Positions 1 to 64,000 of a stretch of 64,000 nt of DNA are shown in pieces. This DNA is from Bacillus sp. FJAT-42376 (GTDB lineage Bacteria; Bacillota; Bacilli; Bacillales; Bacillaceae), in the NCBI RefSeq assembly GCF_003816055.1, contig NZ_CP033906.1, positions 1,798,001 through 1,862,000 on the forward strand. Reading direction: 5' to 3'. Position 1 is the stretch's first letter; each line of letters opens with the position of its first letter. The translations under genes and the position numbers were made by a program. Below the pieces are notes generated by a model. It ran no database searches, was not told the origin of the DNA, and was given only the letters and a program-made list of their open reading frames with translations.

Positions 1-92
1 GAGGGAGTCCTGCAGCGGAAATCTGCCCAAACAAATCTAAGTTAAATAGCAAGTGCGACATCTTAGAATACTTTCTGGACAGCCCGTTTTTT

Positions 93-109
93 AGTTATAT
101 TTCCTTACA
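93..109 (+). promoter_or_regulatory. Candidate TnrA/GlnR box upstream of glnQ
   Basis: The 17-mer AGTTATATTTCCTTACA fits the TnrA consensus TGTNANAWWWTMTNACA at all informative positions except the first and the eleventh. It lies before a glutamine transport operon, a known TnrA target type in B. subtilis, and tnrA itself is in this window. A TATAAT at 172-177 is the clearest -10 nearby but is farther away than usual for TnrA activation, so promoter geometry is unsettled. No gene is visible in positions 1-265. Confidence 0.5.
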
Positions 110-265
110 AAAAATACTAAATTATAAGAATTTTGTCATTTTAAGAAGGAAATTAGGAAGTTAAATGGAATTATAATTACACAAGTCAGAATATTCCTAT
201 TTTAAGGGAGCAGCAGGCTTAAAACCTGAGCCGCATACATACAGCATATAAAAGGGGGGACAGGG

Positions 266-994
266 TTGATTTCATTTCGTCATGTAAATAAGCATTTTGG
301 AGATTTTCAGGTTCTGACCGACATCAATCTTGAAGTGGCTGAAGGAGAGGTCGTGGTTGTAGTTGGACCCTCTGGATCAGGCAAAAGCACCATGCTCCGG
401 TGCATTAACCGGCTGGAAACGATAACGGATGGGGAACTGGTGGTCAATAAAGAAGCCATTCACGATTCAAAGGTCAATATCAACGATTTACGGAAAAACA
501 TAGGGATGGTGTTTCAGCACTTTAATCTGTACCCGCACAGGACTGTAATGGAAAACATTACACTTGCTCCGAAAAAAGCGCTGAAAGTTTCAGATGAAGA
601 AGCCAGGAAAACAGCGATGTACTATCTCGAAAAAGTAGGGATTCCCGATAAGGCGGATGTGTTCCCATCCCAGCTTTCAGGGGGACAGCAGCAGCGTGTG
701 GCCATTGCCAGAGGGCTTGCCATGAAACCGAATATTATGCTCTTTGATGAACCAACGTCAGCGCTTGATCCGGAAATGATCGGAGAGGTGCTGGATGTCA
801 TGAAGACGCTCGCACGTGATGGGATGACGATGGTCGTGGTGACCCATGAAATGGGGTTTGCCCGTGAAGTGGCAAACCGGATTATCTTTATGGACCAGGG
901 CAGAATCCTTGTAGACAGCAAACCGGATGAATTTTTCACAAACCCGAAGGAAGACCGGGCAAAAGTATTTTTAAGCCGTGTATTAAATCATTAA
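266..994 (+). CDS. glnQ: Glutamine/polar amino acid ABC transporter ATP-binding protein
   Basis: Cytoplasmic ATPase that powers amino acid uptake through the two permeases encoded downstream. The 242-residue protein has a Walker A motif GPSGSGKST at residues 34-42, the LSGGQQQR signature near 136-143 and a Walker B IMLFDEP near 157-163, and it has the usual length for the PAAT family. The TTG start is supported by an AAAGGGGGGA ribosome site 6 bases upstream. It is the first gene of a four-gene operon, 22 bp before the binding-protein gene. The glutamine assignment rests on overall likeness to B. subtilis GlnQ; other polar amino acids are possible. Confidence 0.93.
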
Positions 995-1016
995 AAGATA
1001 TAAGGGGGAAACAGAA

Positions 1017-1820
1017 ATGAAAAAGCAATTGAGATGGTTGTTCAGCGCTTTCCTGATCCTGATCCTTGCCGTGGCAGCAGGGTGCGGCAGCAGCGGATCA
1101 TCAGGATCGGAAAAGAAAAACACATTGGAAGCGATTAAAGACCGGGGGAAACTGGTTGTCGGGGTTAAATATGATACGAACCTTTTCGGCTATAAAGATC
1201 CTGCAAGCGGTAAAGTCGAAGGCTTCGATATCGATATAGCGAAGGCTCTTGCGAAAAAAATCCTGGGCGATGAAAAGAAAATTGAATTAAAAGAGGTCAC
1301 ATCCAAAACGCGTGTGCAAATGCTCCAAAATGGAGATATCGACGCGATTATTGCAACCATGACGATTACGGAGGAGCGCAAAAAAGAAGTGAATTTCTCC
1401 GACGTTTACTTTGAAGCAGGCCAGTCTCTTCTTGTGAAAAAGGGAAGCGACATTAAAAGCGTGGAAGATTTGAAAGGCAAAAAGGTATTGGCTGTTAAAG
1501 GTTCAACATCTGTTGCGAACGTGAAGGAAAAAGCACCTGAAGCGGAGGTTCTTGAATTTGAGAACTATGCAGAAGCCTTTACCGCTCTCAAATCAGGGCA
1601 GGGGGATGCGCTGACAACTGACAACTCCATTCTTTATGGGATGGCAGCACAGGATTCCAATTATGAATTAACAGGAGAACCGTTTACAGATGAGCCGTAC
1701 GGAATTGCCATCGTAAAAGGTGATGACGAGTTCACTACTTACGTTAACGACTTCCTTAAAGAGCTGAAGGACAGTGGCGAGTACGACAAAATTAAACAAA
1801 AATGGATCAAGGAAGAATAG
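1017..1820 (+). CDS. glnH: Glutamine/polar amino acid ABC transporter substrate-binding lipoprotein
   Basis: Extracellular solute-binding protein, family 3, which captures the amino acid and delivers it to the permease pair. The 267-residue product starts with a lipoprotein signal: hydrophobic residues 8-20 and a VAAGC lipobox with Cys23 as the lipidation site, followed by a Ser/Gly linker. The mature part shows typical SBP-3 sequence such as GKLVVGVKYDTNLFGYKD and GFDIDIAKALAKK. A GGGGGAAACAG ribosome site precedes the ATG. Substrate is inferred from its operon partners. Confidence 0.92.
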   Translation: MKKQLRWLFSAFLILILAVAAGCGSSGSSGSEKKNTLEAIKDRGKLVVGVKYDTNLFGYKDPASGKVEGFDIDIAKALAKKILGDEKKIELKEVTSKTRVQMLQNGDIDAIIATMTITEERKKEVNFSDVYFEAGQSLLVKKGSDIKSVEDLKGKKVLAVKGSTSVANVKEKAPEAEVLEFENYAEAFTALKSGQGDALTTDNSILYGMAAQDSNYELTGEPFTDEPYGIAIVKGDDEFTTYVNDFLKELKDSGEYDKIKQKWIKEE

Positions 1821-1881
1821 AAGCAAAAAGGAGATGGGTGGGCTTCCTGCTCATCTCGTCTTTGCTTGAAAGGAGACCCGT

Positions 1882-2535
1882 ATGCTTGACTTTACCATTC
1901 TGACAGATAATCTGGATGTTTTTCTGCAAGGCTTCGGGAACACCGTAAAGACAAGCGTGATTGCCCTCATCGGCAGTTTTATCCTCGGCATTATCATTGC
2001 GGTGATGAGAATATCGCCGATGAAGATTCTAAATGCAATCGGTACGGTCTATGTTGAATTTATCCGGAATATCCCTCTTATCCTGATCGCTTTCATTTTC
2101 TTTTATGGTCTCCCTTCCCTTGGATTAAAGCTGAATGGCTACCAATCCGGTACGGTCGCTTTAATGATTTATACAGCTGCTTTCATTGCTGAAGCGGTGA
2201 GGGCCGGGATACAATCCGTTTCAGCAGGCCAGATGGAGGCAGCGAGATCTTCAGGGCTGACCTATATTCAGGCGATGAGGTATGTCATTTTGCCGCAGGC
2301 AATCAAAATTGTCATACCGCCGCTTGGCAATCAATTTATCAATTTAGTGAAAAACTCCTCGATCCTCGGGGTGATTGCCGGACTGGATTTAATGTATTTC
2401 GGAGATTCGGTCGCGAATAAGACGTACGCCATCTTTGATACGTACATTTTTGTCGCTGCGTTTTACCTCGTATTAACGATTCCGCTCAGTCTGTTTGTCG
2501 GCTATCTCGAACGCCGGCTTGCTGTAAGCGGGTAA
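1882..2535 (+). CDS. glnM: Amino acid ABC transporter permease (GlnM type)
   Basis: Integral membrane permease of the PAAT (HisMQ/GlnP) family, 217 residues with about five membrane segments. The cytoplasmic ATPase-docking loop is visible as EAARSSGLTYIQAMRYVILP, near residues 113-132, matching the EAA---G----I-LP rule. Its start follows an AAAGGAGACCCGT ribosome site. It is followed 15 bp later by a paralogous permease, and the two probably form a heterodimer with the upstream ATPase. Confidence 0.88.
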   Translation: MLDFTILTDNLDVFLQGFGNTVKTSVIALIGSFILGIIIAVMRISPMKILNAIGTVYVEFIRNIPLILIAFIFFYGLPSLGLKLNGYQSGTVALMIYTAAFIAEAVRAGIQSVSAGQMEAARSSGLTYIQAMRYVILPQAIKIVIPPLGNQFINLVKNSSILGVIAGLDLMYFGDSVANKTYAIFDTYIFVAAFYLVLTIPLSLFVGYLERRLAVSG

Positions 2536-2550
2536 GGAGGGGAGCATTAT

Positions 2551-3267
2551 ATGGACTTTATCGGAGCATACTCAATCGGAAATTTAAACTTTCTGCTCTC
2601 AGGCCTGTGGAATACACTTATTATGGCGGTCATCGCCATAATCTTCAGTTTTATAATCGGCAGTGTGCTCGGAATTCTCCGCTACGCTAAAATTCCCGTT
2701 GTCTCGCAGCTTGTAGCCATTTGGGTGGAGACAATCCGCAATCTGCCTTTGCTGCTTATCATCTTTTTTACGTATTTTGCTTTGCCGGAAGTGGGAATCA
2801 AGCTCGAAGTCATAGTGGCGGCAATTGTTGCCCTGATTGTCTTTGAATCAGCCATGCTCGCTGAAATTGTCCGAAGCGGCCTGGATTCGATTGAAAAGGG
2901 TCAAATTGAAGCAGGACGGTCATCCGGTTTAACGTGGATGCAGACAATGCAGCACATTATTTTACCGCAGGCTTTAAGAAGAATGGTACCGCCAATCGTC
3001 AGCCAGTTCATCTCGCTGCTGAAAGATACATCGCTTGCGGTCGTAATTGCCATGCCTGAACTTTTGCACAACGCCCAAATTATCAACGGAAAAAGCGTGA
3101 ATTATGTGATACCGATCTTTCTGCTTACAGCCCTGATTTATTTTGCCGTGAATTTTTCACTCTCCATTGTTGCGAGAAAGCTTGAAAAGAAAGAGCGCAA
3201 AAGCAAGAAAACGAGTGGAAAAACGATGATCTATCAGGAGCAGTCAGGAGGAGGCACGGCCATTTGA
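2551..3267 (+). CDS. glnP: Amino acid ABC transporter permease (GlnP type)
   Basis: Second PAAT-family permease, 238 residues. The EAA loop EAGRSSGLTWMQTMQHIILP is present near residues 117-136. The C-terminus is longer than in the first permease, with a basic tail (KLEKKERKSKKTSGK) after the last membrane segment. It ends the operon: a strong hairpin and T-run begin at its stop codon. The gene order ATPase, binding protein, permease, permease equals B. subtilis glnQHMP. Confidence 0.88.
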   Translation: MDFIGAYSIGNLNFLLSGLWNTLIMAVIAIIFSFIIGSVLGILRYAKIPVVSQLVAIWVETIRNLPLLLIIFFTYFALPEVGIKLEVIVAAIVALIVFESAMLAEIVRSGLDSIEKGQIEAGRSSGLTWMQTMQHIILPQALRRMVPPIVSQFISLLKDTSLAVVIAMPELLHNAQIINGKSVNYVIPIFLLTALIYFAVNFSLSIVARKLEKKERKSKKTSGKTMIYQEQSGGGTAI

Positions 3268-3300
3268 GCTTGGAGGGAAAATTCCCTTTGAGCTTTTTTT
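3267..3300 (+). terminator. Terminator of the gln operon
   Basis: A 13-bp stem (3267-3279 with 3282-3294, including three G-T wobbles and the perfect core AGGGAA/TTCCCT) has a two-base AA loop and is followed by a T-run. It starts at the glnP stop codon. Confidence 0.75.
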
Positions 3301-3423
3301 ATGGCGAAATCATTTGGAATTGAATGGAATTCCATCATTCAACGGGTGGTTCCGCTATACACGCAGACCGCCTATTGCCTGGAGGATGATGCGTTTGAGA
3401 GGCATCAGAACCGGTACAGATAA

Positions 3424-3450
3424 AAATCCGGCCGATTCCTGGCCGGATTT
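3424..3450 (-). terminator. Terminator of the small DUF4083-like gene
   Basis: Perfect 10-bp inverted repeat AAATCCGGCC/GGCCGGATTT around a 7-base loop. Read on the minus strand it follows the stop codon directly (the stop overlaps the stem) and ends in a T-rich run. Confidence 0.75.
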
Positions 3451-3622
3451 AAAACTTGCTCTTTTGATCCTGATGCAGCTGATCAAGCTTTTCTTCAATC
3501 CGGTCCAGCTGCTTTTTGGACCGTGCATTAGACTGGAAAAACCGGACAAAAACCGCGCCTGCCAAAAACAAAATACCAAAGCTGAATAGCTGAAACAGTA
3601 GATCGCCAGAATTAAAGTGCAT
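3449..3622 (-). CDS. Small single-pass membrane protein, DUF4083-like
   Basis: 57-residue protein: a short N-terminus (MHFNSGDLLFQLF), one hydrophobic segment near residues 8-28, then a charged amphipathic stretch (KKQLDRIEEKLDQLHQDQ) likely to form a cytoplasmic coiled coil. This layout matches the Bacillus DUF4083 small membrane proteins; function is unknown. The start at 3622 is chosen because AAAAAGGGGTGGG sits just upstream; a further upstream ATG at 3646 has no such site. It stands alone between the gln operon and the convergently arranged P450 gene. Confidence 0.72.
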   Translation of the reverse strand: MHFNSGDLLFQLFSFGILFLAGAVFVRFFQSNARSKKQLDRIEEKLDQLHQDQKSKF

Positions 3623-3670
3623 GTTTCCCACCCCTTTTTCTTCCATTATACATGGCAGGGGAAAAGGGTG

Positions 3671-4873
3671 TTAGCTGGTTTTAACCTTTAATTCCTTCAA
3701 TCCATAGACGAACGTGCTTTCAATCGGATTCAGCTCGAAATCGCTGCTTAATCCAAAGTCCGGAAATTTTTTAATCCATTCTCTCAGAACAATTTCTGCC
3801 TCCATCCGTGCAAGAGGGGAGCCTAAGCAAAAATGAATGCCTTTTCCAAAGGCAAGATGCGGATTGGGTTTCCGGTCGGCTATAAAGAGATGGGCATGTT
3901 CGAATACGTCCTCGTCTCTGTTGGCTGACCCCATCCATGCAAAAACAAAACTGCCTTTTGAAATGAATGTTCCTGAAATCTCCACGTCTTCTTTTGCGAC
4001 CCTTGACATGGATTGGACAGGAGAGCGGTACCTTAAGCCTTCTTCAATGGCTGATTTTAAGTATAAATCAGGGTCCTTTTTTACTTTTTTATATTCATCC
4101 GGATACTCGATAAAAGAGTAAAGGGTATTGGAGATCAGGTTCGTAGTGGTTTCGTTTCCGGCGACAAGGAGAAGGATGCAGAATCCGATGATTTCTTCAT
4201 CCGTCAGTTTTTCCCCGTCAATTTCGGAGCGGACGAGGACAGAAATGATGTCGTCTGCAGGTTCGGTTTTTTTGAAAGAGATGGTTTTCGCAAAATATTC
4301 ATACAGCTCCCGGTACGTCCGCATCTGATTCTCCGCGAGCTTCTGCAGTTCTTCCGCTGAGTTATCTTTCGGGCCTGCGACCACCCAATCGGACCATTCT
4401 TTAAATTTCGCATGATCATGTGAAGGAATGCCCATTAATTCGGCTATAACCAGGACGGGAAGAGGGCTGGACAAAGCCGCCACAACATCCGTCTCTTTGC
4501 CGGGCTGGATGTCGTCCAGCAGCTCCCGGACGATTCGTTCAATCCTCGGTTCCCAGTCTTTCATCGCCCTCGGAGTAAACGCTTTGTTCACTAATGATCT
4601 CATGGCGGTATGCTTTGGAGGATCAATGCTGATTAAACTCTGCTCGATCGGTGACTTCTGGCTGCTCTGAGATCGGCTCGATGAGAATACATCCTTGTTT
4701 TCAAGAACAAATTTAACGTCCTCATACCGAAAAACATCCCATACGCCACGGGCTTCGTCATACCTAACCGGTGTTTTGCTCCGCATCTCGCGGTACCACC
4801 CGAATGGCTCATACCTTTCTTCTTTCGTAGAGATTTCACTCACCTGAAGAAATGCTGATCCTGTGTTATTCAT
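3671..4873 (-). CDS. Cytochrome P450 (CYP109-like)
   Basis: Soluble bacterial P450 monooxygenase of 400 residues. Visible hallmarks are the I-helix oxygen-activation motif AGNETTT, the K-helix ExxR (EEGLR), and the heme loop FGKGIHFCLGSPLAR with Cys349 as proximal heme ligand. Overall sequence resembles B. subtilis YjiB (CYP109B), an enzyme hydroxylating fatty acids and terpenoids; the substrate here cannot be read from sequence. The start at 4873 is preferred over 4891 because GGAGGAG lies 5 bases before it. No ferredoxin or reductase gene is adjacent, so electrons must come from partners encoded elsewhere. Confidence 0.9.
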   Translation of the reverse strand: MNNTGSAFLQVSEISTKEERYEPFGWYREMRSKTPVRYDEARGVWDVFRYEDVKFVLENKDVFSSSRSQSSQKSPIEQSLISIDPPKHTAMRSLVNKAFTPRAMKDWEPRIERIVRELLDDIQPGKETDVVAALSSPLPVLVIAELMGIPSHDHAKFKEWSDWVVAGPKDNSAEELQKLAENQMRTYRELYEYFAKTISFKKTEPADDIISVLVRSEIDGEKLTDEEIIGFCILLLVAGNETTTNLISNTLYSFIEYPDEYKKVKKDPDLYLKSAIEEGLRYRSPVQSMSRVAKEDVEISGTFISKGSFVFAWMGSANRDEDVFEHAHLFIADRKPNPHLAFGKGIHFCLGSPLARMEAEIVLREWIKKFPDFGLSSDFELNPIESTFVYGLKELKVKTS

Positions 4874-4974
4874 CTTTACTCCTCCTGTCATTCCGTTTCC
4901 CCTTAAAACTACGGGATTGACGTGCCATTCCCCTTCTGTTTTGACGATAAAGGGACCTTTTCACTAGGAAATGA

Positions 4975-5112
4975 CTTACTGCCTTCCAGTACATACGGAA
5001 GGATTACCGAAACTATTCGCCATTAAGCGAGTACAGGGAGGAAAATTTCCGGGTCAAATGGCAGGATGAACATCATGCCATTGTTCATGCCTTGCGGGAA
5101 AATAAAGAGTGA
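4975..5112 (+). pseudogene. Start-less 45-codon open stretch, possible gene remnant
   Basis: Between the P450 and YhgE genes (a 344-bp gap) one frame is open for 45 codons and gives a protein-like, charged sequence ending in EYREENFRVKWQDEHHAIVHA and a short tail. It has no ATG, GTG or TTG and no ribosome site. It may be the C-terminal scrap of a lost gene; I do not recognise the family. Nothing else is seen in the gap. Confidence 0.25.
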
Positions 5113-5217
5113 AATGATGATCAGTGATTAACAGAAGTTCCGAATGGGTCTCTTTTTTTATGCATGTCTCAACCCGCATCCGGCAAACTAACAGTACCAA
5201 TTAGCGGCGGTGACGAA

Positions 5218-7347
5218 ATGAGATCTGTTTTTTCCATTTATACGAAGGACTTAAAACGAATAGCGCGGAACTGGGCAGCACTGATCATGGCAGGAGGACT
5301 GATTCTGCTGCCCAGCCTTTACGCATGGTTTAACATTAAAGCGTCATGGGATCCATACGGACACACGAATCAAATAAAAATCGCTGTTTCCAATCTGGAT
5401 GAAGGCGACAATTTAGAAGGAAAAAACGTAAACCTCGGAAACAAAATTGTCTCTAAGCTTCGGAACAACCATTCGTTTGACTGGCAGTTTGTCAGCAAAG
5501 AACAAGCGCTAAATGGAGTTCAGCATGGTGATTATTACGCACGTATGGAAATACCAAAGGACTTTTCCAAAAAAATTGGCACCGTCCTGTCCGATCAGCC
5601 GGTTCAGCCGGAAATTATCTATTCGGTAAATGAGAAAATCAATCCGATTGCTCCGAAAATAACGAACAAAGGGGCCACAACCATTATTGAACAGGTTAGC
5701 TCCAGTTTTGTAAAAGAAGCGACAAAAGCCATTTTTGCCGAATTCAATAAGCTTGGAATTAAACTGGAGGCTGAGCTTCCAGCCATCCAAAAACTCGAAT
5801 CGCTCATATTCCGGCTGGAACGGGAATTTCCAAGAATTGAAGAAATCCTCCTTACAGCATCGGATGATGTAGAAAAGTCCCAGAAGGTCGTTAAAGAAGC
5901 AAAGAAACAGCTTCCCATCGCAGCGGACCTGTCTTCCAAGGGAATAGAAGTAACAGAATCTGTTCAAAAAATTCTAAGCAAGAGTGAAGAGGCTTTTCAA
6001 AAGCTTCCTGAAAATCTGAAAAGTGACCTCGGTGTGCTGAATGACCAATTTACTTCGCTCGAGGGACTAGCAGAAGAGTGGAAGAATCCAGAAGCTGACC
6101 CCGCCAAAATAGAGGAAGCAAAAAAACGCCTGTCAGCTGCCGCTGCTTTGTCAGGAGCTCTTTCTGACGTGCTCGGGAGACTTAAAAGCCAGTCTGATTC
6201 TTCTGCTCTGGATGAACCGATCAGCAGGCTGAACGAAATCAGCAGCGATAGCCGTCAGCAGCTGGAATTATTGGATAACTTGTCCGGCATATCCGATACC
6301 GTCGAGCGGGGACAGCGGGCTGATGAACTGAAAAAAAGAATTTCGGATACAAAATCAAAAGCGGCAGAGCTGGACAGTCAATTTGAGACGGTCATCCAGC
6401 CGAACATCATGGACGCTCTGAAGGGTGCCCGAAAGTCTGCTGATGAAGCTGCCTCCGTGCTTTCAGCTGTCAGCAGCAGCATTCCGGACGTGGAGAAAAT
6501 CCTGAAAGATGCAGAAAAAGGCTTGTCACTCGGAGAAACGAAACTTGCCGATTTCAAAGAGGAAATGCCTCGCATTAAAAAGAAAATCGGTCAAATTGCC
6601 GGTGATATCCGGACGTTTAAAAAAACCGAGAATATCAATAATTTAATCGAATTGCTGAAAAACAACGCCGAAAAGGAAAGCAGTTTTTTCTCCGAGCCTG
6701 TCAAATTGAAGCAGGAGCGGATGTTTCCCATACCGAACTATGGATCTGCTCTGGCTCCGTTCTATACCGTTCTTTCTTTATGGGTAGGCTGCGTGCTGCT
6801 CGTTTCCCTGCTGTCAGTGGAAATTATGGAGGATCATCCGTACCGGAGCATTCACGTCTATTTTGGACGATTTTTAACCTTCTGGACCATCGGACTTTTT
6901 CAGGCACTGATCGCTGCCGCCGGAAACGTATTTCTGCTGGGGGTTTATGCAGTTCACCCAGGCTGGCTGATTCTCTTTTCATTGCTGATCAGCACCGTAT
7001 TCATGCTCATCGTCTATTCACTTGTTTCTGTATTCGGCAATATCGGCAAAGCCTTTGCCATCATTTTGCTTGTCTTGCAGCTGGCAGGTTCAGGAGGCAC
7101 GTTCCCCATACAGGTAACTCCGCCGTTTTTCCAGGCAATCAATCCATTTCTTCCTTTTACGTATGCCATCAGCCTATTGAGAGAAGCAATCGGAGGCATC
7201 CTGTGGGACATCGCCGCTGCGGATGTAGTGCGAATCATCTGTTACGGGGCGGGCGCCATTTTATTCGCAGTTTTTTTGAAAAAACCGATCAACCGGGCAT
7301 CAGAAGGATTCAGGAGGAAACTAAGTGAGTCGAAGCTGATCCACTAA
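5218..7347 (+). CDS. YhgE/Pip-family membrane protein (ABC-2-like)
   Basis: 709-residue protein of the YhgE/Pip family. N-terminal membrane segment near residues 17-37 carries the family sequence GGLILLPSLYAWFNIKASWD. A large extracytoplasmic, coiled-coil-rich region (about 40-500) follows, then four to six membrane segments typical of ABC-2 permeases. Relatives include the lactococcal phage-infection protein and the EsaA-like subunits of type VII secretion, but no ESX genes are near. The start at M19 of the longest frame (5218) matches family N-termini. The stop is at the edge of tandem array A. Function in Bacillus is unknown. Confidence 0.82.
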   Translation: MRSVFSIYTKDLKRIARNWAALIMAGGLILLPSLYAWFNIKASWDPYGHTNQIKIAVSNLDEGDNLEGKNVNLGNKIVSKLRNNHSFDWQFVSKEQALNGVQHGDYYARMEIPKDFSKKIGTVLSDQPVQPEIIYSVNEKINPIAPKITNKGATTIIEQVSSSFVKEATKAIFAEFNKLGIKLEAELPAIQKLESLIFRLEREFPRIEEILLTASDDVEKSQKVVKEAKKQLPIAADLSSKGIEVTESVQKILSKSEEAFQKLPENLKSDLGVLNDQFTSLEGLAEEWKNPEADPAKIEEAKKRLSAAAALSGALSDVLGRLKSQSDSSALDEPISRLNEISSDSRQQLELLDNLSGISDTVERGQRADELKKRISDTKSKAAELDSQFETVIQPNIMDALKGARKSADEAASVLSAVSSSIPDVEKILKDAEKGLSLGETKLADFKEEMPRIKKKIGQIAGDIRTFKKTENINNLIELLKNNAEKESSFFSEPVKLKQERMFPIPNYGSALAPFYTVLSLWVGCVLLVSLLSVEIMEDHPYRSIHVYFGRFLTFWTIGLFQALIAAAGNVFLLGVYAVHPGWLILFSLLISTVFMLIVYSLVSVFGNIGKAFAIILLVLQLAGSGGTFPIQVTPPFFQAINPFLPFTYAISLLREAIGGILWDIAAADVVRIICYGAGAILFAVFLKKPINRASEGFRRKLSESKLIH

Positions 7348-7367
7348 GGGGTGGCTTCGTTAAGCTG

Positions 7368-8430
7368 GGAACGAGAGGGAATTTGGATGGACAAATAAGC
7401 GTGGGGGATGGACAAATTCTGTCTTGGAACGGACAAATTAGGGTGGCGAATGGACAAATGAGATGGGGGAACGGACAGATAAATTCGGACGGACAAATTA
7501 GCGTAGGGAATGGACAAATCCTTTAAATTCTTTCTTGGAACGGACAAATCTGTGCGGCGAATGGACAAATAAAGTGGGGGAACGGACAGATAAAATCGAA
7601 TGGACAAATTAGCTTGAGGGATGGACAAATTCCTTTTTAGAACGGAAAAATCAGGGCGGCGATTGGACAAATAAGGTGGGGGAACGGACAGATAAAATCG
7701 AACGGACAAATAATCGTGGGGAATGGACAAATTCCGTTTTGGAACGGATAAATAAGGCCGGCGAATGGACAAATTGAGGGGGAAAACGGACAGATAATTT
7801 CGGATAGACAAATAAGCGTTGGGAATGGACAAATTCCGTTTTGGAACGGACAAATTATGCCGGCGAATGGACAAATTGAGTGGGAAAACGGACAGAAAAA
7901 TTCGGACGGACAAATTAGCTTGAGGGATGGACAAATTCCGTTTTGGAACGGAAAAATCAGGGCGGCGAATGGACAAATAAGGTGGAGGAACGGACAGATA
8001 AATTCGGACGGACAAATAATCGTGGGTAATGGACAAATTCCGTTTTGGAACGGACAAATAATGCCGGCGAATGGACAAATTGAGTGGGAAAACGGACAGA
8101 AAAATTCGGACGGACAAATAATCGTGGGTAATGGATAAATCCAGTCTTGGAACGGACAAATAATGCCGGCGAATGGACAAATTGAGTGGGAAAACGGACA
8201 GAAAAATTCGGACGGACAAATAATCGTGGGTAATGGATAAATCCAGTCTTGGAAAGGACAAATAATGCCGGCGAATGGACAAAGTGAGGGGGAAGACGGA
8301 CAGATAAATCCGGACGGACAAATTACCGTGTGGAATGGACAAATTCCGTTTTAGAACGGACAAATCAGGGCGGCGAATGGACAAATAAAGTGGGAAAACG
8401 GACAAATAATTTCAGACGGACATTCAACTC
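7368..8430. repeat. Array A: higher-order tandem repeat, 21-bp monomers in 102-bp units
   Basis: About 51 copies of a core GGACAAAT (variants GGACAGAT, GGATAAAT, GGAAAAAT) run from 7389 to 8418. Core spacing is 21, 21, 21, 21, 18 bp, repeated so that every unit is 102 bp; the 18-bp steps end at 7491, 7602, 7704, 7806, 7908, 8010, 8112, 8214, 8316 and 8418. The sole length change is a 9-bp insertion (30-bp step at 7512-7542). Each of the five monomers keeps its own filler sequence. The array fills the gap between two convergent genes. Open frames here (a 353-codon one on the minus strand from a TTG inside the repeat, and a 93-codon one on plus) lack ribosome sites. Confidence 0.95.
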
Positions 8431-8440
8431 CGTTCCATAA

Positions 8441-8469
8441 AAAAAGACCGCTCCCAGTCTGAGCAGTCT
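8441..8469 (-). terminator. Terminator of the GNAT-like gene
   Basis: Imperfect stem AGACCGCTC/GAGCAGTCT (one mismatch) overlapping the gene stop; on the minus strand it is followed by a run of T (plus-strand A-run at 8438-8445). Confidence 0.6.
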
Positions 8470-8987
8470 CATCCATTCCACACAATCTCTCCGCACTGGT
8501 TTTCACGGTCCAGCTCCACTTCAAACTGGTGTTTTTTATAAAAGTGGACAAGACGGTCCACGTGATCCCAATCCCGTTTGGCAATATCTCCGACGATAAA
8601 TGGGATGTTGTTTTGGCGGGCTTTTTGTTTTAAATAATTCATGCAGATGGACCCATATCCTTTGTTGGCAGGTCCTTTGATGTCACCAATTTTAATGGTT
8701 CCATCGGTTTTGTATGTCGCTTGGATGGAGAAGTCCCACATTCCCCTGTAGGAGGTTTCACAGTCATTGATCATGATTTTGCATGCATTCCCGTCGTCCA
8801 CAGCGTGCACAATCACCCATTTGTCTTCCTTTGACTGATCGATTCCGAGTACCTCGCCTTTTCCATTCTTCGCGATATCTTTTATATTGGCTTGCATCCT
8901 GTAAAGCTGCATTTCGAGTTCTTCTTTTTCCTCTAAAATTTCTTCTGCGTCCTTTTCCTGGTCAGGTCTGGTATCCGCAAGAAGCAT
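8469..8987 (-). CDS. GNAT-like acetyltransferase-fold protein
   Basis: 172-residue protein. The first 40 residues are acidic and helical (EEILEEKEELEMQLYRMQ). The C-terminal half looks like a GNAT fold: a Gly-containing acetyl-CoA loop (GPANKGYGSICMNYLKQKA) followed by the family-like segment HVDRLVHFYKKHQFEVELD. Substrate unknown. The start at 8987 is chosen for AAGGAGG 9 bases upstream rather than the longer frame to 9035. It is transcribed toward array A and ends in its own terminator. The GNAT call is by fold pattern and could be wrong at the level of activity. Confidence 0.65.
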   Translation of the reverse strand: MLLADTRPDQEKDAEEILEEKEELEMQLYRMQANIKDIAKNGKGEVLGIDQSKEDKWVIVHAVDDGNACKIMINDCETSYRGMWDFSIQATYKTDGTIKIGDIKGPANKGYGSICMNYLKQKARQNNIPFIVGDIAKRDWDHVDRLVHFYKKHQFEVELDRENQCGEIVWNG

Positions 8988-9226
8988 GATATGCGCCCTC
9001 CTTTTTAAATGAAAATAAAACCGTTCAGCACACACAATTTGATATTTTACAAGAGTTTGGATGGAAATTCAAATGGTATGCAATCAAGATTTCATGCATA
9101 AAAAACCTATAAGGGACAAGGCTTAAGCCGGATTTCTGTGTGAATGAACAGAGTGAATTTGAAGGATTTGGAAGAGGGAAAATCGAATATATAGAACAAA
9201 GAGAGAGGCAGAGGGGGGACTGTGGG

Positions 9227-11443
9227 TTGTGGAGAAATAAATTCTTTCGGACTCTTTTCTATTCTTTTTGTTTAATCATTGTGATTTATTCTATTGGGGC
9301 GCTTGGAGTTTATTATTCTAAAAATATGGAAATAAGCCGGGTTGAGCGCAACAGCAGCCAGAAGCTTTTGCTTCAGCAGGCCCAGGAAATGATGGACCAG
9401 AGAATTCAAGTGGCGTTGAATGCCATGATCCAGCTGGAAACAAGTGAGGCATTTAAGGATTATACGGACCTCTCCGCGTCTGAACTAAAGTATTACCATA
9501 TGGGAAGGGTTCTTCAGGAAATTCAGCGCAATAAAACAGCCTTTTCTAATTATGATTATGAGATAGCGGTTATGCTTCGGGGCGACAGAACGGTGATTAC
9601 GTCAAATTATACGGTGCCTGCGCAGAATTTTTTAAATGAGCTTGCGATGAAAGGCAGCGCCCGCAAACGATTTGATCAATTTGCAAAGGATAATAGCTGG
9701 TCCAGTTATTTTGAAACCATTTCGATTCCCGGTGCCCGCAACGCAGATACTTTAACGCTTGTTAAAAAGTACAGGGTCAGCCATCTTAAAACGGTCCTGT
9801 TTTTCCTGACATTCAAAAAGATGGATCTTCTGCCGGAGGCTTTGGAACATCAGGATGATGCCTTGCTGCTTGTATCCGGAGGAGAGGTGCTCTCTTTGGA
9901 TCAGGCTGAGAAAAAAACATTGCATCAGGACGTATCGAAGCACATTGCCCTCAGGAATGAACAGGTATCTTCGTACTCGAGAATGGAAAAGGAAGGAGAG
10001 ATCATTCATTCAATCGGTTCTAAAAGTCTTAAAGATTTAAGCTATGTGTACGTTACACCAAAAAATCCGCCGCAAACGGATCAAAACAGCCAGTGGCTCG
10101 CAGCTGCGCTTCTTCCGGCTTTGCTTGTTCTTGCGGGAATGATCATCGCCTGCGCTTTGATTTGGTATACATATAAGCCGGTTCATAAAATGGTGGCCGC
10201 TCTTAGAGAAGAGTATCCAATGGAATCAGGTGAAGATGAATTTTTGTATATACAGGAAACAGCTAAGCGGATCAGAGAGGTTAATAGGGAGCTGACAATA
10301 GCCATCAGTCAAAATGAAATTCCGCTGAAAATGAAATTTTTGTGGGATGTCCTGCATGGCATCTCTTCCGAGGAAGCCATTCAAAAAGGGATCGGGCAAT
10401 TTAAGCTGGCTCCATTTGAAAAGCATGCATCCGTTACCATTATTGAATTCGATTACCGCCTGCTGAATGAGGCAAGAATACAAGTGAGCCGTGAGACCAT
10501 CCGCCTGCTAAAAGAGGTCTTGGGAGATAACGTTCCTTTTGAGATGGTGGAACTGGGTCCCGGGAGAGCCGCTCTCCTGACAGGAAAGATTCCCGTCTCA
10601 GCATTAAAAGAAAAAATTACATCTGCCCTAAAATTATTGGACCGGGAAATCAATCAATATATTACAGCTGCGATCGGTCCGGAGATTGAAGGTTTTTCGG
10701 GATTGGATCAGTCGTTTCAGCAGGCATCCGAACTGCTTGAAAAGAGGCAGTCTATGGAAAAGCTGCAGGTATTGAGTATGGATGATTTTACAGCCAAACG
10801 GAAACAAACCTTTTATTACCCAATAGAGGTCGAAAAAGAACTGATTCATTATTTTGTACAAGGCAAGAAGGAGGAAGCATTTCGCATTCTGCATCGGATC
10901 CTAAAGGAAAATATTGATGAAAAGAATTTGGACAAGGCGGATCTTTCCCAGTTTGTCTTTGCCATGGCTGGAACGGTCAACCGGATTGCCCAGTCATCTT
11001 CCAGTACCTCAGGAGGTGAATTGCTGCATTTAGAATTCAGTGAAATCAGGAATCGTGCAGCGTTAAAAGGAGAAATCGTGAAAACCTTCACAAGCGCGAC
11101 CGACCAAATCGAAACGAATCAGAACGGATCCTCCACTGCCAGTCAAATCGTCATGTTTATCCAGCATCACTATCATGAGGACCTTTCTTTACAGGATTTA
11201 TCTGAGCGCTTCCAGCTGACTCCAAGCTACATTAGCACCATTTTCAAAGACCATACCGGAGAGAACTACAAAGAGTATTTAAACCGGTATCGAATACAGA
11301 AGGCGAAGGAACTGCTTGCGGATAAAAAGATCAAGGTTCATGAAGCTTCAAAACTCGTTGGCTATAATAACGTCAATACTTTCATCAGGATTTTTAAAAA
11401 ATACGTAGGATTATCACCCGGGCAATATGAGAGATCGGACTAA
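9227..11443 (+). CDS. Membrane-anchored AraC-family regulator of the adjacent carbohydrate ABC operon
   Basis: 738-residue one-component sensor-regulator. Membrane segment 1 near residues 10-30, an extracytoplasmic sensor region to about 285, membrane segment 2 near 288-312, a cytoplasmic linker, and a C-terminal AraC DNA-binding domain with two helix-turn-helix units (LSLQDLSERFQLTPSYIST; VHEASKLVGYNNVNTFIRIF). This architecture is common in Bacillus and Paenibacillus beside LplABC-type transporters and probably senses the transported sugar. The TTG start at 9227 follows GAGGGGGG; a GTG at 9140 would add 29 residues with a poor ribosome site. It ends 225 bp before the transporter operon, after a terminator. 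Confidence 0.85.
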   Translation: MWRNKFFRTLFYSFCLIIVIYSIGALGVYYSKNMEISRVERNSSQKLLLQQAQEMMDQRIQVALNAMIQLETSEAFKDYTDLSASELKYYHMGRVLQEIQRNKTAFSNYDYEIAVMLRGDRTVITSNYTVPAQNFLNELAMKGSARKRFDQFAKDNSWSSYFETISIPGARNADTLTLVKKYRVSHLKTVLFFLTFKKMDLLPEALEHQDDALLLVSGGEVLSLDQAEKKTLHQDVSKHIALRNEQVSSYSRMEKEGEIIHSIGSKSLKDLSYVYVTPKNPPQTDQNSQWLAAALLPALLVLAGMIIACALIWYTYKPVHKMVAALREEYPMESGEDEFLYIQETAKRIREVNRELTIAISQNEIPLKMKFLWDVLHGISSEEAIQKGIGQFKLAPFEKHASVTIIEFDYRLLNEARIQVSRETIRLLKEVLGDNVPFEMVELGPGRAALLTGKIPVSALKEKITSALKLLDREINQYITAAIGPEIEGFSGLDQSFQQASELLEKRQSMEKLQVLSMDDFTAKRKQTFYYPIEVEKELIHYFVQGKKEEAFRILHRILKENIDEKNLDKADLSQFVFAMAGTVNRIAQSSSSTSGGELLHLEFSEIRNRAALKGEIVKTFTSATDQIETNQNGSSTASQIVMFIQHHYHEDLSLQDLSERFQLTPSYISTIFKDHTGENYKEYLNRYRIQKAKELLADKKIKVHEASKLVGYNNVNTFIRIFKKYVGLSPGQYERSD

Positions 11444-11444
11444 T

Positions 11445-11470
11445 ACGGAGCCTTAAGGGTTCTGTTTTTT
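11445..11470 (+). terminator. Terminator after the AraC-family gene
   Basis: Stem ACGGAGCC/GGTTCTGT (with wobble) followed by six T, 2 bases after the stop codon. Confidence 0.55.
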
Positions 11471-11634
11471 TACTCTTCAATTTATCCGCTGTACCTCAAA
11501 TCTTAAACCATCGCTATTTTTTCATATAAACCCTCATTTCTTTTAATTTTCATTCTCTTTTTAAAAAATGGATATCCGTTCAGGAAAATTGAGATAGATA
11601 GACGGCTTGCAGGCAGGATAAGATGAACACATTA

Positions 11635-11648
11635 AGAAAACGCTTACA
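11635..11648 (+). promoter_or_regulatory. Candidate cre site (CcpA) before the carbohydrate ABC operon
   Basis: AGAAAACGCTTACA matches the catabolite-responsive element consensus TGWAANCGNTNWCA at every position except the first. It lies 21-34 bp before the first permease start, so binding of CcpA would block transcription. The rest of the 11471-11668 gap is AT-rich and probably holds the promoter. Confidence 0.65.
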
Positions 11649-11668
11649 AAAAAAGGAGGGATGATGGA

Positions 11669-12643
11669 TTGGAATCACCCGTTATCCAATCAAAACAAAC
11701 ATCTGATCTTAAACCTGCACCTGTCAAAATCCCCTTTCTTCTGTCTGTCAAAAACAGCTTGGTCCGCGATAGGTATCTGTATTTAATGCTCGTACCCTTT
11801 ATTCTGTGGTACATCATCTTCCAGTACAAACCGATGGCCGGCCTGCAGATCGCCTTTAAGGACTACAGTTTATTTAAAGGCATTGCGGAAAGTCCATGGG
11901 TAGGTTTTGATAATTTTATCCGTTTTTTTGAGAGCGAGTATTTTGTGCGCACCCTGACAAATACAATCTTGATCAGCTTTTACGGACTCGTTTTCGGATT
12001 TCCCGCACCGATTTTGCTTGCGCTTCTAATAAATGAAGTGAAAAACAAGGTTTTTAAAAATACGGTGCAGACGCTAACCTATCTTCCGCATTTTATCTCG
12101 GTAGTGGTCATAACAGGAATCATAACGAACATGCTTGCTCCGACAAACGGTCTGGTGAATATCATCATCGACAGGATGGGCGGGGATAAAACGTATTTTC
12201 TTACTGAATCTGAGTATTTTCGAACCATTTTCACGGGTATGAACATTTGGAAAGACGTTGGATTTAATGCCATCATTTATCTGGCGGCAATCGCCGGCAT
12301 CAATCCGGCACTCTATGAAGCCGCAAAAATGGATGGGGCAAACCGGTGGCGGCAAATCTGGCATGTGACGATTCCGGGAATTCTGCCAACCATCATGATC
12401 TTGTTTCTGATTCAGATTGGAGCCTTCCTTGAGGTAGGGTATGAAGCCATTATCCTCCTTTATCAGCCAAGCACTTATGAGACAGCAGACGTAATCAATA
12501 CGTATGTGTACCGTGCAGGACTTCAGGGGGGAGAGTATGAAATTGGCGCAGCGGCCGGATTATTTAACTCAGTTGTCGGACTCATCCTTGTGGTAACCGC
12601 CAATAAACTCAGCAAAAAATTTACGGAAAATAGTTTATGGTAG
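11669..12643 (+). CDS. Carbohydrate ABC transporter permease (LplB/YteP-like)
   Basis: 324-residue permease of the MalF/LplB type (CUT1 family) with about six membrane segments. The ATPase-docking loop EAAKMDGANRWRQIWHVTIP is visible around residues 212-231. The N-terminus carries the LplB-like sequence YLMLVPFILWYIIFQYKPM. TTG start with AAAGGAGG 8-9 bases upstream; overlapping ATGs at 11661 and 11664 are out of frame. First gene of a permease-permease-binding protein operon; no ATPase gene is present, as usual for CUT1 systems that share MsmX. Confidence 0.88.
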   Translation: MESPVIQSKQTSDLKPAPVKIPFLLSVKNSLVRDRYLYLMLVPFILWYIIFQYKPMAGLQIAFKDYSLFKGIAESPWVGFDNFIRFFESEYFVRTLTNTILISFYGLVFGFPAPILLALLINEVKNKVFKNTVQTLTYLPHFISVVVITGIITNMLAPTNGLVNIIIDRMGGDKTYFLTESEYFRTIFTGMNIWKDVGFNAIIYLAAIAGINPALYEAAKMDGANRWRQIWHVTIPGILPTIMILFLIQIGAFLEVGYEAIILLYQPSTYETADVINTYVYRAGLQGGEYEIGAAAGLFNSVVGLILVVTANKLSKKFTENSLW

Positions 12644-12653
12644 GTGGATCAAA

Positions 12654-13526
12654 TTGAAAAAAAGCAGAAGTGAACGTTTGACCGATATCCTCATTTATGG
12701 ATTTCTCACTCTTTTAGCTGTTGCCTGCATCTACCCATTCATCTACGTGTTTTCTGCTTCCATCAGTTCCGCACAGGCGGTGATATCAGGTGAAGTTATT
12801 CTGCTGCCGAAGGATATTACGTTTCTTTCATACTTTAAAGTGCTGGAAGATCCGGCAATTTGGACTGCTTACGGAAATACGATTTTTTACACAGTAGCGG
12901 GAACAGCGGTCAATCTTGTATTCACGATTTGCGGTGCGTATCCTTTATCGAAAAAACGGCTGCGCGGCAAAGCGCTGATCGCGTTCTTTATCGCCTTTAC
13001 GATGTGGTTTCAGGCAGGAATCATCCCGACTTATCTTAATTTTAAAGAGCTTGGTCTATTGGATACACGAACAGGCATCCTTATCGGATTTGCTATTTCC
13101 ACCTTCCTCGTCTTTATTTTAAGAAGCTTTTTTCAATCGATTCCGGATTCACTTGAGGAGTCGGCAAAGGTGGATGGAGCGAATGATCTTCAAATATTAA
13201 TGAAAATCTATCTTCCGTTATCGAAGCCTGCACTCGTAACAGTGGGACTTTTCTATGCGGTTGCCCGCTGGAACGGCTACTTTTGGGCGATGGTCCTGCT
13301 CAATGATGAAGGCAAAATACCTCTGCAGGTGATGCTGAAAAAACTGATTGTCGAGATGACGGTCAGTGAGCAAGTTCTGTCAGCCGGGGATGTGATGATG
13401 GAGTTTTCCAGGGAAACCATTATTTATGCCACCATCTTCATCTCAATTTTGCCGATCATCATTGTGTATCCATTCCTTCAAAAGTACTTTGTGAAGGGAA
13501 CGATGCTTGGGGGGATCAAAGAGTAG
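12654..13526 (+). CDS. Carbohydrate ABC transporter permease (LplC/YtcP-like)
   Basis: 290-residue partner permease of the MalG/LplC type. The docking loop is EESAKVDGANDLQILMKIYL near residues 168-187, followed by PLSKPALVTVGLFYAVARWN, typical of LplC/YtcP. TTG start 10 bp after the upstream gene. It is expected to form the heterodimeric membrane channel with the previous gene product. Confidence 0.88.
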   Translation: MKKSRSERLTDILIYGFLTLLAVACIYPFIYVFSASISSAQAVISGEVILLPKDITFLSYFKVLEDPAIWTAYGNTIFYTVAGTAVNLVFTICGAYPLSKKRLRGKALIAFFIAFTMWFQAGIIPTYLNFKELGLLDTRTGILIGFAISTFLVFILRSFFQSIPDSLEESAKVDGANDLQILMKIYLPLSKPALVTVGLFYAVARWNGYFWAMVLLNDEGKIPLQVMLKKLIVEMTVSEQVLSAGDVMMEFSRETIIYATIFISILPIIIVYPFLQKYFVKGTMLGGIKE

Positions 13527-13567
13527 CCGGGATTTCTGATGGATAACAAAAACAAGGGGGAGAAAAC

Positions 13568-15142
13568 ATGGGAAAAGGGAAACAGCTATCATTGATTCTT
13601 GCTTCAGGAATGCTTGTCTTATCAGCTGCAGCATGCAGCAGTTCAGCTTCAGCGCCGAAGGAGAAAACAGAGCAGACGGGTGACAGCAATGAAACGAAGG
13701 GGCCGAAGGCGAGTGAAAAGCCGATGGAGATGACGATTCATCTTCATTACAATGACGGACAGGTGATCTTTGATGATAACTGGAGTACGTTCAAAAAAGC
13801 GGCCGAAGTGACAAATGTGAGCCTGAAGGGAGTCGCCCCTAAATCCTCTACCAAGAGTGAAGAAGCCTTTAACTTAATGATTGCTTCAGGGAAAATCCCG
13901 GACCTTGTTTTTGAGAAAAAAGAAAACCTCAATAAATATGGAAAAGAAGGGGCGTTTATTCCGCTGGAGGATTTGATCAAAGAGCACGCCCCGCATATAC
14001 AGAGCTATCTGGATAAAATGCCTGAGATTATGAAGGTCTCAGAAGCGGCTGACGGGCACTTGTATTACCTGCCGTTTATTGCAGACGGGGAAGCCGCTGA
14101 AGGCTGGTTTATCCGCCAGGACTGGCTGGATAAGCTCGGGCTGAAAATGCCTCAGACTGTCGATGAATACTACACGGTTTTAAAAGCATTTAAAGAAAAG
14201 GACCCGAATGGAAACGGGAAGGCTGATGAAGTTCCGCTCTTTTCACGCATCAATCAGCGTATTTTTGACCTTGCGAGCCTTTGGGGCGGATACGGTGATT
14301 TTTACCTGAAAGGGGACAAAGTGGCCTATGGACCGATGGAAATAGACTTTGGCACAGCCATGGAAAACCTGGCCAAGTGGTATGGGGAAGGACTGATTGA
14401 CCCTGAGATCTTTACCAGGGGTGCAACATCAAGAGACGTTCTATTCGGAAACAATACAGGCGGTTCCACCCACGATTGGTTCGCAAGTACAGTTACGTAC
14501 AATGATATATCCAAAAAGCATACACCCGATTTTAATCTTGTCCCGATGGCTCCCCCTGAAAATGCGAAGGGTGAGCGCGTTGAACCGACGGTACGTTCAC
14601 CATTTAATAATTACACAGGAGTGGCAATCGGCCACTCCGTTAAAGACAAGGTTGCAGCGATTAAATATTTAGATTACTTCTTCACCGAAGAAGGCCGCAG
14701 ACTGATGAACTATGGCGTAGAAGGGGATACGTACACGGTTGAAAACGGAGTGCCTACATTCACGAAAGAAGTTTTAAGCAGTCCGGATGTGCCGGGAGCT
14801 CTCCGTGCAAAAGGCGCCCAGATCATGTTCGCTTATCAGCAGGACTTCGAATACGAAAAGCAATGGATGGCTCCTCTGGCATTGGAGGGAGTTAATGATT
14901 ATGTGAAAAACGATTACTTCCTGAAAGAAGTTCCCGCTTTGAATTTCACTGAAGAGGAAGAGAAAATTAAAAATGACATCGGCCTGCAGATTATGACCTA
15001 CCGTGATGAGATGATCCAGAAGTGGATGATGGGGGCAGAACCCGTAGACTTTGCTCAATTTAAAAAGCGGCTGAAGGAAATGGGAGTGGATCAGCTCATT
15101 AAAGTTCACAAGGATGCATACGACCGCTATACAAAGGGTTGA
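13568..15142 (+). CDS. Carbohydrate-binding lipoprotein (LplA/YtcQ-like)
   Basis: 524-residue extracellular solute-binding protein of the large LplA/YtcQ class. Signal peptide with lipobox LSAAAC (Cys23), then a low-complexity Ser/Lys/Glu linker to about residue 55. The mature part shows family features such as GWFIRQDWLDKLGLKMPQTV and DPNGNGKADEVPLF (an EF-hand-like calcium loop). An AAGGGGGAGAAAAC ribosome site precedes the ATG. The substrate is likely a plant oligosaccharide by family analogy; no glycosidase is encoded nearby to narrow it. Confidence 0.87.
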   Translation: MGKGKQLSLILASGMLVLSAAACSSSASAPKEKTEQTGDSNETKGPKASEKPMEMTIHLHYNDGQVIFDDNWSTFKKAAEVTNVSLKGVAPKSSTKSEEAFNLMIASGKIPDLVFEKKENLNKYGKEGAFIPLEDLIKEHAPHIQSYLDKMPEIMKVSEAADGHLYYLPFIADGEAAEGWFIRQDWLDKLGLKMPQTVDEYYTVLKAFKEKDPNGNGKADEVPLFSRINQRIFDLASLWGGYGDFYLKGDKVAYGPMEIDFGTAMENLAKWYGEGLIDPEIFTRGATSRDVLFGNNTGGSTHDWFASTVTYNDISKKHTPDFNLVPMAPPENAKGERVEPTVRSPFNNYTGVAIGHSVKDKVAAIKYLDYFFTEEGRRLMNYGVEGDTYTVENGVPTFTKEVLSSPDVPGALRAKGAQIMFAYQQDFEYEKQWMAPLALEGVNDYVKNDYFLKEVPALNFTEEEEKIKNDIGLQIMTYRDEMIQKWMMGAEPVDFAQFKKRLKEMGVDQLIKVHKDAYDRYTKG

Positions 15143-15152
15143 TGACTAAGAG

Positions 15153-15180
15153 GGTCTGGTCTTATTGGCCAGACCTGTTT
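15153..15180 (+). terminator. Hairpin between the binding protein and YesL-like genes
   Basis: GGTCTGGTC/GGCCAGACC stem with TTATT loop and a short T-run. It may partly terminate the operon, lowering expression of the YesL-like gene. Confidence 0.5.
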
Positions 15181-15196
15181 GAATAGGAGGATCTGT

Positions 15197-15823
15197 ATGG
15201 GAACCCGTCTGTATGCGGGATTGGAATGGGTCATGCGGCTCGTGTATGTCCAGTTTCTGTGGATGGTTTTTTCTGTTTTCGGACTTGGAATATTCGGCTT
15301 TTTCCCCGCAACTGTCAGCATGTTTACCGTGATGCGCAAATGGATCAGGGGAGAATCGGAAGCCGGAATATTGGATACCTTTAAAAAGACATGGATGCGT
15401 GAATGGAAAAAAGCCAATATCATAGGCTGGGTCTTTACGGGCATCGGGTTTGTCCTATTCTTTTATTTAAAAGCGGCAATCGGAATGAGCGGAATAACAG
15501 GCATTATTTTCTATTTGCTGATGGCAATGGCTCTCGTTATCTATACCCTGTCCTTCCTCTTTGTTTTTCCGGTGTATGTGCACTTTCATGCAGGAGCACG
15601 GGAAGCGATGAAACTTGCCCTGCTTCTCGCCCTTTCCTTTCCGTTTCATTCGATTTCTATGCTGGCCGCAGCAGCGGGCTTTTATTTTTTAACGCTTTTT
15701 CTTCCATCGCTGCTGCCGTTCATCAGCTTCAGCCTGCTTGGGTTTGCTTTGATGGGGATTGCGGATTTAGCGTTCGCGAAAGCGGGAGAAAAGGAGGAAC
15801 AGCGTATGCAAACAGAAGCCTGA
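15197..15823 (+). CDS. YesL-family (DUF624) membrane protein
   Basis: 208-residue membrane protein with about five hydrophobic segments and the DUF624 N-terminal pattern (FSVFGLGIFGFFPATVSMFT, then MRKWIRGE). YesL-like genes accompany sugar ABC transporters and their regulators in Bacillus (yesLMN region), role unknown. The ATG at 15197 lies 6 bases after AGGAGG; the longer frame to 15179 lacks a ribosome site. It probably belongs to the upstream operon. Confidence 0.8.
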   Translation: MGTRLYAGLEWVMRLVYVQFLWMVFSVFGLGIFGFFPATVSMFTVMRKWIRGESEAGILDTFKKTWMREWKKANIIGWVFTGIGFVLFFYLKAAIGMSGITGIIFYLLMAMALVIYTLSFLFVFPVYVHFHAGAREAMKLALLLALSFPFHSISMLAAAAGFYFLTLFLPSLLPFISFSLLGFALMGIADLAFAKAGEKEEQRMQTEA

Positions 15824-15973
15824 GAAGGAACTGCTGCACCGGTGCCGGGGTTCTTTTTCGACAATATCTCCTCCATGTGACCAAAGCCTCAACAATAAAT
15901 CACATATTTCATAATATTTAGATAATTAACGAAAATCGTTATACTGGATGTATAGATTGAGAGGAGTGGTGAA

Positions 15974-17599
15974 GTGGAGAGACGAGTGGGAAAGTGGGGA
16001 GCGGCTGCTGCGGCAGCGAGTCTGATCCTTGCAGGGATTATGCCGTCCGCAAATGCCGTAACCCCTTATTACGGAAAGGAATTCAGTCAGCCGAAGCAGG
16101 TTATGGATCTTTACCCGGAACCAAAGCCTGAAGTTTTGACGCCGGCCTTTGGAAGAGAGGGCGACGCCTTTACCTCGCAGGAAGAATTAGAAGATTTTGT
16201 GGCAGGACTGAGAAAGGAAACGAATCATTTGTCCGTAAAAAAAATCGGAGAATCCCAAACAGGTCTGTCCATCCTTGGCCTTTACTTTTCAAAGGATCAA
16301 AGAATCTCTCCATCGGCTGTCTCCAGGAAACCGACTGTATGGCTGCAGGGCCAGATCCATGGAAATGAGCCTGCGGCAGGGGAAGCCGTGCTTGCTTTGG
16401 CAAAAAAACTTTCCGGAAAGCTCGGGGATGAAGTACTGGACCGCATTAACGTCATCATCATCCCAAGGGTCAATCCAGACGGCTCTTATCAATTTAAACG
16501 ACAGCTTGCAAACGGAATGGACGGCAACCGTGATCACGTAAAGCTTGAGTCAAAAGAAGTTCAGGCGATTCATGAGGAATTCAGCCGCTATATGCCGGAA
16601 GTCGTAATTGATGCTCATGAATACAGTGTCGGACAGGAATTTACAAAGCTTGGGCTGCTAAAGTATCATGATTTGCTGCTGCTGTCCGGGAAAAACTTAA
16701 ACATCCCTAGAAACATAAGAAAACTCTCAGATGATCTATATGTTAAAGATACGGAAGCAGTATTAGATAAGAAAGGCTTTTCAAATGAACCGTACTACAC
16801 TTCAAAAATCAGCAAAGATGGAAAAATCGAGCTTGAGGAGGGCAGTACGGAAGCAAGAATTGGCCGCAATGCTTTTGGTTTGTCCCCGGCAGTATCCTTT
16901 CTTGTGGAAACAAGAGGAATCGGAATCGGCAGGGAAAACTTTGCAAGAAGGACAGCAGCCCAGATTGCCGCCCACGAGAACATCATCAGGCTGACAGCCG
17001 AGCATGCGGGGAAGATTAAGCTGCAAGTAGCGAAAGAAAGACTGAAGCTCATCCAAAAGGGACTCACCCCGAATGACAAAGATGAGATTGTGATTAACAG
17101 CGAGAACCAGACAGTCGAAGGAAAAACATTGAAAATGGTCGACGTGTCCGCCGGCAAAGTGAAAGACGTTCCGGTTCTGTATAAGAGCGCATCTCAAGCA
17201 AAAGCCGTGATGACAAGAGAACGCCCTACCGCATATATTATAGAGCCCGGTCATGAAAAGGCAGCAGCCAAACTAAGAAATCAGGGATTAAAAAGCTTTA
17301 CCCTGAAAAGGGACAAGACCTTGCCGCTTGAAACATTCGTCGTCACACACAAATCAAGAACCGAAGAATATGAAGGAATCGAGTTGAACGAAATCAAGGC
17401 AGCGGTAAAAGAGGAAAGCGTGACGGTTCCAAAAGGAAGTGTGGTGTTTTTAACGTCCCAGCCGCAGACAAATCTGCTCTCTCTATCACTGGAACCGGAA
17501 TCTGTCGACAGCTTTGAAAGCTTTGGCTTTATCCCTTCTGAAGTAGGGGAAAGGCTCCCGGTATACCGGTTTATGGATAACATAAAAACGCTCAAATAA
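15974..17599 (+). CDS. Secreted M14 zinc carboxypeptidase
   Basis: 541-residue exported peptidase. Signal peptide with cleavage after ANA (residue 28). The M14 catalytic core is intact: zinc ligands His129 and Glu132 in the HGNE motif and His215 in DAHEY, and a candidate catalytic Glu312 in SFLVETRG. A C-terminal region of about 200 residues beyond the peptidase domain has no recognised fold. GTG start with GAGGAG 8 bases upstream. It lies before array B and the intracellular protease gene, but the array separates them, so joint transcription is not evident. Confidence 0.85.
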   Translation: MERRVGKWGAAAAAASLILAGIMPSANAVTPYYGKEFSQPKQVMDLYPEPKPEVLTPAFGREGDAFTSQEELEDFVAGLRKETNHLSVKKIGESQTGLSILGLYFSKDQRISPSAVSRKPTVWLQGQIHGNEPAAGEAVLALAKKLSGKLGDEVLDRINVIIIPRVNPDGSYQFKRQLANGMDGNRDHVKLESKEVQAIHEEFSRYMPEVVIDAHEYSVGQEFTKLGLLKYHDLLLLSGKNLNIPRNIRKLSDDLYVKDTEAVLDKKGFSNEPYYTSKISKDGKIELEEGSTEARIGRNAFGLSPAVSFLVETRGIGIGRENFARRTAAQIAAHENIIRLTAEHAGKIKLQVAKERLKLIQKGLTPNDKDEIVINSENQTVEGKTLKMVDVSAGKVKDVPVLYKSASQAKAVMTRERPTAYIIEPGHEKAAAKLRNQGLKSFTLKRDKTLPLETFVVTHKSRTEEYEGIELNEIKAAVKEESVTVPKGSVVFLTSQPQTNLLSLSLEPESVDSFESFGFIPSEVGERLPVYRFMDNIKTLK

Positions 17600-17632
17600 A
17601 GGGAGGGAATAGCGGGCAGAACCGCTCTGGTT

Positions 17633-18165
17633 GGACAAATAGTATGAAACGGCTAAATTACGTTCGTGATCGGCTTGATCAAGACGAGTAACGGACAAGC
17701 AGGCAGGAACGCACAAATAACAAGCGGGATAGACCTAAAAACGGAACGGCAAAATTGTGTTCAAGTTTGGCTGAATAAAGTCCAGGAACGGCTTAATAGG
17801 CCGGCAGATTGGACAAATAATGTGCGCGATTGGACAGAAAAAATGGAATGGACAAATTCCGTTTTCTATCGGCTAAATAAAGTCCAGGAACGGCTTAATA
17901 GGCCGGCAGATTGGACAAATAATGTGCGCGATTGGACAGAAAAAATGGAATGGACAAATTCCGTTTTCTATCGGCTAAATAAAGTCCAGGAACGGCTAAA
18001 TAGGCCGGCGGGATGGACAAATAACGTGTGTGATTGGACAGAAAAATGGAATGGACAAATTCCGTTTTCTATCGGCCAAATAAAGTCCAGGAACAGCGAA
18101 AAAAGCCGGAGGGATGGACAAATAACGTTCGTGATTGGACAGAAAAAACAAACGGACAAATTTTA
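17633..18165. repeat. Array B: second 21/18-bp higher-order tandem repeat
   Basis: About 27 cores from 17633 to 18154. In the regular part (17769-18154) spacing is 21, 21, 21, 21, 18 bp as in array A, giving 102-bp units. Cores are GGACAAAT, GGCTAAAT, GGCTTAAT and GGACAGAA. Two monomers share wording with array A (GGACAAATTCCGTTTT and the 18-bp GGACAGAAAAA monomer). Steps of 17 bp at 18036-18053 and 18137-18154 break any reading frame, so the 166-codon open frame on plus (17666-18166) is not convincing as a gene. The 700-bp gap between the peptidase and ispA holds nothing else clear. Confidence 0.92.
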
Positions 18166-18307
18166 AGTGCCAGTCGGCTAGATATTTTTAAAGAGCTAAG
18201 AAGAAAAATAGATGGAAATTCATTCCTTTATATGTTAAAATAAGAACAAGCGTTCGTTTCTTTACCCCTTTATTACGGAAGAACCTATCTTAAAGGAGGA
18301 CAAGAGC

Positions 18308-19276
18308 ATGAGCAAAGTTCGTTTAATTCCATTTAAATTAGAAGAGGTTTTTGATTCGGCAGCTGAAGAAATTCCTTATGGGGTCAACATGATCAATGCC
18401 CCTGAACTGTGGGATCAGGGTATTAGGGGCGATTCAGTTGTTGTTGCCGTTCTGGACACAGGATGTGATGCCGCCCATCCGGATTTAAAGGACCGGATTA
18501 TCGGCGGGAAAAGCTTCGTTGGCGGGGATGAGGCCGATTACAGTGATTCACACTATCATGGCACGCATGTTGCCGGTACCATTGCAGCAACATTGAATGA
18601 CAAGGGAGTGGCCGGTGCAGCACCGGATGTGAAGCTGCTCATTCTGAAAGTGCTTGGTGATGACGGCAGCGGATCTTATGAAGGAATCATTCATGCGGTT
18701 CGTTATGCATCAGAGTGGAAGGGTGAGAATGGGGAGAAGGTAAGAGTGATTTCCATGTCGCTTGGCGGCCCTGAAGATATTCCTGAGCTTCATGAAGCCA
18801 TTCAAGATGCAGTCGCAAATAACATTCTCGTCGTCTGTGCAGCTGGCAATGAAGGTGATTCGCGGGAGGATACAGTCGAAAAAGCCTACCCTGGCTATTA
18901 TAAAGAAGTCGTACAGGTCGGGGCTGTAGATGAAAAGAAACAGCTGGCCGAGTTTTCCAATACAAATGATGAAATTGATCTGGTTGCACCGGGAGTAAAT
19001 ATTGTGTCGACTTATCCGGGCAATAAATACGCGAAGCTCTCCGGCACATCGATGGCTACGCCGCATGCCTCCGCAGCGGCTGCGCTGCTTATCCAAAAAG
19101 AAGAAAAAGAGTTTGGAAGAACATTAACAGAAGCAGAAGTTTATGCGCAGCTCTGTAAAAATACCGTCTCAGTGGGACTATCCAAAAAGGCGGAAGGAAA
19201 CGGACTGATTTTTCTTCGGGCGCAGGAAAAAGAGGAAGCCAAACAAAATAATTCGGCAGTCAAGGCTGTGAACTAA
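18308..19276 (+). CDS. ispA: Intracellular subtilisin-like serine protease
   Basis: 322-residue S8 protease without a signal peptide, so cytoplasmic. Catalytic triad Asp50 (AVLDTGCD), His87 (HGTHVAGT) and Ser248 (GTSMATPH) all present, with oxyanion-hole Asn in AAGNEGD. The short N-terminal stretch containing LIPF resembles the LIPY propeptide of B. subtilis IspA, which keeps the enzyme inactive until sporulation-phase processing. AAAGGAGG ribosome site. Ends in a strong terminator. Confidence 0.92.
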   Translation: MSKVRLIPFKLEEVFDSAAEEIPYGVNMINAPELWDQGIRGDSVVVAVLDTGCDAAHPDLKDRIIGGKSFVGGDEADYSDSHYHGTHVAGTIAATLNDKGVAGAAPDVKLLILKVLGDDGSGSYEGIIHAVRYASEWKGENGEKVRVISMSLGGPEDIPELHEAIQDAVANNILVVCAAGNEGDSREDTVEKAYPGYYKEVVQVGAVDEKKQLAEFSNTNDEIDLVAPGVNIVSTYPGNKYAKLSGTSMATPHASAAAALLIQKEEKEFGRTLTEAEVYAQLCKNTVSVGLSKKAEGNGLIFLRAQEKEEAKQNNSAVKAVN

Positions 19277-19279
19277 ATC

Positions 19280-19318
19280 AATTCCCTCCCGGACGATTCG
19301 GGAGGGAATTTTTTTTCT
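19280..19318 (+). terminator. Terminator of ispA
   Basis: Perfect 12-bp stem AATTCCCTCCCG/CGGGAGGGAATT followed by eight T. Confidence 0.9.
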
Positions 19319-19323
19319 TTCTG

Positions 19324-19351
19324 TAAATAAGCATGGGCATCATGCCGATAT
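19324..19351 (+). promoter_or_regulatory. SigD-like promoter of a chemotaxis receptor gene
   Basis: TAAA at 19324-19327 and GCCGATAT at 19344-19351, separated by 16 bases, match the SigD (flagellar sigma) consensus TAAA and GCCGATAA closely. The receptor gene starts 41 bp downstream. Confidence 0.65.
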
Positions 19352-19391
19352 AAAATCCGTATGGCTTATATTATAATTGGGAGTGGCGAGA

Positions 19392-20873
19392 ATGGATTTG
19401 GATCGGAATAAGATGCGGGTGCATCAAAGAAATATCATCATGATCTATATCATTTGGGGATCATTGATTTTAGGCTTGGCGGCTTATTGGATTACAGGAG
19501 CAAGCTCGGCCTTTTTACTGACGCTTGGGGGTTTTGGCACAGTAATTGGGACGGTCTTTACAGTCTTAGTACTGAAAAAATGGCTTGTTATCCAATTGAG
19601 TTATTTAGCCATCATATTTATAGGGATCCTAAGCTTTATTATGATGGAAATGGAACCGACCATCATATCCTATTTGATGGCTTATTATATGATTGCCGTC
19701 AGCACGCTTTACTTAAATTACAGGCAAGTTGTTTTGGCCGGGATTCTTGGACTTGTGCTGACGAATTATTTTTATTTCACACATAGCGATACCATGTTTC
19801 CTGGCATTGAAGGAATAATGGTTGTGAATTTAAATACATTTATGATTCTGATTGTAGCCGCCCTTATTTTTCAAAGTCTGCAAGGGGAGAAGATGAGGAA
19901 AGAAGCAGAAAACAGCCTGAATGCTGCGGAAGAATCAAAAAGGAACAGTGATTTGCTGCTCGGACAAATCCAGCATGCCTTTGAAGCCCTTACGAAAAAT
20001 ACCGGTATCCTAAAAACAGATTCAGACACTGTTGGGGAAATCTCAAGTGATTTGACGATGGCGTTTAAAGAACTGGCAGCGGGAGCAGAAACACAGGCGG
20101 GAAGCATAGCAAAAATTGATCAATCGCTGAAATTGATCGGCAATTTTACTGAAGGTGTTCAAGATTCATCCGCTACTATGAAAGAATCATTTATCAAAAC
20201 CGAAACATCGGTTGCGGATGTAAATACACAAATGACCTCTTTATCCGAAGAAATGGACAAAGTATCTGTTATTATTCAGAAGGTTGTTGAATCGATCACT
20301 GATTTGCAGAAGGAAACGAAAGATGTGGAATCGATTGTTAAGACCATTACCCATATTTCAGATCAGACGAATCTTTTGGCGCTCAACGCGAGTATTGAAG
20401 CGGCAAGAGCGGGCGAGCATGGAAAAGGATTCTCTGTTGTGGCAAATGAAATCAGAATTTTAGCTGAGAACTCTAAGCAATCTGCCGGAGGCATTCATGA
20501 AATTCTGGACCGGATTATCGAAAAAACGAACAAAACGTCAGAAGACATGCAATTAGGGAATGAAGCTTTCCTTTCAAGCCTTGCTTCCTCAGATGAAGTG
20601 AAAAAGAGGATGGACCATATCCTGCTGACGGTTGAAGATGTTTCCAATGGGGCCGTTCAGCTTGAAGAGCGCCTCGATGCCCTAAGTCAGAATACGAGTC
20701 TTGTTATGGAGGAAGCCTCTTCCGTTTCCGCTGTTACAGATCAGACAAGTGCGGTCATTGAAGAAGTGCTATCGAGTACAGAGGAACAAAATACACGGAT
20801 CGGCAGCATGGTCCGGAGTATTCATGATCTGGAACAAACCGCTTCTGCCATGCTGAAAAAGGCAGGCGCCTAA
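19392..20873 (+). CDS. Methyl-accepting chemotaxis protein with a polytopic membrane sensor
   Basis: 493-residue receptor. The first 165 residues form about six membrane segments with almost no extracellular loop, instead of the usual two-segment ligand-binding layout, so it probably senses a membrane or cytoplasmic signal. The cytoplasmic part is an MCP signalling domain with the conserved hairpin tip [20 protein letters not shown]. No HAMP domain is obvious. ATG at 19392 follows GGGAG; a TTG at 19377 is in frame but worse placed. A SigD-like promoter precedes it. Confidence 0.85.
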
Positions 20874-20880
20874 ATAAAAG

Positions 20881-20917
20881 ACAGCCAGCGGACCAATCTC
20901 CTCTGGCTGTTTTTTTA
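20881..20917. terminator. Bidirectional terminator
   Basis: ACAGCCAG/CTGGCTGT stem followed by T-run on plus; serves the receptor gene and possibly the convergent DUF2500 gene. Confidence 0.75.
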
Positions 20918-21274
20918 TTGAACAGAACGGGTAAATGCTTTAAATCTTGTTCCCTGATAACTGAGTTCACCTGAGTCGCCATCTGTAAGAAGTCCGAACT
21001 CCTCTCCTTTTATCTGAAATTCTTTTCGTTCAGAACCGCCGGTTTCAAAGGTAACAAAATAGGTGGTTATGACTCTCGTTTCCCCGCCGCCTCTTGTACC
21101 GGTCCTTTTTGTGACAACTTTTGCAGGAACCGTTAAAAGAGGCTGCTGATTATTGCGGCTCCATTCCGATATTCCTTTAATAATCGAGAAAAGGATCAGG
21201 CCAAATACAATAATAAAACCAATGATGACGACAGTGGATACAATTTGAAACATCATGTCCGGATTATCAGACAT
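20915..21274 (-). CDS. DUF2500-family membrane protein
   Basis: 119-residue protein with one N-terminal membrane segment (about residues 10-30) and a small soluble beta-rich domain carrying VPAKVVTKRT and TTYFVTFETGGSERKEFQ, the typical DUF2500 pattern. Function unknown. Its GAGGGG ribosome site is 5 bases before the ATG. Convergent with the chemotaxis receptor gene. Confidence 0.8.
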   Translation of the reverse strand: MSDNPDMMFQIVSTVVIIGFIIVFGLILFSIIKGISEWSRNNQQPLLTVPAKVVTKRTGTRGGGETRVITTYFVTFETGGSERKEFQIKGEEFGLLTDGDSGELSYQGTRFKAFTRSVQ

Positions 21275-21371
21275 AGGGACCCCTCATTTCAGTAAGATGT
21301 GCTGTAAAACCACTTTAACATTTTTTACCTATTTACGGGATGGTTTGTAAATAATTTTTCGTGAGGAGTAT

Positions 21372-21401
21372 TTGTCATTTTCTTCTATTCTCTCGTATAA
21401 T
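21372..21401 (+). promoter_or_regulatory. SigA promoter before the small ORF and rsgA-type gene
   Basis: TTGTCA (21372-21377), 18-base spacer, TATAAT (21396-21401). Confidence 0.65.
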
Positions 21402-21446
21402 GAATGGTATGAGCACAAAGCTCAGAAATCCCTTAAGGAGTGATGT

Positions 21447-21500
21447 ATGATGAGAAAATTTGCGATTGCAGGCAGCGTCATGGAGGGATTGATCCTGTAA
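21447..21500 (+). CDS. 17-residue ORF in the rsgA-type leader
   Basis: A short frame (MMRKFAIAG... ending MEGLIL) starts 6 bases after AAGGAG and lies between the promoter and the GTPase gene. It could be a leader peptide or a chance frame. No attenuator hairpin is obvious after it. Confidence 0.3.
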   Translation: MMRKFAIAGSVMEGLIL

Positions 21501-21563
21501 AGTGTCATCTCTCTATGACCGTTATTCATTGATGAACGAAACGGAATAGGGAGGAAATGAAAA

Positions 21564-22622
21564 TTGAACTTAGCTGAATTGGGGATGACCCCATTTTTTG
21601 AACAGGCTTTTCTGCCTTTTAAGGCTGATGGATATGAAATCGGGAGAGTTACGCTGGAACATAAAAGACTGTACCGGATTTTGACTGAGCATGGAGAAGT
21701 GCTCAGTGAAGTGGCAGGAAAAATGAGATTTGAAGCTGGTAGCAGAGAGGATTTTCCTGCAGTTGGCGATTGGGTTGTTATTAAACCGCGCTATCAGGAA
21801 GGAAAAGCAACCATTCATGCGATTCTGCCAAGACAGAGCAAGTTTTCCAGAAAATCAGCGGGAAACACCACGGAAGAGCAAATTGTTGCAGCGAATGTCG
21901 ATACGCTTTTTATTGTGATGGCCTTAAATCACGATTTCAACATACGAAGGCTTGAGCGATATTTAATCATGGCCTGGGAGAGCGGAGCGAGTCCGGTTGT
22001 GGTTTTGAATAAAGCAGACTTGTGTGAAGAGAGGGACGAGCGCATTGCTGAGGTGGAATCCGTGGCTTTCGGGGTGCCTGTTTATGCCATCAGCGCACTG
22101 GATGCTGATTCTGCAGCCATTCTCAGGAGCTACTGTGCACGAGGAAAGACGGCTGCACTGGTTGGTTCATCCGGTGTCGGAAAATCGACGATTACGAATC
22201 AGCTTCTCGGAACGGAGCACCTGAAAACTCAGGCGGCCCGTGAAGATGATGACCGCGGCAGACATACTACAACGTACCGCGAACTCCTTCCCCTAGAAAC
22301 GGGAGGCTGCCTCATTGACACACCGGGAATGCGCGAGCTGCAGCTGTGGAGTGCAGATGAGGGGTTTCAGGGAACGTTTGAAGATATTGAAGCCCTCGCG
22401 TTAAGCTGCAGATTCACCGATTGCCGCCATCAGGCAGAACCGGGCTGCGCCATCCAAGCAGCACTCGAAGAAGGCGTATTGGAAACAGAACGGTATGAAA
22501 GCTACAAGAAGCTGCAGAAGGAGCTTGCTTTTCTAGCCAGAAAAGAAGATAAAAAAGCTCAGGCAGAAGAAAAAGCAAAATGGAAGCAAATATCCAAAAG
22601 CATGAAAAAGCATAAGAAATAA
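21564..22622 (+). CDS. rsgA: RsgA-type ribosome-associated GTPase (long paralog)
   Basis: 352-residue circularly permuted GTPase: NKAD (G4) at about 149-152 comes before the P-loop GSSGVGKST (about 201-209) and DTPGM (G3). An N-terminal OB-like region precedes, and a C-terminal zinc-binding knuckle (CRFTDCRHQAEPGC) follows, ending in a basic tail. The family acts in 30S subunit maturation. Its 352 residues exceed the roughly 300 of B. subtilis YloQ, so this is probably the second, longer Bacillus paralog. TTG start after GGGAGG. Confidence 0.85.
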   Translation: MNLAELGMTPFFEQAFLPFKADGYEIGRVTLEHKRLYRILTEHGEVLSEVAGKMRFEAGSREDFPAVGDWVVIKPRYQEGKATIHAILPRQSKFSRKSAGNTTEEQIVAANVDTLFIVMALNHDFNIRRLERYLIMAWESGASPVVVLNKADLCEERDERIAEVESVAFGVPVYAISALDADSAAILRSYCARGKTAALVGSSGVGKSTITNQLLGTEHLKTQAAREDDDRGRHTTTYRELLPLETGGCLIDTPGMRELQLWSADEGFQGTFEDIEALALSCRFTDCRHQAEPGCAIQAALEEGVLETERYESYKKLQKELAFLARKEDKKAQAEEKAKWKQISKSMKKHKK

Positions 22623-22624
22623 AA

Positions 22625-22655
22625 AAAGAGGCAATGGGAGTCCATTGCCTCTTTG
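22625..22655 (+). terminator. Terminator of the rsgA-type gene
   Basis: AGAGGCAATGG/CCATTGCCTCT stem with GAGT loop and T-run. Confidence 0.85.
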
Positions 22656-22717
22656 TGCTTGCATTCGAACTTTGCTTACATGACCATGCTGGAGTGCAGG
22701 AAGCTGCAGCGGTAGAA

Positions 22718-22835
22718 TTCAGCAATTAACGTTGAAAAGTCAGCAATTAACGGCAAAAAGTCAGCAATTAACGTTGAGAAGTCAGCAATTAACGGCAAAA
22801 AGTCAGCAATTCTCAGTCCGAGGTCAGCAATTGCA
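22718..22835. repeat. Array C: six 21-bp repeats with core CAGCAATT
   Basis: CAGCAATT occurs at 22720, 22741, 22762, 22783, 22804 and 22825, an exact 21-bp pitch. Middle monomers alternate between GTTGAAAAG-like and GGCAAAAAG-like fillers, giving a 42-bp dimer. The core differs from arrays A and B. On the minus strand it would encode a repeated LIADFxx heptad, but that frame has no ribosome site. Confidence 0.9.
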
Positions 22836-22860
22836 CTCCTCTGAACCCGTTTCCTTGAAA

Positions 22861-23250
22861 GCGCCCTCCGCTTTTCTTGTTGTCGAGCTCCGGGCGCTAG
22901 CGCTTCGGCCGCTTCGCTGGTCCTGTCAAAGTCAAAATACGACTTTGTCAGTTCCAGCTCCACCGTCTCTCAGCGCTAAGCAAGCACCCTCCGCTTTTCT
23001 AGTTGTCCAGCTCCGGCGGCTAACCTCTCGAGGTCATAAGCCACTCACCCTCCGGAAGGAAAAAGCGCCTTCCTCCGGATGATTGTCTTATGCTTGTCGA
23101 GGATAAGCAAGCCGCCTCCGCTTTTCTAGTTGTCCAGCTCCGGGCGCTAGCGCTTCGGCCGCTTCGCTGGCCCTGTCAAAGTCAAAGAGCGACTTTGTCA
23201 GTTCCAGCTCCACCGTCTCTCAGCGCTAATCAAGCGCCCTCCGCTTTTCT
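22861..23250. repeat. Tandem stack of about 124-bp dispersed-repeat units
   Basis: Units begin near 22864, 22987, 23114 and 23238 with CCTCCGCTTTTCT and continue TTGTCCAGCTCC. Units 1 and 3 are nearly identical over 120 bp; unit 2 diverges after the first third; unit 4 is only a start, ending at the stop codon of the next gene. Units 1 and 3 hold a stem CAAAGTC/GACTTTG with a changed loop but unchanged stem; unit 2 contains CATAAG/CTTATG and GGAAGG/CCTTCC pairs. This GC-rich family is, from memory, widespread in Bacillaceae intergenic regions. Confidence 0.85.
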
Positions 23251-23423
23251 TAGTACCCGATGTGGTCATCGAAGAAGAAGGCGATGACGATGACGAAGAC
23301 GAGCAGGATGGATGATAGATTCATGTATTGGGCGAACTTTGAAAAATAGAGGATCTTTGCTGAAAAGTAGAGCAAAACAGATAAGATCGAACAAACCATG
23401 CATAATCTTGAGGTTAGCCTCAT
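23250..23423 (-). CDS. Small two-segment membrane protein, unknown
   Basis: 57-residue protein with two hydrophobic segments (about 6-24 and 34-51) and a C-terminal FFFDDHIGY. The start at 23423 follows AAAAAGGAGAACGTT; a longer frame to 23477 lacks a ribosome site. I do not recognise the family. Its stop codon abuts the 124-bp repeat stack, so its 3' end may have been reshaped by repeat insertion. Confidence 0.6.
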   Translation of the reverse strand: MRLTSRLCMVCSILSVLLYFSAKILYFSKFAQYMNLSSILLVFVIVIAFFFDDHIGY

Positions 23424-23790
23424 AACGTTCTCCTTTTTCCCTTTTTCCATTGTTCCCCTTTTTATATGTATACCCATATTCTATTCGAAATTGAATGCGC
23501 TTTTATGTACTAATTGCAAAAGGGGAAGATGGTAGCGGACTTTTCACCTTGTATCCGTTTTTAGGGGGCTCTATTGAACCATGAAGCTTTCTTGGAAGCA
23601 GACTTTTAAGAGGATGGTCGTGGGTGGTTTTTCTTGATTGAATAAAGATGGAATTATATGGATCTCGGCAGGCTGGGACAAACAGACGAATGGCGGCGAA
23701 AAGGGGACTAAATCCGGATCATGGAATGTATGGGGAAAAGTCTGCATACCTATTGTTTGAAGATAAACTCAAATGAGAGGATGGGTGCAG
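23424..23790. other. Gap of 367 bp without a recognisable gene
   Basis: Apart from the leader of the small minus-strand gene near 23424-23470 I see no conserved element. A GGCTGGGACA word at 23671-23680 recalls the ends of the inverted-repeat elements found at 31111 and 54451, but no second end is near. Confidence 0.5.
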
Positions 23791-24075
23791 ATGAAGGAGT
23801 TTCTGAATTTTAATAAAATGATTACTCCGGCTATTATTACGATTATATTTTATATCGGGAGCGGGATCAGTGTGCTGACCGGTGCAGTGATGGTATTCAG
23901 TTCGGCAAGTTCCATGACACCCGGGCTTCAGATATTGATGGGGCTGTTTACGCTGGTTCTGGGGCCGTTTGCGATAAGGATTTATTGTGAGCTGCTCATT
24001 GTCCTGTTCAAAATGAATGAATCCCTTGGCAAAATGGCATCCGATCATACAGAGGATGAAGAGAAGCTCGTGTAA
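23791..24075 (+). CDS. DUF4282-like membrane protein
   Basis: 94-residue protein: short N-terminus FLNFNKMITP, two membrane segments (about 12-34 and 46-75), acidic tail DHTEDEEKL. The FLxFxKMITP start and two-segment layout fit DUF4282. Function unknown. ATG at 23791 chosen over 23773 for position relative to GAGAGG. It lies just before the thiamine operon promoter. Confidence 0.65.
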   Translation: MKEFLNFNKMITPAIITIIFYIGSGISVLTGAVMVFSSASSMTPGLQILMGLFTLVLGPFAIRIYCELLIVLFKMNESLGKMASDHTEDEEKLV

Positions 24076-24078
24076 AGC

Positions 24079-24107
24079 TTGATTTTCATCACGGTAAGGG
24101 ATACACT
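24079..24107 (+). promoter_or_regulatory. SigA promoter of the thi operon
   Basis: TTGATT (24079-24084), 17-base spacer, TACACT (24102-24107), shortly before the TPP riboswitch. Confidence 0.6.
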
Positions 24108-24120
24108 TACGTTAAAAATA

Positions 24121-24213
24121 CACGGAACGGGAGCTTGCGGATGCAGGCTGAGAGTACGGCTAAACCGCCGTAGACCGGGTGAACCTGTTGGATAATGCCA
24201 GCGTAGGGAAAAT
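24121..24213 (+). ncRNA. TPP riboswitch (THI element)
   Basis: Classic conserved words are present in order: GGGAGC, GGCTGAGAGTACGGC, ACCGGGTGAACCTG, GGATAATGCCAGCGTAGGGAA. It precedes a terminator hairpin and thiM-thiD-thiE, so thiamine pyrophosphate should repress the operon by early termination. Confidence 0.97.
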
Positions 24214-24240
24214 GTACAGCTTTATCATGATGGGATGATA

Positions 24241-24275
24241 AAGGCATTTCGCTTCGGGGCGGAATGCCTTTTTTT
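24241..24275 (+). terminator. Expression-platform terminator of the TPP riboswitch
   Basis: Ten-bp stem GGCATTTCGC/GCGGAATGCC with a TTCGGG loop and T-run. Confidence 0.85.
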
Positions 24276-24323
24276 ATATGGTACATACCTGCAGTAAGCC
24301 CCTTCCGGAGAGGATGAAATGGT

Positions 24324-25139
24324 TTGAATGCAAAAGATGCGGGATTGATGCTTAAAAAAGTGAGAGAGAAAAATCCGCTCGTTCACAACATTACAAACAT
24401 TGTGGTTTCCAATTTTACCGCGAACGGTCTTCTAGCCCTGGGTGCATCACCGGTGATGGCAGATGCAAAAGAAGAGGTTGAAGAAATGGCCCGTATGGCG
24501 GATGCACTCGTTTTGAATATTGGCACCCTTACGGAACGGACGGTTGAGTCTATGATTCTTGCTGGAAAGTCCGCTAATCAGCATGGGGTCCCGGTTGTCC
24601 TGGATCCCGTTGCTGCAGGGGCAACAGAGTTCCGGGCAAGGTCTGCAAAAAGAATTTTAGAGGAAGTCCGGTTTGCGGTGATCCGCGGAAATGCAGGGGA
24701 GATTGCGAATGCAGCGGGTGAAAAATGGACGATGAAAGGTGTGGACTCCGGCAAAGCCGAAGGTGACTTAAAAGAGCTTGCATGGAAAGCAGCGAATAGC
24801 CTTGAAACCGTGGTGGCCGTGACAGGGGCAACCGATTTCATTTCAGATGGAAATCAAGTGGTTTCCGTTACGAACGGGCATCCGATTCTGACAAAGATTA
24901 CAGGGACAGGCTGTCTTTTAAGTTCTGTGACAGGCGCCTTTCTCGCTGTGGAAAACGATCCTCTGCGGGCAGCCGCTGCCGCTCTCGCTGTCTATGGAAC
25001 AGCGGCTGAATTGGCCGCTGAAATTTCAGCTGAAAAAGGGCCTGGAACGGTTCAGACGGAATTATTAAATCAGCTGTACAATGTAACGGAAAAAGACGTA
25101 GCAGCCCGTGCCATTATCGAAGGGGGGCGCTTTAAATGA
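24324..25139 (+). CDS. thiM: Hydroxyethylthiazole kinase
   Basis: 271-residue ribokinase-fold enzyme that phosphorylates hydroxyethylthiazole in thiamine salvage. Family motifs: NPLVHNITNIVVSNFTANG near residues 17-35, PVVLDPVAAGAT near 90-101, and the anion-hole ITGTGCLLSSVTGAF near 190-204. TTG start with GGAGAGGATG upstream. It overlaps thiD by four bases (ATGA). Confidence 0.95.
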   Translation: MNAKDAGLMLKKVREKNPLVHNITNIVVSNFTANGLLALGASPVMADAKEEVEEMARMADALVLNIGTLTERTVESMILAGKSANQHGVPVVLDPVAAGATEFRARSAKRILEEVRFAVIRGNAGEIANAAGEKWTMKGVDSGKAEGDLKELAWKAANSLETVVAVTGATDFISDGNQVVSVTNGHPILTKITGTGCLLSSVTGAFLAVENDPLRAAAAALAVYGTAAELAAEISAEKGPGTVQTELLNQLYNVTEKDVAARAIIEGGRFK

Positions 25140-25942
25140 TAAAAAAAGCCTTAACCATCGCTGGCTCAGACAGCGGGGGCGGAGCAGGAATCCAGGCTGA
25201 TTTAAAAACGTTTCAGGAGCTCGGGGTATTTGGGATGAGCGCGGTTACGGCGGTTACAGCTCAAAATACGCTTGGGGTGCATGGTGTATATCCTCTGTCA
25301 GCAGAGGCAGTGGCGGCCCAGACTTCTGCTATAGGAGAAGACCTCCCGCCGGATGCGGTAAAAACCGGGATGCTTTTTAACAGAGAAATCATTATCGCCG
25401 TTGCGGAGGCCATTAAAAAATTTGGCTGGACGAATCTTGTCATTGATCCGGTCATGATTGCAAAAGGCGGAAGCACTCTCCTGCAGCGCGAAGCCATTCA
25501 AGCGATGACTGAACATTTGATTCCGCTGGCAGCTGTGATTACACCGAACATTCCGGAAGCAGAGGCCTTAACGGGACTTTCAATTCGTTCAGAGACGGAT
25601 AAGAAAGAGGCTTGTCATCTCCTCCATGAGATGGGTGCAGCTTCCGTGCTGATTAAAGGCGGTCATGAAGAGGATGCAGCGTATTCTTCAGATTTGCTTT
25701 TTACCGGGGAGAGCTACACAGTGCTGAAAAGCAAGCGGGTTGATACGAGACACACACACGGAACCGGCTGTACCTTCTCAAGCGCACTGACTGCCGAATT
25801 GGCTAAAGGCAAAACGGTGACAGAAGCAGCAGGGACGGCTAAGCAATTTATTCAGGCAGCGATTGAAGAAACACTTGAATTCGGCGGCGGCCATGGCCCT
25901 ACAAATCACTGGGCATACAAAAGAAGGGAGAGAGAGCTATGA
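25136..25942 (+). CDS. thiD: Hydroxymethylpyrimidine/phosphomethylpyrimidine kinase
   Basis: 268-residue ribokinase-fold kinase making HMP pyrophosphate for thiamine synthesis. Motifs: ALTIAGSDSGGGAGIQADLK at the N-terminus, VIDPVMIAKGG, and the C-terminal THGTGCTFSSALTAELA. Middle gene of thiM-thiD-thiE with four-base overlaps on both sides, suggesting translational coupling. Confidence 0.95.
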   Translation: MIKKALTIAGSDSGGGAGIQADLKTFQELGVFGMSAVTAVTAQNTLGVHGVYPLSAEAVAAQTSAIGEDLPPDAVKTGMLFNREIIIAVAEAIKKFGWTNLVIDPVMIAKGGSTLLQREAIQAMTEHLIPLAAVITPNIPEAEALTGLSIRSETDKKEACHLLHEMGAASVLIKGGHEEDAAYSSDLLFTGESYTVLKSKRVDTRHTHGTGCTFSSALTAELAKGKTVTEAAGTAKQFIQAAIEETLEFGGGHGPTNHWAYKRREREL

Positions 25943-26601
25943 ACCGTACGGGAATCAAAGAGCATCTCCCGCTGTATTTTATCGCGGGCACACAGGACTG
26001 CCACGGGAATATAGCGGAGATACTGAAGGAGGCTATTAAAGGAGGAATTACGCTCTTTCAGTTCCGCGAAAAGGGAAAGGGATCGCTGCACACGGAAGCC
26101 GAGATTGAACAGCTGGCGGCTCATCTCCTGCAAATCTGCAAATCCTCCGGGATTCCTTTTATCGTGAATGACGATGTGGAACTGGCGCTGAAGATCGGTG
26201 CAGATGGGGTCCACGTTGGACAGGATGATGCGGCTGCAGGTGAAATCAGAGACCGATTAAAAGGGAAGATCCTTGGCGTGTCTGTGCACAGCTTAGCGGA
26301 AGCGGAGCGGGCCCTTGCTGACGGAGCAGATTATATCGGGGTTGGCCCAGTCTATCCTACATCATCCAAAGAGGATGCGAAAGAAGCGAAAGGGACATTG
26401 GTCATAGAACAGATTCACGCTGCGGACATTGGAATCCCGATGGTCGGAATCGGCGGGATTACAGCGGATAACGCTAAAAAGGTGGTGCTTGCAGGGGCAT
26501 CGGGCATCTCGGTCATTTCAAGCATCAGCAGAGCTGAACATCCTCTGGATGCAGCAGCAAAATTAAGGAAAGCTGTGAATGGAACGGTCGACTCTTTATA
26601 A
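25939..26601 (+). CDS. thiE: Thiamine-phosphate synthase
   Basis: 220-residue TIM-barrel enzyme joining HMP-PP and thiazole phosphate. Motifs: ITLFQFREKG, PFIVNDDVELALKIGADGVH, HVGQDD, GVGPVYPTSSKEDA, and MVGIGGITADNAKKV. Last gene of the riboswitch-controlled operon, followed by a shared terminator. Confidence 0.95.
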   Translation: MNRTGIKEHLPLYFIAGTQDCHGNIAEILKEAIKGGITLFQFREKGKGSLHTEAEIEQLAAHLLQICKSSGIPFIVNDDVELALKIGADGVHVGQDDAAAGEIRDRLKGKILGVSVHSLAEAERALADGADYIGVGPVYPTSSKEDAKEAKGTLVIEQIHAADIGIPMVGIGGITADNAKKVVLAGASGISVISSISRAEHPLDAAAKLRKAVNGTVDSL

Positions 26602-26653
26602 GCATGACGCACTCGGCAATACATAAACTGAACCAGTTTCAAGATCATATGAA

Positions 26654-26685
26654 AAAACGCCTAGCTTCTTTTAGCCAGGCGTTTT
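26654..26685. terminator. Bidirectional terminator after thiE
   Basis: AAAACGCCT/AGGCGTTTT with an inner GCT/AGC pair; A-run and T-run on both sides serve thiE and the convergent kinase gene. Confidence 0.8.
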
Positions 26686-27335
26686 GTCTCTTTGCTCTGT
26701 TTTTTCCGTTTATAGTATCCGTTAATTTTTAAATATTTTTGATAGCCTTTCCGAATGCGTTCAAGCATCCATCTGGGAATCTTCCATTTTCCAAGCTTGG
26801 TTAACGGAAGATAGATCCGGTAATAGGCTTTTTTGAAGTCTTTCCAGCGGGGGCATTCAAATTCTTCCAAAAAATCGGAGACATCAACAATGTATCCTCT
26901 TCCGTCTTTCATCATGACGTTTTTCCCATGTATATCAGCAGGTCTAAGTCCTTCTTCAATGGCGTATTTAATGGCTTTATCGACATCTTTAATCACTCTT
27001 TCAGGAATGTATACCCCTTTTCTGAGAGCTTCATAGAGTGTAAGGCCTTCCAGTTTTTTCAGGATCAGATACCTGTCGCCATATCCGTACATTTCGGAAT
27101 AGGCAGGATGTTTGCCGAGCATGCGGTAAACCTGCTGTTCTTTCTCTGCGCCTTCCCGGTTTTCAGCGTACAGCTTTACAATTTTATCAGGAAGATCCTT
27201 GTGTATAAATACAGCTGCATAATTTCCCCTGCCGAGAAGTTCCCAGCCCTCGGGGATATTGTCTACATGCACCGGATCGAGCGGATCGACACTTTTTACA
27301 GAAACTTTGTCTGTTAGTTCCAAATCGATATTCAT
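26661..27335 (-). CDS. Small protein-kinase-like protein (YrzF/YbdM type)
   Basis: 224-residue kinase-fold protein. Visible: a glycine-rich loop LGRGNYAAVF, a Lys in IVKLY, a catalytic-loop equivalent RPADIHGKNVMM (Asp in place within DIHGKN), and VDVSDF where kinases have DFG. The C-terminal 70 residues are very basic. Likely a cytoplasmic Ser/Thr kinase of the small Bacillus type; substrate unknown. The start at 27335 is fixed by GGAGGTGAT 7 bases upstream; ATGs further up (27344, 27383) are less likely. Confidence 0.7.
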   Translation of the reverse strand: MNIDLELTDKVSVKSVDPLDPVHVDNIPEGWELLGRGNYAAVFIHKDLPDKIVKLYAENREGAEKEQQVYRMLGKHPAYSEMYGYGDRYLILKKLEGLTLYEALRKGVYIPERVIKDVDKAIKYAIEEGLRPADIHGKNVMMKDGRGYIVDVSDFLEEFECPRWKDFKKAYYRIYLPLTKLGKWKIPRWMLERIRKGYQKYLKINGYYKRKKQSKETKRLAKRS

Positions 27336-27534
27336 CACATTCATCACCTCCGGGAAACAATCGGTTCCCGATTTAGCTTTCATCCATTTAGAGTATTCAT
27401 AAATCTATCATACTCTTTTCTGACGGTCCAGTCATCTACTTGAATGTAAGAAGTTTTTAGTGTGCGGAAGCTTGTTATTTCAGGGTTCTTCGTATAATGT
27501 TGGCTGTAACGATGGATGGAAAGTGTGTGGGTTT

Positions 27535-27858
27535 ATGTTTAAATCGATTACGTTGTTTATTTTGGCAGGATTAGCGGAAATTGGGGGTGGGTACCTGATT
27601 TGGCTATGGATTAAAAATGGCCTTCCGGTTTGGTACGGTGCGATGGGAGGAGCCATTCTGATTGTATATGGCATTCTGCCGGCACTTCAGGATTTCCCTG
27701 ACTTTGGGAGAGTGTATGCAGCTTATGGCGGATTGTTTATCGTTCTTGCCCTATTATGGGGATGGGGAGTCGATGGAAAAGCCCCGGATTTTTATGATGG
27801 GCTCGGGGCTTTGATTTGCCTGGCAGGAGCAGGTATTATTTTATGGGCTCCAAGGTAA
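27535..27858 (+). CDS. YnfA/UPF0060-family membrane protein
   Basis: 107-residue protein with four membrane segments; the family sequences LAGLAEIGGGYLIWLWIK and RVYAAYGGLFIVLALLWGWG are clear. Members resemble small multidrug transporters, but a transport role is not shown here. ATG at 27535 matches family N-termini; a start at 27460 would add 25 unrelated residues. Confidence 0.88.
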   Translation: MFKSITLFILAGLAEIGGGYLIWLWIKNGLPVWYGAMGGAILIVYGILPALQDFPDFGRVYAAYGGLFIVLALLWGWGVDGKAPDFYDGLGALICLAGAGIILWAPR

Positions 27859-27954
27859 GATCCTCTATTCTATTAATTTTTTACTAGTAGGGACAAGTGT
27901 CGCTTCCAGGCTGATAGAGTTTGAATAATCTATTAGTGAAAGGAGGCGATTTTT

Positions 27955-28188
27955 TTGAGTTCCAGAAAAAAATGCCACTCCTGCAGCAGACCTAAGCAGG
28001 TGATGGATGAGGCAAGCCGCCGTCATCAAAGCGATACAGAAGGAATGTCCAGCAGACGCAGAAATTGCGGATGCAATCAAGTTCGTTCCGGCGACTGCTC
28101 CCGCTTTTGCTCAAATGTATGCAGAAGATTATTTCCATTCAGCTTCAACCAGTGCTTTAATGACTGTATTTCTTGTCAGGAAGACTGA
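27955..28188 (+). CDS. Cysteine-rich 77-residue protein, unknown
   Basis: A TTG start lies 7 bases after a near-perfect AAAGGAGGCGA ribosome site, which is the main evidence that this frame, and not the overlapping longer one from 28007, is translated. The product has about ten cysteines: CHSC near residues 8-11, NCGC near 38-41, then DCSRFCSNVC and CFNDCISC in the C-terminal half; the rest is basic and Ser-rich. The pattern would suit metal binding or a disulfide-linked spore-coat-type protein. I do not recognise the family. Confidence 0.5.
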   Translation: MSSRKKCHSCSRPKQVMDEASRRHQSDTEGMSSRRRNCGCNQVRSGDCSRFCSNVCRRLFPFSFNQCFNDCISCQED

Positions 28189-28215
28189 GAATCCGATATG
28201 CCCGCTGAATTCCCG

Positions 28216-28254
28216 AACCGCGACTGCTTTCTTTATGAGCCGTCGCGGTTTTTT
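28216..28254 (+). terminator. Terminator after the cysteine-rich gene
   Basis: AACCGCGAC/GTCGCGGTT stem with a 17-base loop and T-run. The rest of the gap to 28462 shows no gene I would support. Confidence 0.7.
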
Positions 28255-28462
28255 GATGATGAAGGGTGAGGCGGATCCGGATGCTGCGGCAGGATGGAAT
28301 AGCAAGGAGAGATACTGCGCTTTGCTTCAGGCGAATCGGCCGCCGGGCAATTTTTTGAGGCGGCTGAAAGCAGTCCGCTGCTGATGCGAAAAAAAGAATG
28401 CATATTCTGTTCATTGACTCTATAATGGAATTTATCTTTATGAAAAAGGGGTTTTAATCGAA

Positions 28463-29260
28463 TTGAAAAAGATATTGATGACCTTTGCCATTTTATTCAG
28501 TCTTTTTGCATCAGGGTGTTCGGTTCAGGAAATGGAGGCTGGGCAGGCAGGGGAAAAGGATGAGGCTCCGGTAAAGCCGGAATCGGATCTTCCGCTGGAG
28601 TCTGAGCATGGAGAACAGCAGGAAACGAAAGGTCAAACCATGAAAGCTGCCGTTATTTCCGTCACAGACGGGGATACGATCAAGGTCCGGCTCAAGGATG
28701 GCAAAACCGAGAAGGTGCGTTTTATTCTAGTGGATACGCCTGAAAGCAGAGGGAAGTATCAAGGTCATCCCCAGCCTTTCGCGAAAGAAGCATCAGACTA
28801 TACAAAGAAGCAGCTTTTAGGGAAGGACATTGAACTGGAACCGGGAGTGGAAGAGCGTGACCGGTTTGGCAGGCTTCTCGCATACATATGGATGGATGGT
28901 ACATTATTTAATGAGCGCCTGTTAAATGAAGGATTCGCCCGTGTAGCCATTTACCCGCCGAATACGAAATATCTTGATCAATTTGAACGGATTGAAAAGC
29001 AGGCGAAAGAAGAAAAACGGAAGATTTGGTCACTTGAAAATTATGCGACGGACAGGGGCTTTACTCAGTCTGTACGGCAGAAAGAGGCTGCTCAGCCGGA
29101 TTCACAGCCTGGAAAAGTCCCGTTTGATCCAAAGGGTCCGGACCGGGATTGCGGTGATTTTGAAACGCATGAAGAAGCCCAGGCATTTTTTGAAGCGGCA
29201 GGCCCAGGAGATCCTCATCAGCTGGACAGAGATGGAGACGGGCTAGCCTGTGTTAAATGA
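28463..29260 (+). CDS. Thermonuclease-family lipoprotein with excalibur domain
   Basis: 265-residue surface-anchored nuclease. Lipobox FASGC with Cys19, then an acidic linker. The staphylococcal-nuclease domain (about 60-195) keeps the catalytic residues: Arg in VRFILVDTPE, the Glu of that motif and Arg in ERDRFGRLLAY, plus calcium-binding Asp in TDGDT. The C-terminal excalibur motif DRDCGDF...DRDGDGLACV (about 228-264) is a calcium-binding domain. It resembles B. subtilis YncB/YhcR-type enzymes. TTG start. Likely degrades extracellular DNA. Confidence 0.88.
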   Translation: MKKILMTFAILFSLFASGCSVQEMEAGQAGEKDEAPVKPESDLPLESEHGEQQETKGQTMKAAVISVTDGDTIKVRLKDGKTEKVRFILVDTPESRGKYQGHPQPFAKEASDYTKKQLLGKDIELEPGVEERDRFGRLLAYIWMDGTLFNERLLNEGFARVAIYPPNTKYLDQFERIEKQAKEEKRKIWSLENYATDRGFTQSVRQKEAAQPDSQPGKVPFDPKGPDRDCGDFETHEEAQAFFEAAGPGDPHQLDRDGDGLACVK

Positions 29261-29299
29261 AAAAGGGGAGAAGGCGAGTCCGTGCCTTCTCTCCTTTTT
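29261..29299 (+). terminator. Terminator of the nuclease gene
   Basis: GGGGAGAAGGC/GCCTTCTCTCC stem directly after the stop, followed by T-run. Confidence 0.85.
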
Positions 29300-29423
29300 G
29301 CTGTTTTGAGCTGTATGTCTGCAGCGAAGTCTTTCTTTGGAGGGAGAGCTGTTTTTTAGAGGCCTCCTGCAGTGAATAATTAAAAAGAAACGGATAAACA
29401 ATGGTGTAGAGGTGATAACGACG

Positions 29424-30083
29424 ATGAGCGGCTTCCAGCTGTTTTCCCTGCCCCATATTTTGACGATGTGCTTGCTTCTTTTCCTTTTCCTTATTCTGTT
29501 CTTCTTCAAAGATTGGTTTCATTCCATCCGGTTCCTGCTGGGATTCCTTTTACTGACTGCAATAACAGCAGAGAATGTATGGAAGGCACAAGCGGGACGA
29601 TGGTCTTTTTCTTCAGATTTGCCCTTGCATTTAAGTGATGTGGCCGTTATTTTAACGGCTTTTATGCTTTTCACAAAAAGCCGGCGGCTCTTTCAATTTC
29701 TATGGTTCGCAGGCATTGCAAGTTCCGTACAGGCCATCGCTGCACCTGATCTAGGTCCCTATCCGTTTCCGCATCTCATTTTCTTCACCTTTTTTATTTC
29801 CCACGGAGCCGTTATCCTGGGATGTCTGCTGTTTGCTGCCAATCATTTCAAACCGGATAAGAAAAGTCTTTGGATAACGGTGGGCTTGATCAACCTTTAC
29901 GCATTGGCAGTTTATCTGCTGAATCTATGGCTCGGATCCAATTATTTATATCTCATGAAAAAACCAGAAGGCGGTTCTCTTTTAAATTGGCTTGGTCCCT
30001 GGCCGTGGTACTTGCTTTCCATGGAAGGAACGATGCTGGTTAGTTTTCTGCTGCTATATTGGCCTTTTCGGAAACGGAGCTGA
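29424..30083 (+). CDS. YwaF-like integral membrane protein (TIGR02206)
   Basis: 219-residue membrane protein with about seven segments. Family features: SLPHILTM near the start, ENVWKAQAGRWSFSSDLPLH in the middle and LLNWLGPWPWYLLSMEGTM near the end, as in B. subtilis YwaF. Function unknown. The ATG at 29424 follows GAGGTGAT by 7 bases and is preferred over the GTG at 29412. Confidence 0.82.
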   Translation: MSGFQLFSLPHILTMCLLLFLFLILFFFKDWFHSIRFLLGFLLLTAITAENVWKAQAGRWSFSSDLPLHLSDVAVILTAFMLFTKSRRLFQFLWFAGIASSVQAIAAPDLGPYPFPHLIFFTFFISHGAVILGCLLFAANHFKPDKKSLWITVGLINLYALAVYLLNLWLGSNYLYLMKKPEGGSLLNWLGPWPWYLLSMEGTMLVSFLLLYWPFRKRS

Positions 30084-30226
30084 ACAACACGGGAGGCACC
30101 AGCCCGGTTTAATCATGTTCATGAATCGGCTGAAAGGGGAATGGAAATTGGAAAAGCGGGGAAAAGGTAGACATGTTCCGGAGAGTTTCGGGATATGTAT
30201 GAAGTAAAAGGAAAGGGAGGATGCAG

Positions 30227-30982
30227 ATGAAGTCGTTTAGGATGCTTGCCGTTTTGAATGCATTCACATACATCATTATGGTAGGGATGAATTTTTTAGC
30301 CAATGCCCTTCCGTTAAACGGGCAAACGACCGGGGAGGTTTCTGCTGGAGTGCCGGTTATTTTTGAACCTGCACCCTATGCTTTTGCCATTTGGAGTGTC
30401 ATCTATTTGCTCCTGGCGATTTGGGTAGTGAGGGCGTTTTTTGTTTCGGATCAGGAGAAACAGGTATACAGGAATATCGGCTATTATTTTGCTGTAAACG
30501 CTCTGCTCAATGCGCTATGGATTGTCCTTTTTCATTATGAATTATTTAATGCGACACTGGTTGTTATGCTGGGTCTTTTGTTCACGCTTATTAAAATCTA
30601 CACCATTATCGAAAAATCCGGCCAAACCAAATTTTTCTTGAACGTTCCGATATCGGTCTATATGGGATGGATTTCTGTCGCGACAATCGTGAACGTATTT
30701 ATTTTCTTTAAATCGAACGAAATCACTTCGTTTATCGGATTGGGTGAGCTCGCATGGGCAATCATTATGATCATTGTGGCCGGCCTCCTGGGAGCCTATA
30801 TGATCCTTGCCAAAAACGACCTTGCATACGGACTCGTGTTTGTCTGGGCGCTGATCGCCATCGCGGTGAATCAGATGAATGCCGTACCATCCGCAGCAAA
30901 AACCGCTGTTGTCGCAGCTGTTCTGCTTGCGATTCTGATCGTGTATAAAGGAAGCATGCTTCTGCTTAGGAAAAGAAAATAA
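30227..30982 (+). CDS. TspO/MBR-related tryptophan-rich membrane protein
   Basis: 251-residue protein with about seven membrane segments. TspO-like sequences include PYAFAIWSVIYLLLAIWVV and NALLNALWIVLFHYEL. It belongs to the longer bacterial group annotated as tryptophan-rich sensory protein. Ligand unknown. The ATG at 30227 is placed 6 bases after GGGAGG; an ATG at 30221 touches the ribosome site. Confidence 0.78.
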   Translation: MKSFRMLAVLNAFTYIIMVGMNFLANALPLNGQTTGEVSAGVPVIFEPAPYAFAIWSVIYLLLAIWVVRAFFVSDQEKQVYRNIGYYFAVNALLNALWIVLFHYELFNATLVVMLGLLFTLIKIYTIIEKSGQTKFFLNVPISVYMGWISVATIVNVFIFFKSNEITSFIGLGELAWAIIMIIVAGLLGAYMILAKNDLAYGLVFVWALIAIAVNQMNAVPSAAKTAVVAAVLLAILIVYKGSMLLLRKRK

Positions 30983-30991
30983 TAAAACACG

Positions 30992-31019
30992 CCCCTGCTT
31001 GAAGAAAGCAGGGGTTTAT
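30992..31019 (+). terminator. Terminator after the TspO-like gene
   Basis: CCCCTGCTT/AAGCAGGGG stem with GAAGA loop followed by TTTATTT. Confidence 0.8.
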
Positions 31020-31110
31020 TTCTGCAGTGGGAGCAGCAGGGAGGATCGAAAACTTTTTAGCAGATTCAGTTAGCAATTAGAGACCTTAAGACTGTATTAG
31101 CCGGAAATGA

Positions 31111-31482
31111 AAGAGGCTGGGACATAACTGAAACAACTATTCTCAAAGACGAACAATGTCTAAATGATTTTTCCTAAACTTTGTTTCTTACGAATGGGTT
31201 ATTCTGAAGCAACAAGTTCGTTCCATTGCGCTGCAGCCACTTCCTTTCCGCGGGGAGGAAGGCTTAAGCCTCCTCGGCTGCGCCTGCGGGGTCTTAAGCG
31301 TCCTCTACTTCCCGAAGGAGTTGAGTGGCTTCCGCTCCATTCCACTAAAGGATAAGATTCTTAGGAAGAATAAACTCTTCTTAAACCAAATAAAAACCCG
31401 AACGATTAGGGGAATGAGTTACTTACATCCACCTGATCGTTCGGGTTTTTCATTATCTAAAATACTTATGTCCCAGTCTCTT
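31111..31482. repeat. Inverted-repeat-bounded intergenic element, copy 1
   Basis: Bounded by AAGAGGCTGGGACATAA at 31111 and its approximate reverse complement TTATGTCCCAGTCTCTT ending at 31482. Inside are a GC-rich stretch (31235-31345) and a 16-bp stem AACCCGAACGATTAGG (31395-31410) pairing with 31432-31447, followed by T. No ORF with a ribosome site. A second member lies at 54451-54705. Such GGCTGGGACATAA-ended elements are, from memory, common in Bacillaceae. With 31020-31110 it fills the gap between the TspO-like gene and aldA. Confidence 0.75.
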
Positions 31483-31492
31483 AAGCCTATGT

Positions 31493-32944
31493 TTACTTTA
31501 AATCTGTTTTGTATTGCATGTACACAACCTGAGTGACAAGGAAGTCTTCAAGTCCGTGTTTTCCGTCCGCGCCGCCCAGTCCGGATTGGCGCATTCCGGC
31601 ATGATACCCCTGGATCGCTTCAAAATTTTCCCGATTGACGAACGTTTCTCCGAAGCGCAGCTGATTGGATACATACATCGCTTCATTGTAATCATCTGTG
31701 TAAACAGAGGAAGAAAGTCCATATACAGAATCATTCGCCATTCTGATGGCCTCATTCAAATCCGTATACGTGGTAACAGGAAGGACAGGCCCGAAAATTT
31801 CATCCTTCATAATATCCATGTCATCCGTCACGTTGGTTAAGACCGTTGGTTCGAGGAAGAATCCGCCGTTCATTCCATCCGGACGCTTACCGCCTGCTGC
31901 TACCTTAGCCCCGTCCTTGATGGCCTTTTCGAGAGCTTCCTCAACCGTTTTCAAACGGTCTTCACTGACTAGCGGCCCCATTTCAGCATGTCTGTCATGG
32001 ACGGCGTCGCCCACTTTCACCTTTTTAAAAGCAGCGGCCAGTTTTTCTGTGAATTCCTCAGCCACTGATTCATGGACATAAACCCGCTCTGCATTTGTGC
32101 ACGCCTGCCCGGCGTTATTAATGCGGGATGTTTTAATGTTTTCAACCGCCAAATCAAGGTCCGCATTCTTTGTGACGATGGCCGGTGCCTTGCCGCCAAG
32201 CTCAAGGTTGACTTTCGTAATATTCTGAGCGGCTGCTTCCATTACTTTTGTGCCTGCACCTATTCCGCCGGTCATAGTAATCATTCCGACTTTCGGACTT
32301 GCAGCAAGCGCATTTCCAATAGTAGATCCTGTACCGGTAATCATATTGTAAACGCCTTTTGGAAGGTCGAGCTCATCAATGATTTTTGTCAGTTCCGCTG
32401 CTGTATTCGGTGTCTGCTGACTCGGTTTTAAAACAATGGTACAGCCGGCAATCAGAGCCGTTGCCACTTTTCTGGCGAAAATAAAGACTGGGAAGTTCCA
32501 TGGCACAATGCCGCCTACAACCCCAATCGGGCGTTTGTGAAGGAAGATGTTCTCATTTGGCCGGTCACTTTGAATCACTTCTCCTTCAATTCTGCGTGCC
32601 CACTCGGACATATACCGGAAGTAATCAATAGCCAAATCTACTTCCGCAGAAGACTGTTCATATGGCTTCCCTTGTTCCTCTGATAACAGAGAGATGATTT
32701 TTTCGCGTTTTTTCTCAATCTCGTCGCCGATCTGGCGGACAATTTTTCCTCGTTTATAGGAAGGAACCTGTTCCCATTCCTTTTGTGCTTCATAAGCAGC
32801 ATGAATGGCCTTTTCGGCATCTTCTTTCGTGCCGTCCGGAATTCTTGAAATCACTTCTCCATTTGACGGGTTTACAACATCGATCATCTCGCTCGATGTT
32901 GAATTTGTATATTCTCCGTTGATATATAGTTTATGTTCTTGCAT
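31493..32944 (-). CDS. aldA: Aldehyde dehydrogenase, AldA-like (lactaldehyde/glycolaldehyde type)
   Basis: 483-residue NAD-dependent aldehyde dehydrogenase. Catalytic Cys in NNAGQACTNAERVYV, general-base Glu in LELGGKAPAI, and PWNFP of the cofactor site are present. The sequence tracks E. coli AldA unusually well (YMSEWARRIEGEVIQSDRP, C-terminal GGADGKHGLEDFLVTQVVY), so lactaldehyde or glycolaldehyde is the best substrate guess. The ATG at 32944 follows AGGAGG; the longer frame to 32995 is not needed. It is a single gene ending 10 bp from the repeat element. Confidence 0.88.
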   Translation of the reverse strand: MQEHKLYINGEYTNSTSSEMIDVVNPSNGEVISRIPDGTKEDAEKAIHAAYEAQKEWEQVPSYKRGKIVRQIGDEIEKKREKIISLLSEEQGKPYEQSSAEVDLAIDYFRYMSEWARRIEGEVIQSDRPNENIFLHKRPIGVVGGIVPWNFPVFIFARKVATALIAGCTIVLKPSQQTPNTAAELTKIIDELDLPKGVYNMITGTGSTIGNALAASPKVGMITMTGGIGAGTKVMEAAAQNITKVNLELGGKAPAIVTKNADLDLAVENIKTSRINNAGQACTNAERVYVHESVAEEFTEKLAAAFKKVKVGDAVHDRHAEMGPLVSEDRLKTVEEALEKAIKDGAKVAAGGKRPDGMNGGFFLEPTVLTNVTDDMDIMKDEIFGPVLPVTTYTDLNEAIRMANDSVYGLSSSVYTDDYNEAMYVSNQLRFGETFVNRENFEAIQGYHAGMRQSGLGGADGKHGLEDFLVTQVVYMQYKTDLK

Positions 32945-33128
32945 GGTAAATCCTCCTCTTTCTTCTTTTTTGCGACTATCTATTTCGTTCCACAAAAGAA
33001 AGAGAATAAAACATGTAAACTGTCTGGGAAAATAGGTTCAAGGCCGGATGGATTATTTTAGGAGAGGGTCCAAAAGAGGATAACGAATCATACGAATTCC
33101 TTATTTTTATAATAAATTGAAAAAAATG

Positions 33129-33155
33129 GTTTTTAATAGGCTTATAGAAGGGTAT
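33129..33155 (+). promoter_or_regulatory. Possible SigB promoter before the CAP-domain gene
   Basis: GTTTTT (33129-33134), 15-base spacer, GGGTAT (33150-33155) resembles the general-stress consensus GTTTAA/GGGTAT, 47 bp before the start codon. Confidence 0.4.
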
Positions 33156-33201
33156 AGTTGCTATGACTTGTTTTACATATTAGGTATGGAGGAATGGGAG
33201 A

Positions 33202-34137
33202 ATGAAAAAGAAGAAATTAGTCGGTTTAGGGCTGGGTTTTATGCTGGCGCTGGGTGTTTTGCCTGCGCAGGAAGTGCATGCCTCAGTAAACAGCACCGCA
33301 GTCCAGCAGGGGGAAAAGCTTGCCTATCAGCTTCGGGGATTTAATAAATTGATTGAATCCGGAGACATTTATGATGTAAACCGCTCTTATGACAGCTTTT
33401 CCAGACAAATTCAGGCTGCCGAGAAAGCAGTGGGGCGCGTTTCGGGATCATCAAAAAGAAAAGCACTTTCTAAAAAGTATGTGACGCCAGCAAAGGTTGC
33501 GAGAGAGCGCGTCATCTATGAAGTCTCTCAGTACCGTCTGATGAAAGTGATAGGAAAAGATGCTTTATTGAACCGTGTTACATATGTAGACAGCAATCTT
33601 AAAAAATTAGACCGCTTAAAAAAACGTGCGGTAGAAATTAAGAAGGCTGGCAAGTACAAGGCGGTTCCGGCTGTAATGACCGGATATCTTTCCGAAACGG
33701 AAAAACTCCAGAAAACGAACCGTTTTGCAGTCCCTGACCTTTCACTCAATCATACGCTGACGAGCGATGAACTGGATTCTTTTCTTCTGCTGAACCAGGA
33801 TCGGTACCGCAGTAAAAAGCCATTAATGACACTAAGTGAAAAATTAAGCTATATCGCTCAGATGAAATCAAAGGATATGCACTCTACAGGGATTCTAAGT
33901 CAATATTCTTCTAAATACGGCGATGTCGGCCAGATGATTATGAAATTTGGATTCCAGCAGCCTAATGAAGCAGGCATCCTTGTATATAAATTTACGACTG
34001 CGAGCAATGCCAAGGCTCAGAGAGAACTATGGAGAAACAATGCCAGTCTGAAAAACGTTCTATATCATCCTGCTTTTAACTATGCCGGTGTAGGCAGCTA
34101 CAGGAGCTATGCGACGCATCTTTTTGTAAATATCTAA
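33202..34137 (+). CDS. Secreted CAP/SCP-domain protein
   Basis: 311-residue exported protein. Signal peptide to VHA (about residue 28). Residues 30-175 are lysine-rich helical sequence (AAEKAVGRVSGSSKRKALSK) resembling SbsC-type domains. The C-terminal 120 residues look like a divergent CAP/SCP domain: LLLNQDRYRSKKP, LSYIAQMKSKDMHSTG and HPAFNYAGVGSYR. The YkwD-like family is often spore- or stress-associated. Function unknown. Confidence 0.75.
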   Translation: MKKKKLVGLGLGFMLALGVLPAQEVHASVNSTAVQQGEKLAYQLRGFNKLIESGDIYDVNRSYDSFSRQIQAAEKAVGRVSGSSKRKALSKKYVTPAKVARERVIYEVSQYRLMKVIGKDALLNRVTYVDSNLKKLDRLKKRAVEIKKAGKYKAVPAVMTGYLSETEKLQKTNRFAVPDLSLNHTLTSDELDSFLLLNQDRYRSKKPLMTLSEKLSYIAQMKSKDMHSTGILSQYSSKYGDVGQMIMKFGFQQPNEAGILVYKFTTASNAKAQRELWRNNASLKNVLYHPAFNYAGVGSYRSYATHLFVNI

Positions 34138-34141
34138 AAAG

Positions 34142-34176
34142 GAAAGCAGCCGCAGCAGATGGCTGCTTTCTTATTT
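34142..34176 (+). terminator. Terminator after the CAP-domain gene
   Basis: GAAAGCAGCC/GGCTGCTTTC stem, then TTATTTCTT. Confidence 0.75.
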
Positions 34177-34488
34177 CTTATCCAAATCCTTCAGAATTTG
34201 TGAGAGCCACACCCTTTTTAAATCATTGGAGAATACAAACTCTTTCGTCAGCAGCAATTGAAGGTCGAGATGAATTCGCTGGATTTCTTTTTTCGTTTTC
34301 AACAGGTGCCATTGATCGAGATTCATAAGAGAGAATGTGTGAAGAAGGGAATGAAGGGCTTGGAGCTGAAGGCGCAGCTGGTGCAGAAACCTTTTGTATT
34401 CTGAATATACTTCTCTTCTGTAAACCGTTAACGCGGCTGCTTCAGTGATGGATTGGAACGTTTTATTAATCCCGCGTTTTTTAATCAT
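34171..34488 (-). CDS. Uncharacterised 105-residue helical protein
   Basis: Basic, leucine-rich, probably all-helical cytoplasmic protein (RFLHQLRLQLQALHSLLHTF). I do not recognise the family. Supported by ATG with GGAGGG 6 bases upstream, and by position: convergent with the CAP-domain gene with the shared hairpin at its stop. Confidence 0.6.
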   Translation of the reverse strand: MIKKRGINKTFQSITEAAALTVYRREVYSEYKRFLHQLRLQLQALHSLLHTFSLMNLDQWHLLKTKKEIQRIHLDLQLLLTKEFVFSNDLKRVWLSQILKDLDKK

Positions 34489-34777
34489 TGGATCCCTCCA
34501 TATTGCCTGTTTACCTCAATTTATATGGACTTGCAGAAAAAAAAGAAGAAGGTTTTTATTTTTTTCTGCTGATTGGGAGCTGCTGGAGGATGAAAGATTT
34601 CTTTGAATGGGAAATGGGCGGGGAAAATCGGGTATGCTAAAAGCGCTGTTACGGAATGTGGCTTTTTAAGTGACCAGGCAAGTTTAAGAATGGATGAGAG
34701 CAAGGTATATAGAAACAAGGCAGTCTATAGACAAGGACTAAAACACCTTTCGGAAAACTATACTTAAATGATAAACA

Positions 34778-34806
34778 TGAAACTTTTGTAAGGGCTAGTC
34801 CGTATT
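34778..34806 (+). promoter_or_regulatory. ECF-sigma-type promoter before the Bax-inhibitor gene
   Basis: TGAAAC (34778-34783), 17-base spacer, CGTATT (34801-34806) matches SigW/SigM/SigX promoters of Bacillus. The start codon is about 30 bp downstream. The rest of the 34489-34833 gap shows no gene. Confidence 0.55.
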
Positions 34807-34833
34807 AAAGGAAACAGAAAAAGGAGTGTACAA

Positions 34834-35565
34834 GTGATGAGAACAGCTAATCCTACTATGAAGTCTTTTGAAAAAGAGATCGGATATTCCGGCGGCCGCC
34901 GCATGACCTTAATGGGTGCGGTCCATAAATCATTTTTGCTGTTATTTATTCTCGTTGTTTCAGCGGGAGCTACCTGGTATTATGCAGCGCAGGGAGATAA
35001 TGTTGCGCCAATGATGATGATTGGCGCAATCGGCGGACTCATTTTTGCTTTGATTACAAGCTTTGCACCGAAAGCATCGCCAATTACAGCACCGATTTAT
35101 GCAGTGCTTGAAGGAATGTTTGTCGGTGGAATTTCAGCTTACTACTCAAGCCTCTATGAAGGAATTGTCATGCAGGCAGTGCTGATTACAATGGGTGTAT
35201 TCCTTGGATTGCTTCTCATTTACAGAAGCGGGCTGATCAAAGTCACCCAGAATTTCCGTCTTGGGGTAGCTGCTGCAACACTGGGTGTGTTTATGGTATA
35301 TCTGATTTCATTTGTCCTCGGTCTTTTTGGAATTGCCGTTCCATTTCTTCATGAATCCAATACCATCGGGATTATCATATCACTAGTTATCATTGTCATT
35401 GCTGCATTGAATTTAGTTCTAGATTTTGATTTTATCGAGCACGGGGCAGCAAGGGGATTGCCGAAACATATGGAATGGTATGCAGGATTTGCGCTGCTTG
35501 TAACCTTGGTTTGGCTTTACCTTGAAATCTTGCGTTTGCTTTCAAAAATCAATTCAAGAAGCTGA
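34834..35565 (+). CDS. Bax inhibitor-1/YccA-family membrane protein
   Basis: 243-residue protein with about seven membrane segments, 60-residue spacing typical of the BI-1 family, and the C-terminal DFDFIEHGA and WYAGFALLVTLVWLYLEILR pattern. Family members are pH-sensitive calcium leak channels (B. subtilis YetJ is related). GTG at 34834 or ATG at 34837 could start it; AAGGAG is at 34821. An ECF-type promoter suggests envelope-stress control. Confidence 0.88.
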   Translation: MMRTANPTMKSFEKEIGYSGGRRMTLMGAVHKSFLLLFILVVSAGATWYYAAQGDNVAPMMMIGAIGGLIFALITSFAPKASPITAPIYAVLEGMFVGGISAYYSSLYEGIVMQAVLITMGVFLGLLLIYRSGLIKVTQNFRLGVAAATLGVFMVYLISFVLGLFGIAVPFLHESNTIGIIISLVIIVIAALNLVLDFDFIEHGAARGLPKHMEWYAGFALLVTLVWLYLEILRLLSKINSRS

Positions 35566-35712
35566 AACAGCAGGGTGAAATGTCTATTTTTCGCTCACGG
35601 CATAGCGCGGAGAGCCTTGAACGGCTATTCATTCAGCTCATCTTGTCATTTCGCTAAATAGTTCCTGCAGAAATTGGGATACTAAAAGAAATGAAAAGGA
35701 GGACTGTATTGA

Positions 35713-35874
35713 ATGGATCATTCAGAAAATGAAAAACAGGTGCTGAACATTGATTATCCGCAGCTCGTACAGCACCCTAAAAATAAAGACGGAATGGCAT
35801 TGTTTTTAAAAGAGTCCTATCATCTGCTATCATCAGACGATCTGGAATCGCCCCCACATGATGAACAAAATTGA
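35713..35874 (+). CDS. Small acidic 53-residue protein, unknown
   Basis: A short frame with AGGAGG upstream of an ATG encodes an acidic soluble protein (MDHSENEKQVLNIDYPQLVQ ... SSDDLESPPHDEQN). Bacillus-like codon use and the strong ribosome site support it. I do not recognise the family. Confidence 0.55.
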   Translation: MDHSENEKQVLNIDYPQLVQHPKNKDGMALFLKESYHLLSSDDLESPPHDEQN

Positions 35875-35875
35875 A

Positions 35876-36070
35876 GGGGCTGTCCAGTAAGGTTGATTCA
35901 AAGCTTCTCTTCATTTTTATTTAACATTTGTTTTGCTGATTTCCACTTCAGGTTGCTTGCATACCCTTGGGCGGGCGGTGAGCCTCTTCAGCGCTTTGCG
36001 TCTGAGGCGACTCACGTGTCCCGCTGCTATTAGCAAAAGTCAGGCACCTTCCGCTCCAATCAGCACGCAA
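35876..36070. repeat. Decayed GC-rich dispersed element
   Basis: Begins GGGGCTGTCCAGTAAG and contains GGGCGGGCGGTGAGCCTC, GACTCACGTGTCCCGCTG and CAGGCACCTTCCGCTCCAAT, words of a Bacillaceae intergenic repeat family known to me from memory. No terminal inverted copy is evident. Related scraps are at 42545-42720 and 52320-52400; CTGGACAGCCC at 75-85 may be the end of another. Confidence 0.6.
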
Positions 36071-36098
36071 GGATTGTTCAGAAATACAAGTTAAAAAT

Positions 36099-36143
36099 AA
36101 ACCCCCTGGATGCTCACTAATGAAGCGCTCAGGGGGTTTTGGT
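36099..36143 (-). terminator. Terminator of the MOSC gene
   Basis: Ten-bp stem AAACCCCCTG/CAGGGGGTTT; T-run on the minus strand. Confidence 0.75.
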
Positions 36144-36161
36144 TTTCATTTTTTATTTTAT

Positions 36162-36809
36162 TCAGATTCCTTTTCCGGAACGTTCTGCGAGGGCTTCGAA
36201 TTTCCTGTGCCAATCCGCTGCAAGAGGTTCGAGCTCTAATATTTTCAGAATGCTTTCCGAGTCACTGCGGTTATGAAAAAAGGTATGGTGAATATCCGCG
36301 ACGGTAATGGAAGTAACCCGTTTGGCCAGCTGAATGGAATCAGCAGGTTTAATAGTCCCGGGTTCAATGATCCTTAAGAAGTACCCGGTATAGCCGGTTT
36401 CGATTATTCTTGAGAGCAGCTGGTCGTTACCTGTTCTCCGATTAATAGTCACACATGGATAGCGCCCTTGGGATACTTCTGTGAGTACGGATCCTATTTT
36501 GTATTGATCTCCGATGCACACGTCTATTTCCTTCATGCCCGATACCGTTAAATTTTCTCCGAAAGCCGATTTCAGCAGCGGTTTTCCGAATTCCTTTTCC
36601 CAAAACGTGTAGTGCTCATAAGGATATACACAAAGAACGCGGTCCAGTCCTCCGTGATAGGTATGGTTTGCTACATCATCACCCGTCACCCTTTCAGCTG
36701 ATACTTCCAGATGATTGGTTTGTTCCTTATGAATACCTGAAAGGTAAGGTTTCCCTTTATGATCGATGCGTTCTGCCGGTTTCCCTTTGCTTACATATTC
36801 AATTCTCAT
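36162..36809 (-). CDS. MOSC-domain protein (YiiM/YflK type)
   Basis: 215-residue protein of the MOSC family (molybdenum-cofactor sulfurase C-terminal domain). Family words: TYHGGLDRVLCVYPYEHY, FGENLTVSGM, IGDQYKIGSV, and the Cys in VSQGRYPCVTIN. Relatives reduce N-hydroxylated compounds using molybdenum cofactor. GAGAGGAT ribosome site upstream. Single gene. Confidence 0.88.
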   Translation of the reverse strand: MRIEYVSKGKPAERIDHKGKPYLSGIHKEQTNHLEVSAERVTGDDVANHTYHGGLDRVLCVYPYEHYTFWEKEFGKPLLKSAFGENLTVSGMKEIDVCIGDQYKIGSVLTEVSQGRYPCVTINRRTGNDQLLSRIIETGYTGYFLRIIEPGTIKPADSIQLAKRVTSITVADIHHTFFHNRSDSESILKILELEPLAADWHRKFEALAERSGKGI

Positions 36810-36906
36810 TCAAAAGATCCTCTCATTAAAAATAGGCGGTTCCAGGCCTCTCCCTATGGAGATTGCCGCATATACTGGCAAGGAAGGGATTGGTTCCCGA
36901 ATTTCA

Positions 36907-36935
36907 TTGACACAGTTGATGAATTTCTGTAATCT
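36907..36935 (+). promoter_or_regulatory. SigA promoter of the mgtE leader
   Basis: TTGACA (36907-36912), 17-base spacer, TAATCT (36930-36935), about 20 bp before the M-box. Confidence 0.75.
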
Positions 36936-36956
36936 CAATGTGTGAACTGAATAGAT

Positions 36957-37113
36957 TCTTCGTTAGGTGAGGCTCCTGTGTGGAGATATGCTGCTGCCCA
37001 AAAATGTCCAAAGACGCCAATGGGTCAACAGGAATCATCGACTTAAGGTGATTTTTAACGCAGCTGGACATCGTCCTATGCTGCACAGTGCTAAAGCTCT
37101 ACGATGGAAGAAT
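36957..37113 (+). ncRNA. M-box (ykoK) magnesium riboswitch
   Basis: Highly conserved words in order: TTCGTTAGGTGAGGCTCC, GGAGATATGCTGCTGCCCAA, AATGTCCAAAGACGCCAATG, GGTCAACAGGAATCATCGAC, TTAAGGTGATTTTTAACGCA, GCTAAAGCTCTACGATGGAA. It precedes a terminator and mgtE: magnesium should fold the sensor and stop transcription. Confidence 0.97.
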
Positions 37114-37128
37114 GGAAAGCTTGTTTAT

Positions 37129-37157
37129 ACACGCCTTCATTCTTGGTGTGTTTTTTT
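37129..37157 (+). terminator. Expression-platform terminator of the M-box
   Basis: ACACGCC/GGTGTGT stem followed by seven T. Confidence 0.75.
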
Positions 37158-37202
37158 CATTCCTATAATAGCATGATGATATAAAAATTGGGAGGTGCTG
37201 GC

Positions 37203-37319
37203 ATGGATAATCCCCGATCGGGAGAGCCGCAGACAATAGATTCAGATAGTCATAGTACGTACTCCGCGGATCGGATCCTGCCGGCCATTTCAGCAGATAG
37301 GATGGACTCCGCGGAATAA
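37203..37319 (+). CDS. 38-residue ORF between the M-box and mgtE
   Basis: ATG preceded by GGGAGGTGCTGGC and ending 15 bp before mgtE. The peptide is polar and Ser/Asp-rich (MDNPRSGEPQTIDSDSHS...). Its DNA holds two ACTCCGCGGA words (37261-37270 and 37306-37315). It could be a translated leader coupling to mgtE or a small accessory protein. Not recognised from other genomes. Confidence 0.4.
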   Translation: MDNPRSGEPQTIDSDSHSTYSADRILPAISADRMDSAE

Positions 37320-37334
37320 TAAGGAGGACCATCC

Positions 37335-38693
37335 ATGGTGAAAAACATGACATACGACGAAATTCTTCTTCGCATCATTCTGCTTCTTCGGGATGGAAAG
37401 CGAAAAGAATTCCGGGATTTAATAGAAGAACTGCAGCCATATGATATGGCCAGCATTTTTAAGGAAATGCCGGAAAAGCATTATGCCCGCTTTTTATCGT
37501 TTTTGAACGTAGATGATATTACAGCACTTATGCAGGAACTGGAACGCCCTTTTCAGCTCGCGCTTTTTAATAAAGTCGGAAAGGTGAAGGGTGTCCAAGT
37601 CATGAACAAGATGGACAATGATGACTTGGCCCAGCTGCTCGAGGAGCTTGAGCCGGAGCTTAAGGACCAGCTCCTTTCAAGCATGGAGCAGGAAGAATCC
37701 GAGGCGGTTCAAACGCTGATGAATTATCCGGCTGAAACTGCAGGGCGGATTATGACGAACCGTTTCGTATGGATTCCACAGCACTTCACTGTATGGGATG
37801 CAGTCGTCAAACTAAAGGCGTTTGCTGAAATTGCAGAAGCCATCAACTACCTTTATGTCATCAACGAACAAAAGCAGCTTGTAGGTGTAGTCTCCTACCG
37901 CGATTTAATCCTTGGGGAGCGGGAAGAACTGATTGAAGATATTATGTACACCCGGGTCATCTCCATTAAAGCGGATGCCGATCAGGAAGAAGTAGCCCGG
38001 CTCATTGAGCGCTATGACTTCCTCGCACTGCCGGTCGTGGAAGAAGATCATGTTCTTGTAGGGATTGTAACAGTAGATGACGTCATTGATATTGTTATTC
38101 AGGAAGCCAATGAAGATTATGAAAAATTTGCCGCATCCGGTAAAGCTATTGATTTTGAAACAAAAGCTTTAACGGCAGCGTACAGAAGGCTGCCGTGGCT
38201 GATTTTGCTGTTATTTATCGGTCTTGTGTCCGGGAGTATCATCAGCTTTTTTGAAAGCACATTAAACAGAGTCGTCGCTCTCGCCTTTTTCATGCCGATG
38301 ATTGCAGGGATGACCGGGAATACCGGCACACAGTCATTGGCGGTCGTCGTAAGGGGCCTTGCACAAAATGACCTGGATTCGAAAATGGTATTCCGGCTTA
38401 TTTTCAGGGAGCTGCGCGTCGGTTTATTGATCGGGGTCGTGTGCGGGATTCTGATTACCGGAATTGCTGTGATTTGGCAGGGGAATCCGCTTCTTGGTCT
38501 TGTTGTCGGATCCTCTCTTTTCTTCACGCTTATTATCGGTACGATGGCGGGAACCATTATCCCCATCCTGCTTGACCGGATGAAAATTGACCCTGCGATT
38601 GCTTCCGGGCCTCTCATTACAACATTAAATGATATTTTATCGCTGCTCATTTATTTTGGAATTGCTACCGCCTTTTTGCAGCATATCCAATAA
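37335..38693 (+). CDS. mgtE: Magnesium transporter/channel MgtE
   Basis: 452-residue magnesium channel: N-terminal helical MgtE_N domain (residues about 15-130), paired CBS domains (about 135-255) that sense magnesium, a plug helix, and five membrane segments with the pore motif GNTGTQSLAVVVRGLA. GGAGG upstream. Controlled by the M-box; corresponds to B. subtilis ykoK. Confidence 0.96.
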   Translation: MVKNMTYDEILLRIILLLRDGKRKEFRDLIEELQPYDMASIFKEMPEKHYARFLSFLNVDDITALMQELERPFQLALFNKVGKVKGVQVMNKMDNDDLAQLLEELEPELKDQLLSSMEQEESEAVQTLMNYPAETAGRIMTNRFVWIPQHFTVWDAVVKLKAFAEIAEAINYLYVINEQKQLVGVVSYRDLILGEREELIEDIMYTRVISIKADADQEEVARLIERYDFLALPVVEEDHVLVGIVTVDDVIDIVIQEANEDYEKFAASGKAIDFETKALTAAYRRLPWLILLLFIGLVSGSIISFFESTLNRVVALAFFMPMIAGMTGNTGTQSLAVVVRGLAQNDLDSKMVFRLIFRELRVGLLIGVVCGILITGIAVIWQGNPLLGLVVGSSLFFTLIIGTMAGTIIPILLDRMKIDPAIASGPLITTLNDILSLLIYFGIATAFLQHIQ

Positions 38694-38736
38694 AAAAAGA
38701 GCTGATTCAGAATATAATCTGAATCAGCTCTTTTTT
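38694..38736. terminator. Bidirectional terminator mgtE / Spo0E-like gene
   Basis: Perfect AGAGCTGATTCAGA/TCTGAATCAGCTCT stem with A-run on one side and T-run on the other; the convergent gene's stop codon lies inside it. Confidence 0.9.
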
Positions 38737-38921
38737 ATTGAATAATGGATGTTTTCATAATTACGGACAGTGCCCTGCCGCATCGGATGGGTGCTCATAT
38801 TAAGAAGCTTATCCAAATCCTGGCTTGCTCTCACCGTTTCTTTCGCAGTATACCCATGTTTTCCGGCTACTTCTACCATTCTTTGTCGATATTTTTCCAC
38901 AACCGATTCATAAAGGTTCAA
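38724..38921 (-). CDS. Spo0E-family aspartyl-phosphate phosphatase
   Basis: 65-residue two-helix protein with the Spo0E signature SxxxD (ASQDLDKLLN). Family members dephosphorylate Spo0A-P and so delay sporulation. TTG start just after a GGGGGGAG ribosome site. Single gene convergent with mgtE. Confidence 0.82.
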   Translation of the reverse strand: MNLYESVVEKYRQRMVEVAGKHGYTAKETVRASQDLDKLLNMSTHPMRQGTVRNYENIHYSIKKS

Positions 38922-39132
38922 GGCACTCCCCCCTCATTGCCAATTATTATCCTATATACATTATATCGAAAGAATAAAGAGAAACATAAGGGGAATGGAG
39001 GAAAAAAGTTAGACAAAATAGTACATGATTTGACAAAAACAGCATAAATTTGCTGAAAATATGCAAAAGTTATTCCTTTTAGAACATTCTAATAGTAAAA
39101 TAGATGGAGGCATAATGTAATAGGGGGTCCAT

Positions 39133-40833
39133 ATGAAAAAGACACAGAAAAATGTGAAGAGTGTTCGGAAAATACTGGTGACCGGTTTTGGATTTCTGAT
39201 TGGATTAAGTGTACTGCTTGCCGTACTTAATTTTGCGAGCATCTATAAAACCAAAATGGACACAGAACGAATTGTGAATGTGGAGACTGCTTCTTTAATT
39301 TTAAGTGAAAAGCTCTCATACAATTTAGCCCAGCAGGCTTCTACAATCCGGGCGTATTTCCTATATGACAGCCCATCTTATAAGGACGAGTATGAAAAAC
39401 TGAAAAAAGAAGGGGAGTCCCTGCAGAAAGATTTGCTTGCTGCAAGCGACAATCCTGAGATTCGGTCGCTGATCAAAAAGACCGCAGACTGGCATAAGCT
39501 CCTGGAAGACGATGTTATTTCCCGGTATGAGGGAGGCTTCAAAATACAGGCTGTACAAAATCTGTCAAAAGAGCCTCAAACCATTTCCAATGAGCTGATC
39601 AAAGATTATATGAGCATGGCAAATGAACGTGAAAAGCAAATTATGAACTCCGGTATCCAAATCATCCGCGGCGGTGAAGTGACATCGATTGTTATTCTCG
39701 TTTTCTCGTTCCTGATTGCCGGCGCCGGACTATTTATTGCTTTCAGAACATCTAAAATTATAGCCCGTCCCATTTCTCAGCTGACGAAGAAGATGAATGA
39801 AATTGCTTCAGGCGTATTAAAGCGGGACACGCTGCCATCGAACAATAAAAATGAATTAGGGACACTCATTGACTCTGCCAATGCCATGAATTTGACTCTT
39901 TTAACGCTTGTGGGCGAGATTAAATCTGCCGCTGGCGAAATTGAACATCAAAGCGGCAAGCTTCAGACTTCATCCATTCAGGTCAAGGAAGGCAGTGAAC
40001 AAATAGCTTCTACGATGCAGGAATTGACGCTCGGAGCAGAAAGCCAGGCCGAGTCTGCCGCAGACATGGCGGAAAATATGGGCCATTTTCTCGACAAAAT
40101 GGGTGAATCAGCTGCAGGAGGAGAACTGGCAGCCAAGTCTGCCGGAGAAGTTTTGCGTGAAACCAAAAACGGAAGGAGTTTAATGACTCAATCCATAGAA
40201 GACATGAACCGCATTTATGAGGTCATGAAAACTTCGGTTTCAAAGGTAGCAGGATTAGACGAGCAGTCAAGAAAAATTTCGAAGCTCATGGAAGTCATCC
40301 AATCGGTCGCCGATCAGACGAATTTACTCTCGCTCAATGCCGCCATCGAGGCCGCGCGTGCTGGTGAACATGGAAAAGGTTTTGCCGTTGTTGCGGATGA
40401 GGTAAGAAAACTTGCAGAACAGGTATCCCATTCTGTAGATGATATTGATGCCATTGTAAACAGTGTCCGATCGGAAACCGGGGCAGTGGCTCTCGATTTA
40501 AAAACCGGATATGAGCAAGTGTTAAAAGGTAAAACATCGATCGAGAAGACAGGCCATTCCTTTGAAATCATTCATGAAAAGGTGGAAGAGGTCTCATCGG
40601 GAATCACCCTGATTTCCAGCAGGCTCGACGACCTCCTCGAAAGGGGCAGGAATATGGATGATGCGATTTCCAATATTGCAAGCGTTTCTGAAGAAGCGGC
40701 GGCAGGAATCGAGCAAACAGCAGCAGCAGCGGAACAGGCAAACGGAACAATGGAAATGGTAAGAGAAAATTCAATCCATCTATCAGGCCTTTCTGAGAAA
40801 CTGGCTTTATCGGTGAACCAATTTAAACATTAA
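39133..40833 (+). CDS. Methyl-accepting chemotaxis protein (YvaQ-like)
   Basis: 566-residue receptor: membrane segment near residues 12-34, a helical extracellular sensor (35-185) of four-helix-bundle type, membrane segment near 188-210, HAMP (about 211-265, [16 protein letters not shown]), then the signalling domain with tip [20 protein letters not shown]. Length equals that of B. subtilis YvaQ as I remember it. Ligand unknown. No clear SigD promoter is seen upstream. Confidence 0.88.
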
Positions 40834-41030
40834 AAAAGATGCGTTCCGGGAAGGATTGTAAGATAGCGGTCTTGCTATGGCGATTGGATCAGTTAAGGCT
40901 GATTCGAGCTTCATGATCCAGGGCGGGCAGTGATCCTCCTTAAACGTAAGTCCGTGGTCTCATCTGCCCCACTACTACAGCCGGAGTGCCGCCTTGCGGC
41001 TTCCGGCAGTCTGGTTATCCATTAAACAAA
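40834..41030. other. Intergenic stretch with a decayed GC-rich repeat
   Basis: Contains a stable hairpin CCGGAGTGCCGC/GCGGCTTCCGG (40981-41007) and repeat-like words GGGCGGGCAGTGATCCTCC and TGGTCTCATCTGCCCCAC, probably a degraded copy of the dispersed GC-rich element. No gene seen. Confidence 0.45.
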
Positions 41031-41066
41031 AACAGGGAAACGCTTAGAATGCGTTTCCCTGTTTTT
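41031..41066. terminator. Terminator downstream of tnrA
   Basis: Perfect AACAGGGAAACGC/GCGTTTCCCTGTT stem with flanking A- and T-runs, usable on both strands. Confidence 0.85.
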
Positions 41067-41268
41067 TATAGATTAGACGATTCAGATCCTTCGTTTTCTT
41101 AACGGAATGCTTTAATCCTTTAACACCTATCGATTGAAAGAGAAGCTGCGAAATTCCGGCTGAAATCAGAGGCTGCGTTAGATTGAGCACAAGCCGCACA
41201 CTCTTTTGCAAGAGCCGCTGCTTCAGCTGTCCTCTATCATTAGTTGCTCTTATATTGGAAATGAGCAT
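41044..41268 (-). CDS. Possible 74-residue ORF overlapping the tnrA 3' end
   Basis: A frame starting inside tnrA (29-bp overlap) and ending in the terminator stem. The product is basic with one moderately hydrophobic stretch ([18 protein letters not shown]). An AGGGG lies upstream of the ATG but within tnrA codons. No family recognised. It may be only the tnrA 3' untranslated region. Confidence 0.25.
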
Positions 41269-41572
41269 TCAGCTGCCCCTGGAGCATTTTTTTGCGGAGG
41301 TGGGCCTGATTGTTATTCATCTTTTCTTCTTTCCTTCTTATATCCTTCAGAATTTCGGTCGTCTGGACACCCTCTTCTCTGAGGTCGGCTATGTTCATCA
41401 GCCTTTCCACGTCAGAGAATGAATACTTCCTTGTTCCTTTTGAGCTTCGCTGGGGAGAAATCAGCTGCCGTTCTTCATAATAGCGGATTTGTCTGACTGA
41501 CAGACCCGTAAGCTCGCTCACTGTCCCGATTGAGATGACTTTTTTATCCTTGTAAGACCGCTCTTCTTGCAA
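41240..41572 (-). CDS. tnrA: Nitrogen regulator TnrA
   Basis: 110-residue MerR-family regulator, active under nitrogen limitation. [20 protein letters not shown] begins the MerR helix-turn-helix region, continuing [13 protein letters not shown]; the C-terminal [16 protein letters not shown] is the segment that binds feedback-inhibited glutamine synthetase and GlnK. The TTG at 41572 is chosen: GAGGAG lies 8 bases before it and it gives the 110-residue length of B. subtilis TnrA; a GTG at 41581 is too close to that site. A near-perfect TnrA box lies upstream. Confidence 0.92.
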
Positions 41573-41643
41573 TGGACTCACTCCTCTGAGGAAACAAATC
41601 TTTCCTTTACTATACTAGAGGATGGAAAGAAATTCTTCATTTA

Positions 41644-41660
41644 TGTTAGATTTTCTTCCA
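41644..41660 (-). promoter_or_regulatory. TnrA box in the tnrA promoter
   Basis: TGTTAGATTTTCTTCCA (plus strand) fits TGTNANAWWWTMTNACA with one mismatch. A minus-strand -10 TATAGT lies at 41609-41614, which puts the box centre about 50 bp upstream of the start of transcription, the usual spacing for TnrA activation. Suggests autoregulation. Confidence 0.65.
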
Positions 41661-41768
41661 TTTCGTAAAGTCTTAGCAATTTGGATGTGAGATTTCGTAT
41701 CAAGTTTGAAGATGGCCGTTCAGTGAGCTGATAGTATAAGGGTATCCGTTATAGAAGGAGGCGATCCA

Positions 41769-41936
41769 ATGGAACCTGGCAAAGCACTAAAGCTTGCCCG
41801 AACCCTGACTGAACTGGATGTAAAGAGAGACCGGCTACTGGAAGAGCTTTTACGGACGGCAGGAAAAGACGCATATGAATTATTGCGCCTCGTCCAAAAC
41901 GGCGAGCTTCGCCAGATGAAGAGACAGAGTCCGTAA
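41769..41936 (+). CDS. Small basic 55-residue protein, unknown
   Basis: ATG with GAAGGAGGCGATCCA upstream. Product is helical and highly charged (LARTLTELDVKRDRLLEELL ... NGELRQMKRQSP). No family recognised. It overlaps the convergent gene at 41880-42149 by 57 bp at their 3' ends, which is unusual in this genome. Confidence 0.6.
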   Translation: MEPGKALKLARTLTELDVKRDRLLEELLRTAGKDAYELLRLVQNGELRQMKRQSP

Positions 41937-42149
41937 TCGAACCGTTTCCTCAAATTGGGTGAGCCAGTCTTGAAGCAGCGACGAATGATATAATACCGTC
42001 ACTTCATAGAATGCTTCCTGATCATAAACGGATAAAGAAAGAGTTCCGGCTTCAGCAGAGAGCATCATGAACTGCGTCTGCTCCGGTTCATCTTCAATGG
42101 AAAAATAATAATGTTTAAACAGGTCGAATGCGAGAAGCTTTGGTTCCAT
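41880..42149 (-). CDS. Uncharacterised 89-residue acidic protein
   Basis: Start ATG with AGAAGGAT upstream. Soluble, acidic, mixed alpha/beta composition (MEPKLLAFDLFKHYYFSIED). No family recognised. Converges on and overlaps the previous small gene. Confidence 0.55.
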   Translation of the reverse strand: MEPKLLAFDLFKHYYFSIEDEPEQTQFMMLSAEAGTLSLSVYDQEAFYEVTVLYHSSLLQDWLTQFEETVRLRTLSLHLAKLAVLDEAQ

Positions 42150-42328
42150 GGTTTATCCTTCTTTCTAATTCGAATAAACCCATTTTTGACAGCTTTCACA
42201 TTTCCCATACTTTTAAGCAATCTTAATATCTTCATATGAAATTTTTACATTGAGTTAACCGTCTGCTTACATTGATTGGGTATGGTAGGAGTAATGAAAA
42301 AGATAAGAATGGAAAGGAGGGACACAAG

Positions 42329-42508
42329 ATGAGCAAACTCCTGAAATTTGCCCTTGAAGAACAGAGAAATTATTATGCACAAAAGCTCCTTGCAATTGGG
42401 GTTTATAATAACGATGTGCTGCAGAGGATGACGATTTCTGAACTGAAAAATGAATATGTCTATTTTTATCATAGCATTCCGGCCATTAAACGAAAACCAG
42501 CGCCATAA
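42329..42508 (+). CDS. Fbp-like small basic protein
   Basis: 59-residue protein resembling the Bacillus Fur-regulated basic protein (Fbp) group: LLKFALEEQRNYYAQKLLAIGVY followed by a LTxxELxxEY-like TISELKNEY. In B. subtilis Fbp proteins assist the iron-sparing response with the FsrA RNA. No Fur box is seen upstream, so the role is uncertain. ATG chosen 9 bases after GAAAGGAGGG. Confidence 0.55.
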   Translation: MSKLLKFALEEQRNYYAQKLLAIGVYNNDVLQRMTISELKNEYVYFYHSIPAIKRKPAP

Positions 42509-42836
42509 GGAATTTGCTCAATTGGGGCAGATTCCTTTTTTATGCCGCATGAAAAATAAGCACGGTCCTTTTTACAGCTATCGATTGTAAAGGCAAAAAA
42601 TCCATCCTGAATTTTTAAAGCCCCCAAAGCACTCGTGAAAAAGAGGGTTTGATAGCAATCTCTTCTTACAAGTAATCCCCCGCCCTAAGCGATTTAAAGC
42701 GCCATCAGGCACCTTCCATTTGAGTCATTTGCCTCAAAGTAAATGTTTTATGAAAACCTCCTTTAATTATTACCTCCTTCATAGTAAAATAAAGATAAAA
42801 TTTGAGAATTTTGAAAATATTTAAGAGGGCGATAAA
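42509..42836. other. Gap with repeat scraps before the MarR gene
   Basis: 328 bp without a gene. CCATCAGGCACCTTCCATTT at 42700-42719 is a scrap of the dispersed GC-rich element. AT-rich leader from 42740 probably holds the MarR promoter. Confidence 0.45.
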
Positions 42837-43298
42837 ATGAGATTTTCTTACACGCAAGAAGAAACGGATCAAGCATTGGCTCTGTTCAGGGTATTTGCGA
42901 AAGCGTTTAAAAGCATCTCGGAGCATTCGATCAGGGATAGCAAAGAACATGGGTTTAATCCGACTGAATTTGCTGTGCTGGAATTGCTTTATACAAAGGG
43001 GGCCCAAAAGCTTCAGCAGATTGGCACACGTCTCTTGCTTGTCAGCGGGAATGTCACCTATGTGATCGATAAGCTGGAAAAAAATCAATACATTGTCCGT
43101 GAACAGGATCCGCGGGACAAGCGGTCTATTTATGCAAAGCTGACTCAAAAAGGGGAGGAATATATGGATGAAATCTATCCCATTCATGCACTCCGTATCA
43201 CTCGCGCTTTCTCAGGACTTTCAAGCGAGGAGCAGGAACAGCTGAATCAGCTTCTTAAGAAAGCTGGCTTGCACAGTCAGCATTTGCTTTTCAGGTAA
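42837..43298 (+). CDS. MarR-family transcriptional regulator (YkoM-like)
   Basis: 153-residue winged-helix regulator. Helix-turn-helix and wing: FAVLELLYTKGAQKLQQIGT and VTYVIDKLEKNQYIVREQDP followed by DKRSIYAKLTQKG, the typical MarR wing. Position after tnrA suits B. subtilis ykoM. Ligand and targets unknown; it is a single gene followed by a terminator. Confidence 0.85.
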   Translation: MRFSYTQEETDQALALFRVFAKAFKSISEHSIRDSKEHGFNPTEFAVLELLYTKGAQKLQQIGTRLLLVSGNVTYVIDKLEKNQYIVREQDPRDKRSIYAKLTQKGEEYMDEIYPIHALRITRAFSGLSSEEQEQLNQLLKKAGLHSQHLLFR

Positions 43299-43304
43299 AG
43301 CAGC

Positions 43305-43335
43305 AGGGCCCGGCACACAAGCCGGGCCCTATTTG
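43305..43335 (+). terminator. Terminator of the MarR gene
   Basis: Perfect AGGGCCCGGC/GCCGGGCCCT stem with ACACAA loop; weak T-run. Confidence 0.7.
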
Positions 43336-43410
43336 TGATTCTTGCAAACAATGGTGGAAGTTATGCATCCGTATCGAACAAAGCGAACAAGCAGGAATTA
43401 TTAAGTTCCA

Positions 43411-44238
43411 TTACTCTCTGGAGCGTAAAGGTAAAAGCCTTTGCAATAAAAGGGCCGTTCCGATAAAAAAGAGATGAATCATTACGATTGATGCTGCTTC
43501 ATGATCATGCTGTATGAACAGAATATGGTTTTTATACAGAACGGTATCAGTCAGTAAAATGACCGTGAACAGTAAGCCTCTCCATATAAAAGGGCGGATG
43601 AAGGCGATGGCGGTGTAGAAAACGGATATGAAGATGGAATACATCGCATTGGTAAAAGTGTGATCCCGGCTGCTTTCTCCGAAAAGGCCTGTTTGAAAAA
43701 CGATGCTCGGATGAATGGCAAATAACAGCCAGGTAATGGTTATCGATATTGTAATCATGCAGATGTAATGGGTAAATACTTGAGTGAAAGGCTGTTCGGT
43801 TTTTAAACGGGCATACCAATATTTAGAAAGGTAAAATATAACGGGTATAAATATAAAGGTGTACGGGGTTCTCCACCATATATGCTCATATATATTCAGT
43901 TGAAGAAACCATATTTCAATCACTGAAAAGAGAAGGCTGAATAACAAAATAGCCTTGATTCCCAGATGATAGATGGCAGCGAAGGCTGCCGCAGCCGGAA
44001 CAGATAGACCCTGACTGAAAATGGAGCCGAAGGTGCTGTCTGTAAACTGGTCGTCAAATACATTTGGTTTGTATAAATAACAGTCGTAAACCACATATAC
44101 AATAAGTTCAAATAAATAAGAAAGACCTGAATTAAAAAGCCATAAAGGAAGAAGTCTTCTCCAATCTTTCATTCCGCAAAAAAGAAACAGAATCATGGAA
44201 AAGAATAAAAGGAGAAGATACCAGAATATATGGGGCAT
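43411..44238 (-). CDS. Uncharacterised integral membrane protein
   Basis: 275-residue protein with seven to eight predicted membrane segments and short loops. The N-terminus (FWYLLLLFFSMILFLFCGMK then DWRRLLPLWLFN) resembles CBO0543-type Firmicutes membrane proteins but is longer. The start at 44238 follows GGGAGAA; the frame to 44382 lacks a better site. Function unknown. Divergent from the PAS-GGDEF-EAL gene. Confidence 0.65.
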   Translation of the reverse strand: MPHIFWYLLLLFFSMILFLFCGMKDWRRLLPLWLFNSGLSYLFELIVYVVYDCYLYKPNVFDDQFTDSTFGSIFSQGLSVPAAAAFAAIYHLGIKAILLFSLLFSVIEIWFLQLNIYEHIWWRTPYTFIFIPVIFYLSKYWYARLKTEQPFTQVFTHYICMITISITITWLLFAIHPSIVFQTGLFGESSRDHTFTNAMYSIFISVFYTAIAFIRPFIWRGLLFTVILLTDTVLYKNHILFIQHDHEAASIVMIHLFFIGTALLLQRLLPLRSRE

Positions 44239-44514
44239 GTCGCAATTCTCCCGTATCAAGACGTTATGGTTAGTTTGAGCAATAAAAATGTTTTTAAACA
44301 AAAAGCGGTGATAAATGTAAGAATGCGTGACCGAAAAAACATGAACTGCAAGGCGGCAGCCTGTACGAATGGTGCCTCCCATTAAGCCTGATAGCAGGCT
44401 GATGCGAAATAAAATGTGCTATATCGTGATTATGAGACTTTTTACCCTTTATAAATAGATGAACTTGACGATACAAAGAACATACAGTTGTTTAGCAGCA
44501 AGGAGGAGAGCTTT

Positions 44515-46203
44515 ATGACGTCAAGTCTTCCTGAATACAGTGAATACAGCAAACCGGTTCAGGAGCGAGATAACTCCTTTGAATTTTTATATAAGTATCA
44601 TCGGGACGCTATTTTGCGACTGGATTGCCAGGGGATGATCCTGTACGCAAATGATTCTGCATGCAGTTTATTTGGCATGGACCGTCACTCATTAGAGGGC
44701 CATATGTGCTCTAATTTGATGACACATAATGAATGGAGCCAAACGGAGGCACTGATCAAAGGGGCGGAAGAGTCCCTCCTGCCGAACGAGTGCGACGTTT
44801 TGACCCAAAAGGGCAGGGTGTGTGCGGTGACCGCCTTTCCTATTTTGGCGAACAAGAAGGTAAGCGGTTTTTTCCTTAATTATCATGATATGACAGAGAT
44901 GAGAAGGGCTGAAGAAAAAATAGCGCATTCTTCTTATTATGATGAATTGACGAAGCTTCCCAATGACCGCCTTGTCATGAAGAAATTAGAAAAGATTACA
45001 TCTGAAGAAATTGTCCGGACGGCGATTATCAAGGTCAATATAGACCGGTTTAAATACATCAATGAAATGTTTGGAAAGAAAACGGGAGATGCCATCATCC
45101 GCCAGGTGGGGCAGGAGCTGAGAAAACTTGTTCCTAAACAATATTTTGTAGGCCGTTTTTTTAATGATGAATTTGTGGTCATTGTAGAAAGTTTAGAGGA
45201 TACCGAGTTTTTCTACAGCATCGCGAGCGAATTGGCGAGGGGATTTAAAAAGCGTTATCTGTCAGAGGAACAGGAGTACCATGTTAAAGTCAGCTTCGGG
45301 GTAGCGATTTACCCGGATCATGGAACGAATCCGGATCTCCTTCTTAAAAAAAGCGATTTGGCTTTAAGAATCAGCAAAGAATCTCCGCTCGGAACGTACA
45401 GCGAAGAGAAGAGCCAGGCGATTGAACGGCGCTATTATTTACAGAAGGAACTTATGCATGCACTGAAGCGGAATGAATTCCTTCTGTACTATCAGCCGCA
45501 GTATGATACAAGAACCAAGCACATTACCGGAATGGAAGTCCTTTTGCGATGGAAGCACCCGGAGCTTGGCATCGTTTCGCCTGCAGAGTTCATTCCCATC
45601 GCAGAAGAAACCGGTTTGATTATTGAAATCGGCAAATGGAGCATGCAGGAAGCCTGCCGCCAGCTCAGGTATTGGCAGCAGACAGCATGTCCGACATTAA
45701 GGCTGAGTATGAATCTGTCCGTTAAACAATTTTATCAGCCGGATCTTGTTCCAATGGTATCAAGTGTCCTTGAAGAGAACGGCATTATTCCGGATCATTT
45801 TGAGCTGGAATTTACGGAAAGCCTTTCGATGCACAACAGCGATACATTTCTTAGAACGATCCGTGAGCTGAAAAATATCAATATACATTTGAGTATCGAT
45901 GATTTTGGGACAGGCTACAGCTCATTAAGCTATTTGACACAGCTTCCTCTGGATAAAATAAAAATTGACCGGAGTTTTGTGCAGAAAATGCTGAGCAGCA
46001 AGCAGGACGAGATTGTCATTAAAGCAATTATCGGTCTCGCAGAAAATTTAGGGCTTCAGATGATTGCTGAAGGGGTAGAGTCTCAAACCCAGGCCGCATT
46101 TTTGGAAGCACACGGTTGCCACCATATGCAGGGCTTTTTGTTCAGCAGGCCTCTGCCGCAGGAACAGATTACAGAAATGCTTGGAAAACAATACATCTCT
46201 TAA
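44515..46203 (+). CDS. ykoW: PAS-GGDEF-EAL cyclic-di-GMP protein (YkoW-like)
   Basis: 562-residue cytoplasmic protein: PAS domain (about 20-135, DAILRLDCQGMILYANDSAC), GGDEF domain (about 140-300) and EAL domain (about 310-555). The GGDEF signature is degraded to RFFNDEF, so diguanylate cyclase activity is doubtful. The EAL domain keeps EVLLRW, the ExTE-type ELEFTES, IDDFGTGYSS and DKIKID, so phosphodiesterase activity is plausible. AAGGAGG precedes the ATG at 44515. Position matches B. subtilis ykoW (dgcW). Confidence 0.88.
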   Translation: MTSSLPEYSEYSKPVQERDNSFEFLYKYHRDAILRLDCQGMILYANDSACSLFGMDRHSLEGHMCSNLMTHNEWSQTEALIKGAEESLLPNECDVLTQKGRVCAVTAFPILANKKVSGFFLNYHDMTEMRRAEEKIAHSSYYDELTKLPNDRLVMKKLEKITSEEIVRTAIIKVNIDRFKYINEMFGKKTGDAIIRQVGQELRKLVPKQYFVGRFFNDEFVVIVESLEDTEFFYSIASELARGFKKRYLSEEQEYHVKVSFGVAIYPDHGTNPDLLLKKSDLALRISKESPLGTYSEEKSQAIERRYYLQKELMHALKRNEFLLYYQPQYDTRTKHITGMEVLLRWKHPELGIVSPAEFIPIAEETGLIIEIGKWSMQEACRQLRYWQQTACPTLRLSMNLSVKQFYQPDLVPMVSSVLEENGIIPDHFELEFTESLSMHNSDTFLRTIRELKNINIHLSIDDFGTGYSSLSYLTQLPLDKIKIDRSFVQKMLSSKQDEIVIKAIIGLAENLGLQMIAEGVESQTQAAFLEAHGCHHMQGFLFSRPLPQEQITEMLGKQYIS

Positions 46204-46241
46204 TGAAGCTCAAAAATCCTGCTTTATAGAAAAATGGAATG

Positions 46242-46273
46242 AACCCCCGGTCGGCATCCCGGGGGTTTTCTTT
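46242..46273 (+). terminator. Terminator after the ykoW-like gene
   Basis: AACCCCCGG/CCGGGGGTT stem followed by TTTCTTT. Confidence 0.8.
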
Positions 46274-46335
46274 GTGAAGAAGTCCTATCTAAATGGGAGA
46301 AACTAGAAAGAGACGTACTGGACACCCTCTCTATT

Positions 46336-48171
46336 TCAGGGCAGATTTTTCCGGATAAATGCAATCACGTTAGAGACTGTCTCATCTTGAGGGCTATTCA
46401 GATAATTCTCAAAGGGGCAGCCTCTTTTTATGAGATGGTCAAAAACAGTAAAAACGGTAAAATCCGAAGGTGACAGATTGTCTGTCACTTCTTCCCATAA
46501 AAGGGGTGCGGCTACACAGGCTCCTTCCGCTCCTCTCGGTGAATAGGGGGCAATGATGGTTTTCCCTTCTCCGTGCTGCAGATAATCAATATACAGCCGG
46601 CCGGCCCGGTGCTTTTTTAACCGTTCGGTCGTGAAGGCATCCGGAAATTTTCTTGTCAGGTAATCGGCTATAAACGATGTAAACGTACGGGTATCTTCAT
46701 AAGTCAGAAGATTACCCGATAAAGGAATATGTATTTGAATTCCTTTTCCTCCGGACAGTTTCGGAAAAGAAACAAGGCCGAATTCCTTAAAAAGTATTTC
46801 GAGTTGCATGGCTGCGGATACAGCAAGGTGAAATGCATTTCTGTCCGGAGGATCGAGGTCAAATACGATTTCCATCGGCTTCTTCTCTGAAATTCGCTCG
46901 AAAGGAACGTGAAATTCAAGAGCGAGCTGATTTCCGAGCCAAATCAAATCGGAGAGGTGTCTGCACGTCATATAGTCAATGCCTTCATGCACAGCGGATT
47001 GAATAAAGGACGGAGCATAATCAGGTTTGTTCTTCTGGTAAAATTGTTCTCCGCCGGATCCATGCGGATACCGAATCAAAGTCAGAACTCTGTCCTTCAG
47101 CAGCGGAAGCAAATAAGGAGCAATCTTTAAGAGGTATAGAAGATACTGGAGCTTAGTGACAGCCGGGCTTTTCCATATTGGTTTGTCAGGATGGGTGACC
47201 TGAACGTCGCTGTGCAGCGGGGCAGCATCCAGCTGAAAGTGTTCCCATGTGCACTTTTCGGGAGCTGATTGAAAATCAAAGCCCGCAAATGATGGTTCCC
47301 TCAAACGTTCCTTATAAAAGGAAAGGAAGTGAATGCGAACGCAAATGGCAGGTTCGATTTTGATGAAAGCTTTGCTCGTTTCTGAAGCATTTTTTTTTAC
47401 AATCTGGATAAGGGCTTCCCGATCCTTTCCTTGCAGTCCATGCGAAAAGGAACCGGGAGAGTAGATCAGCCCGTCGCGGAACAAACCAGTTTCGAAGTAT
47501 CCGTTTTCTTCATCATAGCCCGTGATGAATAGCGTGGCCGATCTGTAGTTTTTTACTTTTTTCCAGGATTCCGTTCTCTTTCCAGCCAGCCATTTTCCCC
47601 TAAGATTCTTTGCTACAATTCCTTCCCCTCCGAAAAGCTGAACTTTATCCCATAAGGAGTCGCAATTAGGATAAAAAGGTATCATTTGGATCAATTCCTC
47701 AGCCTCCCCGGATGGAGAGAGAGGAAACCCGGTTTTTTGAAAGAAGTCTTCAAGCTCTGCTTTTCTTGATGAATAGATTTCATCATGCTTCGGTTTTCCA
47801 TGAAGTAAGAGGATATCAAATATAAGCAGTCTGCACGGCTCATTGGTAGAGGCCTGTTTGATTTTGGCAGCTGATTTCAGACGTCCGCGGATTTGAAGCT
47901 TTTGAAAATCGGATGCAAAAGGATGACAAAGAGAAACAAGTTCTCCATCAAGAGTCAATGGAAGAAACGGATTGAGTTTGTATCTATGTTGCTGGACAAA
48001 CTCATAGATCTCCGGAAAAGCATGAAGCAAATCCTTCCCATTTCTGCTGACCAGTGAAATGGACGATTCATCTATGTATAAGATGGCCCGAAAGCCGTCA
48101 TACTTCACTTCGTAGACCCAGTCAGAACCGGAGGGCGACTTGGAAGAAAGAACAGGGAGCATTGGTTTCAA
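46336..48171 (-). CDS. ligD: Non-homologous end-joining ligase-polymerase LigD
   Basis: 611-residue two-domain enzyme, the same length as I recall for B. subtilis LigD (YkoU). N-terminal ATP-dependent ligase (about 1-310) with the nucleotidyl-acceptor lysine in EVKYDGFRA; C-terminal primase-polymerase domain (about 325-610) with IVFDLDPPD, and SGGKGIQIHIPL. The 3'-phosphoesterase domain found in Pseudomonas and mycobacterial LigD is absent. TTG at 48171 lies 6 bases after GGAGGTG, better than GTG at 48180. Works with Ku, encoded 0.6 kb away on the same strand but separated by an opposed gene. Confidence 0.93.
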   Translation of the reverse strand: MKPMLPVLSSKSPSGSDWVYEVKYDGFRAILYIDESSISLVSRNGKDLLHAFPEIYEFVQQHRYKLNPFLPLTLDGELVSLCHPFASDFQKLQIRGRLKSAAKIKQASTNEPCRLLIFDILLLHGKPKHDEIYSSRKAELEDFFQKTGFPLSPSGEAEELIQMIPFYPNCDSLWDKVQLFGGEGIVAKNLRGKWLAGKRTESWKKVKNYRSATLFITGYDEENGYFETGLFRDGLIYSPGSFSHGLQGKDREALIQIVKKNASETSKAFIKIEPAICVRIHFLSFYKERLREPSFAGFDFQSAPEKCTWEHFQLDAAPLHSDVQVTHPDKPIWKSPAVTKLQYLLYLLKIAPYLLPLLKDRVLTLIRYPHGSGGEQFYQKNKPDYAPSFIQSAVHEGIDYMTCRHLSDLIWLGNQLALEFHVPFERISEKKPMEIVFDLDPPDRNAFHLAVSAAMQLEILFKEFGLVSFPKLSGGKGIQIHIPLSGNLLTYEDTRTFTSFIADYLTRKFPDAFTTERLKKHRAGRLYIDYLQHGEGKTIIAPYSPRGAEGACVAAPLLWEEVTDNLSPSDFTVFTVFDHLIKRGCPFENYLNSPQDETVSNVIAFIRKNLP

Positions 48172-48229
48172 CAGAAACACCTCCGACGAATTGAATTGAA
48201 AGCCCCGCTTATACGAAAGGAGTCCTTAT

Positions 48230-48751
48230 ATGAAAAAAGCTGTTTTTCTCGATCGGGATGGAGTCATTAATGAAGTTTTGTCCGATCGTGTAAAATTTGT
48301 GAATCGCCCGGAGCAGTTTTATTTACTCGATCATGCAGGCGAGGCCGTTAAACTTTTAAATGATAGCGGCTATCTGGTGTTCGTTGTTACAAATCAGGGC
48401 GGTGTGGGACTAGGGCTTATGACTGAAGAGGCACTGAAAGAAGTGCACGAAGAAATGGTCCGGCAAATCGCGGAAAAGGGAGGGATGATTCACGGCACCG
48501 TTTGCTGTACACATGCTCCAAAAAGCGGATGTGCATGCAGAAAGCCGGAGCCGGGTATGATTCTTTCCCTTGCAGACCGGTATCATGTGAACCTTGCCGC
48601 CTCTTATATGATTGGGGACCGGGAAGCCGACATCACAGCCGGCAAAAGGGCAGGCGTCCCCACTATTCTCATTGGAGAAGAAGCGGGTTTTGCTGATGCG
48701 CAGTTTCCTTCTTTATGGGAGGCGGCGCAATGGATTGTCCATAAAAATTAA
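48230..48751 (+). CDS. HAD-IIIA phosphatase (GmhB/HisB-N-like) lying between ligD and ku
   Basis: 173-residue HAD phosphatase: nucleophile and acid Asp8/Asp10 in FLDRDGVINE, motif II VTNQGGVG, the zinc loop CTHAPKSGCACRKPEPG, and motif IV GDREADITAGKRAGV. The zinc loop points to the heptose-bisphosphate/histidinol-phosphate phosphatase subgroup, which is related to polynucleotide 3'-phosphatases. AAAGGAG ribosome site. It is divergent from ligD (about 58 bp) and overlaps the end of the convergent ku gene by four bases. Substrate unknown. Confidence 0.82.
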   Translation: MKKAVFLDRDGVINEVLSDRVKFVNRPEQFYLLDHAGEAVKLLNDSGYLVFVVTNQGGVGLGLMTEEALKEVHEEMVRQIAEKGGMIHGTVCCTHAPKSGCACRKPEPGMILSLADRYHVNLAASYMIGDREADITAGKRAGVPTILIGEEAGFADAQFPSLWEAAQWIVHKN

Positions 48752-49620
48752 GCCTTTTTCCTCGCTGTACGTTTTTTCTTTCCTGTTGAAGAAGGACTTC
48801 CCTCGGCTTTTGACTGAGGGTCTTTCTCTTTTCCAGCCACATTCTTTTTCGATTTCTCAATGCTCGCCTGCAGCTGGCTCATCAAGTCGACAACATTTTT
48901 CCGCGGTGCATCGGATGGGGCGGCAGTTCCTTCGTTTTGGTCGATTTTGCTTTGGATTAGACGAAGCATTGCTTCCCGGTAGTCGTCCTTATATTGTTCC
49001 GGGTCGAAATTTGCCGTCATCTGGTCAATGAGCATCATGGCTGTATCAAGTTCTTTTTCCTGAATATCCGCAGAATCCGGAACTGAGGGAACTTCATCGG
49101 CAGAACGTACTTCATCGGGATAATGAATGGTTTCCATCACTAGACAATTTTTATACACTCTCACGACGGCCATTTGCTGCTTGGAGCGGATCGTCATCTC
49201 GGCAAGGCCGATTTTCCCCGATTTCAGCAGGGCTTCTCTCAATAATGCATAGGCTTTTGAACCGTTTTCTCCAGGCCCTAAAAAATAGCTGCGGTTATAG
49301 TAGATGGGATCAATATCCTCAAGCTTAACGAAATCCAAAATTTCAACCGCCTTATCTTCATGTTCCTTTTTCAGTTCTTTCATATCTTCCTCGGTCAAGA
49401 TCACATATTTTCCTTTTACATACTCATATCCTTTGACAATGTCACCTGATTCTAGCGGACGGTCGCAGTTTGGGCATTTTTTTTCATACTTAATCGGCGT
49501 TCCGCAATCTTTATGAAGACTTCTCAGTTTTACATCTTTATCCTCTGTAGCTGCATAAAGCTTGACCGGGATGGTAACTAAGCCAAACCGGATGGAACCT
49601 TTCCACATCGTATGCATCAT
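48748..49620 (-). CDS. ku: DNA end-binding protein Ku
   Basis: 290-residue bacterial Ku homodimer subunit for non-homologous end joining. Core begins MWKGSIRFGLVTIPVKLYAA and continues HKDCGTPIKYEKKCPNCDR (a Cys pair as in B. subtilis YkoV), GYEYVKGKYVIL, and GKIGLAEMTIRSKQQMA. The C-terminal tail is lysine-rich (KKKRTARKKA), a DNA-binding extension. Two ATGs (49620, 49617) follow AGAGGATTTT. Confidence 0.93.
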   Translation of the reverse strand: MMHTMWKGSIRFGLVTIPVKLYAATEDKDVKLRSLHKDCGTPIKYEKKCPNCDRPLESGDIVKGYEYVKGKYVILTEEDMKELKKEHEDKAVEILDFVKLEDIDPIYYNRSYFLGPGENGSKAYALLREALLKSGKIGLAEMTIRSKQQMAVVRVYKNCLVMETIHYPDEVRSADEVPSVPDSADIQEKELDTAMMLIDQMTANFDPEQYKDDYREAMLRLIQSKIDQNEGTAAPSDAPRKNVVDLMSQLQASIEKSKKNVAGKEKDPQSKAEGSPSSTGKKKRTARKKA

Positions 49621-49720
49621 AAAATCCTCTCTTCATCACATTTTTATAGTTCTAGTTTGTATACGTTTCCATGGTATGATGAATAAAAAAACAAGCAAAA
49701 TCAGGAAGAGGAGGAACAAA

Positions 49721-50788
49721 ATGAAAAAATGTTTCTTTACAGGTTTCCCCGGCTTCATTTCGAGGGAATTAATTAAAGAGTCCATGAAACAAAACCTGTT
49801 TGATTTTTATTATGTCCTGGTCCTTCCTGAACTGGAAAAGCAGGCAGCTGAAGAACTTAATTTCCTTACATCAGGAAGAGCCAGGGCAGTAGCCGGTGAT
49901 ATTACGGTACGGGGACTGAACATGGACGCCGGCGTATTGGAAGAAATGAAACGGGAAGTGACGCATGTTTTTCACCTTGCTGCCGTTTATGACCTTGGAG
50001 TGGACAGGGAATTGGCAGAGAAGGTAAATGTCACGGGCACGGCGAATGTGGCAGAGCTTTTTTGCCAATTCAATCTGGAGTGCTTTACATATTTCAGTAC
50101 AGCATATGTATCCGGGAAGCGGGAAGGGCTGATTCTGGAAGGGGATCTTCAGGGAGAGTGCGGATTTAAAAATCATTATGAAACCACCAAGTACAGGGCA
50201 GAGGAAATTGTCAGGGGAAAGATGGGCGAAATGCCTGCTGTCATCATCAGGCCCGGCATCGTAACCGGTCATTCAAAAACCGGGGAAGCGAGCAAATTTG
50301 ATGGTCCGTACTACATGCTGAATATGTTCAGCAGGCTGAAGTTTTCTCCCTTTATTCCCCGAATCGGAAGAGGAAATGTACCCTTTAATACAGTGCCGGT
50401 GGATTTCCTTGTGAAGGCAGTTCTTTTCTTATCCTTGAGGAGGGAAGCGGCCGGCCAGACGTTTCATGTGACAGATCCCCACCCTGGTACAATCGGAGAA
50501 CTTTACACTCTTTTTTTGAAAGAGCTTCTAAACAGAAGGCCGTTGGGAATCCTGCCTCCTTCAGCAGCAAAAGCCGGATTGTCATCCGATTGGCTGTGCA
50601 GGTGGCTCGGAATTAGAAAACAGGCATTGGATTACTTCCAATATGATGTGAGATACGACTGCTCCAATTTGAAAAGGCATTTGGATGGATCGGGGATTGT
50701 CTGTCCGAATATTAGGGAATACGGTCATAAACTTGTGCAATTTTATAAAGAAAAACAGGAAAACAAGGAGGAGAGAACCTATGCTTAA
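49721..50788 (+). CDS. Extended SDR reductase (fatty acyl-CoA reductase-like, NAD-binding 4)
   Basis: 355-residue Rossmann protein: nucleotide loop FTGFPGFISREL at residues 6-17, HLAAVYDLG, STAYVSG and the catalytic YxxxK as HYETTKYRAEE, then RPGIVTGHSKTG. The SDR class with NAD_binding_4 reduces acyl thioesters or acts on lipid aldehydes. GAGGAGG precedes the ATG. Its end overlaps the next gene, an aldehyde dehydrogenase, by eight bases, so the two are translationally coupled and likely act in one aldehyde pathway. Confidence 0.75.
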   Translation: MKKCFFTGFPGFISRELIKESMKQNLFDFYYVLVLPELEKQAAEELNFLTSGRARAVAGDITVRGLNMDAGVLEEMKREVTHVFHLAAVYDLGVDRELAEKVNVTGTANVAELFCQFNLECFTYFSTAYVSGKREGLILEGDLQGECGFKNHYETTKYRAEEIVRGKMGEMPAVIIRPGIVTGHSKTGEASKFDGPYYMLNMFSRLKFSPFIPRIGRGNVPFNTVPVDFLVKAVLFLSLRREAAGQTFHVTDPHPGTIGELYTLFLKELLNRRPLGILPPSAAKAGLSSDWLCRWLGIRKQALDYFQYDVRYDCSNLKRHLDGSGIVCPNIREYGHKLVQFYKEKQENKEERTYA

Positions 50789-52307
50789 AGCGATGAACCC
50801 TGCTACAGGAAACAAAATCACGGAAATTGAAGAAGTGAAGCTAAGTGAAGCAGGCCGGATTTTTCAGCAGGCCGAACAGGTGCAAAAGGAATGGCAAGAG
50901 AAAACGATAAAAGAAAGGCTTGAATATTTTAAAGCGCTTCGTCTTTTGATGGCTTCCAAATTGGATGCGATGACGACAATTGTCCATGCAGATACAGGAA
51001 AACCGAAAGCAGAAGCACTGGCTACGGACATTATGCCTGTCATCGATTCAATTCAGCACCTGGAAAAGACAGCGGAATCCGTGTTAGGGAGACAAAATCC
51101 GCCGACACCGATGCTTTTCTGGGGAAAGAAAAGCTACATTGAATACATGGCAAGGGGAACGGTCCTTATTATTTCTCCATGGAACTATCCGCTCCAGCTT
51201 GCTGTTATTCCCGTCTTAAGTGCATTGGCCGGCGGGAATGCAGTGGTCCTGAAGCCTTCAGAGGTAACGCCGCTTACCGGAAAGCTGATTGAACTGCTAT
51301 TTAAAGAAGCCGGATTTCCTGATGGTCTCGTTCAGGTGGCGCAGGGAGGAAAGGAACTGGGCGAAGCACTGGTGAAAGAAAAACCTGACTATATTTTCTT
51401 TACAGGGTCTGTAAAAACGGGGAAAATCATTCAGGAACAGGCAGCTAAAGATTTGATTCCCACCACACTTGAGCTTGGCGGAAAAGACCCGTTCATTGTT
51501 TTTGAAGATGCTAATCTTGACCGGGCAGCCAAAGCAGCGGTTTGGGGGGCTTTTACAAACAGCGGACAGGTATGTATGAGTACGGAAAGGGTATACGTCG
51601 AGGGTTCTGTTTATCAGACGTTTGTCCGAAAGGTACAGGAACTGACTATGAACCTGAAGCAGGGAGCCTCTCTCCATGATGATCTCGGGTCTATGACGTT
51701 CCCTCAGCAGGTCAAAACGGTAAAAGAACAGGTGGAAGACGCCATTAGCAAAGGTGCGAAGCTAGCTGCTGGAAATGTGCCCTCTGACTGGGATGAAAAC
51801 AGCATGTACATCAAGCCGATGATTCTTGTGGATGTAAAGCAGGATATGGCCATTATGCAAGATGAAACATTCGGGCCGGTCATGCCGATTATGCCATTTG
51901 ATACAGAAGAAGAAGCCATTGAGCTTGCAAACGGAACCGTTTATGGATTAAATGCAAGCGTATGGTCTTCCGATTCTGCCAAGGCAGAACGTGTTGTGTC
52001 CAGGCTTGTCACAGGAAATGCAGCCATAAATGATGTCATGCTGACTGTTATGAATCCGAATCTTCCGTTTGGAGGAGCGAAGCAGAGCGGCATCGGGCGC
52101 TACCATGGAGAAGGGGGCCTCCGGATTTTCTGCCACGAAAAATCCGTGATGGCGGATCCCGGAAAACGAAACAGTGAAATACAGTGGTATCCTTACAGGG
52201 GAAAATACAAACCATTTAAAGTTTTATTTGAGACGCTTTTCGGCCGCGATAAAAACTGGAAAGCGGCTGCACAAGCCTACCGTTCCATTATGAAACAGTC
52301 TAAATGA
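50781..52307 (+). CDS. Aldehyde dehydrogenase coupled to the SDR gene
   Basis: 508-residue NAD(P)-dependent aldehyde dehydrogenase. Catalytic Cys in NSGQVCMSTERVYV, Glu in LELGGKDPFIVFEDANLDRA, cofactor PWNYPLQLA. It is closer to fatty-aldehyde and benzaldehyde-type enzymes than to the AldA-like enzyme at 31493, and carries a C-terminal extension with LFGRDKNWKAAAQAY. AAGGAGGAGAG ribosome site within the upstream gene end. Substrate unknown. Confidence 0.82.
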   Translation: MLKAMNPATGNKITEIEEVKLSEAGRIFQQAEQVQKEWQEKTIKERLEYFKALRLLMASKLDAMTTIVHADTGKPKAEALATDIMPVIDSIQHLEKTAESVLGRQNPPTPMLFWGKKSYIEYMARGTVLIISPWNYPLQLAVIPVLSALAGGNAVVLKPSEVTPLTGKLIELLFKEAGFPDGLVQVAQGGKELGEALVKEKPDYIFFTGSVKTGKIIQEQAAKDLIPTTLELGGKDPFIVFEDANLDRAAKAAVWGAFTNSGQVCMSTERVYVEGSVYQTFVRKVQELTMNLKQGASLHDDLGSMTFPQQVKTVKEQVEDAISKGAKLAAGNVPSDWDENSMYIKPMILVDVKQDMAIMQDETFGPVMPIMPFDTEEEAIELANGTVYGLNASVWSSDSAKAERVVSRLVTGNAAINDVMLTVMNPNLPFGGAKQSGIGRYHGEGGLRIFCHEKSVMADPGKRNSEIQWYPYRGKYKPFKVLFETLFGRDKNWKAAAQAYRSIMKQSK

Positions 52308-52319
52308 CTGCTGAATGAC

Positions 52320-52400
52320 ACAGCTAAAAGGTGCCTGATTGCAGCGGAGCGGGGAAACGGCTGACAGGCCGCTGAACGCCCGCCGGAGGCTCAGGATATA
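52320..52400. repeat. Scrap of the GC-rich dispersed element
   Basis: AAAAGGTGCCTGATTGCAGC followed by GGAGCGGGG is an inverted, decayed version of the GCACCTTCCGCTCC word at 36040. Confidence 0.4.
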
Positions 52401-52422
52401 CCGGTTCAGCTGAAAAGAAGCC

Positions 52423-52451
52423 GCCCTTCATTGGGAGCCGGCTTCTTTTTT
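52423..52451 (+). terminator. Terminator after the SDR-aldehyde dehydrogenase pair
   Basis: AAAAGAAGCCG/CGGCTTCTTTT stem then T-run. Confidence 0.75.
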
Positions 52452-52494
52452 ATAGGGACAGGAAGGGGGATCCTGTAGACAGCAGCCGCCCATT

Positions 52495-53274
52495 CTAAAA
52501 AATCTTTAAACTTTGCAGAAGGAGAATACCTGCCCCCAGAACCGCCACATATAAAGCAAACCCTTTTAAGGAATGTTTTTTAACGAAATTAATCATAAAA
52601 GCGACTGCTATATAGCCAAAGATGCTCGAGGAAATGGTTGCAATCAGCATGGAAGGCAACCCGATGGCCGGACCTGTATATTCAGCTAAATCTTTAAGCT
52701 GAAAGACGAGAGCACCAAAAACGGCCGGGATGGAAAGCAAAAAGGAAAAATAGGCAGCTGTTTCTTTATCAATTCCCCTCATCAGCGCACCGGCTATCGT
52801 AAGGCCGGAGCGCGATACAGCCGGAAAAATCGCAAGCGCTTGAAATGAACCGATCCATACTGCGTCCCCGATGTTCAGCTGATCGAGTTTTCGGCTTCCT
52901 GCTTTTGTGCGATCTGCAAAGAAAAGAAAGAGAGCGGTAAATATAAATTCCCAGCCAATCGTCATGCCCGTTTTGGAAATGCCGTCAAAAAAATCCTTAA
53001 ATAAGAGGCCTGCGGCTACTGCGGGAAGGGTACCCGCTGCCAAAAGCAAAACCAGCTTGCTGAACGGCTGTTTGATCAGCTTCCAAAGAATATCTTTATA
53101 AAAGACAATCAGCGCAATAAACGTACCAATATGAAGCATCGTGTCGAGAAATAACCCCGCATCCTGCAGGCCGAACAGTTTTCGCCCAATATACAAATGC
53201 CCTGTGCTGCTAATCGGGAGAAATTCAGTCACCCCTTGTATAAAGCCAAGTATAGCGGCTTCCAGCCAATTCAT
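52495..53274 (-). CDS. uppP: Undecaprenyl-diphosphatase UppP (BacA)
   Basis: 259-residue polytopic membrane phosphatase recycling undecaprenyl pyrophosphate for cell-wall synthesis; overproduction gives bacitracin resistance. Signature regions: GVTEFLPISSTGHLYIG near residues 14-30 and FPAVSRSGLTIAGALMRG near 150-167. Start at 53274 matches family N-termini and follows GGAAAGGA. Divergent from the Mn riboswitch-ykoY unit; B. subtilis has ykoX at this place. Confidence 0.93.
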   Translation of the reverse strand: MNWLEAAILGFIQGVTEFLPISSTGHLYIGRKLFGLQDAGLFLDTMLHIGTFIALIVFYKDILWKLIKQPFSKLVLLLAAGTLPAVAAGLLFKDFFDGISKTGMTIGWEFIFTALFLFFADRTKAGSRKLDQLNIGDAVWIGSFQALAIFPAVSRSGLTIAGALMRGIDKETAAYFSFLLSIPAVFGALVFQLKDLAEYTGPAIGLPSMLIATISSSIFGYIAVAFMINFVKKHSLKGFALYVAVLGAGILLLQSLKIF

Positions 53275-53365
53275 AACTTCGACATTCCTTTCCTCTTGGT
53301 ATCCATGACATCCCATTTCATTGTATGTACGAGCCCGTATAATTTAGAACAGCTGCACAAATGGG

Positions 53366-53394
53366 TTGACAAGTCTAAAAAACTCGGATATTAT
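53366..53394 (+). promoter_or_regulatory. SigA promoter of the ykoY riboswitch transcript
   Basis: TTGACA (53366-53371), 17-base spacer, TATTAT (53389-53394). Confidence 0.8.
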
Positions 53395-53420
53395 AAGGGT
53401 AACAAAATAGTATTCTCTCT

Positions 53421-53541
53421 CGTCAAAGGGGAGTAGCCGGTCAGGTGCCTGCACCTGAAAACAAAGTCGTCAATTCATGGATGATATCCATCGGCTTTGT
53501 TGACATGACTCAGTACATACATGTTCAGCAAGACCTTTGCC
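53421..53541 (+). ncRNA. yybP-ykoY manganese riboswitch
   Basis: Conserved GTCAAAGGGGAGTAGC at the 5' side and CATGACTCAGTACATACATG then AGCAAGACCTTTGCC at the 3' side are the hallmark words of the yybP-ykoY motif, in front of its namesake gene. Manganese binding should prevent the following terminator from forming and switch the gene on. Confidence 0.92.
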
Positions 53542-53565
53542 CATTAGTGGCAAAGGTCTGTTTTT
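53531..53565 (+). terminator. Expression-platform terminator of the Mn riboswitch
   Basis: Perfect AGACCTTTGCC/GGCAAAGGTCT stem with CATTAGT loop and T-run. Its left arm is shared with the aptamer, as expected for a switch. Confidence 0.88.
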
Positions 53566-53618
53566 ATGTCTGCTAATGGGAGCCCGGGAAGGGAAAACAC
53601 ATTAGGAGGAGATAATAT

Positions 53619-54413
53619 ATGGATGCATCATTGTTACTTGAGTATGGCTGGGTGCTGCTGATTCTGATTGTACTCGAAGGGATCCTGGCAGCCGATAACG
53701 CCCTGGTAATGGCCGTTATGGTTAAGCATTTGCCTGAAGACCAGCGTAAAAAAGCTTTGTTTTATGGATTAGCCGGAGCTGTCGTATTAAGATTTGGTGC
53801 CTTGTTTGCGATTTCTTTTCTCGTCAACGTATGGCAAGTACAAGCTATCGGAGCTCTTTACCTGCTCTACATTTCGATTAACCACTTAGTGAAAAAGCAT
53901 GTTCTGAAAAAAGATGAAGATGAAATCAATAATCCGAAAAAGCAATCCGGCTTCTGGGGTACCGTACTGAAAGTGGAACTTGCTGACCTGGCATTTGCAG
54001 TCGATTCCATTCTTGCTGCGGTTGCATTAGCCGTAACGCTTTCGCCTACGAACCTTCCGGAGATCGGCGGTTTAGACGGCGGACAATTTCTCATTATTCT
54101 GGCCGGAGGTTTAATCGGTGTAGTGATTATGAGATTTGCTGCCAATGCATTTGTAAAACTTCTAAAAAGAAAGCCTAATCTTGAGTCGGCAGCATTCTTG
54201 ATTGTCGGCTGGGTAGGGGTAAAACTTGCTTTATATACATTGGCCCACCCGGAAATCAATCTCATTTCAAAGCATTTCATTGAGTCTCCGCTATGGAAAG
54301 GGATTTTCTGGACGGTTCTCGCAGGGATTGCAGTAGGAGGATGGTTCCTGTCAAAAGAAACAGAGCCGGAATCCGAAGAGTCAGCACCCCTTAAAAAAGC
54401 GGAAAACGAATAA
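53619..54413 (+). CDS. ykoY: TerC-family manganese exporter YkoY (MeeY)
   Basis: 264-residue integral membrane protein with about seven segments. TerC family motifs: LEGILAADNALVMAVMVKH near residues 20-38 and ELADLAFAVDSILAAVAL near 118-135, with the metal-site acidic residues. Family members insert or supply manganese to exported proteins and export excess manganese. AGGAGG precedes the ATG; regulated by the Mn riboswitch. Confidence 0.93.
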   Translation: MDASLLLEYGWVLLILIVLEGILAADNALVMAVMVKHLPEDQRKKALFYGLAGAVVLRFGALFAISFLVNVWQVQAIGALYLLYISINHLVKKHVLKKDEDEINNPKKQSGFWGTVLKVELADLAFAVDSILAAVALAVTLSPTNLPEIGGLDGGQFLIILAGGLIGVVIMRFAANAFVKLLKRKPNLESAAFLIVGWVGVKLALYTLAHPEINLISKHFIESPLWKGIFWTVLAGIAVGGWFLSKETEPESEESAPLKKAENE

Positions 54414-54450
54414 TAAATTGAAAGGCTGTCTAAAGCCTGTCCAGATACGA

Positions 54451-54705
54451 AAGACGCTGGGACATAACTAATATTGCTGTCCTTAAGCCGTTGAAATAAG
54501 CATGAAAAACAATAAACCGAACGATTAAGAAGCTCTATAACAGAGTTTCAAATAATCGTTCGGTTTTTTTATTCGCTATATTAAAGCATATTATGGATTT
54601 TTAAACCCTGTTGATTGAAGCGGAAAGCGAGCGCCTGCTAGCTGCAATCAGCACCCAAGTTTAACAGAGCTTTTTTATTAGCAGGAAACCTTTTGTCCCA
54701 GCCTT
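54451..54705. repeat. Inverted-repeat-bounded intergenic element, copy 2
   Basis: Begins AAGACGCTGGGACATAACT and ends TTTTGTCCCAGCCTTTTTC, imperfect inverted ends like those at 31111-31482. Inside, a 14-bp stem AAACCGAACGATTA (54514-54527) pairs with 54553-54566 and is followed by seven T. The stem core CCGAACGATTA is shared with copy 1 although the loops differ. Confidence 0.7.
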
Positions 54706-55326
54706 TTTCTTTGCTTATAAACGTTCGTCAAAAGATTGACAGCGGGACAGGTGGTACGCGTACGGAAATCAGCCAAAGCAAAGAAAGGGGTATGAGCTTT
54801 AGAGTCGGATGGAACGGACAGTGTCTTTCTTTTGTTACAGACATGTTACTTTTACGGCAGTGCTAAAATCATATTTTGATTTCTTAATTACTATTTTTCA
54901 GGCCTTTTGGCTTAAAAGTAAACTTTTTTTTGCGTTTCCCCCTTAAACCAGGATTATCCGGCGAAACGTTTAAAAGGAGGTGATGACTATTAAACACCCT
55001 GTATAAATGAGTTCTTAAGTCGCGGGTCTTTCGTTTGGTATCTCTTTCGCTGAAAAGAGTCAGGCGGACGCATCCTGGAGAAATATTGTTTCATAAAGAT
55101 TACAAAAACGTAACAAAAGTTTCCCGGAAACCTTGAATTGGCAAGGTTTCGGTATAAAAAAAAGGCAAACCCCATAAAAGATGTCTCCAAAATCTTTCTT
55201 TTCATTCTGTGAAAATGGACTGAAGCCAATGCTGGTGCGGTTTATATAGATAATTCCAAATTTCTTCCTTTGCGCTCTATTCATTATTTAGCTATGATTA
55301 ACGCAGTATGATCGGGAGAAACTGAG
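54706..55326. other. Long leader region upstream of sigI
   Basis: About 620 bp with no gene I can support. It holds an AAAAGGAGGTGAT ribosome-site-like sequence (54972-54984) that leads only into a seven-codon frame (MTIKHPV), and a perfect nine-bp stem GAAACCTTG/CAAGGTTTC (55127-55150). The sigI promoter should lie here but no convincing SigI-type promoter was found. Confidence 0.5.
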
Positions 55327-56082
55327 GTGAAACCGTTGCTCAGCCTATTATTTAAAATTGGCAGGAAAAAACATACGTTAGAAGACAGCGTGTTTAAAAT
55401 CCAAAATGGAGATTTGGATTTGCAAAATAAATTAATTGATCAATATAAGCCGTTTATTGCGAAAACTGTTTCATCTGTCTGCAAAAGATACATAGACGAG
55501 ACAGATGATGAGTTCAGTATTGGACTGATCGCCTTTAACGAAGCGATTGAAAAATACTCAACGGAGAGGGGAAATTCCCTCCTAGCTTTTGCAGAGCTGA
55601 TTATTAAAAGAAAAGTAATCGACTATATTAGAAAAGAAGCCCGAAACGCACAAACCGTTAACATGGATTTGCAGGAACACGAAGAGGGAGAAGCGTCCCA
55701 AAGCAAGATTGAAGCGGATCTTTCAATTGATGAATATCAGAAATTAGTAGAGCAGGAACACAGGAAAGAAGAAATCCTGCACTTTCAGGGAGTATTAAAG
55801 GAATTTAATCTGACGATTGCAGACTTGATTGATCATTCTCCAAAGCATATTGATGCCAGGCAGAATGCCATTCAGGTTGCACAAATACTTGTAGAGCATG
55901 AAGAACTGACGAAAATCCTTTTTCAAAAAAAACAGCTTCCTGTCAAACAGCTGGAAAAGCTCGTTTCCGTCAGCCGGAAAACGGTAGAACGGAACAGAAA
56001 ATACATCATCGCGATGGCCGTCATCTTGACAGGGGACTATCTCTATTTAAAGGATTACATTAAAGGAGTGCTTGAAGCATGA
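55327..56082 (+). CDS. sigI: RNA polymerase sigma factor SigI
   Basis: 251-residue heat- and wall-stress sigma factor. Sequence follows B. subtilis SigI closely: LINQYKPFIAKTVSSVCKRY-like region 2, FSIGLIAFNEAIEKYSTERG, AFAELIIKRKVIDYIRKEAR, and C-terminal KQLEKLVSVSRKTVERNRKY. GTG start after GGGAGAAACTGAG. Overlaps rsgI by four bases (ATGA), coupling sigma and anti-sigma synthesis. Confidence 0.95.
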   Translation: MKPLLSLLFKIGRKKHTLEDSVFKIQNGDLDLQNKLIDQYKPFIAKTVSSVCKRYIDETDDEFSIGLIAFNEAIEKYSTERGNSLLAFAELIIKRKVIDYIRKEARNAQTVNMDLQEHEEGEASQSKIEADLSIDEYQKLVEQEHRKEEILHFQGVLKEFNLTIADLIDHSPKHIDARQNAIQVAQILVEHEELTKILFQKKQLPVKQLEKLVSVSRKTVERNRKYIIAMAVILTGDYLYLKDYIKGVLEA

Positions 56083-57362
56083 AACGAGGGGTCATCATCG
56101 ATCTGGCAGATAACTTTGCCATTGTCCTTACAGCAGACGGGCACTTTGTAAAAACCCGGGATGTGAAAAGCCACTATCAAATTGGAGAAGAGATTACCTT
56201 TCAAGCGGATGAATCAGTGAAGGCCTCTTCTCCCATTAAGCGCGGCTTATTAGGACTTCAGCAGGTAAGAATTGGATTTGTTACAGCGATTGCTATTATT
56301 TTAATTTTCTTTAGTCTGTATCCAGTTTTTAATGCGAACAAAGTGTATGCCTATATGACGATCGATATCAATCCCAGCTTTGAGCTTGCGATCAATGGAA
56401 ATATGGAAGTCGTAAAATTAGAGCCTCTTAATGAGGACGGACGAAAACTGCTTGCCTCTTTTCCGGACTGGAACAACCAGGGGTTTCAGTCGGTGGTCAA
56501 CAGCATTATTAATCAAAGCAGATCAAAGGGATATTTGAAAAAAGGGAAAGAAGTTTTAATCACCACAGTAATTGAGCGGAAGAACGATAAAAATTTTGAG
56601 AAAAATCTTTTAAGCCATGTGCAAACGATGGAAACCTCCTATACGGCAGAACCCATGACGATTAAAACCATCCAGTCAAATGTGGAAACACGCAATAAAG
56701 CGAAAGAAGAAGGAGTATCAACCGGCACATATATAAGGAACCATCACGCCGAAAAAAGCAATCCTCCAGCTTCTCCCGAAAAAGAGAGCAAGAAGGAGCA
56801 GCATCCAGCACCGGAGCCTTCTCAGGCACCTGAACCGGAAGAACAAAATAAAACGAACCCGGGAAAAGAAACCGGATGCAAGCCGGCCTGTGATGAGAAA
56901 AAAGAAAAGCCGGAAGACAAGAAGCAAAAACCGGATCCAAAGGTATTAAAGGAAATGGAGAAGAAGGGAAAACAGCCACCGACCGTTCCTCCTGAGAGGG
57001 ACAAAGCTCCATCCGCCCGTCAGGATAAAGAGACGGAACATCCAAAACAAATGGATGAACCTTCGTTCGGACGATCTGAGGATGAAGACAAATACGAAGA
57101 AACAAATAATCCGGACGATCTCCATTCTGAAGATTCCGATTCAATGGATGGAGAGGATGGTAAAAAAAAAGATAGCAAGGTAAAAAAAGAAAAAGATAGC
57201 AAAGTGAAAATAGAAAAAGAAAGCAAAGTGAAAAAAGATAAGAACCAGCAAGGGTCCAATGCTAATCGGCAAATGAAAAAAGCGGCGGAAGATATGGAGA
57301 CTGATTCTAAGCATAAACGCCTTGATGGGGATGAAGAAGACGAAAAGCAGGAAGACCAATAG
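56079..57362 (+). CDS. rsgI: Anti-sigma-I factor RsgI
   Basis: 427-residue membrane anti-sigma factor. N-terminal RsgI_N domain (residues 1-60) binds SigI in the cytoplasm; one membrane segment near 66-84 (FVTAIAIILIFFSLYPVFNA); the extracytoplasmic start YAYMTIDINPSFELAINGN is the conserved periplasmic region where self-cleavage and signalling occur in this family. The C-terminal half is very hydrophilic, Lys/Glu/Pro-rich, with KKEKDSKVK-type repeats near 365-390, and is longer than the B. subtilis tail. Confidence 0.92.
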   Translation: MKRGVIIDLADNFAIVLTADGHFVKTRDVKSHYQIGEEITFQADESVKASSPIKRGLLGLQQVRIGFVTAIAIILIFFSLYPVFNANKVYAYMTIDINPSFELAINGNMEVVKLEPLNEDGRKLLASFPDWNNQGFQSVVNSIINQSRSKGYLKKGKEVLITTVIERKNDKNFEKNLLSHVQTMETSYTAEPMTIKTIQSNVETRNKAKEEGVSTGTYIRNHHAEKSNPPASPEKESKKEQHPAPEPSQAPEPEEQNKTNPGKETGCKPACDEKKEKPEDKKQKPDPKVLKEMEKKGKQPPTVPPERDKAPSARQDKETEHPKQMDEPSFGRSEDEDKYEETNNPDDLHSEDSDSMDGEDGKKKDSKVKKEKDSKVKIEKESKVKKDKNQQGSNANRQMKKAAEDMETDSKHKRLDGDEEDEKQEDQ

Positions 57363-57381
57363 ATGTTATGTGAAAGAAAAC

Positions 57382-57407
57382 AATCGCCGTGCAGGTGCAC
57401 GGCGATT
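57382..57407. terminator. Terminator between rsgI and the SASP gene
   Basis: Perfect AATCGCCGTGC/GCACGGCGATT stem with AGGT loop; T-rich on the minus side. Confidence 0.8.
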
Positions 57408-57416
57408 CAACCATAT

Positions 57417-57611
57417 TTATTCTGATTTGCCATGCTGGCTTTGCTGTGCTTGGGCAATTAGCCGTTTTGTCATTTCTCCGCCCACGGACCCGTTTGAACG
57501 GGCAGTCGTGTCTTTTCCAAGTGAAACACCAAACTCCTGGGCAACTTCCATTTTAAATTGGTTAAGAGCCTGTTCAGCACCAGGTACGAGCAGTTTATTT
57601 GTTCTCGCCAT
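57417..57611 (-). CDS. sspD: Alpha/beta-type small acid-soluble spore protein
   Basis: 64-residue DNA-coating protein of dormant spores. Both family blocks are present: the GPR protease site region [14 protein letters not shown] and the DNA-binding [33 protein letters not shown] precedes the ATG. The sspD name rests on position between rsgI and ykrK as in B. subtilis; SigG-dependent expression is expected but the promoter is not clear. Confidence 0.93.
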
Positions 57612-57765
57612 GTTTTTCTCCTCCTTCCCTGCAGCTTCAAGCTGTACCTCTATTGTTCATCCGCGCCAATAAACTATTCATGGAAAACGCAGGGAGTAGA
57701 TTCTCTTCATTTGCTCATAACAACAAGGAAACAAGTACATGCTATGAGTAAAAAGGGGATTGCCC

Positions 57766-58980
57766 ATGAACTTGCAAAATGGAAAGTTTTACTGGCCTGA
57801 AACGTATCATCCCAAAACTACATTTCCAATACTCGAAGAAGATATAAAAACCGACGTGCTTATTATTGGCGGAGGCGGTTCAGGTACCCAATGTGCGTAT
57901 CGGCTGGCGAATTCAGGTTTATCGGTGACGGTAGTGGATCAGCGTGCCTTTGGCCAGGGGAGCACCTCCACGAATACGGCTCTTATCCAATACGCAGGCG
58001 ACAAGACCTTTACGGAGCTCATCTCATCTTTCGGTGAAGAAGCGGCTGTGAACCACTTGAAGCTTTGTGAAGCCGCCATAAGCGAGCTGGAAGCCATCTG
58101 TCCCAATCTCCCTGTAAATCCGGATTTTAAGCGGCGCGACAGCTTGTATTATGCGAGTTATGAAGAAGATGTTGAAAAGCTGAAGATTGAATATGCGTAT
58201 TTAAAAAAGCATGGATTCTCCTGTGATCTCTGGAATGAGGAGAAAATCGGATCGCATTATTCATTTAAGAAAAGAGCTGCGCTTTATTATTTTAATGATG
58301 CGGAACTTAACCCCTATAAGCTTGTTTATGGGCTTTTGGATGCAGTAAAACCGGCTATCCGCTGTTACGAGAATACGAAAGTGACGGGAATGAAGGCAAA
58401 AGAGGGGGAGCATCAATTCCATACCCGCAACGGGAAAACGATCACAGCAAAATATGCGGTTGTTTGCGGAGGATATGAAACGCTTGAGCTGAAGAAAGAG
58501 AAAAATGCGGTCATATCAAGCTCTTATGCCATCGTTACAAGCCCGGTTGAACGTTTTGACGGATGGCATAAACAGAGTCTGATCTGGGAGTCTGCCCGTC
58601 CTTACATTTACATGAGGACAACACCGGACAACCGGATTATCATCGGAGGACTCGATGAAGACACGGCGATTCCGGAGGAGCGGGATGCAAAAATGACCCG
58701 TAAAAAAGAAAAGCTTGTCCAAGAGTTAAACAAGCTATTCCCGGATTATCAGGTCAAAGCAGATTATTACCTCGGAGCGATGTATGGAGGTACCCATGAC
58801 GGGCTGCCAGTAATCGGCATGTACGAAGACTGGCCGGATTGCTACTTTTTGTTGGGATACGGAGATAACGGGACCGTATACAGCATGGTTTTATCGAAGA
58901 TCATCAGCGAACATATCGTGAATGGGCGGAGCGCCAATCTGGATCTTTATCTTCAGATGAGACCATCCATCCGCTCATGA
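57766..58980 (+). CDS. FAD-dependent oxidoreductase (DAO family)
   Basis: 404-residue flavoprotein: dinucleotide fold VLIIGGGGSGTQCAYRLANS near residues 28-47, FGQGSTSTNTALIQYAGD, and C-terminal GAMYGGTHDGLPVIGMYEDW with GYGDNGTVYS for FAD binding. Related to D-amino acid and gamma-glutamylputrescine oxidases; amine or amino acid substrate likely but unknown. ATG at 57766 follows AAAAGGGGAT. Converges on ykrK with a six-base overlap. Confidence 0.82.
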   Translation: MNLQNGKFYWPETYHPKTTFPILEEDIKTDVLIIGGGGSGTQCAYRLANSGLSVTVVDQRAFGQGSTSTNTALIQYAGDKTFTELISSFGEEAAVNHLKLCEAAISELEAICPNLPVNPDFKRRDSLYYASYEEDVEKLKIEYAYLKKHGFSCDLWNEEKIGSHYSFKKRAALYYFNDAELNPYKLVYGLLDAVKPAIRCYENTKVTGMKAKEGEHQFHTRNGKTITAKYAVVCGGYETLELKKEKNAVISSSYAIVTSPVERFDGWHKQSLIWESARPYIYMRTTPDNRIIIGGLDEDTAIPEERDAKMTRKKEKLVQELNKLFPDYQVKADYYLGAMYGGTHDGLPVIGMYEDWPDCYFLLGYGDNGTVYSMVLSKIISEHIVNGRSANLDLYLQMRPSIRS

Positions 58981-59664
58981 GAAATTCAAATGCGTCTCCT
59001 GATATTGCTGGGCCTTGCTCAATAGATGCGAATAAAGGACAGAGAAAACCGTCAACACCAATACTGGCTTGATGCGGATCCAGGATGAATCCGGAATAGA
59101 CGGAAAAGCTGTTCTGACAATCTCTGCTTCCGCTTCAATTTTTTCTTCCAAATCGGTTGCCGGAGGAAAATGGAACGATTCATGGATCAATTTGTCTAAA
59201 ACCACTGCATATGCTTCATAATAGTCAACAGGGCTGATCAAATCGTCTGTGCGGTCTGAGAGCGTATTGAAAAGCCGGTTAAGCATTTTGCGGATTGTTT
59301 CAAAATCGTAAGTTGATTTCAAATCCCTGACAATCAAAAGAATGACCGCCTGGTCGATGGAATATTTTTTTCCAAGCTCCGGCTGACCAATCAGCCCTTT
59401 TATATCGCGTTTGATCCAGTTTTGAATGGATGTTGATTTAAACGTAGTCAGCTCGCAAAGGTTTCCGAGCGCTACGATATCATTTGTAGATAGCCCGGAA
59501 ACCGCTCCGCCGCTGCGTTTAAATCGCTTTACGAATTCGGGAAGGTTCGCGCTTGCCTGGCGGTTCCAGTTGCTTAAAAAATTTTCAAGCTCCAGCCCGT
59601 TTTGGAGATCAAGCGCATGAAGCAGTCCTGACATTTCAAGTCTTGTTAATTTAAGTTCTTTCAT
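58975..59664 (-). CDS. ykrK: YkrK, DUF1836 regulator of htpX
   Basis: 229-residue protein with a DUF1836 helix-turn-helix-like middle (LSTNDIVALGNLCELTTFKSTSIQNWIKRDI) and a helical C-terminus ending in a membrane-like stretch IKPVLVLTVFSVLYSHLL. In B. subtilis YkrK represses the adjacent htpX gene. ATG at 59664 follows GAGGTG; upstream frame to 59751 is not needed. Divergent from htpX with a palindrome between. Confidence 0.85.
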   Translation of the reverse strand: MKELKLTRLEMSGLLHALDLQNGLELENFLSNWNRQASANLPEFVKRFKRSGGAVSGLSTNDIVALGNLCELTTFKSTSIQNWIKRDIKGLIGQPELGKKYSIDQAVILLIVRDLKSTYDFETIRKMLNRLFNTLSDRTDDLISPVDYYEAYAVVLDKLIHESFHFPPATDLEEKIEAEAEIVRTAFPSIPDSSWIRIKPVLVLTVFSVLYSHLLSKAQQYQETHLNFS

Positions 59665-59719
59665 CGTGCACCTCTTTAATCTATCCTGTTCTTGGAAACA
59701 TCTTCTTAAACCATAATAC

Positions 59720-59748
59720 TTGTCATAAAATGAATATGGAATTATAAT
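59720..59748 (+). promoter_or_regulatory. SigA promoter of htpX
   Basis: TTGTCA (59720-59725), 17-base spacer, TATAAT (59743-59748). Confidence 0.8.
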
Positions 59749-59759
59749 CATTGTATAAT

Positions 59760-59775
59760 AAGTTCATATGAACTT
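59760..59775. promoter_or_regulatory. Perfect 16-bp palindrome at the htpX transcription start
   Basis: AAGTTCATATGAACTT sits 12 bp after the -10 box, between promoter and start codon; a candidate operator for YkrK. Confidence 0.6.
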
Positions 59776-59793
59776 GAAACTACGAGGTGAAAA

Positions 59794-60672
59794 ATGTTTA
59801 AACGAATTGGATTGTTCATATTAACCAACATCCTTGTTATCACGACGATTGGGATTGTTTTATCCATTTTAGGCGTTGGTAATTATATGACTGCATCTGG
59901 TGGAATCGATCTCGTTACCTTGCTTGCATTCAGTGCAGTTGTAGGTTTTACCGGATCATTATTCTCCCTGGCGATTTCCCGCTGGATGGCGAAAATGATG
60001 ATGGGGGTTCAAGTATTAAAGCCTGAAGATAATCTTTCACCAATTGAAAGAGATTTAGTCAACCGCGTTCACGCACTTGCAAGGACTGCCGGTATGAGAG
60101 TGATGCCTGAAGTGGGAATTTACCGCTCGCCGGAGGTTAATGCATTTGCTACAGGGCCTTCCAAAAACCGTTCTTTAGTTGCGGTTTCAACCGGATTGCT
60201 TGAGGAGATGGATGAAGATGCCATCGACGGTGTGCTTGCCCATGAGATTGCCCATATTGTAAATGGCGACATGGTAACCATGACTCTTCTGCAAGGAATT
60301 GTCAATACATTCGTTGTATTTCTTGCAAGAATTGCTGCCTGGGCCGTATCAAGATTTGTACGCGAAGAGCTTGCAGGGGTTGTTCATTTCATTGCCATTC
60401 TTGTATTCCAAATTCTATTCTCCATTTTAGGAAGCCTTGTTGTATTCGGATTCTCGCGTTACCGCGAATACCACGCAGACCGTGGAGGCGCTGATTTTGC
60501 CGGCAAGGATAAAATGATCCATGCTTTACGAAGCCTGCAGAACTATACACAGCGCACTAGAGATGATGACACGTCTTTAGCAACTTTAAAAATCAACAGC
60601 AAACGCAAACGTTCCCTGTTTTCAACGCATCCTGATCTTCAGGACCGGATTGCAAGACTGGAACAGCGATAA
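59794..60672 (+). CDS. htpX: Membrane zinc metalloprotease HtpX
   Basis: 292-residue M48 protease for membrane protein quality control. Membrane segments near residues 5-25 and 38-60 and two more after the active site; zinc site HEIAH at 150-154 with a downstream Glu in [13 protein letters not shown]. Equivalent to B. subtilis YkrL. Followed by a strong terminator. Confidence 0.95.
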
Positions 60673-60676
60673 TAGG

Positions 60677-60712
60677 AAAACCGGCCGTATATGCAACGGC
60701 CGGTTTTTTTAT
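60677..60712. terminator. Terminator of htpX (bidirectional)
   Basis: Perfect AAAACCGGCCGT/ACGGCCGGTTTT stem, T-run after and A-run before. Confidence 0.9.
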
Positions 60713-60753
60713 GATGGCTGGAACGTGTGCTTTCTGAAGCATCCGTTCTGTTG

Positions 60754-62475
60754 TCAAATCTTATAGGATGAGAATGAATCACGAAACTCTTTTGACAGTG
60801 ATGCGAGAACCTGAGAGGAATGAAGCATCTCCTGCATAACTGCATTTTGCTCTTGTGTAGTGGCGGCAATATGTTCAATGTTCCCGTTCGTCATTCTGGT
60901 AATGTGTTCAATGTGACTGGTCGCCTGATTGAGTACGTCCATTTGTCCGGTAACATACATCACTGCTTTTTCCACCTGCTCGCTCTTTGCCTCAAGCTGT
61001 CCGATGTGGCTTGAGATCACTTTAAAGGATTCGTCCACTTCCAGCACGAGTTCGTTTCCTTTCATGATGGCTGCAGAGCTTTGCTTCATTAGCCTCGATG
61101 CAGCCTCTGTTTCGTGCTGAGTGGATTGGAGGATATTCTGGATGTCGCCGGCTGCTCCTGCTGTCTGTTCAGCGAGTTTTCTTACTTCAGAAGCAACAAC
61201 ACCAAATCCTTTTCCGTGTTCGCCGGCTCTGGCAGCCTCGATAGCCGCATTCAATGCAAGCAGGTTCGTCTGCTCGGAAATATTCGTAATAAGTCCGGCA
61301 ATGGCGGTGATGGTTTCAGATTTTTGTGCAAGCGTTTGTATGGTTTGGTCAAGGCGGTCAACATGTTCCAGTATCGATTCCATTTGAACCATAACATCCT
61401 CAGCCTGGGTTTTTCCTTCCAGGATTTTATGAGCGGAGGCCCGGCTCAGGCTGCTTGCTTCTTTTGTTTCAGCTGCAGCCAGATTCAGCTGAGAAGAGAT
61501 GGTTTGCGCGGAACCGGCAGCCTGATGGGTAGACTGCAGCTGCTGATCAGAACCTGAGGCGAGTTCAAGAATGGACTGCGTGATTTGCTCCGTTCCATCG
61601 GAAGTCGCCACTGTATTTTCCTTTAAATGTCCTGACATGTTTCTTACTTTTTCTGAAAGAGCAAATATATCTTGGATGGATTGTTTAAGTTCGGCTTTCA
61701 GACTGTTCATTGCGTTCGCGATATCAGCCGTTTCATCTTTTGAGCGAAAGTGAAGATCGTCAACTAGAAGATTGCCGCTTGCCAGTTCTTTGCACATATG
61801 AACTGCCAGGGCCAGCTGTTTACGGATTCTTCTGCTGACAAAAAAGAGAAGAAGAGCCGACAGAAGAATGGAGACAGCAATAAATCCTGATGATAAAAGG
61901 ATCCGGTTATTTGATGTTTGTTCGGTCTGCGCAATCAGCTCAGCCCGGTCTTCTGCAAGGAGCTTCTCCAGAGCGGATAATTTTTCACTGCTTACATCCC
62001 GGATAACGGCTGCCCGGTTTTGAAGTTCAATTTGTTTTAAAGGATCGAGTGTTCCTCCATTGCTTAAAACGGAGTTTACCTCTGGTTTTATTCTTGTCTC
62101 AAAGAATTTGTCGAGCTCATCATTCATCGTTTGAGCCGCATTAAGCAGCAGAAGCTGATCTTGTTTCGACATATTCCTTTTAAGCTCGGCTAAAGTCTGG
62201 TTCATTTTTTTTACTTGATCTTTGTAGGCGCTCTCATTTTCAGGTGCTGCTTTTGTAATGTAATCGGTGATGACGATGTACTTTTGCTTGAAAATTTCAG
62301 AGGCTGAGGAAACCTTGAGAGCGTCGTTTGCTTTTTGTTCTGTTGTACTGATCGTTTTAAGGGTGGATGACAAGGAAAATAAAATAAAAAGGAAGGCAAT
62401 AATAATAAGGGAGAGACAAGCATAAAAAACTAGTCCATATTTACGGCCGATTGAAGATTTACGTTTAAATTGCAT
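60754..62475 (-). CDS. Methyl-accepting chemotaxis protein
   Basis: 573-residue receptor: membrane segment near residues 13-35, a helical extracellular sensor to about 185, membrane segment near 188-210, HAMP (about 211-270), signalling domain with tip [20 protein letters not shown]. Third chemoreceptor of the window, inserted between htpX and ktrD relative to B. subtilis. Ligand unknown; ribosome site weak (GGGG 11 bases upstream). Confidence 0.88.
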
Positions 62476-62568
62476 CGTGCTAGACCCCGTTCACTCGAAT
62501 TTTGTAGAAAAAAATAGGAAAAATGGTATAAATTTAATACTCCAATTTTAATGCAAAAGGAAGGGTGT

Positions 62569-62582
62569 TGTAAACGCTTTAT
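62569..62582. promoter_or_regulatory. Weak cre-like word between the receptor gene and ktrD
   Basis: TGTAAACGCTTTAT matches TGWAANCGNTNWCA at 12 of 14 positions, failing at the last two. It could act on either divergent gene or be chance. Confidence 0.25.
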
Positions 62583-62678
62583 GTCAAAAGTTTTATGCAA
62601 ATTGTGTGTGAAGGGTTTTTTTTGAGGGTATTTTTCTTTAAGATAGAACAGTGAATTCAACGAGGAGGAAGGTTTCTA

Positions 62679-64000
62679 ATGAGAATGCTCGAACGCTTGA
62701 GAAGACAGAAGCTTTCTCCGGCTAAAATTATTGTTGGTTATTATTTTATCGCAGTGACTGTTTCCATTTTGCTGCTAAGCCTTCCTTTTTCCAGACAGTC
62801 TGATGCAGAATGGACCTTTATTGATGCACTGTTTACTTCTGTCAGTGCGGTGAGCGTAACAGGGTTATCGACGATTTCCATTAAGGATACCTTTACTGTT
62901 CCCGGTTATTTTATTCTCTCTTTTATCCTCCAGTTTGGCGGAATAGGCATCATGACTCTCAGTACGTTCATCTGGCTGGTGCTTAGACGGCGCATCGGCC
63001 TTAAGGAAAGAAGACTGATCATGACCGATCAAAACCAATCAAGCTTGTCAGGGCTTGTGAGTCTTTTGAAGCAAATTCTTATCCTGATCTTAGCGATTGA
63101 AATTGTTGGAGGCATTATTCTTGGTACATACATGCTAAAATATTTTCCGGATTGGAAAGAGGCTTATCTTCATGGATTTTTTGCCTCTGTGAGCGCCACA
63201 ACAAATGCGGGTTTTGATATAACCGGCGAATCCCTTATTCCGTTTGCAAAGGATTATTTCATTCAATTCATCAACATTTTGCTTTTAACACTTGGCGCGA
63301 TTGGCTTTCCGGTTCTCATAGAAGTAAAAGCTTATTTGTTCCATGAAAAAAAGCACCGGTTTACGCTTTTCTCTAAAGTAACATCCATCACGTTTTTAGG
63401 CTTGCTTGCCTTCGGTACGATTGGAATCCTGCTTCTGGATTCCCAGCATTTTTTTAAGGGGAAACCGTGGCATGAGTCGTTATTCTATGCCCTGTTCCAG
63501 TCTTCGACCACGAGAAGCGGAGGGCTTGCGACTATGGACGTGGCACAATTCAGTGATGCCACTCTATTGTTTATGTGTCTGCTCATGGTCATTGGTGCTT
63601 CGCCAAGCTCTGTAGGCGGAGGTATTCGGACAACCACTTTTGCCCTGAATCTGCTGTTTATTTATCATTTTGCCCGCGGCAGAAAGTCCGTTAAGCTGTT
63701 TAAAAGAGAGGTCCATCATGATGATATTACAAAATCGCTCGTTGTCACGATTGTAGCGGCGCTTCTTTGTTTTGTTTCAACAGTCATTCTTGCGGCAATC
63801 GAACCGTTCAGTCTGCTGGAAATCCTATTTGAGGTTTCCTCTGCTTTTGGAACGACTGGATTGTCTCTCGGGATCACAGCGGATTTGAGTACGCCTGGAA
63901 AGGTCATTATTATTCTGCTTATGTTCATTGGAAGAATTGGAATCGTCACGTTCCTGCTTATGATGGGGAAAAAAGAAATCGAGGCCAATTACAAATATCC
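62679..64000 (+). CDS. ktrD: Potassium uptake protein KtrD (partial, cut by window end)
   Basis: The first 440 codons of a TrkH/KtrB-type potassium channel subunit are present; the B. subtilis protein is about 449 residues, so only a few are missing. The pore segments SVTGLST, TTNAGFD, RSGGLAT and TTGLSLG are visible in the four membrane-pore-membrane repeats. ATG follows GAGGAGGAAGG. Works with a cytoplasmic RCK subunit (KtrC) encoded elsewhere. Position after htpX matches B. subtilis ykrM. Confidence 0.92.
   Translation, partial: MRMLERLRRQKLSPAKIIVGYYFIAVTVSILLLSLPFSRQSDAEWTFIDALFTSVSAVSVTGLSTISIKDTFTVPGYFILSFILQFGGIGIMTLSTFIWLVLRRRIGLKERRLIMTDQNQSSLSGLVSLLKQILILILAIEIVGGIILGTYMLKYFPDWKEAYLHGFFASVSATTNAGFDITGESLIPFAKDYFIQFINILLLTLGAIGFPVLIEVKAYLFHEKKHRFTLFSKVTSITFLGLLAFGTIGILLLDSQHFFKGKPWHESLFYALFQSSTTRSGGLATMDVAQFSDATLLFMCLLMVIGASPSSVGGGIRTTTFALNLLFIYHFARGRKSVKLFKREVHHDDITKSLVVTIVAALLCFVSTVILAAIEPFSLLEILFEVSSAFGTTGLSLGITADLSTPGKVIIILLMFIGRIGIVTFLLMMGKKEIEANYKY

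Follow-up and report, generated by a model that had tools for sequence, protein, structure and literature searches.

Behind a membrane protein gene of Bacillus sp. FJAT-42376 lies about one kilobase of strictly ordered tandem repeats, designated array A, and the question raised by this locus is whether such DNA is a gene, a product of slippage, a structural, RNA-level or mobile element, or a row of sites for a protein. Array A was analysed within a 64-kb window (the whole stretch of DNA under study), the FJAT-42376 chromosome of 4.25 Mb and genomes of relatives. The array is real and specific, and very probably not coding. It is most likely an amplified docking array bound by a putative protein, as judged from sequence comparisons.

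Organisation of array A

The features of the window considered below are as follows.
5164..7347, + strand: upstream co-oriented gene for an ABC-2/YhgE-type membrane protein (PF12698)
7380..8425, + strand: array A, GGACAAAT-type cores in a 102-bp unit (Tandem Repeats Finder, core grid)
7512..7541, + strand: the sole 30-bp monomer of array A, otherwise 21 bp, with a 9-bp insertion (core grid)
7535..8350, + strand: eight in-register 102-bp units of array A, the basis of the first substitution test
7344..8405, - strand: stop-free 353-aa frame over array A, judged not to be a gene
8469..9035, - strand: convergent gene, no Pfam match at E 1e-4 (8469-8999)
17630..18162, + strand: array B, GGAC/GGCTAAAT cores in 102-bp units, same family as array A
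22716..22832, + strand: array C, 21-bp monomers with the unrelated core TCAGCAATTAACG

The core grid and Tandem Repeats Finder placed the body of array A at 7380-8425, with the + strand being the purine-rich one, so that the location given in the earlier note was correct. The grid (7389-8418) comprised 51 cores, 34 of them exact copies of GGACAAAT and 17 variants, and as GGACAAAT or its complement occurred just four times elsewhere in the window outside arrays A and B, such a grid is not a product of chance. The 50 steps between cores measured 21 bp in 39 cases and 18 bp in 10, and a single step of 30 bp was due to the 9-bp insertion in the monomer beginning at 7512. The spacing was thus exact apart from this insertion, as had been noticed from the sequence. 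Tandem Repeats Finder reported a period of 102 (8.7 copies, 7535-8422) and a period of 306 (7380-8422). The higher-order unit of 102 bp corresponded to four monomers of 21 bp and one of 18 bp, each of the five monomers having its own filler, as noted earlier, and the fillers were mostly unchanged from one 102-bp copy to the next, which supports the earlier view that the latest amplification acted on the 102-bp unit.

Array A begins 32 bp past the stop codon of the YhgE-type gene, and a terminator-like hairpin of the minus strand was seen by eye between the array and the convergent gene (about 8439-8469). The flanking gene pair was kept in two relatives, G073 and G077, with 75% and 90-91% protein identity, respectively. 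In these genomes (loci L116 and L115) an additional acetyltransferase-like reading frame, identified by eye, was present between the flanking genes; this frame was missing in FJAT-42376, where array A stands instead. No core cluster was detected at the orthologous locus of either relative; however, one to three decayed monomers were recognised by eye right behind the stop of the upstream gene. The site probably predates the array, and the amplification (or retention) at this locus is probably specific to the FJAT-42376 lineage.

In other parts of the window, an M-box magnesium riboswitch (36952-37116) and a weak match to the yybP-ykoY manganese riboswitch (53416-53526) were found.

The array family and arrays with other cores

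A BLAST search with three units of array A revealed related arrays at about 60, 1042-1044, 1257, 1776, 1805, 1816, 2064 and 2151-2153 kb of the chromosome. The 29 chromosomal matches all had + orientation and fell within the range from 60 kb to 2.153 Mb, the other 2.1 Mb having none. A pattern of two GGACAAAT cores was present in 6 of 80 genomes of the family, including four of the six in the FJAT-42376 genus, one of which was Metabacillus mangrovi KCTC 33872, and two genomes outside it with a single match each. It was found in none of the 44 genomes of genus g2. Elsewhere in the order, beyond this genus, the pattern occurred in 23 of 395 genomes against 17 for the reversed-pattern control; as these counts barely exceed the control, the case across genera rests on aligned clusters and not on counts.

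The 102-bp period was detected in all 20 loci fetched around the matches, some of which had further periods such as 81, 141, 183 and 285. Consensus spacings of 21, 21, 21, 21 and 18 bp, in some order, were observed in 22 of 23 analysable arrays from four species, with differing fillers. The drift of spacing in other copies, named in the earlier note as an argument against the strict repeat, was not seen, the same spacing being found in other loci and species. The extended core was approximately AACGGMYARAWWA, its central eight bases being preset by the search expression, followed by about eight variable G-rich bases. In array B, two steps were one base short (17 bp). Two adjacent 102-bp arrays with different cores and opposite purine orientation were noticed in FJAT-42376 at 60547-61363 (L073).

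Arrays with different cores were surveyed in 464 kb of the FJAT-42376 genome and 400 kb from each of two relatives, and they too had a pitch of 20-21 bp. About a dozen arrays with a pitch of 20-21 bp (or 41 bp) were present in the 464 kb of FJAT-42376, and so the rarity claimed for arrays of this kind calls for correction. Units of 102 bp including an 18-bp monomer were found with other cores at 1707313 in FJAT-42376 (GGCAGGAAAA) and at 1452190 in G077 (GGCTGGAAAA), while the array with core GTCCGATA at G077:C1:1309557-1310533 (L151) had 103-bp units (four times 21 plus 19 bp) and kept the five-monomer plan; monomers of the other-core arrays were delimited by eye from the consensus. The pitch was 20 bp for core ATAGCCGATATA and 21 bp for core ACGGGCAAATT. 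Array C lies about 70 bp behind a terminator-like hairpin seen by eye. A GC-rich repeat-like sequence of the CCAGCTCCGGCG type at about 22870-23040 of the window resembled, by eye, the tandem at 2131206-2132308 of FJAT-42376.

A scan for any 8-mer occurring three times running with a constant spacing of between 12 and 45 bp gave mostly 20-21 and 40-42 bp in the FJAT-42376 genus, Rossellomorea and B. pakistanensis, with one or few loci at 12, 13, 19, 25, 28, 29 and 45 bp in the same three groups. In 200 kb of a genus-g2 genome no loci were found, and 200 kb of a genus-g4 genome contained two, at 15 and 19 bp. The TGCCAGGCA arrays, with steps of 13 and 28 bp, fell outside the two-turn rule; TGCCAGGCA-like arrays of 41/42 bp with uneven steps were noticed at G073:C1 1517167-1519512 and 1640557-1641056 and at 1560760 and 1686999 in G077.

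A gene for a 395-aa transposase, of the IS256 type by eye, was located within or beside the array at 1041583-1043894 of FJAT-42376 (L074, 5584-7895). The same gene also adjoined the arrays at FJAT-42376 2152206, G073 1429331 and G073 1517167-1519512, so that this element seems to land in arrays preferentially or to be tolerated there.

Short single-copy elements in B. pakistanensis and Rossellomorea

The genomes of B. pakistanensis DSM 24834 and Rossellomorea sp. BNER contained the core in short clusters, with three to four copies at a 21-bp spacing. Their steps were of exactly 21 bp in 30 of 30 cases in B. pakistanensis and 30 of 32 in Rossellomorea, despite fillers that were just 36% and 31% alike, respectively. 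The core scan required three cores at a pitch of 18-21 bp; 30 loci were used from the 80 listed of at least 117 stretches, and one Neobacillus locus that looked like a coding repeat was left out of the element count.

The clusters of both species shared a leader, approximately GTCGAAYGGTCAATATAT. Allowing two mismatches at most, it occurred 41 times in B. pakistanensis and 42 times in Rossellomorea, against 0-2 occurrences per genome for the reversed pattern. Loci ascertained via the leader (L309-L337) included several that were also found by the core scan. Among 40 leader-bearing elements, 37 had at least three cores and one had none and bore another core type; 92 of their 105 core steps were exactly 21 bp. 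Four genomes of the FJAT-42376 genus contained at most one match to the leader, at two mismatches, and inspection by eye revealed no leader ahead of the GGMYAAAT arrays of this genus. We assume that the leader (TGTCGAA) resembles a Spo0A box; no match for this likeness was found in the portions of the literature that were searched. Each of the 20-bp arrays with core AGCCGATATA or a near variant, located in three species (FJAT-42376 1901570, G077 1474907 and G073 1429331), had TGTCGAAT in front, which resembles the Rossellomorea leader and presumably also a Spo0A box.

Constraint on the cores

The arrays set comprised 24 arrays with at least six GGMYAAAT cores, 23 of which were used to compare successive 102-bp units. 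Registers were taken from the consensus of each array, so that single copies were not conditioned on an intact core. Within the 21-mers, 147 of 2298 core sites differed (6.4%) in comparison with 586 of 3659 filler sites (16.0%), and the core rate was below the filler rate in 22 of 23 arrays (sign test p 6e-6). An independent test was provided by the short elements of the other genera, of which ten orthologous clusters gave changes at 2/296 core, 9/180 leader and 105/504 filler positions, with 296/1124 in the upstream and 163/1253 in the downstream flanks; the core scan had supplied one or both members of four of the ten pairs. In the six pairs of which both members were found via the leader, the core had 0/176 changes and the filler 52/301 (p 8e-12). 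In single orthologous elements, which have no array in which they could be homogenised, each core is itself under constraint. The sequences thus have constant cores between drifting fillers.

These rates bear directly on the idea that array A is a neutral satellite, a product of slippage in which the cores seem constant through recent duplication or gene conversion. Tandem amplification by steps of 102, 81 and 183 bp was evident, and the presence of just a few decayed monomers at the orthologous place in two relatives would fit such an origin. However, in the same duplicated units the cores changed 2.5 times more slowly than the fillers, the substitution rate was uneven along the unit (.064 for the core and.160 for the filler), and the difference persisted in orthologous elements that are not tandem. 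A neutral satellite is strongly disfavoured and is considered improbable. A gene on the minus strand, encoding a heptad-repeat protein (L-S/A-V/I-x-x-x-N), was suggested by the fact that monomers of the array family are multiples of 3 bp, and across 24 arrays the 5139 codons of the minus LSV-type frame included only 24 stops, in comparison with 3.9-7.3% in the other five frames. Nevertheless, the 21-bp fillers had no shortage of stops in this frame (11 observed, 7.6 expected from base composition), whereas two other frames did (6 vs 24.3 and 10 vs 28.2). Difference rates by phase were nearly equal (.113/.124/.124), and of 1075 changes between successive 102-bp copies 319 were synonymous vs 313.8 expected. 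The + phase 0 frame, into which the GGA/GGC and CAA/CAG variants of the core fall, had a synonymous excess (321 vs 257), yet it was full of stops (211/5139). Moreover, steps off by one base occur, families with a pitch of 20, 41 or 103 exist, no homologue was found at E 1e-3 among 7999 scored candidates, and the 353-aa frame of array A starts within the repeat, at TTG. A coding gene, named in the earlier note as what would refute the repeat, was not supported by these tests, and a protein gene is regarded as very unlikely.

Position and orientation relative to genes

Sixty-four elements and arrays were placed relative to genes by ORF calls, with the core strand taken as sense. The 40 short elements comprised 19 in codirectional gaps co-oriented with the genes (++), 13 in convergent gaps (+-), three in codirectional gaps in the opposite orientation (--), two in divergent gaps (-+) and three with one neighbour not called. 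The corresponding numbers for the 24 arrays were 12, 8, 3 and 1; two of these entries derive from a single array that an IS256-type element has cut in two, which makes one -- entry an artefact. Altogether 37 gaps were codirectional, 21 convergent and three divergent (3/61 of the gaps with both neighbours called). In codirectional gaps, the core followed the orientation of the upstream gene in 31 of 37 cases and opposed it in six (p 4e-5). Array A does fill a gap between convergent genes, as had been reported, but this does not characterise the family, since only 8 of the 24 classified arrays of its genus lie in such gaps.

The short elements were located at a median of about 90 bp behind a co-oriented stop codon. 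A terminator-like hairpin of the sense strand was found upstream in 22 of 64 cases and downstream in one, and for the other strand the numbers were 11/64 and 7/64, respectively. Upstream genes (10 of 19 scanned) were functionally unrelated and encoded PTS, LysM/GH18, response regulator, beta-lactamase-family, peptidase and other proteins.

In the sampled stretches of FJAT-42376 the arrays were mostly purine-rich on the + strand, which would also suit a rule of replication orientation. Several convergent arrays elsewhere had the orientation of the upstream gene, against GC skew, and the arrays at FJAT-42376 60547 and G075 548273 followed neither. A rule of gene orientation is preferred, although the choice is not settled.

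DNA curvature, RNA and mobile element readings

The earlier note proposed that AAAT tracts at a 21-bp pitch fall on one face of the helix and could curve the DNA. Curvature computed from wedge parameters for 9 of the 24 arrays gave z values from -3.3 to +2.0 relative to shuffled sequences, and the values of 21 short elements were no different from those of their shuffles; intrinsic curvature was not supported. In addition, the recurring 18-bp monomers interrupt the 21-bp phase.

The location behind genes in a fixed orientation would equally suit an element acting in RNA, with regularly spaced protein sites carried by a read-through transcript or by a pyrimidine-rich antisense transcript. The antisense strand of array A has C>G (the + strand contains C 0.14 and G 0.30), and a pyrimidine-rich C>G transcript could load Rho. 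However, the cores in 31 short elements were as accessible as in filler-shuffled controls, with mean z values of 0.00 and -0.19 for the two strands, folding energy in the same elements did not differ from these controls, neither ten loci nor array A had an Rfam match at gathering score, and a fixed 21-nt pitch is explained more easily in duplex DNA. An RNA-level element is considered unlikely. A similarly low chance is given to an element linked to supercoiling, like the BIMEs of E. coli, which would recruit topoisomerase or a nucleoid protein to the ends of transcription units: it would account for the scarcity of divergent gaps and for the two-turn pitch, but a nearly invariant 8-bp core is more specific than expected for gyrase, and the curvature was ordinary.

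The cores might also be solo ends of a Tn7/Mu-like transposon, with monomers as transposase sites, either relics or kept by the host for transposition immunity. Ends of Tn7 and type V-K CAST elements carry TnsB-type sites about 20-22 bp apart with a leading TGT, and the elements described here are similar in core, spacing and leading TGT and are dispersed, with about 41 copies per genome. In contrast to such ends, they had no consistent second inverted end in loci of about 2-8 kb, where the search at up to four mismatches returned scattered weak or self-overlapping matches only. Mu-transpos_C (PF09299) was not found in 8 of 10 genomes searched, among them FJAT-42376 and both leader-rich ones, and the two hits obtained had no core cluster in the 18 kb read around each. 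Array A had no match among 72,556 plasmid records or on phages at E 1e-5 (21 viral-contig loci being left out). A transposon end is regarded as quite improbable.

Coding, curvature, RNA structure or accessibility, an Rfam family, a transposon end and a plasmid or phage origin were all unsupported by the tests run.

A putative phased protein-docking element

The family, its pitch, the constraint on its cores, its position and its orientation are established at the level of sequence. As an explanation, we give about even chances to the reading that array A is the amplified form of a dispersed, phased protein-docking element at 3' ends, functioning as a roadblock or insulator between transcription units. 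Such an element would comprise some five copies of a recognition core of 8-10 bp spaced by 21 bp (two helical turns), so that bound protein molecules might lie on one face of the helix, and it would follow directly on the 3' end of a transcription unit, in the same orientation as that unit. It would exist in single copy in Rossellomorea and B. pakistanensis, as a conserved leader and usually three to four cores, while in the FJAT-42376 genus a five-core unit (4x21+18=102 bp) would have been tandemly amplified at many loci. A putative DNA-binding protein, or a few paralogues, may bind these sites cooperatively, and the occupied array could act as a fail-safe transcription roadblock or as an insulator between adjoining units. 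The existence of other core families suggests perhaps a few paralogous proteins. Phased cooperative binding, as proposed from the sequence of array A, is putative but agrees with both the constraint on the cores and their strict pitch.

Several observations do not agree well with the docking element. The 18-bp monomer disrupts the 21-bp phase in units of the FJAT-42376 genus, and several unrelated cores at one pitch require several proteins or a broader rule. The lack of a visible leader before GGMYAAAT arrays, the patchy distribution, the ordinary curvature and the hairpins of the opposite strand also count against it. A wider reading, held tentatively and as the less probable one, is that of a Bacillaceae superfamily of post-terminator elements, in which oriented phased clusters of a core peculiar to each locus family, under purifying selection, would serve putative binders as roadblocks or insulators, some genera inflating the clusters to kilobase arrays and the architecture recurring with unrelated cores.

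If bound by protein, the clusters would represent a device of Bacillaceae dedicated to transcription-unit ends, with sites readable from sequence and a factor that could be fished with a short DNA probe. They would also be a bacterial case of satellite-like higher-order DNA with a measurably constrained recognition core, and this measurable constraint makes the reason for array inflation testable.

Comparison with known systems

No description of arrays like A was found in the literature searched, which comprised titles and the beginnings of abstracts, mostly outside subscription journals. In CRISPR arrays, which are accompanied by cas genes, unique spacers separate repeats of some 23-47 bp, whereas array A has an 8-bp core and fillers that recur every 102 bp. 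Ordinary bacterial minisatellites (VNTRs) are likewise tandem and gain or lose whole units, but the array family differs in its core constraint, its 4x21+18 order at many loci and its single-copy orthologues. Plasmid iterons and centromere-like arrays place several direct recognition sites in succession at intervals of about two helical turns; unlike these, the elements described here are chromosomal, with tens of dispersed copies behind genes.

The REP/BIME sequences of enterobacteria are intergenic repeats scattered over the genome at the 3' ends of transcription units; they avoid divergent promoters and are sometimes arrayed. The elements are similarly extragenic, located at 3' ends and seldom in divergent gaps (3/64), but REP units are palindromic, in contrast to direct cores at a 21-bp pitch with the orientation of the upstream gene and free fillers. 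Sal-box/TTF-I terminator arrays of eukaryotic rDNA consist of repeated oriented protein sites past a transcription unit, for which a roadblock has been proposed. The putative sites described here are also repeated 3' of a transcription unit in a fixed orientation, although they are bacterial, lie beside ordinary genes and have a binder that is putative. The related known kinds are thus dispersed 3'-end elements and arrays of phased sites, although array A may belong to a new kind.
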